A DNA stretch of 34,482 nt, taken from IMG/VR virus record IMGVR_UViG_3300050120_000326, positions 1 through 34,482 of that record. The stretch is one strand, 5' to 3'. A model generated the notes under the pieces. It had not been told where the DNA came from, did not search any database, and worked only from the letters and a program-made list of their open reading frames with translations. Of the stretch, positions 1 through 34,482 are shown in pieces. Numbering within the stretch: the first letter of the stretch is position 1; each line of letters opens with the position of its first letter. The translations under genes and the position numbers were made by a program. The DNA is from a virus.

Positions 1-1
1 G

Positions 2-469
2 ACGAAGATCGGTGCGAACTGGGCGCTCGTCGCGAGAGCGCCGGTTGCGAAGGACTCGCTGCCGCAGAACGCCGTCGCTCCGTGCATCTCCAACTCGCAT
101 GCGGACGGCCTCTTCTCGATCGCATTTGCGCCGGTGATCCCGGAAGCGCGCGCTTCCCTCAACGGCCTCGGTGGAACGCTGACGTTCGATCACCTCTCCG
201 ATGCGCGCCAATTCGTCGTCGTCGACCTGCGGTATCAGTTGGGCCTCGGCGGATGGATGGACTTCCTTCCCACGCGCACGCTCATCGTGCAGGCACAAGC
301 GGCAAAGGATGCCGGCAACGCGATGCTCGCGCACGCCCTGTTCAATCAAGTCTGTGACCACCTTACTGCGTCCTTATGGTACGCGCAAAGTGGCAATCGC
401 GGGAAGCGCAACGTCGCGATGATGCGCGATGGCGGGTGGCGCGATCCTTTGGGAGACGGATCTTCGTGA
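2..469 (+). CDS. Unrecognised protein, C-terminal part (cut by window edge)
   Basis: An open frame enters from the left edge and ends at a TGA, leaving about 155 C-terminal residues. No family is recognised. The visible part has an alternating hydrophobic/polar pattern and a Gly-rich stretch (GLGGWMDF), and ends in a charged tail. Its stop overlaps the GTG of the next gene, so both are probably translated from one mRNA. Its place at the end of a plus-strand operon that finishes with a terminator would suit a late virion or lysis gene, but that is inference from position only. Confidence 0.6.
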   Translation, partial: TKIGANWALVARAPVAKDSLPQNAVAPCISNSHADGLFSIAFAPVIPEARASLNGLGGTLTFDHLSDARQFVVVDLRYQLGLGGWMDFLPTRTLIVQAQAAKDAGNAMLAHALFNQVCDHLTASLWYAQSGNRGKRNVAMMRDGGWRDPLGDGSS

Positions 470-795
470 ACGATCGCATTACCGCGTTTCTAAACGCGGC
501 CAACACACACACCGTCTTTGGCGTCGGCCTCGGCACGGCGTTCGGGTCGCTTGCGCTCATCACGTTCGGCCCGATGCTCGTCACGTCGCTGACGGTGCAC
601 GCCCCGACCGCTGCGAGCATTCTCACGCCGTTCCTCAACGTCGCGATCGCCGCGGCGCAAGCTGCCCTCCCGCCGGCGATTCTCGCCGCGGCCTACGGGC
701 GCCCTAAAAACGTGCCGGTCGGCCCCGTGGCTGCCGGAGGCGACAGTCCACCGACCCCTTTCCCACACGCGGCACCGCCGCAGGAGAAGCCATAA
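466..795 (+). CDS. Small membrane protein, possible holin
   Basis: The protein has 109 residues. I chose the GTG at 466 because it overlaps the upstream TGA and is preceded by GGGAGACGGA, a usable ribosome site. Two hydrophobic segments (about residues 17-38 and 45-70) are rich in Ala, Gly, Leu and Val, and are followed by a Pro/Gly-rich hydrophilic tail ending QEKP. Small size, two helices and a location in the last operon before a terminator fit a holin or similar lysis-cassette protein. No specific holin family motif is recognised, so the role is a guess from topology and context. Confidence 0.6.
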   Translation: MNDRITAFLNAANTHTVFGVGLGTAFGSLALITFGPMLVTSLTVHAPTAASILTPFLNVAIAAAQAALPPAILAAAYGRPKNVPVGPVAAGGDSPPTPFPHAAPPQEKP

Positions 796-797
796 TC

Positions 798-1091
798 ATG
801 TCTACTACCACCGAAGGCGCAATCGCCGACGCGATCATCGCCGCCGCCGAAGCCAACAAGCCCGCCGTACTCGCCGCGATCAACGCAGCCGAGGGCGGCG
901 TCGAAGCGTTCCTTACGAACGTCGTCAACAGCGTCAAGCCGAACGGCATGATCCTGCCCACCGTCTGGAGCATCATCAAGCCGTCCATCGTCGGCGAACT
1001 GACGTCAGTCGAAGCGCAGTATCCCGGAACGGTCATCTACGCGCTGCTCGACGCGGAGGCCCACGTCTTCGCGAAGTCCATCGGCGGATAG
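798..1091 (+). CDS. Small alanine-rich hypothetical protein
   Basis: A 97-residue protein starting two bases after the preceding stop. It is Ala-rich at the N-terminus (residues 8-35, probably helical), and the rest contains VWSIIKPSIVG and a second helix-like stretch near AEAHVFAKSIGG. There is no membrane segment of convincing length and no Cys. It is the last gene before the terminator at 1128-1162. I do not recognise a family. Shared transcription with the membrane protein upstream suggests an accessory role in the same module. Confidence 0.6.
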   Translation: MSTTTEGAIADAIIAAAEANKPAVLAAINAAEGGVEAFLTNVVNSVKPNGMILPTVWSIIKPSIVGELTSVEAQYPGTVIYALLDAEAHVFAKSIGG

Positions 1092-1127
1092 CCGACTCCC
1101 CTCATCCGCTGAAGCGGGTCGAATCTC

Positions 1128-1162
1128 AGCGCCTGGGGCCTCACGGCTCTGGGCGCTTTTTG
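1128..1162 (+). terminator. Rho-independent terminator of the left operon
   Basis: AGCGCC (1128-1133) pairs with GGCGCT (1152-1157), with an inner GCC/GGC pairing, and is followed directly by a run of T (TTTTTG). It lies 37 bases after the last plus-strand stop, and no plus-strand gene follows for over 1 kb. Confidence 0.75.
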
Positions 1163-1184
1163 CGTCTCGGGTCGGGACACTATC

Positions 1185-1439
1185 TCAGTGCGTACGTACT
1201 CGCTCGATCGCTACTTGGCGAGCAAGCCTTTCGCTACAACGAGCGGGAAATACCGGCGGCCCGCGCTTTGCCAAGGCCCTGAAGGGCGCAGATGGCAGGC
1301 GTCTCACGTATAAATCCTTGACGTCGAAGGCGAAGGCGTGACATAAATGGCAGAAGCCCCCGCTTTCGCGAGGGCCTCCGCCCACTAAACTTTTGGATTC
1401 GACGCACAGCGTCTTAAGCAACCGGAGCACCGGGTCCAT
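1185..1439 (-). CDS. Small Cys-containing hypothetical protein
   Basis: About 84 residues on the minus strand. ATG at 1439 is preferred: GAGAGG sits five bases upstream, whereas an in-frame GTG three bases earlier would lie on top of the Shine-Dalgarno. The sequence is basic and has a CHLCH motif near residue 30, which could be a small metal site or chance. It lies 46 bases downstream of the DUF5343-like gene and may share its transcript. No family is recognised. The strong ribosome site is the main argument for coding. A GC-rich hairpin (about 1345-1373) lies inside the frame. Confidence 0.35.
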   Translation of the reverse strand: MDPVLRLLKTLCVESKSLVGGGPRESGGFCHLCHAFAFDVKDLYVRRLPSAPFRALAKRGPPVFPARCSERLARQVAIERVRTH

Positions 1440-1476
1440 CACCTCCTCTCAAGGCGGGTTTAAAGTTTGTGGCTCT

Positions 1477-1505
1477 AAGAAGCCGAGTCAGTCGCTCGGT
1501 TTCTT
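1477..1505 (-). terminator. Hairpin at the end of the DUF5343-like gene
   Basis: AAGAA-CCGAG and CTCGG-TTCTT form an inverted repeat around a 7-8 base loop, overlapping the stop codon end of the minus-strand gene. It resembles an intrinsic terminator or 3' stabiliser, but the T-run is short. Confidence 0.4.
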
Positions 1506-2213
1506 AGCCGTTTGCTTAGGCAACTTATACGCGCGTCTCATCGTCTGCTCAAAGACGGAGAGCCACTCTTGAAAATCCGCCTCGTCCCATTTCTCACCCA
1601 TCGGTGGCAGTTCGTTTATCCAAGCCTGAACGGCGCCGTGTAGGTTACTGGACGCGCCGTTTCCGCCGTTTGCCCCTGTTTCAGATCCGTTTGTCGTCGC
1701 TCCGTTCGCTGACGGCTCGTTCACCTTTTTTGCTTTACGCGCGACTCGCTTTCGCGCCGGTCGAGGGGATGCGCCGTTTTCGGCTGTCGCGGCCTTTGCT
1801 GGGCTAATATGAGGCGACAGAGTGATTCCGACCATGTGTGCGGCTTGGAGAAAAAACGACTTAGCCTTTTTCTTGGTGTCCGCACCCACGACGGCCGAAA
1901 AAGTGTCGTCGAATTGCTTCTGAGTAGCGGCTGCACCAAGAGCGAGGACCTCGGGATAAGTGGCTTTAAGCGCCTCGTGCAGTGCCGCGCGCCGCTCTTC
2001 GGATTTTACAATGCGATGGAGTAGTGGTTGCGGCTCATTCTGCTCGTTGACGAGCTTGAGTGCGCGGAAGCTTTGCAGAAGCATGCCCTGCGTACTGCCC
2101 GACTGGTTACCAAAAACGGAGCGATCAATCGGGCTAGGTACGCCTTGCGAAAGCGTGTCAAGTGCCGTTAGGAACGTCTTGAACGGCACATAGGGTATAT
2201 CGACTGCGGCCAT
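1488..2213 (-). CDS. DUF5343-family protein
   Basis: A 241-residue protein. Residues about 7-135 match the pattern I know for DUF5343: an opening YVPFKTFLTALDTL helix, a GNQSGSTQGMLLQSFRALKLV winged-helix-like segment, then helices with EALKATYPEVLAL and a C-terminal QAAHMVGITLS. A Lys/Arg- and Ser/Asn/Gly-rich linker (about 140-190) follows, then a helical tail with WINELPPMGEKWDE. The molecular function of the family is not established. It has its own promoter with repeated operators, is flanked by non-coding DNA, and looks less GC-rich in its linker than neighbours. It is probably an independently expressed accessory gene of the lysogen. Confidence 0.75.
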   Translation of the reverse strand: MAAVDIPYVPFKTFLTALDTLSQGVPSPIDRSVFGNQSGSTQGMLLQSFRALKLVNEQNEPQPLLHRIVKSEERRAALHEALKATYPEVLALGAAATQKQFDDTFSAVVGADTKKKAKSFFLQAAHMVGITLSPHISPAKAATAENGASPRPARKRVARKAKKVNEPSANGATTNGSETGANGGNGASSNLHGAVQAWINELPPMGEKWDEADFQEWLSVFEQTMRRAYKLPKQTAKKPSD

Positions 2214-2214
2214 G

Positions 2215-2320
2215 CGCTACTCCATTTCTTACTCGCCGATAATACACTACTCTTGAATTAGCCGTCAATCCTTTGTGTCAAGAGTAGCGAGAGTATTTTT
2301 GGCGTGAGCCTTGAGTAGCG
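2215..2320. promoter_or_regulatory. Repeated GAGTAGCG operator-like sites between divergent genes
   Basis: The motif GAGTAGCG occurs at 2282-2289 and 2313-2320, and inverted (CGCTACTC) at 2215-2222. A longer perfect inverted pair, CTACTCTTGA (2247-2256) and TCAAGAGTAG (2278-2287), flanks the -35 of the minus-strand promoter. The copies lie between the divergent genes 1488-2213 and 2336-2536, as expected for binding of a regulator that controls both. The regulator is unknown. Confidence 0.6.
2239..2268 (-). promoter_or_regulatory. Sigma70-like promoter for the DUF5343-like gene
   Basis: Read on the minus strand, TTGACG (2268-2263) and TATTAT (2244-2239) are separated by 18 bases. One arm of the inverted repeat (2247-2256) lies in the spacer, so a bound regulator would block polymerase. 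Confidence 0.65.
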
Positions 2321-2335
2321 GCTATCCTTGAGTGC

Positions 2336-2536
2336 ATGGAATACGGAGACCGCATAATCGTCCGCGACGCCTTGGGGGCAGACCTGGAACGTCGCTTAAT
2401 TCGCGAAACGGACAAGACTGTTTATATCTGCACAGACGCCGAGCTATCAAGAGCTAGGAACGACAGAGCCGAACCGCTCGTGGTTGGCTTTAAAAAAAGC
2501 GCAATCGTTCGGCCCCGAACGCAGTCGCTGGGCTAG
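2336..2536 (+). CDS. Small hypothetical protein
   Basis: A 66-residue protein with mixed charged and beta-like segments (DRIIVRDALG, TVYICTDAEL, PLVVGFKKSAIV). The composition looks like a real folded protein. It is transcribed away from the DUF5343-like gene and shares the repeated GAGTAGCG region. No Shine-Dalgarno is evident before the ATG; a weak TATCCT (2323-2328) stands about where a -10 for a leaderless start would be. No family is recognised. Confidence 0.5.
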   Translation: MEYGDRIIVRDALGADLERRLIRETDKTVYICTDAELSRARNDRAEPLVVGFKKSAIVRPRTQSLG

Positions 2537-2633
2537 ATTTTCCTGGGCGCGTTTTCTCCGGCTTAGGCGATTTACTAGAGTGTGCCCGAAGTGGGGAAGT
2601 ACTGGTACAACCGTACCTCGTGCAAACGCTCCA
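2537..2633. other. Convergent intergenic region with a short inverted repeat
   Basis: This gap separates the plus-strand gene ending at 2536 from the 3' end of the serine integrase. It contains GGTAC (2604-2608) and GTACC (2613-2617) as an inverted repeat. Being next to a serine integrase gene, it is one place to look for the phage attachment site, but nothing here proves that. Confidence 0.3.
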
Positions 2634-4106
2634 TCAAGCCAGTTCGGCGGTTTTCGGCTGTGCTCGGCGCCGCGCCGTTGGATCTCTTACCCATCGAATC
2701 GTAAGGGTTCCATCGGCCTCGACGCATAGCCCGCCCAGGTCAAGCGAGACTGCCCGCGCGAGGGCGCGTTGCTCCTCGCTGGTGGCTTCCCCGTAGAGCG
2801 CGTGAGCTTTCGCGATGAGCGCTTCCGTGTCGGTCACGCGCCGCACCGCGGCCATTGCGCGCGCCCGCTGCGCCTCGAGTTCGGCAACTTTGGCGATCTC
2901 ATCGTCGCGGCGGCGCGCGAGGGCGTCTAGGCGATCCTGGACGTCTTCATCGCGGACCTTGCCCTCGTTGTTCATCTCCCAGACCCGTTCGCGCTGCCGG
3001 TTCAAGGACGCGACGTTCGCGGATGCCTCCGTGATGGCCCGATCGATCAACGCAGGAGAGGCGCCATGCACCCTCGCTGCGGCCTCGGCGATGAGGTGCG
3101 GTTTGTCTTTCAGTTCGGCGAGCAGCGCGACGAATTGCTGCTCGACTTTCTCCGCCCGGACCAGCCGGACACTGTTGTCATGATTCCAGCGTGAGTAGCA
3201 GCCGTAGTAGCGGAACCGGCCGGACTTGCCGGCGACCTTTCCCATAACGGCCCCACCGCAATAGCACCGCACGGCGCCAGTGAGCGGCCAAGAATGGACC
3301 GCCTGCGCGGACTGCCGGGGAAGGCGATCGCTGACGAGTTGAGCCCGATGGAATGTCACCTCGTCGATGACGAGCGGGACGTACGTGCGCAATTCCAGCA
3401 TGTCGCGGACGCGACGCGGCAGCCAGTGCACGGCGCGTTCCCCGTCTTTGAAACGATAAGGCGGTGCGATTGGAGCGACGCGCCTGGCGATCGAGGTGTA
3501 GCCGTGGCCGTCAATGCGGAGCTGGAAAACCATGCGCACGATCTCGGCTTGGTCCTCGGCGACGACGTCGCGGCCGTCGGGACCGAATGCGAGCCCGTAG
3601 GGTCGACGGTTGCCGATCGCGAGGCCGGCTGCGCGCTTGCGGCGATAGATCGCCCTTGCCTTGTCCACGCGCACTTCGTTTTCGAAGGCCGCAGTTGTGG
3701 CGCGCACCGCGGCGATCAACTGATCCATCGCCGAGTCAAGCTTGAGTTCGCCGTCGTTGCGGGTCCATATCCGAACGCCGAGGTCGATCAATTCATGCTG
3801 CGCGATTTGCGACTCAGCGATGCGCCCGCGGCCGATGCGGTCAGCGCGGATCATCAAGAGCCAACCTGGCCGCGCGGCAGCGTCGAGCTTTCGCAGCTCG
3901 CCGACCATCTCACGCAAGAGTCGCCGCGGGCCGTCCTTGCCGGATGAAACGCCCTCGAAGACCCGATCGAGTGTCCAGCCCTTCGCTTTGGCCGTTTCTT
4001 CAGCCCAGGCGCGCTGATGCGCGAGCGACTCGGCCTGAATATCAGAACTCACGACGAGCAGTGCCCAAGCGTTCATTGCGGAGGCACCGGTGCCAACACG
4101 AGGCAC
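2634..4106 (-). CDS. Large serine recombinase (phage integrase)
   Basis: A 490-residue serine integrase that would catalyse phage integration and excision. The GTG at 4106 has GAGGGGG about ten bases upstream; an ATG ten codons in is an alternative. The N-terminal resolvase domain (about residues 14-160) shows the nucleophile region VVSSDIQAESL (Ser20), GPRRLL, and ADRIGRGR (Asp-Arg-x-x-Arg). A recombinase domain (RPYGLAF onward) follows, then a zinc ribbon (CYCGGAVMGK, then YYGCYSRW), and a long coiled coil with RQRERVWEMNNEG. Length and order fit the family. One oddity is that the usual YxRVS motif reads LLVVS, so the conserved Arg before the nucleophile is Val. It lies between two intergenic gaps, with an SOS box upstream. 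Confidence 0.9.
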   Translation of the reverse strand: MPRVGTGASAMNAWALLVVSSDIQAESLAHQRAWAEETAKAKGWTLDRVFEGVSSGKDGPRRLLREMVGELRKLDAAARPGWLLMIRADRIGRGRIAESQIAQHELIDLGVRIWTRNDGELKLDSAMDQLIAAVRATTAAFENEVRVDKARAIYRRKRAAGLAIGNRRPYGLAFGPDGRDVVAEDQAEIVRMVFQLRIDGHGYTSIARRVAPIAPPYRFKDGERAVHWLPRRVRDMLELRTYVPLVIDEVTFHRAQLVSDRLPRQSAQAVHSWPLTGAVRCYCGGAVMGKVAGKSGRFRYYGCYSRWNHDNSVRLVRAEKVEQQFVALLAELKDKPHLIAEAAARVHGASPALIDRAITEASANVASLNRQRERVWEMNNEGKVRDEDVQDRLDALARRRDDEIAKVAELEAQRARAMAAVRRVTDTEALIAKAHALYGEATSEEQRALARAVSLDLGGLCVEADGTLTIRWVRDPTARRRAQPKTAELA

Positions 4107-4132
4107 ACGTGATCAATTCCCCCTCGACTAGG

Positions 4133-4146
4133 CGAACATTTGTTCG
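4133..4146. promoter_or_regulatory. LexA/DinR-type SOS box
   Basis: CGAAC-ATTT-GTTCG is a perfect palindrome in its arms and matches the Gram-positive/actinobacterial LexA box (CGAAC-N4-GTTCG). It lies 27 bases upstream of the integrase GTG on the minus strand, as an operator for that gene would. No LexA gene is in the window. Confidence 0.65.
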
Positions 4147-4206
4147 ATACGATCCGAGCGAAGGGGTTGAATGTACGCACGCTTGTCCTCCTGGTCAGCT
4201 AACGTA

Positions 4207-4266
4207 AGGCGCGTCCGCCGGGACGCCGATTCTTAAATTTAGTAGACGGCCATGCTGTTATGGCCG
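4207..4266. other. Two hairpins between integrase and repressor
   Basis: GGCG-GTCC pairs with GGAC-GCC (about 4208-4227, one bulged base), and CGGCCAT (4247-4253) pairs perfectly with ATGGCCG (4260-4266), followed by a T-rich stretch. The 4107-4328 interval has no convincing gene. The hairpins could be terminators separating integrase and repressor units, or part of an attachment site. Confidence 0.35.
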
Positions 4267-4328
4267 AGGAATTTTCTGCGAGAAGGTGTCGTTGATGAGA
4301 GAGCCGCTGCCCCTGCCCGATGACTTAG

Positions 4329-4739
4329 CTATGCTCCGGGTGGCTGGCGAAGAGAACCTATATCGATGCCGTGCGCTTCGAGAACGGCTAGAAGCCGCAT
4401 ATTCCATTCCGCCTGCGCCTCGAGTTCTCGCGAAAGCTCAACGACCGCATTTGGTAGCGCTGTCGGGCGGTCGCGCGCCGGCGGCGTAGCTCCGGACATT
4501 AGTTCGTCGAGTGACAAGCTGAGCGCATTGGCCACGGCCATGACGAGTCCGATCGCTGGTTCTCGCTTCCCGGCCTCGACCTTCTGCAAGGTCGGCTGAA
4601 GAATACCAGCTGCTTCCGCGAGCTCGACCTGAGACCAGCCCAACTTTGCGCGGGCCTCTTTTATTCGTTCGCCGACGCTGGTATCACGCTCGCGTCGGCG
4701 TCGCTGCGTCGCCACCACTGATGCTTTGCTAAAAGTCAT
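4329..4739 (-). CDS. XRE-family HTH repressor (CI-like)
   Basis: I chose the ATG at 4739 because a start further upstream would run the coding sequence through the operator pair, giving 136 residues. The N-terminus is basic. An XRE/Cro-CI helix-turn-helix follows: GERIKEARAKLGWSQVELAE, GILQPTLQKVEAGKREP, then ALSLSLDELM. The C-terminal third is helical (VELSRELEAQAEWNMRLLAVLEAHG) and may dimerise. There is no LexA-like autocleavage domain. It is transcribed divergently from the Cro-like gene across twin operators, the usual arrangement of a lysogeny repressor. Confidence 0.85.
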   Translation of the reverse strand: MTFSKASVVATQRRRRERDTSVGERIKEARAKLGWSQVELAEAAGILQPTLQKVEAGKREPAIGLVMAVANALSLSLDELMSGATPPARDRPTALPNAVVELSRELEAQAEWNMRLLAVLEAHGIDIGSLRQPPGA

Positions 4740-4749
4740 CGCATGCCTT

Positions 4750-4788
4750 AAGCCAAAAGGCTTGACATCGGGATAAGCCTTTTGGCAT
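4750..4788. promoter_or_regulatory. Twin operators of the lysis/lysogeny switch
   Basis: AAGCCAAAAGGCTT (4750-4763) is a perfect 14-base inverted repeat. A second copy, AAGCCTTTTGGCAT (4775-4788), is its reverse complement with one mismatch; the centres are 25 bases apart. The first touches the -35 and the second covers the spacer and -10 of the plus-strand promoter, so a bound repressor would shut it off. Both divergent HTH proteins are candidate ligands. Confidence 0.8.
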
Positions 4789-4791
4789 AAT
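4762..4791 (+). promoter_or_regulatory. Early promoter with leaderless start
   Basis: TTGACA (4762-4767) and CATAAT (4786-4791) are 18 bases apart. The predicted start of transcription, about seven bases after the -10, coincides with the ATG at 4798, and no Shine-Dalgarno fits in between. Confidence 0.75.
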
Positions 4792-4797
4792 TGCGCC

Positions 4798-5013
4798 ATG
4801 GCTAAAACGCTTCAGGAACATCGGGCATCGGCGGGCTGGTCGCAGGCGTGTCTCGCGCGGAAAAGCGGCGTGCATTCGATCTCGATCAGCAAGTACGAAC
4901 GCGGCGTGACGGATCCGTCCTCGCGGAACCTGCGTCGCATCGCTGATGCCCTCGGCGTCCGGGTCGACGACATCGCGTTGCCACACAACGCGAATGACCA
5001 GGCCGTCGCGTAG
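4798..5013 (+). CDS. Cro-like XRE-family HTH protein
   Basis: A 71-residue single-domain DNA-binding protein with a complete XRE fold: LQEHRASAGWSQACLARKSG, then HSISISKYERGVTDPSSRNL and the closing LGVRVDDIAL. It is the first gene of the long early operon, and its ATG sits at the predicted transcription start, so the mRNA is probably leaderless. By position opposite the repressor it is the likely Cro analogue, binding the shared twin operators. The next gene begins immediately after its TAG. Confidence 0.85.
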   Translation: MAKTLQEHRASAGWSQACLARKSGVHSISISKYERGVTDPSSRNLRRIADALGVRVDDIALPHNANDQAVA

Positions 5014-5220
5014 ATGACATCGTTACGTCGCGACCACCGATTCGCGAAGGCGCTGACGCGCTCGATGAAGCGCACCGGCAAAAGCTCCGCCGACCTGGCG
5101 CGCGATCTCAACGTTGGTCGCACGACGGTATACGGCTGGCTTTCGGGCTCGGAACCGACGGACGCCAACTTCGATAAGCTGGTGTTCCTGTTCCCCGAAC
5201 TCGCGGAGTTCGCTCGATGA
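5014..5220 (+). CDS. Small HTH protein
   Basis: A 68-residue protein with a helix-turn-helix in KSSADLARDLNVGRTTVYGWLSG followed by a helix with FDKLVFLFPEL. The N-terminus is basic (RRDHRFAKALTRSMKRTG). It abuts the Cro-like gene with no gap. It is probably a second early DNA-binding regulator (CII-like by place, not by sequence). Confidence 0.75.
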   Translation: MTSLRRDHRFAKALTRSMKRTGKSSADLARDLNVGRTTVYGWLSGSEPTDANFDKLVFLFPELAEFAR

Positions 5221-5285
5221 CCATGGACCGCTACCATACCCTGCGCCCGTCGGCTTCATGCGTTACTGCACCCGGTGTCGCTTGA
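5217..5285 (+). CDS. Mini-ORF linking two early genes
   Basis: A 22-codon frame (MTMDRYHTLRP...) whose ATG overlaps the preceding TGA (ATGA) and whose TGA overlaps the next ATG (TGATG). The peptide itself looks unremarkable. The exact double overlap suggests it exists to carry ribosomes to the next gene. Confidence 0.35.
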   Translation: MTMDRYHTLRPSASCVTAPGVA

Positions 5286-5509
5286 TGGCCCGCCCGAAAG
5301 CCGTCGTCACCGCCAAGATCGAGGCGAATATGGGCCTCATCGCCCGCGCTCAAGAGCGTGAAGCCGCGATGGCGCTGATTCAACGCGCGACCGGTGAGCT
5401 GTTCCACCGCCTTGGCCTCATGCGCGCCGAGGAAATGAACTTCATCGAAGCCGTGCGCGCCGAAAACTGCGCGCTCGAATCCGGCGCATCACTCCGGGTC
5501 GCAGCCTAA
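5285..5509 (+). CDS. Hypothetical helical protein
   Basis: A 74-residue protein starting MARPKAVVTAK from the ATG that overlaps the mini-ORF stop. An in-frame ATG at 5258 would add a YCTRC segment and cannot be excluded. The rest is predicted helical and charged (KIEANMGLIARAQEREAAMALIQ...). No family is recognised. It lies in the early operon right after the regulators. Confidence 0.6.
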   Translation: MARPKAVVTAKIEANMGLIARAQEREAAMALIQRATGELFHRLGLMRAEEMNFIEAVRAENCALESGASLRVAA

Positions 5510-5620
5510 ATGGAGCCACTCATCGACATGACGCGCACGGTCGCCGTGCTCGTCGCGATCGAGGATCAGATTGAAGCCGACCGCATCGCCGCGGAAGCCG
5601 CGCAAGAAGCAGCGGCATGA
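5510..5620 (+). CDS. Very small acidic protein
   Basis: 36 codons directly after the preceding TAA. It reads as one amphipathic helix rich in Ala, Glu and Asp (MEPLIDMTRTVAVLV..., ending AAEAAQEAAA). Composition matches the neighbours, but the function is unknown. Confidence 0.45.
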   Translation: MEPLIDMTRTVAVLVAIEDQIEADRIAAEAAQEAAA

Positions 5621-5718
5621 CGCCTCATCAACTTTCCGCCGTCTCGGCGGAAGATCATCAACAAAAGCTGAGCCCGCGAACGGCTGACACCGTCGCAGGC
5701 TCCTTAGGAGAACCGTGC

Positions 5719-6033
5719 ATGAACACGTCCCTCGACTCGAACGATACCACATTCCCCGTCGCTGTGGATACCGGCGTCTATCTTGGCCGGTCGCTGCATC
5801 CCGGCTACATCGACCTTCCGTTTGTCACCGAAGAGATTTTCAAAGAGGGCCGGCGCGACTTCGGTCGCTCGATCGCCGTCGCCGAACTTGACGAATCGCA
5901 ACTGACCGAACTCGAAAACGAGCTCGTCGATTACGAACGCGACGTACGGCAGCAAATCGCGCGGTTGCGTAGCGAAATCGAGCAGCGCGGAGACGCGCTT
6001 ACGGGCCAGCTCTCTTTTGGCATCGCGGCATGA
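5719..6033 (+). CDS. Hypothetical protein with C-terminal coiled coil
   Basis: 104 residues from the ATG at 5719, which has TAGGAG eight bases upstream. An in-frame ATG at 5617 overlapping the previous stop would give 138 residues with a poorly folded N-terminus. The first half is beta-like (TGVYLGRSLHPGYIDLPFV); the second is a heptad-like helix (LTELENELVDYERDVRQQIA). The next gene overlaps its stop. Unknown family. Confidence 0.6.
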   Translation: MNTSLDSNDTTFPVAVDTGVYLGRSLHPGYIDLPFVTEEIFKEGRRDFGRSIAVAELDESQLTELENELVDYERDVRQQIARLRSEIEQRGDALTGQLSFGIAA

Positions 6034-6539
6034 CCGCGGTCGCACAGACCGAAGCCGTCGCGCCGACGCTCGAAGACCTCTCGCTCGAAGAAGCACTCGA
6101 CAATCTCGCGGTGATCGACGGCTTCATCAAATCGAAGCAACCGGAACTCGACGCGGCGCGCGCCGCAGCGCAGGACTTGCGCACGATCATCAAGCTCCGC
6201 ATGGAAGAACGTAAGGCCACGCGTTTCGAGCGCGGCGGCTGGCGCAGCCGCTTCACGATGGTGAAGCAGGGCGCCGCATCACTCAACATGCCGACCGAGT
6301 TGCGCGCGTTCTTGATTTCGACGGGTGAAATTCCGTTGAAAGAGATCGACGACGCTCTTCCTATCGTCATCGCGCCGCCGATCGTCAAAGGCGACTTGCG
6401 CAAGGTCCGCAAGCTGGCCGATTACGGAGGCGACTGCAAAAAAGCCGTTGAGGCCCACATTTTTGAGCCGCGCCAAGTCGAGCAACTCATCATCGAGCCC
6501 GTCGAAATCGACGTGACGCCAAAGACCGAGGCGGCGTAA
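6030..6539 (+). CDS. Hypothetical early protein, Gp157/Gam-like in outline
   Basis: 169 residues. A long N-terminal helix with LEEALDNLAVIDGFIKSKQP and LRTIIKLRMEERK precedes a compact domain with FTMVKQGAASLNMP and IPLKEIDDALPIVIAPPI, and an acidic end. Phage proteins with an N-terminal coiled coil just upstream of recombination genes are often Gam- or Gp157-like, but I see no decisive motif. Joined to both neighbours by ATGA or TAATG overlaps. Confidence 0.65.
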   Translation: MTAVAQTEAVAPTLEDLSLEEALDNLAVIDGFIKSKQPELDAARAAAQDLRTIIKLRMEERKATRFERGGWRSRFTMVKQGAASLNMPTELRAFLISTGEIPLKEIDDALPIVIAPPIVKGDLRKVRKLADYGGDCKKAVEAHIFEPRQVEQLIIEPVEIDVTPKTEAA

Positions 6540-6781
6540 TGCAGCGCACTCCCGTCACCTCGTCGCTCGTCAAGAGCGTTGGGTACGATCCCGACCTGCA
6601 AATTCTCGAAGTCGAGTTTTGTGGAAACTCGGAAGAGCCGAAGATTTATCGCTACACAAACGTCGGCAAGTTGCAGTACGACGCAATGATCGACCCGGCG
6701 AACAGCGCCGGCCGCATTATCAACGCGATGAAGCGCGACGCAACGATCACCTGCGAACGCGTTGAGTCGGAGGCTGCGTAA
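6539..6781 (+). CDS. KTSC domain protein
   Basis: 80 residues that follow the KTSC pattern: start MQRTPVTSSLVKSVGYDPD, then LEVEFCGNSEEPKIYRYTNV, a helix with AMIDPANSAGRIINAM, and a closing strand TITCERVE. KTSC domains are small and common in phages and lysyl-tRNA synthetase-linked contexts; their role is not known. It is translationally coupled to the coiled-coil protein and the Sak4-like ATPase. Confidence 0.8.
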   Translation: MQRTPVTSSLVKSVGYDPDLQILEVEFCGNSEEPKIYRYTNVGKLQYDAMIDPANSAGRIINAMKRDATITCERVESEAA

Positions 6782-7738
6782 GTGTTTCGCACCTCAGACG
6801 AACTTCTCGGCGAAATCACGTACAAAGTGCTCGTACACGGCCCCAGCGCCGTCGGCAAGAGCACGTTTGGTGCGTCGTGGGTCGAACCGCTGTTCCTCGA
6901 TTGGGAACACCGCAGCGCTCACCTCGGCGCGAAGTACACATTCCAGGCCGCGATTCCGAAAACGTATCGCGAAGGCGTTCTTGCGATCAAGGAACTCGCC
7001 GCCGGCAACGTGCCGTGCAAGACGATCGTCGCCGACTCGCTTTCGAAGCCGTACAACGCACTTATCGAACTCTGTTCGCGCAAAGCGGACGGCACTCGTA
7101 CGCAGACCGATTGGCCGACCGTCAATCGCCGCATGCAAGGCGAGATCATGGACCCGATCTTCGCGATTCCGGGCAAGAACATCATCGCGATCGCGCAACA
7201 GACCACGCGCCTCGAACGCGACGGCCGTGAATTCAAGCGCGCCGGTGTGAAGTTCGTCGGCGACGAGCAGCGCTGGCCGTACGCCTTCGACTATATCCTA
7301 CACTTCGCATCGCGCGGCGCGATCCTGGTCGAAAAGTCGATGTCACCGTATCTCCCCGAGGGCACGAACCTCCGCGGGGACCTCGACGCCGAACGCTTCA
7401 TTCGACTCGTAACCGGCCTCGAAGCGATCGACGCGGTCAAGGTCATCGTTTCGGCCCCGTTGCCTGCGCTCAGGGCCGCGGAGAGCGGGCCGGCGGGCAA
7501 TGTGCTCGACCAAGACCTCGGACACCGCGCAGCGCCGCGCACGAGCGATCCGGCGTTCTTCTTGGACGACCTCAAAGACGCCGAGAAGCGGCAAGTCTTG
7601 GCCTGCGCCGCCGGGATGAACGTGAGCGACGCGCGCCTCTGCGAACTCGCGTACGGGATCGTCGGCAGTTCGAAAATCATGGCGGGCGCGGACGTTGCGC
7701 TGCTCTGCGATGCAATCCGTAAGGACCGTGCAGCTTGA
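6782..7738 (+). CDS. Sak4-like RecA-fold ATPase (AAA_24), single-strand annealing
   Basis: 318 residues from a GTG directly after the previous stop. The Walker A is HGPSAVGKST (about 19-28) and the Walker B-like strand is KTIVADSLS (about 80-88). TDWPTVNRRMQ and IIAIAQQTTR follow as in phage AAA_24 proteins. Sak4-type members of this family assist annealing recombination with a single-strand-binding protein; no SSB gene is recognised in the window. The C-terminal third (from about residue 230) is less conserved and helical. Its place before the replication genes suits a recombination/replication role. Confidence 0.8.
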   Translation: MFRTSDELLGEITYKVLVHGPSAVGKSTFGASWVEPLFLDWEHRSAHLGAKYTFQAAIPKTYREGVLAIKELAAGNVPCKTIVADSLSKPYNALIELCSRKADGTRTQTDWPTVNRRMQGEIMDPIFAIPGKNIIAIAQQTTRLERDGREFKRAGVKFVGDEQRWPYAFDYILHFASRGAILVEKSMSPYLPEGTNLRGDLDAERFIRLVTGLEAIDAVKVIVSAPLPALRAAESGPAGNVLDQDLGHRAAPRTSDPAFFLDDLKDAEKRQVLACAAGMNVSDARLCELAYGIVGSSKIMAGADVALLCDAIRKDRAA

Positions 7739-7926
7739 GCGCCTACATCATTAGCGATGCGTGCGAGATTGCCGAACGGCGTGGTCATCGCGTTATCGTC
7801 GTTCAGGACAACGGCGATAAGTACGTGATGGTCGAGTCCCCCTCGGGATCATGGTGGGAAGACCGTGAGCACCTCGTTCTGTCGGAGCTGGTCGACGATT
7901 TCGGCTTGTTGGAGACATTTAAGTGA
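7735..7926 (+). CDS. Small hypothetical protein
   Basis: 63 residues starting at a TTG that overlaps the ATPase stop (TTGA). Beta-rich pattern: HRVIVVQDNGDKYVMVESPSG, then an acidic helix ending LETFK. No family recognised; coupled translation is the main support. Confidence 0.6.
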   Translation: MSAYIISDACEIAERRGHRVIVVQDNGDKYVMVESPSGSWWEDREHLVLSELVDDFGLLETFK

Positions 7927-8132
7927 TCGGCGCATGTCCGCATGCGCGCGCGCTCTCGCACTACACCGCGCTGCTCAACGAAATCGAAGAGATGAAAGCC
8001 GAAGATCGCGACGAGGCATACGCGCTCTTCCTCAAGCGCAACGACTTCGACGGCCCGGGTCACTACGAATTCACCGCTGACGCATTGCGCGAATCATTCG
8101 ACGCCGGCAGCGTGTTTGGAGCAACCCGATGA
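7923..8132 (+). CDS. Small hypothetical protein
   Basis: 69 residues from a GTG overlapping the preceding TGA. Contains CPHARALSHYTALLNEIEEM and a short acidic helix; the second half has FDGPGHYEFTADAL. Soluble, unknown function, fully within the overlapping early gene chain. Confidence 0.6.
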   Translation: MIGACPHARALSHYTALLNEIEEMKAEDRDEAYALFLKRNDFDGPGHYEFTADALRESFDAGSVFGATR

Positions 8133-8335
8133 ACGCCGCCCTCGATAACCCGTATACCGAACCGTGCAATTCGTGCGATGCGGTCGACTACGACGGCGAT
8201 CTCGATGACGCTGGATATTGCCGGGCGTGCGCTGATTATGAGCCCGGCGACACGCCGGGTTACGCCGACGGCTCGAGGGCTGATCTCGATCGCCAAGACT
8301 GTATAGACGCCGGCCGCGGGCACTTGTTCGCATGA
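8129..8335 (+). CDS. Small acidic zinc-ribbon-like protein
   Basis: 68 residues, strongly acidic, with CNSC and CRAC pairs about 17 residues apart (PCNSCDAVDYDGDLDDAG, then YCRACADYEPG). This looks like a four-Cys metal-binding ribbon. ATGA overlaps at both ends place it firmly in the early operon. Function unknown. Confidence 0.65.
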   Translation: MNAALDNPYTEPCNSCDAVDYDGDLDDAGYCRACADYEPGDTPGYADGSRADLDRQDCIDAGRGHLFA

Positions 8336-8628
8336 GCGCCACCAATGATACGCCTCGCTTTGCGGTGGGCGATCGCGTGCGCTGCATAAGCGAACCGAAA
8401 CTGCCGCTTGGGATTGTAACGTCGGACGAGCGCGACACGGACGGAGCCGTCTCGACGTATTTCGATGTCCCGCCGAACTTCGCTGGATCGTGGACGCCCG
8501 CCGATGATCTAACTCTCGTTGCTCGCGCGCACTACGCTCCCACAGATAAGCCCGATGCGGTTCCGGCGTGGGTGACGCCAGAGCAGTGCGAGTACATCAC
8601 GCGCGAATTTCAGGCGGTAAAGCGATGA
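8332..8628 (+). CDS. Hypothetical protein with SH3/KOW-like start
   Basis: 98 residues. The first half, RFAVGDRVRCISEPKLPLG then IVTSDERDTDGAV, resembles the small barrel seen in many phage proteins that begin with GDRV. The second half is Pro-rich, then helical (VTPEQCEYITREFQ). No defined family. ATGA overlaps on both sides. Confidence 0.6.
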   Translation: MSATNDTPRFAVGDRVRCISEPKLPLGIVTSDERDTDGAVSTYFDVPPNFAGSWTPADDLTLVARAHYAPTDKPDAVPAWVTPEQCEYITREFQAVKR

Positions 8629-8792
8629 AGCCGGGAATTTCGGACGGAGTGCTTGCGCTCAACGTCGGCCGGCGCGCAATCGGCATCACCGCAACTCGTC
8701 AATTTTCACTCACGCCTCGGCGCTCGCCGGATGTCGGAGCGACATCGCATTGCCGCTGGCTCTTTCTTGCATTCGCATGGGTGACACTATGA
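8625..8792 (+). CDS. Small hypothetical protein
   Basis: 55 residues from the ATG that overlaps the previous TGA. Basic and Ser/Thr-rich, ending in a hydrophobic stretch CRWLFLAFAWVTL that could be a short membrane anchor. The next gene starts within its stop. Confidence 0.45.
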   Translation: MKPGISDGVLALNVGRRAIGITATRQFSLTPRRSPDVGATSHCRWLFLAFAWVTL

Positions 8793-8887
8793 TTTTGCTC
8801 TTGGGCGGTTTTTGCGTGTGGCTGGCGCTCGCCGTCACTGTTTTGATGTTCCTCACCGGCGCTAAGATTTCGCGCGGCGAGAGATGA
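8789..8887 (+). CDS. Single-helix membrane peptide
   Basis: 32 residues: a hydrophobic run from MILLLGGFCVWLALAV to VLMFLTG, then a short charged tail KISRGER. One transmembrane helix with the positive end inside is likely. ATGA overlaps at both ends are its main coding support. Confidence 0.5.
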   Translation: MILLLGGFCVWLALAVTVLMFLTGAKISRGER

Positions 8888-9414
8888 CGGCGACGATCAA
8901 CCCGGACACCGTAGCGAAGGCCGCCACACTCGCCGTGACGCCCAACGGCGACGGCACATGGCGCGTAATCGGTGAAACCGGCACGTACTCGATTTATCGG
9001 CTCGGCGAGGGCTACCGTTGCACGTGTCCCGCCGGCCACGGTTCGACAATGTGCTCGCATAGAATCGCGACTGATGCGCACGTCAAGGGCATCATTGCGA
9101 AGCCCGCGTTGCTCGAGACGCTCACGGCTGAAGAGATGTCTGCCATGTCGTTGATCGAATTGGGCTACACGCTGAATACGGTTTCCTTCGCGATCACGGC
9201 GCTTGCCGAGGAGCGACAGAAGCAGAACACCCGTTTCGCCGATCTCAAGATCAAGTCGAACCGCTACAAGCTGTTGGACGAGAAAGAAAAGCTCGCTGCG
9301 ACGGTTGACGAACTATTGCTGCAGAAATCGATCGTCGACAACCTTAGAATTCGCCACAGCGCGTTGCGCGAGCTTAAAACCAGCCTGCAGTCGACGATGC
9401 GGACGGTCGCATGA
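8884..9414 (+). CDS. SWIM zinc-finger protein
   Basis: 176 residues. Near residue 40 the sequence YRCTCPAGHGSTMCSH gives the CxC...CxH arrangement of SWIM zinc fingers, preceded by the usual beta strands (TWRVIGETGTYSIYRLGEG). The rest is helical with a coiled-coil tendency (LAEERQKQNTRFADLKIKSN, KLAATVDELLLQKSIVDN). SWIM domains bind nucleic acid or protein, and phage members often sit near recombination genes, as here. Exact role unknown. Confidence 0.75.
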   Translation: MTATINPDTVAKAATLAVTPNGDGTWRVIGETGTYSIYRLGEGYRCTCPAGHGSTMCSHRIATDAHVKGIIAKPALLETLTAEEMSAMSLIELGYTLNTVSFAITALAEERQKQNTRFADLKIKSNRYKLLDEKEKLAATVDELLLQKSIVDNLRIRHSALRELKTSLQSTMRTVA

Positions 9415-9680
9415 GAGCGTTCCGCGGTACTCCCAACGACGCCCGACCAAGGTGGGACGCGATCGTTCGGCCGGCACGCTTAGAAGCCGGCCGAGTTCGC
9501 CGCGTCCTTACCCGTGCGCGCGCGGCGATCGCCGCCGCTTGCACGTGGTTTTGCGACGACAGCGACGCGTGGTTCGAAGCGCGCTCGCTCGAGCTTTGCG
9601 AAGGCGCGCTCGTCGTCGCGGTGGTCGTCATTGGCTTCGAAATTGTTCGCTATTTCATCCCCGGCGCGGATGGTCGTTGA
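9411..9680 (+). CDS. Small basic protein with C-terminal membrane helix
   Basis: 89 residues. The Arg/Ala-rich N-terminus (PRWDAIVRPARLEAGRVRR) is followed by CTWFCDD and then a likely transmembrane helix (ALVVAVVVIGFEIVRYFI). ATGA start; the stop lies inside the start region of the DUF1376 gene. Unknown function. Confidence 0.55.
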   Translation: MRAFRGTPNDARPRWDAIVRPARLEAGRVRRVLTRARAAIAAACTWFCDDSDAWFEARSLELCEGALVVAVVVIGFEIVRYFIPGADGR

Positions 9681-10581
9681 TGGAGAGGTTCCTTTGGGCG
9701 AAGACAGCCCGTCATTCCAGCTCTACCCGCGCGATTTGCTCGCGGACACCCATAACCTCACCGACGCGGCTTTCGGGCTCTACGTGCGCCTCTTATGCGC
9801 GCAGTGGCTCAACGGCAGTTTGCCGGCCGCGTTCGAATCGGAAGACGACGAGTCGATGACCGACGTTCTCCCGATCGGCGACCTAAAAGAACGTCGCAAG
9901 GGCTGGCGCGTGATCGAACGGCACTTCCCCGCTCATCCCGAGCTCGTTGGCCGCGTTGCACAGCCACGGCTCGAACGCATTCGCGCGGCTCAGAAAACTT
10001 ATCGTGCATCGCAAGCCGCAAAGAGCGCGAAGGGCGTGCGGCGTCGCCAAGAACTCGCCGACGCCGCACGCACCCCAGATCAACCCGCGGGTAAACCCGT
10101 GGATCAACCCGTGGGTATCGCGCGGGTCAATCCGGACGATGACCTGCGGTTAACCTCTGCAATTGCAACTGCAATTGCTATACCTACGGGTACTTCGTCC
10201 CCTCCGGTAGCGGGGGAGGGAGAGAAAGACCGATCGGGATCACCCGGACTTGAGTTTGGCGTATGGTTCCTCGGCGCAGCGATCGGCTCGAAAGCGCTGC
10301 CCGATGCGTGGTCGATGATCCCCGGCTCGGCGAAGTTCGCCTACGAGCACGTCGAGGCCAGCATCGCGTTGATTGCGTCCTACGGCGTCACCGAGTGCAA
10401 ATCTCGAGCCCGCCGCATGTTCGAGCGGACTCAGCGCACCGATGTGTCCCGGTGGCGCTCTTATCCGTCGCCGACGGCGCTGAATAAGCATTGGACGCTC
10501 TTCGGCCCTGAAAAGACCGAGAACGCATACGCCGACGAGTACATGGCGATGGCGAAGCGCAAGCTGGAGGCGCTGCAGTGA
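9670..10581 (+). CDS. DUF1376 phage replication protein (YdaU-like)
   Basis: 303 residues from the ATG at 9670. A TTG at 9694 with GGAGAGG five bases upstream is an equally good start. The N-terminal DUF1376 domain reads FQLYPRDLLADTHNLTDAAFGLYVRLL, then ERRKGWRVIERHF. A low-complexity linker (about residues 137-190, PDQPAGKPVDQPVG) follows, then a C-terminal helical domain with ALPDAWSMIPGS and YPSPTALNKHW. DUF1376 proteins are predicted replisome organisers acting with a DnaC-like loader, which is the next gene here. The linker DNA carries the repeats listed at 10078-10178. Confidence 0.8.
   Translation: MVVDGEVPLGEDSPSFQLYPRDLLADTHNLTDAAFGLYVRLLCAQWLNGSLPAAFESEDDESMTDVLPIGDLKERRKGWRVIERHFPAHPELVGRVAQPRLERIRAAQKTYRASQAAKSAKGVRRRQELADAARTPDQPAGKPVDQPVGIARVNPDDDLRLTSAIATAIAIPTGTSSPPVAGEGEKDRSGSPGLEFGVWFLGAAIGSKALPDAWSMIPGSAKFAYEHVEASIALIASYGVTECKSRARRMFERTQRTDVSRWRSYPSPTALNKHWTLFGPEKTENAYADEYMAMAKRKLEALQ
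10078..10178 (+). repeat. Iteron-like repeats, candidate replication origin
   Basis: GATCAACCCGCGGGTA (10078-10093) and GATCAACCCGTGGGTA (10102-10117) are direct repeats of period 24 with one mismatch; each contains an ACCC...GGGT palindrome, with an extra AACCCGTGG between. Forty bases on, CTGCAATTGC is repeated (10157-10166 and 10169-10178) in an AT-richer patch. Iterons followed by an AT-rich element inside the initiator gene recall the lambda O arrangement. The repeats also encode a Pro-rich linker, which is the alternative explanation. Confidence 0.45.
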
Positions 10582-11357
10582 TGGCGCTCGAGCATATCAC
10601 CGGAGCCATCAACGCCGCCGATATGGCCGCCATGTGGGCCAAAATCGAGAAGCTCAGCGGCAAGCCGCGCGAGGTCGTGCAGGCCGAGGTCGAAGAAAAC
10701 TATCTCGATCGCGCGCACCGTCTCGCGGCTGAGAACCGCCGGGAAATGTCGCGAAAGCTCAGCACGATTCCGGCAGAGTTCGCCGGCGCAACGCTCAGCA
10801 CGTACGAATCGACTTCGGGCAACCGCCGCGCGATCGGCGCTGCGGACCGGGTCATCAAGAGCAAATTTCGAGCTGGCCTTGGCCTTTCGGGGCGTCCGGG
10901 GGTCGGCAAGTCGCATCTCGCCGCGGTCATCGCAAACGCGGCGATCGACGAAGGCCGCATGACGATCTTCACGAGTGTCCGCGGGATGCTCGACGCGGTA
11001 AAAGACTCGTACAACGCGGCCGAGACGCGCGACGAAAAAGACATGACGACGATTCGCATGATTCGCCGGTACGCGTCGGTCGAAGTCCTCATCCTCAACG
11101 ATCTCGGCAAAGAGCCGCTCACGCGTTGGTCGATCGAGATGCTCTACGCGATCTTCGACGATCGGTGGGAGCAAGGGCGTCCCGTGGTCATCACGGCCAA
11201 CCTCGATTGGATGACGCTGGCGGAGCGCTACAACGCGTCGTTCCCGGGCCTTGATCCATCGACCGGACAAGCCTTGATGGATCGCGTTGCCGGGATGACC
11301 TCGATGCCCTGGTACGTGATTAGCGGCGATTCACGCCGCTGGGGAGCTATCGAATGA
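10578..11357 (+). CDS. DnaC/IstB-like AAA+ helicase loader
   Basis: 259 residues (the GTG at 10578 and the ATG at 10581 are both possible). Walker A is SGRPGVGKSH (about 104-113), Walker B LILNDLG (171-177), and the sensor-1 region is PVVITANLDW. The N-terminal helical part would contact the initiator or helicase. Such ATPases load the host replicative helicase onto phage DNA; the DUF1376 partner is directly upstream and overlaps by four bases. No helicase gene is seen, so the phage probably recruits the host DnaB. Confidence 0.85.
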   Translation: MMALEHITGAINAADMAAMWAKIEKLSGKPREVVQAEVEENYLDRAHRLAAENRREMSRKLSTIPAEFAGATLSTYESTSGNRRAIGAADRVIKSKFRAGLGLSGRPGVGKSHLAAVIANAAIDEGRMTIFTSVRGMLDAVKDSYNAAETRDEKDMTTIRMIRRYASVEVLILNDLGKEPLTRWSIEMLYAIFDDRWEQGRPVVITANLDWMTLAERYNASFPGLDPSTGQALMDRVAGMTSMPWYVISGDSRRWGAIE

Positions 11358-11527
11358 GCTGGCCCGGCGTCATCATCGCTTGCGATGCGGAAGACATCCG
11401 TTACTCCGACATCTTGCTTCCCGACCCGGACGCCCCGGAATCGCCGCATCAAGACTGTGCGCACGTCGAGTTCGACTTGCTCGACAACTGCCGCATGTGT
11501 GGCCGCGAGCGGGCGGCGTGCGAATGA
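11354..11527 (+). CDS. Small Cys-rich protein
   Basis: 57 residues, acidic, with a possible metal site formed by DCAH and CRMCG plus a terminal Cys (PHQDCAHVEFDLLDNCRMCG). ATGA overlaps join it to the helicase loader and the winged-helix gene. Unknown function. Confidence 0.55.
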   Translation: MSWPGVIIACDAEDIRYSDILLPDPDAPESPHQDCAHVEFDLLDNCRMCGRERAACE

Positions 11528-11817
11528 CCGCGCAACTCGGTTTCATTCAGGCGCCGGCCGCTCGTGAAAAACGCCAACCGTCCGCGCGCATCGTGACGAC
11601 GGTCGACGGCAAACGGCTCGGCCAGCAGTGCGCGAAGATCCTCTCGCTCTTGCGCGATGGTCCGCAGACCAACTTCTGCTTGAGCTCGGTCGCCCTAAAA
11701 TACACGAGCCGCATTTCCGACCTTCGCTTGCTCGGCTACGTGATCGACTGCGAACGCCTCAACGGCGGATTGATGCGCTATCACCTCGTCGGTGAACCAA
11801 AGCGAGGCGACGCATGA
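11524..11817 (+). CDS. Winged-helix-like DNA-binding protein
   Basis: 97 residues from the ATG that overlaps the previous stop. The core reads LGQQCAKILSLLRDGPQTNF, then ALKYTSRISDLRLLGYVIDC and GLMRYHL, the pattern of small phage helix-turn-helix proteins that end in a beta wing. Likely a DNA-binding protein in the replication module. Confidence 0.7.
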   Translation: MTAQLGFIQAPAAREKRQPSARIVTTVDGKRLGQQCAKILSLLRDGPQTNFCLSSVALKYTSRISDLRLLGYVIDCERLNGGLMRYHLVGEPKRGDA

Positions 11818-12038
11818 AGGGTCAGAGGCCTGTACGTCGCGAGAAATGCGCCTGCGGATACGTCCCGGAACGCTCCACGACCCCAAAGCAAATCAACAAC
11901 GCAATCTGGATGCACCTCTCCCGCGGGAAGTGCCCATTGCAGCAAAAGCCCGTCCAACCCGATACATTGCTCGCGCCGAAGAAGGGGCGCTTTGACAGCT
12001 CCGCGGCGCTTGACGTACTGATGGCGGTATGGCGTTGA
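11814..12038 (+). CDS. Small basic hypothetical protein
   Basis: 74 residues with KCACGY and KCPLQQ, which might form a zinc site (CxC...C). Basic overall. Begins by ATGA overlap, and the HNH gene starts inside its last codons. Confidence 0.55.
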   Translation: MKGQRPVRREKCACGYVPERSTTPKQINNAIWMHLSRGKCPLQQKPVQPDTLLAPKKGRFDSSAALDVLMAVWR

Positions 12039-12373
12039 GCAAGCCGTCCGCCGGCTCGCGCTGGCATCTAGCGGTATTCGAACGCGACGGCTTCCAGTGC
12101 CGCGCAGAGCATCACGATCGTCGATGCAATAGCCGCCCGTCGGAAGCGCATCACATCGTCTACAAAGTTCATCTTATCGACGCGACCACGTGGCTGCTCG
12201 AAAACGGAATCGCGCTGAGTGAGCACTGTCACGCGCTCGCGCATCGCACACATAACGCCAACATATCCGAAGCCCGCCTTATAGCGGCGGTGGACGCGGT
12301 GAACGTCGTGCAAGGCGACGATCCCGCATTCCGACGCCCTTACTTTTGTTCCAAAGGATTTGCCACACTATGA
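12029..12373 (+). CDS. HNH-endonuclease-like protein
   Basis: 114 residues. The HNH pattern is visible as VFERDGFQCRAEHHD, then PSEAHHIVYK, then GIALSEHCHALAHRTHN: a Cys, the central His-His pair, and a final His/Asn-containing helix. The metal-binding Cys set is incomplete (one C before the HH, one in EHC), so it could be a divergent HNH. It lies between replication genes and the tyrosine recombinase rather than beside terminase, so an early DNA-processing role is likelier than packaging. Confidence 0.7.
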   Translation: MALSKPSAGSRWHLAVFERDGFQCRAEHHDRRCNSRPSEAHHIVYKVHLIDATTWLLENGIALSEHCHALAHRTHNANISEARLIAAVDAVNVVQGDDPAFRRPYFCSKGFATL

Positions 12374-12414
12374 CTGCGTTTGCAGAAAACTTACGCGCGA
12401 AGTGCGCTCGATGA
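12370..12414 (+). CDS. Mini-ORF upstream of the tyrosine recombinase
   Basis: 14 codons (MTAFAENLRAKCAR) starting in the HNH gene stop (ATGA) and ending across the recombinase ATG (ATGA). No Shine-Dalgarno precedes the recombinase start, so ribosomes may reach it through this frame. Confidence 0.35.
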   Translation: MTAFAENLRAKCAR

Positions 12415-13310
12415 TCTACGCAGACCCGCTAATCTCAGACTTCGTGGCTGATCTCTTACGCAAGAACCGCTCGCCGCGGTCGCAAGAAGCGTACGCCCGC
12501 GATCTGAGCATGTTCACGCGCTTTCTCGGCGCGCCGATCAAAGATGCAACCCGTCAGGACATCAATCGTTATACGCTCTATCTGTTGACGGAGCGGAAGT
12601 ACAAGGTCGTGACGGCTCGGCGAAATCTCTCCACGCTGCGCACGTTCTTCAAGTACCTGCGCCGCGAGGGACTGCGCGACGGCAACCCGGCCGAGGATGT
12701 CGAGCTCCCGAAACCGGAGCAGCGCAAGCCAAAGGTGCTGCGCGTCAACGAGGTTGTCAGCATGCTCGGCGCGGACCGTGGCGGCTATCACGCTGTCCGC
12801 GATCGCGCCATCCTCGAGCTGCTTTACGGTAGCGGAATCCGTCGCGCTGAAGTTGCGAACCTGACTCTTGATAGCCTCGACTTCTTGCAACGCACGGCGA
12901 TCGTAAACGGCAAGGGCAACAAGCGTCGCATGGTTCCGCTTACCGAAGCCTCGATCTCGGCGATGCAGTTGTATCTGCACGTTCGGCCGGCCGCTGAGGA
13001 TGACGCGTTCTTTCTCAGTAATCGGAATACGAAACTGGGATTGCGCCAGGTCTGGAAGATCGTCAAGGACTACGCGGTCGCCGGCGGCGTGCCGCGCGCT
13101 TCGACCCATGCGATGCGTCATTCATTTGCTACGCACTTCATCGAGGGCGGCGGCGACCTATCGTCTCTTCAGCGGCTTCTCGGTCACGCGAGCATTGCGA
13201 CCACGCAAATCTACATTGACCAGTCCGTGGAGCATCTTCGGAAGCAATTCACGATCGGAAGCCTACGCGATAAACCCGAGTTCGCTGAAGCACTGCGCGG
13301 TGCAAAGTGA
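12411..13310 (+). CDS. XerC/D-like tyrosine recombinase
   Basis: 299 residues. The N-terminal SAM-like core-binding domain (about 5-95; SPRSQEAYARDLSMFTRFLG) and the catalytic domain carry all the expected residues: Arg144 (GSGIRRAEV), Lys168 (NGKGNKRR), His233-x-x-Arg236 (THAMRHSF), His259 (LLGHASIATT) and Tyr268 (QIYID). Length and motifs match chromosomal XerC/XerD more than phage integrases. It is the last gene of the tight early chain and has no minus-strand neighbour or attachment site nearby. Since the phage has a serine integrase, this enzyme may resolve multimers or mediate another rearrangement. Confidence 0.9.
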   Translation: MIYADPLISDFVADLLRKNRSPRSQEAYARDLSMFTRFLGAPIKDATRQDINRYTLYLLTERKYKVVTARRNLSTLRTFFKYLRREGLRDGNPAEDVELPKPEQRKPKVLRVNEVVSMLGADRGGYHAVRDRAILELLYGSGIRRAEVANLTLDSLDFLQRTAIVNGKGNKRRMVPLTEASISAMQLYLHVRPAAEDDAFFLSNRNTKLGLRQVWKIVKDYAVAGGVPRASTHAMRHSFATHFIEGGGDLSSLQRLLGHASIATTQIYIDQSVEHLRKQFTIGSLRDKPEFAEALRGAK

Positions 13311-13355
13311 GTCTCGCAAACGCACTACGTCAGGTTTTAAGGAGCGACTAGCGAG

Positions 13356-13730
13356 ATGACCGCAGACCAAATTTCGACACAGATCGTGGATGCGATCACG
13401 AAGTATTCGCCCGCAGCTTATGAGACAGCGAAAGCCGTGGAACGGATCAACGCTATTGATTGGCTGTTGACCGACCTCGGAATGGTCGCCATCGGGTTGT
13501 TCATTGCTTGGATGGGCCGCTTTTGCTGGAAGCACAGCAGGGGCAGCCAATACGATTCGGACGTTGAGGGCTTCCAGAAGTTCGGCTCTGGCGTCGTCGT
13601 TGCTACCGGCGCTTTGTGGGCTGCGTTCGCAACGGTGAACATGCTCGCGAGTCCGTGGCTCATCGTCGGCCTAACCGATCCCGGACTCGCACTGGCGCAC
13701 GAAGCGATGAAGAAAGTCCTCGGATCATAA
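13356..13730 (+). CDS. Two-helix membrane protein
   Basis: 124 residues with a good ribosome site (AAGGAG about 13 bases upstream). Two likely transmembrane segments: LGMVAIGLFIAWMGRFCW (about 41-58) and VVVATGALWAAFATVNML (about 79-96), joined by a polar loop. Holin-like in topology but located in the early region, far from other lysis candidates. Unknown function. Confidence 0.65.
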   Translation: MTADQISTQIVDAITKYSPAAYETAKAVERINAIDWLLTDLGMVAIGLFIAWMGRFCWKHSRGSQYDSDVEGFQKFGSGVVVATGALWAAFATVNMLASPWLIVGLTDPGLALAHEAMKKVLGS

Positions 13731-13758
13731 ATCATGGACGCACTATTTGAGGCTAACC

Positions 13759-13923
13759 ATGCCTAGCGCATACTATTGGAACCGCATGGCCGAGAATACC
13801 GAGAACCCCAAATGCGGTTGCGGTCATCGCCTTGACGAGCACCCGGACGCGAAAGCGTGCACGAACGCAGACGACGAGTGTACCTGCTCCGAGTTTCACC
13901 ATGAGGAGCCGTACGACGAATGA
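13759..13923 (+). CDS. Small Cys/His-rich acidic protein
   Basis: 54 residues with CGCGH, CTNADDECTC and FHH, enough ligands for one or two metal sites. Strongly acidic. The next gene starts within its stop (ATGA). No family recognised. Confidence 0.55.
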   Translation: MPSAYYWNRMAENTENPKCGCGHRLDEHPDAKACTNADDECTCSEFHHEEPYDE

Positions 13924-14135
13924 CGATGCACGATCTATGGGTGGTCGAGCACCGCTGCATCCATTCGCTACCCGTTATGCAGATCGGCGAGAGCGAGAAG
14001 CAACGCCTTCATGATGCCCACGAAGCCTTGCACGACCGCTGGTTTACGAGCACCTGTAAGGACAAGCGAAATTGCGCGTTCGCTGGCGGGTGGCATCCGG
14101 GAGCCAATCTATTACTTGGAATTGATAACGCATGA
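13920..14135 (+). CDS. Small hypothetical protein
   Basis: 71 residues with several His and Cys (VVEHRCIHSLPVM, HDRWFTSTCKDKRNCAF), possibly metal binding. Overlaps both neighbours by four bases. Unknown function. Confidence 0.55.
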   Translation: MTMHDLWVVEHRCIHSLPVMQIGESEKQRLHDAHEALHDRWFTSTCKDKRNCAFAGGWHPGANLLLGIDNA

Positions 14136-14167
14136 AACCGTTGTTATTGGAGGTAGTCCGTGGCTGA
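14132..14167 (+). CDS. Leader mini-ORF
   Basis: 11 codons (MKPLLLEVVRG). Starts in the previous stop and contains the GGAGG that serves the GTG at 14160; it ends eight bases inside that gene. Its product is probably irrelevant and its translation may open the next start. Confidence 0.3.
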   Translation: MKPLLLEVVRG

Positions 14168-14382
14168 CACGATCAAGCTAGACTTTCGCCGCAAGAGCAT
14201 TCTGCTGCACGCCTACTGCGAGATGCGCGGCGAAGCGTTTGACTGGGAACGCAAGGGTGATCTGCTTTCGGCCAACGAGTGCTGGGAATGACTGCGACGA
14301 GTTCAAGGCCATGCTGATCGAGGCCGGGTTCGACGACGCAGCCCTCAACTTGGCGAACAATAAGGTGCCGGAGAAATCATAG
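14160..14382 (+). pseudogene. Small gene split by a +1 frame change
   Basis: From the GTG at 14160 (GGAGG upstream) the frame encodes VADTIKLDFRRKSILLHAYC... and stops at a TGA at 14289-14291 after ANECWE. The +1 frame continues without a break as NDCDEFKAMLIEAGFDDAAL to a TAG at 14380-14382, and the joined ~73-residue protein looks natural across the seam. Either one base was gained (mutation or assembly error) or ribosomes shift +1 at GGAATGAC. Restart at an ATG at 14311 is a third possibility. Confidence 0.5.
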
Positions 14383-14384
14383 AA

Positions 14385-14576
14385 GTGGAATTGATCGAGA
14401 TGAGCGCGGCGCTAGAGGCGTTGCACAAGGCCCAGCCGGATGCGAAGTGCGTGTGTGGGAAGTACGGCCTCGACACCGGCTGCGACGATGAGTGTCTCGC
14501 CGAGATGGCCGTCGCTCTAGCGAACAGCACTCCGGGACTTACTCCCCTCGGCGAACCGCGCGTGCATCATGCCTGA
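14385..14576 (+). CDS. Small Cys-rich protein
   Basis: 63 residues from a GTG (GGAG about 11 bases upstream). Has CVCGKYG and CDDEC, a plausible four-Cys site, on a mostly helical acidic background (MSAALEALHKAQPDA). Unknown function. Confidence 0.55.
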   Translation: MELIEMSAALEALHKAQPDAKCVCGKYGLDTGCDDECLAEMAVALANSTPGLTPLGEPRVHHA

Positions 14577-14619
14577 GCGCGATCAATGTACCTTTCAGGA
14601 GATGATGAAATGGGCTTAG
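14569..14619 (+). CDS. Leader mini-ORF
   Basis: 16 codons (MPERDQCTFQEMMKWA) overlapping the end of the previous gene and the start of the next; it contains the AGGAG that serves the ATG at 14610. Probably a coupling element rather than a functional peptide. Confidence 0.3.
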   Translation: MPERDQCTFQEMMKWA

Positions 14620-15089
14620 ATACTGACTACGATTGCTGGCATGGACCGTACTCCGCGTTCAACCGCTTTCGCCATGCCTTGGCCGCTAAGATCGGCATCG
14701 ACCTTGATTCGATGGAGGGCTTCCAACGCGATCCGGCGCGCGGTGCAACGAGATGGGATTTGCTCAAGCCGGACCCACTGCTGACCCTCCTCAACCACTC
14801 CGATTGCGATGGATGGATCGAAGCCGATGATTGCGCGCCGCTCGCCGCGAGGTTGCGCGAGGTGGCAGCGTTGTTTGATCCAGGTGAAGGCGGCGTAGAG
14901 GCCGCGCGACGCGCCGACCTTTCAAAGCATCCAGGCATGACGGCGGAGCAACTCGGGCACACACCGGTCTCGAAAGAACCGTCGTTAATGCAACGCGCGA
15001 TCTATGACGGTGTTGCGGAAGCATGCCTTCGATTTGCTAAGGGCTTGGAAGCCGCGGATAAAGACGGCGCTCGGGTAGAATTCCATTGA
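14610..15089 (+). CDS. Hypothetical phage protein with MGLDTDYDCWHG start
   Basis: 159 residues. The ATG at 14610 has AGGAG eight bases upstream, which decides against the start 24 bases earlier. The opening MGLDTDYDCWHGPYSAFNRF resembles the start of an unnamed family I have seen in several phages; no function is known. Middle part LNHSDCDGWIEADDCAPLA, then LREVAALFD. Ends inside the TTG of the next gene. Confidence 0.7.
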   Translation: MGLDTDYDCWHGPYSAFNRFRHALAAKIGIDLDSMEGFQRDPARGATRWDLLKPDPLLTLLNHSDCDGWIEADDCAPLAARLREVAALFDPGEGGVEAARRADLSKHPGMTAEQLGHTPVSKEPSLMQRAIYDGVAEACLRFAKGLEAADKDGARVEFH

Positions 15090-15571
15090 GCCAGAAACTG
15101 TCATACGATGATTGGTGGCGGCGCGGCGAAGGCACGGGCTTGCTCGTGAACATCGTCGCCGCGATGCCCGATAAGACGTCCGAACTTTTGCACGAACGCA
15201 TCGGCGAAGCTATCGAGAAAGCGTTTAACGCCGGAGCCGTTATCGCCCAACAGGCGCAGCCCGAGTGCAAGTGCTGGAATCCGAGGTTCTGCGAGTGTAC
15301 GATTCCGGGACAGGCGCAGTCGCGATGCGAGAAGTGTGGCGTACAACCGGAAGATGGGTTCTGCTTTGTTTGCGGAGAGAGGCTGAACGACAAGGGAGAA
15401 TATGATCGCAGCCCCGGTCCCGTTGCTGCTCCGCAGCCTGAGCCCGCGACGCAGAACGCGATTTACTTGTTGCTTATTAACTACATCGCTTCGCATCCCA
15501 CGCCAACCGTTGGCGACTGTCAAACGATGGCTGCACGAATCAGCGCACTGTGCCCCATAACGAGGATATGA
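15086..15571 (+). CDS. Zinc-ribbon protein
   Basis: 161 residues from a TTG that overlaps the previous stop. N-terminal helical part (YDDWWRRGEGTGLLVNIVAA), then a Cys-rich block: CKCWNPRFCECT, followed by a typical ribbon CEKCGVQPEDGFCFVCGERL. A Pro-rich linker and a C-terminal helix complete it. Likely binds zinc; partner unknown. Confidence 0.65.
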   Translation: MSQKLSYDDWWRRGEGTGLLVNIVAAMPDKTSELLHERIGEAIEKAFNAGAVIAQQAQPECKCWNPRFCECTIPGQAQSRCEKCGVQPEDGFCFVCGERLNDKGEYDRSPGPVAAPQPEPATQNAIYLLLINYIASHPTPTVGDCQTMAARISALCPITRI

Positions 15572-15843
15572 TGACAACTGAAATTGAGGCGCTTATCCCC
15601 GTTGATGAGGCCGACTCTTTCCCCGATGAGTATGTCGAGCAAATCTTCATGCTCGCCAATGCGAAGCTGGCTTCATTCGGATGGCGTGGCTTGGAATCAC
15701 GTCAGCAGGCTATCGCCGTTCTGCGCGTCCTTGTTGAGATCGCAGACCGGCCGCTTTGCGGCGTCACCGAAAAGCACCCAGGCCACTACCATCCAGGTGC
15801 GTTGAGCGGCGAATGGTGCAATGGGATGCCGATTAATGGATAA
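15568..15843 (+). CDS. Hypothetical protein
   Basis: 91 residues from the ATG that overlaps the previous TGA (a second ATG follows at once, with GAGG upstream). Acidic N-terminus (IEALIPVDEADSFPDEYVEQ), a helix, and a C-terminal CGVTEKHPGHYHPG...EWCNG segment with possible metal ligands. Unknown. Confidence 0.6.
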   Translation: MMTTEIEALIPVDEADSFPDEYVEQIFMLANAKLASFGWRGLESRQQAIAVLRVLVEIADRPLCGVTEKHPGHYHPGALSGEWCNGMPING

Positions 15844-16099
15844 GTCGAAAACAGTATACGAAGATCAACTCGAAGCGGCTAAGGCACGGATCATCAAGCA
15901 AGGCCCGTGCGGCTTCTGTGGAGATGGTTACGCGGCGCATCGGTTGATTGACGCGCAAATGGGTCGCACCGGAGCGGGAGACTCGATCGGGAGCATCGCG
16001 GACGATTACGGGACATCGGTTCGCGAGATGGTGATTACGTGGACCGCATACGTCGATCTGCTACACAATGCCGCTTACTGTCAGGAGCCGATGAGTTGA
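15836..16099 (+). CDS. Hypothetical protein
   Basis: 87 residues, chosen from the ATG at 15836 overlapping the preceding gene end. Contains CGFCGDGYAAHRLIDAQM, a CxxC followed by His, and the helical region SIADDYGTSVREMVITW, which resembles part of a DNA-binding helix pair. No family assigned. Confidence 0.6.
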   Translation: MDKSKTVYEDQLEAAKARIIKQGPCGFCGDGYAAHRLIDAQMGRTGAGDSIGSIADDYGTSVREMVITWTAYVDLLHNAAYCQEPMS

Positions 16100-16452
16100 A
16101 AGAACGATTGGCGGCTCTGGCCTTGGAATGGCGCAAGTACATGAACATCCCGGAGACCATCAAGATCGGCGTTCAAGTTGGCGACGTGCGCGATTTTAGC
16201 GCCGCAGCCGGCCACGGCGATGACGGCCTCGCGTTCACGATGAGCAATCCCGAAAACACGGAGTTCGAGCTTTGCTTTGACCCTCGCATTGAGGGGCGTG
16301 ACGACTTCGAACAGATCATGGTTCATGAACTCGTACACGTATGGTCGTTCTCACAATGCGGTGAGGACCCACGAGAGAACATGGAAGCCGTAACGGACGA
16401 GCTTGCCCGCATGATTATCGAAAGGAAAGCACATGAGCAGAATACTCGTTGA
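16096..16452 (+). CDS. Small zincin-like metallopeptidase
   Basis: 118 residues from a TTG overlapping the previous stop. A HExxH motif appears as QIMVHELVHVWSF, with a Glu (NMEAVTDELA) about 23 residues further as the likely third ligand. Just before it ELCFDPRI gives the edge strand typical of minimal metzincin/gluzincin folds. Similar small enzymes include SprT- and ImmA-like proteins, but neither family is clearly matched. Cytoplasmic (no signal peptide). The substrate is unknown; cleaving a host regulator or damaged DNA-bound protein would fit an early gene. Confidence 0.65.
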   Translation: MKERLAALALEWRKYMNIPETIKIGVQVGDVRDFSAAAGHGDDGLAFTMSNPENTEFELCFDPRIEGRDDFEQIMVHELVHVWSFSQCGEDPRENMEAVTDELARMIIERKAHEQNTR

Positions 16453-16801
16453 AACCGAAATCATCCCGATCCAATGCTCGGCGTGCTCGGTTTGGTACGG
16501 GCTCGACAAGACGTTCAAGGACCGTCGCTATAGCGACAAGCAATCGTTTTACTGTCCGAACGGCCACGCGCAGTCGTGGACCGAAGGTGATGCAGACCGG
16601 CTTCGCGCCACGAACCTGAGGCTCGAATCACAGCTCTCTTTCGAGCGCAGCCAGCGCCAGATTCTTGAAGCGTCTAAGGCGAAGCTGGAACGTGCCCACA
16701 AACGGCTGGTGAAGTCGGGCGTGTGCCCGTGCTGCAAACGGTCGTTCGTCGCGCTCAAGCGGCACATGGACACGAAGCACCCCGATTACGAGGTAGCTTG
16801 A
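16433..16801 (+). CDS. Two-zinc-finger protein with coiled coil
   Basis: 122 residues, overlapping the previous gene by 20 bases. N-terminal ribbon CSACSVWYG...FYCPNGH, central coiled coil (RLRATNLRLESQLSFERSQR), and a C-terminal C2H2-type finger CPCCKRSFVALKRHMDTKH. Two nucleic-acid-binding modules separated by a dimerising helix suggest a DNA- or RNA-binding protein; no target can be inferred. Confidence 0.7.
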   Translation: MSRILVETEIIPIQCSACSVWYGLDKTFKDRRYSDKQSFYCPNGHAQSWTEGDADRLRATNLRLESQLSFERSQRQILEASKAKLERAHKRLVKSGVCPCCKRSFVALKRHMDTKHPDYEVA

Positions 16802-16872
16802 AATTGCTGCTCGCGGATTTAGCCGCGTTCGTGGCCGGGAAAGAGCACCGAGCATGGAACCGGACGAGCTGA
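16798..16872 (+). CDS. Mini-ORF
   Basis: 24 codons from a TTG overlapping the previous stop (LKLLLADLAAFVAGKEHRAW...). It ends inside the next gene. Likely a coupling element; weak as a protein. Confidence 0.25.
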   Translation: MKLLLADLAAFVAGKEHRAWNRTS

Positions 16873-17036
16873 AGATCGGCGAACGCTATCTCTTGAGGAC
16901 CAAGACGGGCGAAGTGATCCTCGGCACCTTCACGGGCATCGCGCGCGCTCTGGACGGCGACATGCTGATGTTCACGGCGGGCAAGTGGCAGAAGGCCATC
17001 GCCGCGGATCGGATCATCTCGATACAGCCGGCCTAG
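16854..17036 (+). CDS. Small SH3-like hypothetical protein
   Basis: 60 residues with beta-barrel-like strands (IGERYLLRTKTGEVILGTFTG, then LMFTAGKWQKAIAADRIISI). Resembles small Sm/SH3-like phage proteins in pattern only. About 40 bases separate it from the next gene. Confidence 0.55.
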   Translation: MEPDELKIGERYLLRTKTGEVILGTFTGIARALDGDMLMFTAGKWQKAIAADRIISIQPA

Positions 17037-17076
17037 GACGGAGCGCTCAAGGGACGCCGAGAATCCCCGCCGTCCG

Positions 17077-17385
17077 ATGGAACTGCAGCCCTGGGCCGAA
17101 GTCGTCACCCGCACCGTGCGCAAATACTTGCCCGACGTACGCGCTTTTCGCAAGGGCAAAAATATCGTGTGGAAGTTGCAGGGCCACCGGGCGATTCTCG
17201 AACCGGATGGAAATACTTGGTGGATGCGTATCACCGATAAAACGGGAGCAGTAGGGCCACGATCGTTTGACGAGCGGCATGACGCCGCGTCGGCGGGCAT
17301 CGCTGCCAACAACATCGTCGTGCATTTCGATCCGCGTTGGTGCCGGGGAATCGACGTCGCGCCGTTTGATTCCGCGCAGGTGTAG
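17077..17385 (+). CDS. Hypothetical protein
   Basis: 102 residues, basic N-terminal half (VVTRTVRKYLPDVRAFRKGK) then beta-like NTWWMRITDKTG and HFDPRWCRGIDVAPF. Not recognised. A 109-base gap with no clear signal follows before the next start. Confidence 0.6.
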   Translation: MELQPWAEVVTRTVRKYLPDVRAFRKGKNIVWKLQGHRAILEPDGNTWWMRITDKTGAVGPRSFDERHDAASAGIAANNIVVHFDPRWCRGIDVAPFDSAQV

Positions 17386-17494
17386 TCAGTCGGAGTGAAC
17401 GGGACGCGGAAGGTGGCGGTCGTCGACCATGCGATCTTTTGGTCCGGCGATCACCGATATTCGTTCACCCGCATCCGTCATGGAAAGAGCCAAG

Positions 17495-18130
17495 ATGAAC
17501 GAACCGAAATTCGTTCCGGTAAACCTCGAGACGGCCGAGGTCCCGAAGTTCGCGATTGATCCCGAGCGCGGCGAGCGCGTGCAACGCGGCCGTGTGATTG
17601 CAGCCCTCCCGAAAACCATGAAGCCGTGCCCGGTGATTTATGACGAGCCGGTTCTTCGGCATGATGCTGAGTGCGAGTGCGCAGGTTCGGGGCTGGTTCC
17701 GGTGCGCCGGCCCGACATTGATGCCGTCGACCCCGAAGACGATTCGCTGCAAGCGCTGGAAGACGCGATCGAGACCGGCGACGCGAATGATTCATATCTC
17801 GGCGACTCCGTTACGAACTTGATGCGGCACACCGTCGACGTCAAGGGCGGCGGAGGCGGCGGCGGCCGGACACGCGCGCGCAAGGCCAGCGACATGCGCT
17901 CGGAGCCTTCCCCATCGGCCACCGACGGCCGACTCGAACGGACGGGGCGCCGGCCTCGCTTCGTAAGGATCGGCACGCGCAAGGATCTCATCGGCACGAC
18001 CGTCGCGCGGACCACGGCGAAGGTGCTTGAGGATGTCGGTTCGGATGCCGCGCAACTCGCGGACTCGTTGCTCGCGAACCCGGAAGTGCAAGCCATTCTC
18101 GCTGAAATCAAAGCCGAGGGAGCGCAATGA
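17495..18130 (+). CDS. Hypothetical protein with Gly-rich hinge
   Basis: 211 residues from the ATG at 17495 (GGAAAGAG five bases upstream; an ATG at 17480 is possible). N-terminal beta-like part (KFVPVNLETAEVPKFAIDPE), a possible Cys site HDAECECAGSG, acidic middle (DAVDPEDDSLQALEDAIETG), then a run of eight Gly and an Arg-rich stretch, and a helical end (DAAQLADSLLANPEVQAILA). Unknown; the layout suggests two small domains joined by a flexible, possibly nucleic-acid-binding linker. Confidence 0.65.
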   Translation: MNEPKFVPVNLETAEVPKFAIDPERGERVQRGRVIAALPKTMKPCPVIYDEPVLRHDAECECAGSGLVPVRRPDIDAVDPEDDSLQALEDAIETGDANDSYLGDSVTNLMRHTVDVKGGGGGGGRTRARKASDMRSEPSPSATDGRLERTGRRPRFVRIGTRKDLIGTTVARTTAKVLEDVGSDAAQLADSLLANPEVQAILAEIKAEGAQ

Positions 18131-18414
18131 CGCCGGAACGCGAAGCCGAACTCCGCGCGCTCGCCGCAGACGCCGAACGCTTATTCCCGACACGATCACA
18201 TGTGCGGTCATGCGAGGCTTCACTGACGGTCGGACGTTTGCCGTGCTCCTGCGGTTACGCATTCATCGCCGCCGCTCGCACCGCGTTACCCGAAGCGCTC
18301 GACGCGATCGAGCGGGTTTACGCCATCCTTGAGGATAATTTCCATAACAGCGGGGCGAATGCTATAAGCGCGATTGCGGTCCTCGCTGCATTGGAAGGCA
18401 AGGCCGATGGATGA
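18127..18414 (+). CDS. Hypothetical protein
   Basis: 95 residues, ATGA start. Helical N-terminus (PEREAELRALAADAERL), a central C...CSCGYAF group, then a hydrophobic helix (AISAIAVLAALEG). Small proteins of this general look are common in phage early operons; function unknown. Confidence 0.6.
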   Translation: MTPEREAELRALAADAERLFPTRSHVRSCEASLTVGRLPCSCGYAFIAAARTALPEALDAIERVYAILEDNFHNSGANAISAIAVLAALEGKADG

Positions 18415-18577
18415 GCCGCTCACGATCGCCGGCAACAACATCCCTGCGGGGCTGGCCGATTTAATCGCGTTGGATCTTCTCAACGACCCGGATAGAATCG
18501 ACTTGGCGCGAGCGGTCGTGCGCGCGTTGGACCCGCGGGATCGCGATATCGCTGGCAACGCCACTTCCGTTCAGTAG
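18407..18577 (+). CDS. Small hypothetical protein, end of early operon
   Basis: 56 residues from the ATG at 18407, which overlaps the previous gene. Leu/Asp-rich helical sequence (AGLADLIALDLLNDPDRIDL). Last gene before the regulatory gap at 18578. Confidence 0.55.
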   Translation: MDEPLTIAGNNIPAGLADLIALDLLNDPDRIDLARAVVRALDPRDRDIAGNATSVQ

Positions 18578-18588
18578 AAAAGGAGCGC

Positions 18589-18612
18589 ATTACAGCGTAC
18601 AATAGCTGTAAT
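18589..18612 (+). promoter_or_regulatory. Operator/promoter of the small regulator gene
   Basis: ATTACAGC (18589-18596) and GCTGTAAT (18605-18612) form a perfect inverted repeat around eight bases. Inside it TACAAT (18598-18603) is a good -10, and transcription starting about seven bases on would begin at the ATG at 18611. The repeat thus covers the promoter and the start codon, ideal for autorepression. An AGGAG at 18581-18585 is too far from the ATG unless the RNA hairpin brings it closer. Confidence 0.65.
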
Positions 18613-18793
18613 GAACGACGTACCATATCATGGTCGTCCACCGAAGCGCGACAAGCGTGTCGAAATCAAGTTCCGCTGCACTCCTCAACAGAAAGCGGAT
18701 CTTCGTCTATTGGCCGACGCCGGTAATGTTTCGATCGGGCAACTGCTCGACGACTTCGCAGCGCGCTTCGCTGCATCGACGCAAAATGCTTGA
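18611..18793 (+). CDS. Small DNA-binding protein, ribbon-helix-helix-like
   Basis: 60 residues: a basic arm (HGRPPKRDKR), one strand (VEIKFRCT), then two helices (PQQKADLRLLADAGN and IGQLLDDFAARFAAST). This is the ribbon-helix-helix (Arc/CopG) outline. It stands apart from the early operon with its own palindromic operator overlapping the start, and a promoter for the late genes begins at its stop codon. It may therefore time the early-to-late change. The role is inferred from location. Confidence 0.65.
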   Translation: MNDVPYHGRPPKRDKRVEIKFRCTPQQKADLRLLADAGNVSIGQLLDDFAARFAASTQNA

Positions 18794-18819
18794 CAGAATA
18801 CCGCAATGGGTGATTTACT
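18790..18819 (+). promoter_or_regulatory. Candidate late promoter
   Basis: A perfect TTGACA (18790-18795) overlaps the regulator stop codon; TTTACT (18814-18819) lies 18 bases downstream, the same spacing as the other two promoters in the window. Transcription would enter the packaging and virion genes. Confidence 0.5.
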
Positions 18820-18846
18820 GAACGGGCAAGAGATACGCACGGGTTA

Positions 18847-18907
18847 CGTTCCGGTAAAAAGGAACGCATAAAGAAGACGGCAGCAGCGATGCGGGCCGTC
18901 TTTCGTT
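18847..18907 (+). other. Hairpin-rich leader before the late genes
   Basis: CGTTCC (18847-18852) pairs with GGAACG (18861-18866). AAGACGGC (18874-18881) pairs with GCCGTCTT (18895-18902), followed by a broken T-run. The second resembles a weak terminator placed between the candidate late promoter and the first late gene. It may terminate early transcripts or act as an attenuator. No gene is seen in 18794-18920. Confidence 0.45.
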
Positions 18908-18920
18908 TGGGAGCGCTGCC

Positions 18921-19223
18921 GTGGACGAACACACGTACATCACGCGCACCCACGCGATGGAATCCTACGTCAACCGCCTCTCGTTCCTGTGCGACGACGA
19001 GTGCCGCAAGCGCTTTGGCCATCAGCTCTGGACTCATCACGCATGGGTTACGATGCAATACCTCGCGGAGATCTTAGCGGCCGACTTCTACGGCGATCCG
19101 CGGCCCGGCGATCCGGACACCGGTGTTCCTCATCTCGATGCCGACATCGCACGAGCACGCGATTATCTCGAACGCACCTGGAGGCTTGATGCGTCGACGA
19201 CAAGCGAAACTCTACGCGATTAA
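18921..19223 (+). CDS. Hypothetical protein, first late-operon gene
   Basis: 100 residues from a GTG. Aromatic- and His-rich helical sequence (YITRTHAMESYVNRLSFLCD, GHQLWTHHAWVTMQYLAEIL) with an acidic loop (GDPRPGDPDTG). No family recognised. Located just before the small terminase gene. Confidence 0.6.
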   Translation: MDEHTYITRTHAMESYVNRLSFLCDDECRKRFGHQLWTHHAWVTMQYLAEILAADFYGDPRPGDPDTGVPHLDADIARARDYLERTWRLDASTTSETLRD

Positions 19224-19311
19224 GCGCGACAAGCGCTACAACGCAATCCTACGCGAAGCTGAGCGCGCCGAAGAGCAGAAGCGCATCGACGCTGACAAAC
19301 GCCAAGACTAG
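19189..19311 (+). CDS. Small highly charged protein
   Basis: 40 residues from an ATG with GGAGG four bases upstream; overlaps the previous gene by 35 bases. Almost entirely Arg, Lys, Glu, Asp and Ala, likely one long helix (KLYAIKRDKRYNAILREAER). Strong ribosome site supports coding. Function unknown. Confidence 0.55.
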   Translation: MRRRQAKLYAIKRDKRYNAILREAERAEEQKRIDADKRQD

Positions 19312-19333
19312 CTGACGCCCCGGAGGGCGGTCG

Positions 19334-19906
19334 ATGCCCAATAAGGTGCGCGGTCTCTCCGTTGAGCGGTGGGCCGAGGTTCGCAAGGCATACGAAGCCG
19401 GCGAATCTGTCCTGAGCCTCTCAAAGCGCTTTGGGATTCGTCGGCCTACGATTGACGCGCATCGCGACAAAGAGACGTGGATCGTGCACCCCACCGTGCA
19501 GATGCACGGGGAAGCCGCAAAAACCGTGCAGGCCCGTGCGCAAGCACAGGTCATCGACATCGCAACGAAGCGCGTCGTCGAGAAGATGGAAGAGTCAGGC
19601 GCGCTCGACGCCCACGCCCAGGCCATCGACACGCTGCTCCAAATTCAGGCTCCGCTCTACGCGAAGGCCGCGAAGCTGATCGAGAAGACGCTCGACAAGG
19701 CCATCGGCGGAACGCTCCGGCTGGGAGTGACGCAAGGCGAGACCACCGCGGTCACCGACATCCTCAACGCGCTCAGCAAGTTTTCCACCGAAACCCGCAA
19801 GGGCGCCGGCCTGCGAGACGGTACGCCGACGGTGGCAAGCGAGAACGAAGACGATCGCCGCATCGAAGAAGCCGTGCTCATCGTGCGCGAGCGAGCGAGT
19901 GCGTGA
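19334..19906 (+). CDS. Terminase small subunit
   Basis: 190 residues. N-terminal helix-turn-helix (VRKAYEAGESVLSLSKRFGI, then RPTIDAHRDKETW) for binding the packaging site, a long helical oligomerisation region (KTVQARAQAQVIDIATKRVV), and an acidic C-terminal tail that would contact the large subunit. Directly upstream of, and overlapping, the large terminase gene. Family assigned by HTH, layout and position. Confidence 0.8.
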   Translation: MPNKVRGLSVERWAEVRKAYEAGESVLSLSKRFGIRRPTIDAHRDKETWIVHPTVQMHGEAAKTVQARAQAQVIDIATKRVVEKMEESGALDAHAQAIDTLLQIQAPLYAKAAKLIEKTLDKAIGGTLRLGVTQGETTAVTDILNALSKFSTETRKGAGLRDGTPTVASENEDDRRIEEAVLIVRERASA

Positions 19907-21435
19907 GACGACGTGCAGAATTCGAAGTTCTTCCGAATCAAGCCGACTACACCGAATGCGAATGCCTCTTCTGCGCAGCCTACGGCGGCGTCGGATCAGG
20001 AAAGACGTACGGCGCTCAGTGGAAGATGTGGAAGCGGCTTCGCCGGTATCCGCTCGCCGGAAACTACGTCGTGGGCGCCGACTTCGAGCAGCTCCGCGGC
20101 GGCTACTTTTTGGACTTCCGCAGCATGCTCGAAGATCTCCTCAACTGGAAAGAGGGGACGGACTTCAAGTATCGCGACAGCCCGCGTCCCTCCATCATCC
20201 TTACGGATACCGGCGCGCGCATTCGGGCGCTCTCATCCGAACTCGCTGAGCGTATCCGCTCGACGCAGATTCAATCGCTGCACGCCGAGGAGCCGCAGAC
20301 GTGGCACAACGGCGAACAAGTCTGGCAAACGCTGGTCGGGCGTATGCGGCACTCGACGCGATCCGCGCGTGCGTATCCGGACATGCCGATTCAGGCGTGG
20401 CTAACGTTCAACCCCGGCGGGAACCCCGGTGCACCGGTCGGTTCATGGCTGCATCGGCTCATCGAAGAGAAGTGGCGCGCGGCTTCCGCAGTGCGGTGTC
20501 GATCGTGTCGACTGCGCGATCCCGATGGCGTTGGCTATCCTTCTTGGCGATTCGATCTCGAAGATAACTACCTGCTCGAGAACGCTCCGCAGTACGTCCA
20601 GAATCTTCGCGACAATCTGCCGCCCGAAGTGTGGCCGGCGGAAATCCACGGGCACTGGCCCACGGTCGGAGGCGACGTCTACCGCGGCTATCGGCCCGAC
20701 GTTCACGGTGCTCCTGCTCCCGAACACTTGCCGCCGAAGGCGCTCGATCCGTTGCGTCCGATTCTGTGGACCCTCGACTTCAACGTCGGCTGGATGGCGA
20801 GTCTTATCTGCCAAGTCTACGATCAACGCAAGACGGTCATCGATCTGGACACGACGCCGGGGCAACCGCCGAAGCCGCGAGTCGCGTTCGAGCAGCCGGG
20901 CTGGCAAGGTTCGGTGCTCTACGCACTCGACGAGATCTTTCTCCCGAACTCCGGCACGCCGAACGTGCTCGCGGAATTCCTCAATCGGTACGGCGAGTAC
21001 GCCGGCAAGACGCGCGTCGTTCTGTACGGCGATGCGTCCGGCGGCGCGCGATCGCAGACGATGGACGCGCGCGACGCGAACCGGTCGAACTGGGAACTCA
21101 TCATCAACGGATTGCGTGCGGCGGGCTTCACCGTCGAACTGCGGATTCAATCAGCTAACCCGGGCGTCATGGACCGCATCAACGCGGCACGCGCAACGTT
21201 CCTCACCGGCGCCGGCTTCGGCATGCTGATCGACGCGCAGCGCTGCCCGAACCTTATTGCTGACTTTCTCGGCGTGAAGTTCAAGCCGGGCACAAACGAT
21301 CTCGAAAAAGACCTCAAGACCGAGGACGGCCGCAAGCGCACGCATCTCTCCGACGCGTACGGCTACCTCGCATGGTTCGAGCATGAAGCGCGACGCGGAC
21401 AGGCGCCGACGCTCATATCCTTCATGGGACGCTAG
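19903..21435 (+). CDS. Terminase large subunit
   Basis: 510 residues from a GTG overlapping the small-subunit stop. Packaging ATPase: Walker A GGVGSGKT (28-35), Walker B ending in acidic LHAEEP (Glu129/130), motif III-like WLTFNPGG (167-173). RNase H-fold nuclease: Asp292 (TLDFNVG), Asp377 (LYGDASGG) and Asp484 (HLSDAYGYL). All catalytic residues are present and length is normal. It pumps DNA into the prohead through the portal encoded next. Confidence 0.92.
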   Translation: MRRRAEFEVLPNQADYTECECLFCAAYGGVGSGKTYGAQWKMWKRLRRYPLAGNYVVGADFEQLRGGYFLDFRSMLEDLLNWKEGTDFKYRDSPRPSIILTDTGARIRALSSELAERIRSTQIQSLHAEEPQTWHNGEQVWQTLVGRMRHSTRSARAYPDMPIQAWLTFNPGGNPGAPVGSWLHRLIEEKWRAASAVRCRSCRLRDPDGVGYPSWRFDLEDNYLLENAPQYVQNLRDNLPPEVWPAEIHGHWPTVGGDVYRGYRPDVHGAPAPEHLPPKALDPLRPILWTLDFNVGWMASLICQVYDQRKTVIDLDTTPGQPPKPRVAFEQPGWQGSVLYALDEIFLPNSGTPNVLAEFLNRYGEYAGKTRVVLYGDASGGARSQTMDARDANRSNWELIINGLRAAGFTVELRIQSANPGVMDRINAARATFLTGAGFGMLIDAQRCPNLIADFLGVKFKPGTNDLEKDLKTEDGRKRTHLSDAYGYLAWFEHEARRGQAPTLISFMGR

Positions 21436-21446
21436 GAGTTACGGCC

Positions 21447-23105
21447 TTGGGCTTCACCGAGATCAAGGCGACGCTCCGACCGCTCTACCCGGTGGACATC
21501 GGTCGGCGGTACTGCGACATGGACGCGCTCGAACGCGTGTTGCGCGGAACGTTCTACGAGCAGATGAAGCACCCGTTCGATCGCGAGAACAACGGGAACC
21601 GCTACATCCCGCTTCGTGAACGCCGGCCGGCGGTGCAGTACAATCTCGCCCGCATCATCACCGATCAAACGAACGGGTTGCTGTGGGGCGACGAGCAGAC
21701 GCCGTTTCTGCGCTCGTACTGGGGCGATGAGCCGACCGACACCGATCGCGACAACGAGCAGAAGATCGAACGCGTCGTCGAGCATTACATGCTCCCCAGC
21801 GTCGTCGCCTCAGCGTATGAGGAAGGCGTCGTCGGCTCGTGTGCGGTCATCGTGCGCGGGACGCCGTCGGGTGCCTACTTCGACTTGCGCGCCGGTAAGC
21901 TCGGGGCGCCGACGTTCGATCCACGCGACCCGGCAAAGATGCTCACCTACGTCGAGGAGTACCCGATCGCGGGCGCCGACCTCGTCGCGGCCGGCTACGA
22001 CATCCCGGTCGACAAGCGCGGAAAGCGCTGGTGGCTCAAACTCCTGATCGACGCAAAAAAAGAAGATCGCTTCGAGCCGATGCTCGAGGACGACCACGCC
22101 AAGATGACGCGCGCCGCGGCGGAAGGCAAGCCCGCCACGGACGACAAGGGCCGTCCGATCGTATGGAAGATTCGCGAAACGTTCGCCCACAAGTTCGGCG
22201 TCGTCCCGGTGATTTGGGGCCGCAACCTCGACGCACTCGGCAATGTCATCGACGGACCGTGTCTCTTTGGATCGATTCTCGATATTCAAATCGAGATTGA
22301 CTATTTGCTCTCGCAGGTCGGACGCGGCTACCGCTACACGGCGGACCCCATGCTCGCGATCGAGCGCGGCGAGATGGCCGGTACGGTTCTCGGACCAGTC
22401 GGCCAAGGCGGCGCGGAGCAAGATGCAACGCAGCGCGATGTCGCCGGCGCCATCATCAAGTCTCCAACGAACGTCTTAGACCTGCCCGCCGGATCGAAAG
22501 CGCAAATGCTCGAGATCACCGGCAACGGCCTCAAGGCCGCAACGGATCACATCAAGCTCTTGCGTGAGTGGGCGCTCGAAGTGGTCGGCGGCATGAAGTC
22601 CGACGCCGAGTCGACGCGCGGTGCGGAATCCGGCCGCGCGCTCGAGATGCTCTGGCAAGCGCTCTACCTCGTCGCGAAGCGGCAACGCGTCGCGTGGGGT
22701 GACCGCTTCTATCTACCGCTCGTGCGAATGGTGTTGCTCGGGATCTCGGTCGGTGAGATCACGCTTCCGAGTGACATCGAAGCGCCGCCGCCCGACCTCT
22801 CGTTGCATCTCGTGTGGCCGTCGTGGACGACGCCGTCCGGTGCCGATCTGCTTTCGTTTGCGAACGCAGCCGAAGTCCTCGCCGGTGGCAGCGCAAAGAC
22901 GCCGGTGGCGCTCTTGCCGCGTGACGCCGTGACGAAGATCGTCGCGACCAATCTCGGGCAACGCGACGCCGCGGCGCTCATCGCGCAACTCGACGACCAA
23001 AAGAATCAAGATCAAGCCGACGCGCAAGCGCAGGCTGATACCGACGCACAGCGTCAGATCACCGTCGCGAAAGCGACCAAACCTCCGAAGGGCAATGCCG
23101 CGTGA
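21447..23105 (+). CDS. Portal protein (SPP1 Gp6-like)
   Basis: 552 residues from a TTG with AGGAG eight bases upstream. Early region ERVLRGTFYEQMKHPFDREN and NLARIITDQTNGLLWG is typical of Gp6-type portals, which form the 12-fold ring at the vertex. The middle has beta-rich clip/wing segments, and the C-terminal part (LDDQKNQDQADAQAQADTDA) is a Gln/Asp-rich helix. Lies between terminase and scaffold as usual. Confidence 0.85.
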   Translation: MGFTEIKATLRPLYPVDIGRRYCDMDALERVLRGTFYEQMKHPFDRENNGNRYIPLRERRPAVQYNLARIITDQTNGLLWGDEQTPFLRSYWGDEPTDTDRDNEQKIERVVEHYMLPSVVASAYEEGVVGSCAVIVRGTPSGAYFDLRAGKLGAPTFDPRDPAKMLTYVEEYPIAGADLVAAGYDIPVDKRGKRWWLKLLIDAKKEDRFEPMLEDDHAKMTRAAAEGKPATDDKGRPIVWKIRETFAHKFGVVPVIWGRNLDALGNVIDGPCLFGSILDIQIEIDYLLSQVGRGYRYTADPMLAIERGEMAGTVLGPVGQGGAEQDATQRDVAGAIIKSPTNVLDLPAGSKAQMLEITGNGLKAATDHIKLLREWALEVVGGMKSDAESTRGAESGRALEMLWQALYLVAKRQRVAWGDRFYLPLVRMVLLGISVGEITLPSDIEAPPPDLSLHLVWPSWTTPSGADLLSFANAAEVLAGGSAKTPVALLPRDAVTKIVATNLGQRDAAALIAQLDDQKNQDQADAQAQADTDAQRQITVAKATKPPKGNAA

Positions 23106-23701
23106 GTACACAGGACCTCGACCTCGACGAGAAAGAGATCGCCGAAACGGGCGAAGGCGACGCGAAACGCAAGGTCGTCTCGGTCGATTACGCGCGCCGG
23201 CTGCGCCGCGACGGCCAGAACGCTGCGAAAGCGCTCTCCGACACGCAAACGAAGCTCGACGAACTCTCCGCTACCATCAAAAAGCGCGACGAGGACGACG
23301 CGGCCAAAACGAAAACCGAGGCGGAACGTCTCGCGAAGCTCGAGGCCGACATCCTCGCCGAGCGCGCTGCGCGCGAATCCGATAAGAAGGCAGCGGACCT
23401 GCGCGTGCGCCAGTCCGAAGTGAAGGCCGCGGCGGTCAAGGCGAACGCGCATGACGCGGACGCCGTGCTGAAGTTCGTCGATGTCGAGAAGCTCGGCGAT
23501 GACGAAGCGATGAACAAGGCGCTCGACGATCTGAAGAAGTCCTCGCCGTTTCTCTTCAAGTCGGCCGAGGATACGCAGCACCAGCGCAGCGTCACGACGC
23601 CGAGCGGTACGCGCTTGACCGGAAACGACGAGCTCGCGCGCATCGCCGTCGGCGACCCCAAGGACATGAAGGCGTTCCTCGCTTCGAAGGGCGTCCGCTA
23701 A
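23102..23701 (+). CDS. Scaffolding-like protein
   Basis: 199 residues from a GTG overlapping the portal stop. Almost entirely charged, coiled-coil sequence (KLDELSATIKKRDEDDAAKT, ERLAKLEADILAERAARESD) with a Gly/Thr-containing C-terminus and the end DPKDMKAFLASKGVR. This is the profile of tailed-phage scaffolding proteins (DUF4355/Gp20-like), which shape the prohead and leave before packaging. Position between portal and capsid supports it. Confidence 0.8.
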   Translation: MSTQDLDLDEKEIAETGEGDAKRKVVSVDYARRLRRDGQNAAKALSDTQTKLDELSATIKKRDEDDAAKTKTEAERLAKLEADILAERAARESDKKAADLRVRQSEVKAAAVKANAHDADAVLKFVDVEKLGDDEAMNKALDDLKKSSPFLFKSAEDTQHQRSVTTPSGTRLTGNDELARIAVGDPKDMKAFLASKGVR

Positions 23702-23839
23702 CCAAGTTTCTTTGCCGTTTGCTCCATGACGAGCACGGCACACGATCGCGACACGCTGGTTGAGCCAGTGAGCGACCGTTCCCGACACGCCGGTTGAGCC
23801 GGTGAGGGGTTTGCACACCACCTCACATGGAGCACCCGC
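23702..23839 (+). other. Leader with tandem hairpins before the capsid gene
   Basis: Two 24-base direct repeats (23749-23772 and 23783-23806) differ at two positions, and the changes compensate: CTGG-TTGAG-CCAG in one, CCGG-TTGAG-CCGG in the other, so each folds into a hairpin. A third inverted pair, GTGAGG (23802-23807) and CCTCAC (23820-23825), lies just before the GGAG ribosome site. Could stabilise, process or tune the capsid mRNA. No gene is seen here. Confidence 0.6.
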
Positions 23840-25246
23840 ATGGCTATCGACAATTTCCCGCCGATCATCACGCCCTACATCGAACAGCAAGGCTTCCTCG
23901 AAAAAGGATTCGAGACCGCGATGGAACCCGAACTCGCGTATCGCAAGATCGCCGAACGCGTCGACGTCGAAGTCAAGAACGGCGAATCGGTCACGAAGAC
24001 CCGCCCCTCCCTGTTCGCTCTCGGCAACACGGCCGTCAACCCCGCGACGAACACCGGGCTCGACAACGGCCTCTCGAATTCGTTCTACGGATTCGAACAG
24101 TTCACGCTCTCGATCGGCCAGCAAGCGCTCACGACGCAAGTGTCGCTTGAGCAGCAAGAGACGCTCATCGAGAAGCTCTTCCTCCAGAATCAGAAGAACC
24201 TCGCGATTCACGCGGCATCGACGCTCGACCAACTCAACGCCCAGCAGTTGCATTCCGCCTACGACAGCGGCTCCTCGTATAATCCGACCCTGGTGAACTC
24301 CGGCGCCACGTCGATCGAGCTGGACAACATCATCGGGTTCGATACGAACTTCGCGCACGTCACGTACAACAGCGTCGTGTACCCGGTCGGCACGCCGCAG
24401 CCGGTTTCCTCGAGCAATACGCTCAAGGTTAACGTCTACACCTCGGCCGCCGGTAACGCGCTGCTCGGTCAGATCACCGTCACGCTCGCGACGCCGGACG
24501 GCACCAATATCTCGACCGCCTTCGTCAACGGCATCGCCTACGGCGTATCGGGCACCCTCACGTGCACGGCTACGGGCTTCGCGATCCCGGCGAACTCGAC
24601 GTTCGTCGCGGTGGACGGCTCCTACGTGCTGCGTCCGAATGGCAAACTGAATCGCGCGGCGCTCGCGTCGACCGACACGCTCTCGCTCTCGCTCTTCGCG
24701 ATTGCGCGCGCCAAGCTCGCTGCTCGTGCGGTGCCGACACTGCCGAACGGCATGTACGCCTGCATCATCGACCCGAACATCTACTCGCAACTGTTGAACG
24801 ATACGGCGTTCCAGGTCGCGACGCAGGGGACGTATCGGACCGAGCCCTACTTCAAGAAGGGCATCCTCGCGCCGGCTTTCAACCTCGAGTTCGTTTCCTC
24901 GAACATGGTTCCGAGCTACACCATCCCGTCGTCGAACCTCAAGGCTCGTCACGCGATGGTGGTCGGTGCAGATTGCATGATTGAAGGCGACTTCGTCGGT
25001 GCGCGCCATCAAGCCGCGAGCAACAACGCGATGAACGGCCCGACCGTCATTCGCATGTACGACGACATTCAAATGACGCTGCGCGCCGCCATCGATCGCT
25101 TCGGCGACACGGTGACGCAGACGTGGAAGTGGACCGGCGGATTCGTCGCCGGCACCGACATCCTCTCCGACACGACCAAGGTTCCGACCACCGACGGTTG
25201 CCGCTACAAGCGCTGCGTCGAGATCGAAGTCGCATCGGCAATCTAG
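23840..25246 (+). CDS. Major capsid protein
   Basis: 468 residues, GGAG seven bases upstream. Identified by position, abundance-type ribosome site, and fold hints: N-terminal FLEKGFETAMEPELAYRKIA arm, a spine-helix region (VSLEQQETLIEKLFLQNQKN), LPNGMYACIIDPNIYSQLLN (P-domain pattern seen in N4-gp56/HK97-fold coats) and GGFVAGTDILS near the end. Residues about 165-270 (VTYNSVVYPVGTPQPVSSS onward) look like an inserted beta-rich domain. The exact capsid family is uncertain. Confidence 0.8.
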   Translation: MAIDNFPPIITPYIEQQGFLEKGFETAMEPELAYRKIAERVDVEVKNGESVTKTRPSLFALGNTAVNPATNTGLDNGLSNSFYGFEQFTLSIGQQALTTQVSLEQQETLIEKLFLQNQKNLAIHAASTLDQLNAQQLHSAYDSGSSYNPTLVNSGATSIELDNIIGFDTNFAHVTYNSVVYPVGTPQPVSSSNTLKVNVYTSAAGNALLGQITVTLATPDGTNISTAFVNGIAYGVSGTLTCTATGFAIPANSTFVAVDGSYVLRPNGKLNRAALASTDTLSLSLFAIARAKLAARAVPTLPNGMYACIIDPNIYSQLLNDTAFQVATQGTYRTEPYFKKGILAPAFNLEFVSSNMVPSYTIPSSNLKARHAMVVGADCMIEGDFVGARHQAASNNAMNGPTVIRMYDDIQMTLRAAIDRFGDTVTQTWKWTGGFVAGTDILSDTTKVPTTDGCRYKRCVEIEVASAI

Positions 25247-25254
25247 GAACACTG

Positions 25255-25291
25255 GCGCGCTCGTCGGCTACGGCCGGCGGCGCGCTCTTTT
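25255..25291 (+). terminator. Terminator after the capsid gene
   Basis: GCGCGC (25255-25260) pairs with GCGCGC (25280-25285) around an inner GGC/GCC stem, followed by TCTTTTCTT. Likely limits transcription downstream of the highly expressed capsid gene. Confidence 0.65.
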
Positions 25292-25315
25292 CTTGCGCTT
25301 GGAGGCTCAAGGCCC

Positions 25316-25504
25316 ATGTCTGAATCAGAACGTCCACGCAAGAACGACAAGGAGCCGACGACGTACATCGTGCGCCGTAACGCTCACGTCTCGACGCTCA
25401 CCGGCGTGCTCGACTTCAAAGGCGGAACGGAGATCTCCGACGCGCACTTGATCGGACTCGCGAAATTTCATGGGGTCGAACTCGTCCCGATTCCGGTAGC
25501 GTAA
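25316..25504 (+). CDS. Small hypothetical head-region protein
   Basis: 62 residues, GGAGG ten bases upstream. Charged N-terminus (SESERPRKNDKEP), then beta-like TTYIVRRNAHVSTLTGVLDF. Similar small proteins often follow capsid genes. Stop overlaps the next ATG (TAATG). Confidence 0.6.
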   Translation: MSESERPRKNDKEPTTYIVRRNAHVSTLTGVLDFKGGTEISDAHLIGLAKFHGVELVPIPVA

Positions 25505-26298
25505 TGCTCTCGGACGCGCAGAAGAACCGCATCCGCGTTCACATGGGCGTGCCGGTGCTTGGCGTCGAGGACAGCGGGTTCGCGCTCGGCTACCGCTTCA
25601 CGGATGAAGTCGGACTGCTCGAATTCCGCATGAACCGGCTACAACCGTATGAAGAAGTCGGCCTTACCGGCTTACAAATCGGCCAAGTGCAGTTCGTCAT
25701 CCAAGCCGGTCCGCCACTCGTCGGAACGATCGTAACGATGACCGTGACGCCCGCGGCTGCGCCGAGCACGCCCATCGTCGTGCCGTATACCGTGAAGTCG
25801 TCCGACATCGACTTGCCGACGCTCATGCGCTCGCTCTCGAATACGTGGAACATGGCCGGAACGACCTACGTCGCCGCGCCCGGTCCGGCGACCGTCCCAT
25901 CCGTGCCGAGTGGCGTACTGCCGCAGGTGCAAGAATTCACGCTCGCGGCGACGATTGCGGGGAACTTCGCGATCACGTGCGCGGTGAGTGGGACGCCCAA
26001 CTTCTTCCCAGCGATCTCGCTGCAAGGCATGACCGCGGCGCCGAGCTTCACCTCGCTCGAAAGCGGCGTGACGGCCGTCGGCTACATCGCGATTTGCGAT
26101 TATATGGAGTCGGCGGTCGCGCAAACGAGCGACTTGCTCAAATATTCAACCGCTGATGTCGTGCGGTTCAATCCACACGAAGGTCCGCGCCGCGCCGGCC
26201 TTTACGGCTACTGGCGCAAGCGACTTGCTGATATCCTCGGCATCCCGCTCTACCCGGTCGGGCAATATGGTGGCGTTTCTACGGGGCTGACCAACTAG
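25504..26298 (+). CDS. Head-tail connector/neck protein
   Basis: 264 residues. The ends form an adaptor-like shell (LSDAQKNRIRVHMGVPVLGV and LLEFRMNRLQPYEEVGLTGL at the start; DVVRFNPHEGPRRAGLYGYW at the end). The middle (about 72-180; PPLVGTIVTMTV, PIVVPYTVKSSDIDLPTLMR) is an inserted beta-rich domain like those in the tail terminator-like and sheath proteins of this phage. Position after the capsid suggests adaptor of the portal. Confidence 0.6.
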   Translation: MLSDAQKNRIRVHMGVPVLGVEDSGFALGYRFTDEVGLLEFRMNRLQPYEEVGLTGLQIGQVQFVIQAGPPLVGTIVTMTVTPAAAPSTPIVVPYTVKSSDIDLPTLMRSLSNTWNMAGTTYVAAPGPATVPSVPSGVLPQVQEFTLAATIAGNFAITCAVSGTPNFFPAISLQGMTAAPSFTSLESGVTAVGYIAICDYMESAVAQTSDLLKYSTADVVRFNPHEGPRRAGLYGYWRKRLADILGIPLYPVGQYGGVSTGLTN

Positions 26299-26308
26299 GA
26301 GGGCGCGC

Positions 26309-27124
26309 GTGAGTTCACCGTTCATGCCGTCATTCGGTACGCTGGTCGGCATCAATCGTGCGGTGCAAATCGGACGCGGCGTAGCGTCCGCGCTGCTCGG
26401 TCAGACCTACGATATTCGCCGGCTGGACAACGCGACAAACGGGAGCATCTCCAACAACACGCCGATCTATCCATCGTTCCCGGCCAGCATCAAGCGCGTT
26501 GCAAAAACCAAAGCCGAGAACGAGATCTTCAACCTGCTCGCGTTCGAAGCGACGTGCAACAATCTCGATCTAGAGATCGGCGACCTGTGCACGGAGACGG
26601 GATTCGGCGAAGACGGCGGCGTGTTCTACGTGGCGCAGAAACGCCCGCTGCGCGAGACGATCTGGATCCGTGCGGAGTCGGCCATCAACATCACGCGCCC
26701 AATCCCCACCGCCGGTGCGGTCTCTCAGCAACCGACATCGGGATGGCAAGTCGCACCGAGCGGCACGTGGTCCGGCATTGCGAAGAACACCGAAGAAGTT
26801 CTTACGCTCACCAACGGGCTCTACTCGTTCTCAACGGCGCCCGGCGCATCACCCGCGGTCGTGTACGCTGGCCTTCAGCCGCCGAAAACGATGCTCAAGG
26901 AAACACAGAACCCGAAGATTCCCGGCGTCGGAAAGCTCGCAACGCTCCTCGACATCGAGACGTTCGTCATCTATCTTCCGCTTCTGCCGGGCGAGGAAGT
27001 GTCGGAGTACGATCGGATCGCGTTCTCGCAGATCGGCGATCGGTACGAAGTCCACCAAGTCTTCACGACGGCAAAGACCGGTATCGCCGGTTACATCATC
27101 GTGGCTGCAAAGCTCCCGAACTGA
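26309..27124 (+). CDS. Head completion/neck protein
   Basis: 271 residues from a GTG with TAGGAGG upstream. N-terminal GTLVGINRAVQIGRGVASAL, then beta-rich sequence with LGQTYDIRRLDNATNGSISN, LEIGDLCTETGFGED, and FVIYLPLLPGEEVSEYDRI; the last part, DRYEVHQVFTTAKTG, is typical of stopper-type proteins that measure 'IGDRYEV'. Stopper or neck fibre is likely; no strict family call. Confidence 0.6.
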   Translation: MSSPFMPSFGTLVGINRAVQIGRGVASALLGQTYDIRRLDNATNGSISNNTPIYPSFPASIKRVAKTKAENEIFNLLAFEATCNNLDLEIGDLCTETGFGEDGGVFYVAQKRPLRETIWIRAESAINITRPIPTAGAVSQQPTSGWQVAPSGTWSGIAKNTEEVLTLTNGLYSFSTAPGASPAVVYAGLQPPKTMLKETQNPKIPGVGKLATLLDIETFVIYLPLLPGEEVSEYDRIAFSQIGDRYEVHQVFTTAKTGIAGYIIVAAKLPN

Positions 27125-27372
27125 TGCTGTTCGAAGAAGATCCCGCACCACGGCGCGCGCGGACGGATACGCATCGCCGTCAATGGCGTCAACTGCGCGA
27201 ATTCATCGTCGTACGCTATACGGATGACTCTCGCAAGCGCGAGACGCGCTCGGCCCGTCGCCCCATGGTGTGTGACTTTCTCGCTACGAGTTGCGGACGA
27301 CGCAACGGTTTAGTTCGAGCAACGGTCAGCCGAGCGGCCCTAACGGCTGCGCGTTTCCTTATCGACGAGTAG
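27124..27372 (+). CDS. Small basic hypothetical protein
   Basis: 82 residues, start overlapping the previous TGA (TGATG). Very Arg-rich (PRRARTDTHRRQWRQLREF, KRETRSARRPMVCDF). No family recognised. It directly precedes the receiver-domain gene, whose AGGAG lies just past its stop, so the two may be expressed together. Confidence 0.5.
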   Translation: MLFEEDPAPRRARTDTHRRQWRQLREFIVVRYTDDSRKRETRSARRPMVCDFLATSCGRRNGLVRATVSRAALTAARFLIDE

Positions 27373-27382
27373 GAGCATAGCG

Positions 27383-27745
27383 GTGGGCCTCAAGTTCGTG
27401 ATCGCCGACGACGGCTTGATTCAGCGCGACCGCCTGCGCCAGTACCTCATCACCGCAGGGCACGAGGTTGTGGGCGTTGCCGACAACGGCCGCATTGCTG
27501 TGGACCTGTGCCGCCAGTACCACCCGGATGCCGTCATCCTCGACATTGTGATGCCGGTGATGACCGGCGACGCCGCAGCGCTCGTGATCTTCGGCGAAAA
27601 ACTCGCTACGTACGTCTTCGTCGCATCGCTCAGTACGCAGGAAGCCATCGTCGGCAACCTCCGCGCTTTGGGTGCGCGCGTCATCTCCAAGCCGTATCGC
27701 CGGGAGCAGCTCCTCGCGCAAATCCACGTAGCGATGATTCCGTGA
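27383..27745 (+). CDS. Stand-alone CheY-like response-regulator receiver
   Basis: 120 residues, GTG start with AGGAG about eight bases upstream. A complete receiver (REC) domain: acidic pair Asp9-Asp10 (FVIADDG), phospho-acceptor Asp54 (AVILDIVMP), Ser82 (VFVASLS) in the Thr/Ser switch position, and Lys103-Pro (VISKPY), with the alpha/beta order of CheY. The closest pattern I know is the receiver of ANTAR-type regulators, but no output domain follows; the next gene starts within its stop. It lies between neck and tail genes. No histidine kinase is in the window, so a host kinase or a small phosphodonor would have to act. Function in a virion operon is unknown. Confidence 0.88.
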   Translation: MGLKFVIADDGLIQRDRLRQYLITAGHEVVGVADNGRIAVDLCRQYHPDAVILDIVMPVMTGDAAALVIFGEKLATYVFVASLSTQEAIVGNLRALGARVISKPYRREQLLAQIHVAMIP

Positions 27746-28641
27746 AGCCGCGCATTCAGGACGTCATCGAAACGATCATGGCGAACGTCGGCACCGCGCT
27801 CTCGGACGCGGCCGTTCCATCGTTCGGGCAGATCGTTGCGGGCCAGCCAATCGGCACGGCTCTCGTGCAAATCATGGGCCAAGCGACGGAACAAGGGCTC
27901 ATCTCGGTATTTCCACGGCCCGGCACGGCGAAAAACGTCACGCGCTACCCGATCGGTACGCAGATCGTGCTGTCGTCGAATCCGAACGTCCCGCTCATCG
28001 CCACCCTCACGCCAAGCGGCGGGCAGTGGACGATCGCGTTCACCGGATCGGTCGCGGCCGGCATCAACGTCCACACGTTCGTCGGGCCACCGCTCGTCGA
28101 TGCGTTCTTCCAGACGGCGACGGGTGACACGCTCACATCGGTTGCGACCAAGACCGCAGCGGCGATCAACGCGCTCGCCGGAACCGCAGCTGCAACCGCG
28201 TCCACCAACAGCGTCATCGTGACCGGCTCGCCACTGCTCATCTGCAACCTCGGCGAGACGGTGGGGACGATCGCGCGGCTCGTCAGTCGCATCGCTCAAA
28301 CGATGCAGGTCTCGATCTGGGTTCCCGATCCGCACGCAACGCCGCCCGCAATACCCGCGCCGTTGCGGTTTCTCATTGCTGACGCCATCGCGTCGTCGAT
28401 CGGAACGTCGGAAGCACGGTTTCTCGCGCTCTCCGACGGCACGCCGATGGACATCGACTACGCGACGGAGTTCCTGGACGACCAAGCGCAGTCGGATTAC
28501 TCCTTGTACGCCTACCACCTCGCGTTCCGCGTCGAGTACGACGTTCTTCGCTACGTCACCGCGACGACCATCGGCTCGGTCAAGGCGACGATCGCGCAAA
28601 ACACCGCCTCGCCTCTCACCATCTATTCCGGAGGGTCATGA
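27742..28641 (+). CDS. Tail-completion/neck-type virion protein with inserted domain
   Basis: 299 residues from a GTG that overlaps the receiver gene stop. N-terminal helices (IQDVIETIMANVGTALSDAA), a middle inserted module (about 65-170; VLSSNPNVPLIATLTPSGGQ, GDTLTSVATKTAAAINALAG), then a beta-rich end with FRVEYDVLRYVTATTIG. Position before the sheath fits a tail terminator or tail-head joining protein. Confidence 0.6.
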   Translation: MKPRIQDVIETIMANVGTALSDAAVPSFGQIVAGQPIGTALVQIMGQATEQGLISVFPRPGTAKNVTRYPIGTQIVLSSNPNVPLIATLTPSGGQWTIAFTGSVAAGINVHTFVGPPLVDAFFQTATGDTLTSVATKTAAAINALAGTAAATASTNSVIVTGSPLLICNLGETVGTIARLVSRIAQTMQVSIWVPDPHATPPAIPAPLRFLIADAIASSIGTSEARFLALSDGTPMDIDYATEFLDDQAQSDYSLYAYHLAFRVEYDVLRYVTATTIGSVKATIAQNTASPLTIYSGGS

Positions 28642-28889
28642 TGTTTCACCAACACGCGCACGCAGTTCGCGAGGTCTTCGTTTGGCATGGCGTGCGGCTG
28701 CAACGCGGCGCGGTCCTCACCGACGATGACGTGCACGAATTGGAACTGCCGGAGAACGCCGAGTTGCTGCGTCGCTGCACGCGCATTCCGCGGGAAGCCG
28801 TCGTGGCGCCCGAGGCGCCGGCCGTAAAGGCATTCGTGCCGTACGCGGTCCCCGTTTCCGCCGGCGCCGACGCGCCCGTGAAGGAGTAG
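28638..28889 (+). CDS. Small hypothetical tail-region protein
   Basis: 83 residues (ATG at 28638 or 28641), GGAGG upstream. First half VREVFVWHGVRLQRGAVLTD looks like a small beta fold; the Ala/Pro-rich end is flexible. Immediately upstream of the sheath gene. Confidence 0.6.
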   Translation: MMFHQHAHAVREVFVWHGVRLQRGAVLTDDDVHELELPENAELLRRCTRIPREAVVAPEAPAVKAFVPYAVPVSAGADAPVKE

Positions 28890-28893
28890 CAGT

Positions 28894-30846
28894 ATGATTA
28901 TCGGTGGAAACGTCGCCTCGGGAAGCATCGTCATTCCGGGTTCGTACGTCTCGGAACCCGCGCCGCAACCCGTTACCCCGCTCGGCCCGAACACCTCGCT
29001 CCTCGCGATCTCCGGCACGGGTTCGTACGGCGTGCCGAATACGCCGACGCCGGCATTCGATGCGGCCTCAGCGATCGCGGCGGTGGGCAACAACTCATCG
29101 CTCCCGCACTCGATCATCGCGGAAATCGTGAACGGCGCGCTGCCGCTATGCACGTCGTATTTACTCAACCGCGTTACGGACGGCACCGACGTCGCCGCCG
29201 TCGCGCCGCTGGCCGACAACACGGGCTTCGCCGCTGAATCGATCACGTTCACGGGCACCGGGGGCACGGGTCAGACCGCGACGGTCACGCTCGTCAACGG
29301 CAGCACGACCGTCGTCGTCGGGCCGTATACCATCGGCACATCCGCCACGCCGACCGCCGTCGCAAGCGCAGTCGCATCGCTCATCGCCGCCTCGGCTGCG
29401 GTCAACGGCGGAAACGCGTTCTTGCAAGCGCCGACCAGTTCGGCTGGCGCGATCTCGCTCTCGGCGCTCGCGTCGGGAACCGGCGGCAACGCGATCACGG
29501 TTGCCGTGGCGGTTACGAGCACCGGCATCACCGCCACCCCTAGCTCGGCGACCGCGATGACCGGCGGCCTCGCTCCGGGTTCCCTCGGGACGTTCGTCAA
29601 CGTCAGCACGGGATCGTATGCGAACAACACCGCAACCGCTCCGTCAGGCGTGCAGGCCACCTATAGCACGACCCCCGGATCGACATCGCCACTCGTCAAC
29701 GTGACGCTGTTCTTCCCGAATCAAAACCCCGTCGTCTATCAGAACATCGTCGCCTACGCGTCGAAGGGCGGCGGATTCAATGCTCCGGCGTTTCTCGCTA
29801 ACCTCGGCGCGGCGGTGAACACCGGGACGAACGCACAGCCGAAAAGCGCCTACTGGACCTTCGTCGCGGGTTCGTCCACCGCGCCGCCGCTGACGGGTGT
29901 CCTCCAAGGCGCAACGGGCGGCACGGACGGCGCCACCGGCGTCACGTCCGTAATGCTGATGGGCCAAGACGGCACGACCGGGCGCACGGGCGTCTACGCC
30001 TTCCGTAAGAAAATTCGCGGCGGGCAAGTCATCATCGCGCAGTTCACGGACTGCACGTTCGCGCAAGCGCTCGCGACGTTCTGTCAAGAAGAAGCGTGCA
30101 TCACGTCGATCGCGCTGGGCGGCGCCGGAACAACGCCGAGCCAAGCCGTCGCAACGTCGCAAGCGAACAGCGTCGCGAGCCGGTTCGTGTTCCAAGTGCT
30201 CGGCGAACCGTTCTACACGGATCCGTTCACTGGCGTCAATGGACTACAGTCGCCGCTCGGCTCCGCCGCCGGCACCATCGCATCGCTCAACCCGTGGCAG
30301 CCGCCGCTGAACAAGCCGCGCGGTGGCGGCCTCGCCATGACGGCGACGGAGTTCACGCTCGGTCAGTTCCCGGACGAGACGATCCTCCAATCGAACAACA
30401 TCGCGTACTTCAAGAAGAAGAACGGGCAGTTCGTCCTTTGGCAAGATCGCATGTCGGACGGTACCCCGGTCGCTGACACGCGCATGCTCAACTTCCTGGC
30501 GGTGCAGATCGAAGCGATCGGCGATAAGTACATCGGCGAGACGCAAAGCTCGGCCGGCCTCGCGACGAGTCCGACGACGCCGCTATCCGATGCGACGCGC
30601 GCCGCATACGTCAACGACATCAACAACCTGTTGCTGCCGATGGCGAACCCGGCAAACCCGCAAATCAGCCCCATCCTCCCCGGGCAGCCGAAGCCGTTCA
30701 GTGTTTCGCTGAGCAGCAACACGCCGACCACGGTTCAGCAGGGCTTTCTCATCGCCAGCATCTCGGTGCTCACGCTTAGCGGCATCCGCTACGCGCTCGC
30801 GGTTCTGCAAGTCGGCAGCACCGTGCAGGTCCAGCAAGCCGCGTAA
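28894..30846 (+). CDS. Tail sheath protein
   Basis: 650 residues, AAGGAG upstream. Starts IVIPGSYVSEPAPQPVTPLG, the usual N-terminal signature of contractile sheaths. Residues about 115-225 are a repeat-like inserted module (GQTATVTLVNGSTTVVVGPY, AVASAVASLIAASAAVNGGN). The C-terminal region has GLAMTATEFTLGQFPDETIL, FVLWQDRMSDGTPVADTRML and a last strand RYALAVLQVGSTVQV, which in sheaths joins the neighbouring subunit. Its presence makes this a contractile-tailed phage. Confidence 0.82.
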   Translation: MIIGGNVASGSIVIPGSYVSEPAPQPVTPLGPNTSLLAISGTGSYGVPNTPTPAFDAASAIAAVGNNSSLPHSIIAEIVNGALPLCTSYLLNRVTDGTDVAAVAPLADNTGFAAESITFTGTGGTGQTATVTLVNGSTTVVVGPYTIGTSATPTAVASAVASLIAASAAVNGGNAFLQAPTSSAGAISLSALASGTGGNAITVAVAVTSTGITATPSSATAMTGGLAPGSLGTFVNVSTGSYANNTATAPSGVQATYSTTPGSTSPLVNVTLFFPNQNPVVYQNIVAYASKGGGFNAPAFLANLGAAVNTGTNAQPKSAYWTFVAGSSTAPPLTGVLQGATGGTDGATGVTSVMLMGQDGTTGRTGVYAFRKKIRGGQVIIAQFTDCTFAQALATFCQEEACITSIALGGAGTTPSQAVATSQANSVASRFVFQVLGEPFYTDPFTGVNGLQSPLGSAAGTIASLNPWQPPLNKPRGGGLAMTATEFTLGQFPDETILQSNNIAYFKKKNGQFVLWQDRMSDGTPVADTRMLNFLAVQIEAIGDKYIGETQSSAGLATSPTTPLSDATRAAYVNDINNLLLPMANPANPQISPILPGQPKPFSVSLSSNTPTTVQQGFLIASISVLTLSGIRYALAVLQVGSTVQVQQAA

Positions 30847-30858
30847 TAACGCTACCCG

Positions 30859-30887
30859 GAGTCGGCAGTCATGCCGGCTCTTTTTCT
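30859..30887 (+). terminator. Terminator after the sheath gene
   Basis: GAGTCGGC (30859-30866) and GCCGGCTC (30873-30880) form an 8-base stem (one G-T pair) with a 6-base loop, followed by TTTTTCT. Probably attenuates transcription from sheath to tube. Confidence 0.8.
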
Positions 30888-30900
30888 TTGGAGAGTCGGC

Positions 30901-31356
30901 ATGTCGTTCACACCGGGACGCTACAACCTTGGGCCGGATCACTCGATCCAGATCACCCGCCAAGACAACGGCGCGACCGTCGTTCTCGATGGCCCGCGCT
31001 CGAAGTTCTCATCGAAGCACGATGACACGCTCACGAAGAGCTCGACGATCGACTTCGGCGGCGTCGTTACGGGCATCCGTCAGCCGGAAGGCGTGTCCGG
31101 ATCGATCGACACGGAAAAGGGCGGATCGGACTTCGATCAGCTCGTTTCGTTTCTCGATGCGAACTACTATAGCGGCGGACCGCTGGTCTATTTCACCATG
31201 ACGGAATCGATCATCTCGCCCGATCGCTCGACGGTCAACGTCAACACGTATTCGGACGTGCAGTTCCACGATTACGATCGCGGCTCGTTTGAGCACAACG
31301 GCATCGTGAAGTGCGCGGTGCAGTTCTTCGCCTCCACCATCACCCCGCTTTCGTAA
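30901..31356 (+). CDS. Tail tube protein
   Basis: 151 residues from the ATG at 30901 (GGAGAG upstream). Beta-rich with SIQITRQDNGATVVLDGPRS, SGSIDTEKGGSDFDQLVSFL and DVQFHDYDRGSFEHNGIVK. Order directly after the sheath and the length (about 150) match tube proteins of myophages. It forms the inner tube that the sheath drives through the envelope. Confidence 0.8.
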   Translation: MSFTPGRYNLGPDHSIQITRQDNGATVVLDGPRSKFSSKHDDTLTKSSTIDFGGVVTGIRQPEGVSGSIDTEKGGSDFDQLVSFLDANYYSGGPLVYFTMTESIISPDRSTVNVNTYSDVQFHDYDRGSFEHNGIVKCAVQFFASTITPLS

Positions 31357-31365
31357 GGGAACCCT

Positions 31366-31734
31366 ATGATCGGAAACCCCGAAACCATCGCGCTCAGCGA
31401 GCGCATCTCGGTCGAAGTTGGCGTCCTCGACGGCGACGAGACGGACAGCGCCGACATCATCATCGCGAACCGCTCCGGCGGCGCGGACAAGGACGGGAAC
31501 TTCCCGGTTCTGGCATTCGGAATTCTGCAGCCGAAGGTCTATGCGGTGTGCAGCATTCGGAAAATCAATGGCGAGGCCGTCACTCCGCTTGCGAATGAGG
31601 CCCAGTACCGCGGCGTCGCCAAGAAATTGACGATGGCCGAAAAGAAGAGGATCGGCGAGTGGGCCAAGCCGCACTACTCACCCGATGAGGAAGACGTAAA
31701 AAACGAGCCAGGCGCCCCTCCGTTCGACGAGTAG
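31366..31734 (+). CDS. Tail assembly chaperone, short form (G-like)
   Basis: 122 residues, translated in the normal frame. Beta-like start (ERISVEVGVLDGDETDSADI), then a helical end with LTMAEKKRIGEWAKPHYSPD and an acidic tail. Located between the tube and the tape measure, as G/gp41-type chaperones are. Its 3' end carries a -1 frameshift heptamer, from which the long form is made. Chaperones of this kind coat the tape-measure protein during tail assembly. Confidence 0.75.
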   Translation: MIGNPETIALSERISVEVGVLDGDETDSADIIIANRSGGADKDGNFPVLAFGILQPKVYAVCSIRKINGEAVTPLANEAQYRGVAKKLTMAEKKRIGEWAKPHYSPDEEDVKNEPGAPPFDE

Positions 31735-31759
31735 TGGCGCTGATGCGCGCCTCGGAGGG
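31698..31759 (+). promoter_or_regulatory. Programmed -1 frameshift signal
   Basis: A AAA AAC (31698-31704) is in the right phase (GTA AAA AAC) for simultaneous slippage by one base. Eleven bases downstream, CCCTCCG (31716-31722) can pair perfectly with CGGAGGG (31753-31759), with GGCGC/GCGCC pairing inside the loop, as a stimulatory structure. Confidence 0.75.
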
Positions 31760-31847
31760 AGCGATCTCGTATTCCGACACGCGCAACATGAGCATCGCTG
31801 AGCAGCTCACGCTGCTCTATGCGTTCAACGGCGAGCAAGGGGAGTAG
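31704..31847 (+). CDS. Tail assembly chaperone, frameshift extension (GT-like T part)
   Basis: The -1 frame after the slippery site is open to a TAG at 31847 and adds 47 residues (RARRPSVRRVVALMRASEGA..., YSDTRNMSIAEQLTLLYAFN...). It could also be started alone at a GTG at 31734 (37 residues), but a fused long form is the known arrangement in many tailed phages. The new C-terminus would bind the tube or tape-measure protein. Confidence 0.7.
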   Translation, partial: RARRPSVRRVVALMRASEGAISYSDTRNMSIAEQLTLLYAFNGEQGE

Positions 31848-31850
31848 ATC

Positions 31851-32282
31851 ATGGGAACGATTGACGAGCTCACGGCCCACCTCGACCTCTTGACCCGCAA
31901 GGCTGCGACCCTTCCCCGAGACGTGGCCGAAGTCGTCGCTCCCATCCTAGCGCTCAACGTGCGCACGGTCATGGGCGACAACATGAAGCTCCAAGACCTG
32001 GCCGAATCGACGCAGATCGAACGCCTCGGGCTTGGCTACACCGCGAACGATCCGCTCGTTCGCTCGGGCGAATTACGGGATTCGGTCATGCCGGAAGTGG
32101 TCGGCGTTTTCGGCTCGGAGTTCGCGGCGGCTGGGTCGGAGGACCCTCGTTCGGGATGGCTCGAGTTCGGCACCGCGACGATTCCGGCGCGGCCTTCATT
32201 CGAAATCGGGCTCATGGAAACGGAAATGGTCGCTAAGGGCGTCTCCCTCAACGCCTCGGTTAAACTTCTTCGCGATTCCTAA
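31851..32282 (+). CDS. Minor tail/tail-completion protein (HK97 gp10-like)
   Basis: 143 residues, GGGGAG upstream. Helical N-terminus (IDELTAHLDLLTRKAATLPR), then LVRSGELRDSV and the segment SGWLEFGTATIPARPSFEIG, which is the hallmark of gp10-type proteins (EFGT followed by PARPF). These usually help finish or stabilise the tail. Its last 23 bases overlap the antisense membrane gene. Confidence 0.7.
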   Translation: MGTIDELTAHLDLLTRKAATLPRDVAEVVAPILALNVRTVMGDNMKLQDLAESTQIERLGLGYTANDPLVRSGELRDSVMPEVVGVFGSEFAAAGSEDPRSGWLEFGTATIPARPSFEIGLMETEMVAKGVSLNASVKLLRDS

Positions 32283-32514
32283 CGACGCGCATAAGGGCCG
32301 TTCCAGCCGATTGCAGAGGCGTTGGACCAATTTTACGGGTGAGCATCGCTCGGACCACCGGGAACGCCAGCGCGACCCCTCCGACGACTCCCACGATGAT
32401 GCCGAGAGTGATGACCGCCGAGACGAGGGCCTGAATCAGCATCACGCCCAGGATTAGGCCTAGCGCGATCCCGAGGAACGACCCGCCGTTGCGGCGCCTG
32501 CGGTTGTAGTACAT
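32260..32514 (-). CDS. Antisense small membrane protein (moron candidate)
   Basis: 84 residues on the minus strand, filling a 260-base gap that has no good plus-strand gene. Basic N-terminus (MYYNRRRRNGG), then about 43 hydrophobic residues (SFLGIALGLILGVMLIQALV..., VVGGVALAFPVVRAML), enough for two helices with a tight turn, and a basic tail. No clear ribosome site or promoter. An independently expressed membrane protein in a late operon is typical of moron genes such as superinfection-exclusion factors; this is inference from place and topology. Confidence 0.55.
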   Translation of the reverse strand: MYYNRRRRNGGSFLGIALGLILGVMLIQALVSAVITLGIIVGVVGGVALAFPVVRAMLTRKIGPTPLQSAGTALMRVVRNREEV

Positions 32515-32557
32515 GACTGCACTTTACCACGATTTCGCATCGATGAGGATTTACGCC

Positions 32558-34482
32558 GTGGCATTCGCATGGACAGTTTCGAGTGCGATCGAGTTCACCT
32601 CAAACGGCGTCAAGGTCATGGGCGACCTATCCAAGGCGTCTAAGGCACTCGGCGATTCACTCAAGGTGCTTCAGGCTACGGTCGATGGGGTCGTAGCGTC
32701 CCTTGACCTTCTCTCTGTATCCGGAATCCGTGCCACCGATGTGTTGGTGGACCTGAACGCGGCAACGGGGAAGTCTAACGCCAGCACGACCCGCTCGACG
32801 GCCCGCGTCACCCGTGCAGCGACGGCGTACGATGCCATGGCGGTTTCTGCGGCGCGCGCGGCCGCGGGCGTCCGGGCGGTTTCTACGGCTTCAATCGGGG
32901 GGCGCTCTGGACTCCCGCGCGGCGGCGGTTCAGCCGGCGGCATCGGTGGCTTCATGAGCATGCTGCCGGGACCACTAGGTGTCGCTAGCCGTGTTGGTGG
33001 GATCGCAAACAGACTTACGGGCGGCGGATTAGGTCATCTTGCCGAGGGCGGAATGCTGGTCGATGCGGTTTTCGAGGCCAGCAAGCTTCAGCAGATCCTC
33101 CTCTCGGTCAAGAACGAGACTGGTGCTTCCAACTCGCAGATCGCGAAGTTCTCCAACACTGCGTATTCGATCGGCGCGCAGAACGGGATGAGCGTCAACG
33201 AGGCCGGCGAGATTCTTCGGACGATCTCCCGTCTGACGGCGGGGCAATTCTCGACCGATAAGATGATGCAAGTCGCTCCGATGGTGGCGAAGTATGCCTC
33301 GCTCGTCCACTTCAACCGCCCCGACATTAGCGTAGAAGAAGCGGCCAAAACCGGCATCCAGACCGCCCATCTTTTCCGTGCATATCAGCCGAAAGCACTC
33401 GACCCGCTACTGGATAAGGTCTACCGCCTTTCTGGGATGATGGCCGAAAAGCCGGAAGCGGCGCTGCGGCAGATGTCCTACTACGTTCCGCTCTTCAAGG
33501 CGCTCAACGTCAGCGACGAATCCTCTATCGGAACGATGGCGCTACTCGACCGCGGTGGCTTCCGCAACAAGGTCGGGACGAACGTCCGCGCCCTTGTTCT
33601 CGAAGCGCTCGGTCCACAGCAGCTCACCTCGTTCGCGCAAAAGGGCAAAGCCGGAATCCTCGAACAGATGGGGCTCTTCAAAAACGGCAAGTTCGCCTGG
33701 AACAACAAGGACGGGTCGCTGAACTTCTTCGGCGAGCTTTCGACGATCGGCAACTGGGCTCAAGCGCAGCGCAAGAATCATGTCCCCGACACGAAAATCG
33801 CAAGCGAAATGTACGGCGCGCTCGGCAAGCAAGGCGGCACCGTTGGGTCGCTTTTCCTAGATCCGCAAATGGCGCCGATTCTTGACGGCATCCGCAAGTA
33901 CCTCAAAGATCCAAACGTCGGCATTGCTGCCGCTGGTAAGAACCGTGATTCCGGCTTCGGTTACCAATTCACGGCGACCGGCAAAGACTTTCAGTCGTTG
34001 ATGACCGATCTCGGCGGCGTTGCGCTGCCCGGCATGACGAAAGCCTTCAAAGATCTCGGGGACTCACTCCACGGCGCGCAAGTCTGGCTGCACCAGCATA
34101 AAGAGATCGAGAAGCAGTGGTCCGACGACATGATGAGCACGGTGAGATACGCGGAATCGTTTCTTGTCGCTCATAAAGCTGATTTCATCGCGATCGGCAA
34201 CAACTTGGCGAGCGTTGGAAGCGTTCTCGGAATGATTGCAAGAACGGCGAGCATTGCACTCGGTCCACTTACGAGAGTCCTTCGCATCGTCACCGACATC
34301 GCGACGTTGCATTGGAACGATCTCCCTGCGGCCTTCGGGGCCAAGCCGGGCGTGTCGAAAGATTACGTCAACAATATGCTCGGCGGCGGCCCGCTCCCGC
34401 TCGGCGGCCAGGTGCCGAACGGTGCTCCAGGGTCAAATCGCAAGAGTCCGGGCGGGCCAACTATGCCAATCCCGGCATGGTT
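32558..34482 (+). CDS. Tail tape-measure protein, N-terminal part
   Basis: At least 641 residues, open to the right edge. GTG at 32558 has GAGGA eight bases upstream; an in-frame ATG at 32543 lacks one. N-terminal helices (KVMGDLSKASKALGDSLKVL), a Gly/Arg hinge near residue 120, then a helical domain with GASNSQIAKFSNTAYSIGAQ, NEAGEILRTISRLTAGQFS and FRAYQPKALDPLLDKVYR, as in TP901-type tape measures. A hydrophobic helix (SVLGMIARTASIALGPL) lies near the edge. The protein sets tail length and probably helps DNA cross the membrane. Confidence 0.82.
   Translation, partial: MAFAWTVSSAIEFTSNGVKVMGDLSKASKALGDSLKVLQATVDGVVASLDLLSVSGIRATDVLVDLNAATGKSNASTTRSTARVTRAATAYDAMAVSAARAAAGVRAVSTASIGGRSGLPRGGGSAGGIGGFMSMLPGPLGVASRVGGIANRLTGGGLGHLAEGGMLVDAVFEASKLQQILLSVKNETGASNSQIAKFSNTAYSIGAQNGMSVNEAGEILRTISRLTAGQFSTDKMMQVAPMVAKYASLVHFNRPDISVEEAAKTGIQTAHLFRAYQPKALDPLLDKVYRLSGMMAEKPEAALRQMSYYVPLFKALNVSDESSIGTMALLDRGGFRNKVGTNVRALVLEALGPQQLTSFAQKGKAGILEQMGLFKNGKFAWNNKDGSLNFFGELSTIGNWAQAQRKNHVPDTKIASEMYGALGKQGGTVGSLFLDPQMAPILDGIRKYLKDPNVGIAAAGKNRDSGFGYQFTATGKDFQSLMTDLGGVALPGMTKAFKDLGDSLHGAQVWLHQHKEIEKQWSDDMMSTVRYAESFLVAHKADFIAIGNNLASVGSVLGMIARTASIALGPLTRVLRIVTDIATLHWNDLPAAFGAKPGVSKDYVNNMLGGGPLPLGGQVPNGAPGSNRKSPGGPTMPIPAW

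Follow-up and report, generated by a model that had tools for sequence, protein, structure and literature searches.

The window, by which we mean the whole 34,482-base virus sequence from IMG/VR analysed here, carries in its late neck operon what is, judged from sequence, a two-gene accessory cassette (27124-27372 and 27383-27745). The second gene encodes a protein that sequence and predicted structure together identify as a genuine single-domain response regulator of the CheY/Spo0F type, complete and potentially phosphorylatable, and the first encodes a small Arg-rich protein. We propose that this receiver, as one half of the cassette, works through protein contacts to affect host signalling late in infection, a reading to which we give about an even chance. 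The original prediction had announced a 120-residue, GTG-started receiver at this place, and the open reading frame corresponds to it exactly; it had taken the receiver as a unit of one gene, thereby overlooking the 82-aa gene immediately upstream (Table 1).

Table 1. Cassette genes, diagnostic codons and neighbouring genes, in window coordinates. L003 and L087 are related virus records and phiKX2 is a Komagataeibacter phage.
Feature	Position	Strand	Evidence or remark
Neck-region protein upstream of the cassette, 271 aa; from its position probably head closure	26309..27124	+	Homologues in L003 (37%) and L087 (47%); weakly related to phiKX2_340
Gene of the receiver's cassette partner, an Arg-rich protein of 82 aa; ATG overlaps TGA of preceding gene	27124..27372	+	L087 homologue in the same place, 46% identity
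AGGAG ribosome-binding site of receiver gene; overlaps stop of 82-aa gene	27371..27375	+	Sequence
Stand-alone receiver (single-domain response regulator), 120 aa, GTG start	27383..27745	+	Pfam 57.2 bits; model pLDDT 91.2; coding preference
Codons of acidic pair D9-D10 (Mg2+ site)	27407..27412	+	Alignment; kept in L087
Codon of phospho-acceptor D54	27542..27544	+	Invariant in 28 receivers; kept in L087
Codon of S82 (conserved T/S position)	27626..27628	+	Alignments with CheY and L087; model
Codon of V100, where receivers usually have an aromatic switch residue (F/Y)	27680..27682	+	Alignment
Codons of K103-P104	27689..27694	+	In L087 K is kept and P is replaced by T
Neck/tail-terminator-like protein downstream of the cassette, 299 aa; receiver stop overlaps its start	27742..28641	+	phrog_13532; phiKX2_350 by hhalign, 93% probability
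Tail sheath (contractile tail)	28894..30846	+	53% to L003 sheath; resembles annotated phiKX2 tail sheath

The receiver gene has a good ribosome-binding site, an AGGAG motif 7 nt ahead of its GTG, and its TGA (27743-27745) overlaps by 4 nt the GTG of the next virion gene at 27742, as had been predicted. In codon preference its reading frame resembles the structural genes (log-odds of 0.34 per codon, the other frames being negative) and a GC3 of 0.82, and this similarity of codon usage suggests that it is probably a long-resident gene. A chance open reading frame is rejected on the basis of the ribosome-binding site, the codon usage, the Pfam match and the existence of a counterpart in L087, and a decayed fragment, which the earlier reading had also dismissed, is rejected because the active site is complete here and is kept in L087 at 34% identity. 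The promoter search around the cassette returned a single weak promoter-like site, located upstream within the neighbouring gene, and the terminator-like sites (six, versus 2.3 in shuffled sequences) include no clear pair flanking it. The overlapping starts argue for expression of the cassette genes as part of the operon.

The protein matches the Pfam family PF00072 (Response_reg) with 57.2 bits, against a cut-off of 30.2 bits (E 2.2e-15), its residues 6-114 covering positions 2-110 of the 111 of the model. Since the domain extends over residues 6-114 of 120, an output domain is absent. The residues D9, D10, D54, P58, S82, K103 and P104 are all present according to a script check, and in an alignment with CheY of Thermotoga maritima S82 pairs with S82 of that protein. 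The assignment of S82 to the T/S position is also obtained from an ungapped alignment with the L087 receiver and from the model, in which it closes strand 4; in the MAFFT multiple alignment this position is taken in many rows by A81 rather than S82, a shift that arises because the window protein lacks one residue just ahead of strand 5. While the catalytic residues were thus correctly foreseen, one departure had been missed: the switch position, three residues before the Lys, is occupied by Val100, whereas 26 of the 28 aligned receivers have F or Y and L087 has F. An aromatic residue at this position is typical of receivers, without being obligatory. The AlphaFold model, built from an alignment of 28 receivers, has a mean pLDDT of 91.2 and shows strands and helices in the alternation of a (beta-alpha)5 fold, and the nearest solved folds are those of EutV, T. 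maritima CheY, Spo0A and Rv1626. The structure prediction of the isolated protein that had been suggested agrees with the sequence.

The late structural placement that had been predicted is borne out by the gene order, which reads rightward as terminase, portal, scaffold, major head protein, two neck-region proteins, the cassette, a neck/tail-terminator-like protein, sheath, tube and tape measure, the record being incomplete and stopping at the tape-measure gene. The names 'head closure' and 'tail terminator' used for the flanking genes are derived from position and weak profile matches only. The phage is probably temperate, since genes for a serine integrase, a XerD-like recombinase and a repressor-like regulator are present in the record. 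The two recombinases are on opposite strands, with the serine integrase at 2634-4106 (-) and the XerD-like tyrosine recombinase at 12360-13310 (+). It was also observed that the window sheath contains about 120 extra residues (112-231) that are missing from the L003 sheath. The histidine kinase domain HATPase_c (PF02518) was found neither in the window record (G000) nor in the records G001 and G002 of two relatives, all of which may be incomplete, and these three records accordingly show no complete two-component pair with a co-encoded cognate histidine kinase. The missing stretch beyond the tape-measure gene could hold a kinase.

Three relatives of the window phage were found. The record IMGVR_UViG_3300049214_000177 (L002/L003) is syntenic with the window, with 53% identity in the sheath and 70% in the tape-measure core. 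The Komagataeibacter phages phiKX1/2 have the same gene order, with 31% identity in the portal and head protein. The record IMGVR_UViG_3300048015_000157 (L087) has a tape-measure core at 68% and a sheath at 42%, its structural proteins ranging from 25 to 68% identity. At the same junction, L087 shows the succession of a neck gene, an 84-aa homologue (46%) of the 82-aa gene, a receiver and a neck gene. The L087 receiver, of 128 aa and 34% identity, keeps all of D, D, D, S and K (Pfam 44 bits), and its gene starts with GTG and overlaps the following gene. The search for the same locus in related phages therefore returned one positive case, with Asp54 kept, where absence from all relatives had been named as the outcome that would contradict the prediction. 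The genes homologous to the two flanking ones overlap directly in L003 and phiKX2, with nothing between them, and no PF00072 match is found in either record; the expectation of the same gene in relatives thus held for L087 and failed for L003 and phiKX2, which makes the gene accessory. The cassette has in this respect the character of a moron, that is, of accessory genes inserted between conserved genes, with the window and L087 bearing them and L003 and phiKX2 lacking them. The retention of the locus, the partner and the catalytic residues in the diverged L087 argues that the cassette is under selection. In the L002 record approximately four additional genes, one of them a 675-aa open reading frame rich in Ala, Ser and Thr, occupy positions 2520-6053, separating head-tail connector-like from neck genes. 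The cassette is known from two phages only, and all the key records are metagenomic contigs for which reads are not available. A chimeric assembly, which had been considered as an objection, is unlikely and was set aside, since the insertion is located exactly at a gene junction, the translational coupling is kept and two independent contigs have it.

The 82-aa protein matches nothing in Pfam or PHROGs; in particular, it corresponds to no nucleic-acid-binding family, and no ANTAR domain is recognised by Pfam. Its model is not confident (pLDDT 54). The protein is basic, with 19 K+R versus 11 D+E (15 versus 8 in the L087 homologue), and the codon usage of its gene is less typical than that of the receiver, yet the gene is conserved. 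Used as a query, it retrieves L087 only from IMG/VR and nothing from GenBank phages.

The history of the cassette can be approached through its neighbours. For most genes L003 is a nearer relative of the window than L087 is, as in the head protein (37 versus 30%), the sheath (53 versus 42%) and the tube (57 versus 36%); the gene that directly precedes the cassette shows the reverse, with 47% to L087 and 37% to L003, and the downstream gene is neutral. The simplest reading is that the upstream gene, the small gene and the receiver moved, or were kept, as one block, the alternative being that the cassette was lost in L003. A receiver tree, as had been recommended, was built; it gives long branches, and the placements of the window and L087 receivers, which are not joined, lack support. 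The very long branches of these two receivers explain the weakness of the tree, and the data neither establish nor reject a clade that unites them (p-AU 0.29). Replacement of one receiver by another at the same site is possible. We also considered that the two phages gained receivers independently at a favoured insertion site, a matter of origin that is compatible with any functional reading. The window receiver has 42% identity to some cellular receivers and 34% to that of L087, and the tree leaves the two apart, as independent gain would predict; given that the tree is weak, that the p-AU value does not reject their union and that both receivers follow the same homologous 82-aa gene, we regard this origin as improbable.

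Wider searches returned few relatives. No close relative of the receiver is found in IMG/VR, where its profile gave two matches, one in a host-like signalling cluster (L093) and the other a full-length Spo0A in a phage contig (L094). The latter (IMGVR_UViG_3300042922_001431, 4845-5672 (+)) has a receiver of 67.5 bits and a Spo0A_C domain of 31.5 bits and lies near integrase-like and serine recombinase genes, in contrast to a virome survey that reported only receiver-less spo0A (PMC10294663). Receivers occur in 28 records of GenBank phages, all except one under 60% identity, and most of these are faecal contigs lacking annotation or probable host DNA. The match in Pseudomonas phage Komp_PAO1_1 was discarded as probable host sequence; it is a NarL-type response regulator reading frame (PQ287647.1, L004, 6037-6618 (+)) antisense to an annotated hypothetical gene. 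The sheath profile matched none of 84,980 genomes, and the receiver retrieved from genomes generic receivers only, at 42% identity at best, so that no donor or host can be named. The tape-measure profile found nothing in 396 genomes of one phylum (centred on an Acidobacteria MAG) or in 398 of another (centred on a Burkholderiaceae MAG), which shows little.

The original prediction knew of no described case at this genomic place, which holds for the neck site; in phage tail modules, CheY-like genes have been described. The proteins gp30 of Alteromonas phage V22 and gp11 of A5 are CheY-like, are located in the host-recognition module 3' of the tail-fibre chaperone and have been proposed as class II auxiliary metabolic genes, and phage P24 is said to share this type of module (PMC7289586, PMC10579305). 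Like the window receiver, they are lone receivers (of 147-149 aa) among phage tail genes, and V22 gp30 matches Response_reg with 79 bits. They differ in belonging to a tail-fibre-chaperone module rather than the neck, with other neighbours; V22 gp30 and the window receiver have only ~28-31% identity, with no special kinship in the tree. Membership of the window receiver in the V22 group is therefore rejected on both location and kinship. Compared with the bacterial CheY, Spo0F and DivK type (PF00072), the window receiver has the same fold, length and active site, and is distinguished by its phage late operon, by the Val at the switch position and by the lack of a kinase in the searched phage records. 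EutV and Rv1626 (PdtaR) are among its nearest solved relatives in both sequence and fold; as the protein ends after the receiver, without a C-terminal ANTAR domain, and none is recognised in the partner, classification as an ANTAR response regulator is rejected. With the agrDBC genes of phiCDHM1, which comprise a phage kinase without a regulator (PMC3901668), and with the truncated spo0A of gut phages, which consists of DNA-binding domains without receivers (PMC10294663), the relation is one of reversal, the window phage having the receiver alone. Phrases such as 'phage-encoded response regulator' were found in none of 5.39 million open papers. What is new here is the neck location, the partner gene, the Val at the switch position and the evidence of selection; CheY-like genes in phage tail-fibre modules are known.

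We propose the following scheme for an action on host signalling. The receiver would be made late in infection alongside the virion proteins, D54 would be phosphorylated by a host kinase or a small phosphodonor, and the protein would then divert phosphate from a host relay, as a decoy or sink, or contact a host target. The lack of HATPase_c in the window record and in those of two relatives suggests that a host kinase or small phosphodonor would supply the phosphate, and the lack of an output domain implies action by contact. With Val100 instead of F/Y, normal output signalling may be weak, which fits a sink better than an activator; we infer a leaning towards the former. A precedent for phages interfering with host two-component systems exists in PIT4 of Pseudomonas phage LSL4, described as an early protein binding the histidine kinases of its host (PMC10714779). 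PIT4 and the window receiver share a proposed target level, the host two-component systems; PIT4 is described as early, and the abstract of that study mentions no receiver. The placement among virion genes, without a clear promoter of its own, also fits a virion or assembly protein. The confidence attached to each functional reading is a judgement, and the computed data decide neither for a host relay nor for a split regulator or an assembly role.

Other functions have to be weighed against this proposal. The receiver and the adjacent 82-aa Arg-rich protein could form a split regulator, in which the receiver would gate a partner acting on late expression or neck assembly, host phosphorylation thereby timing a phage step. 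Both genes are present or both absent in each of the four phages compared, the partner is basic, and EutV and Rv1626 are receivers that gate RNA-binding ANTAR domains; the partner's lack of a nucleic-acid-binding family and of a confident model, and the restriction of the cassette to two phages, render this reading unlikely. It is also unlikely that the receiver fold serves as a virion or neck-assembly factor for which phosphorylation is of little or no importance. Its position between neck genes, with overlapping starts and stops, is in agreement with such a role, as is the closer relation of the upstream gene to the cassette-bearing L087 than to L003, unlike most of the genome, which would be expected if the products interact or if the genes travel as one block; the full catalytic set is nonetheless kept in both phages, although the two receivers share 34% identity and have long branches, and relatives do without the cassette in building this neck and tail. 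A host gene, or moron, captured recently and without a selected phage function would account for the accessory distribution, and the neck cluster of this group, which seems to be an insertion hot spot, accepts other extra genes, such as four in L003. We consider this very improbable, as the gene occupies the same place beside the same partner, with its active site kept, in a phage whose structural proteins are only 25-68% identical, its codon usage is that of the phage's structural genes and no close host relative was found (42% at best).

The receiver is thus, as far as sequence comparison indicates, a kept and probably working part rather than debris. Phages carry kinases and DNA-binding regulators, and no established function was found in the literature for a phage-borne lone receiver. 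It is quite improbable, in our estimation, that the receiver and its partner constitute a phage-made, phosphorylation-gated switch through which the host's signalling state, or its energy state by way of a small phosphodonor, controls neck assembly or late expression; if this were true, virion completion itself would be tied to a host two-component signal. The persistence of the locus, the partner gene and all catalytic residues across a large divergence provides a defined two-gene cassette together with a natural empty-site control, with which it becomes testable whether phages late in infection may tap host phosphorelays, or whether phosphorylation may take part in virion assembly.
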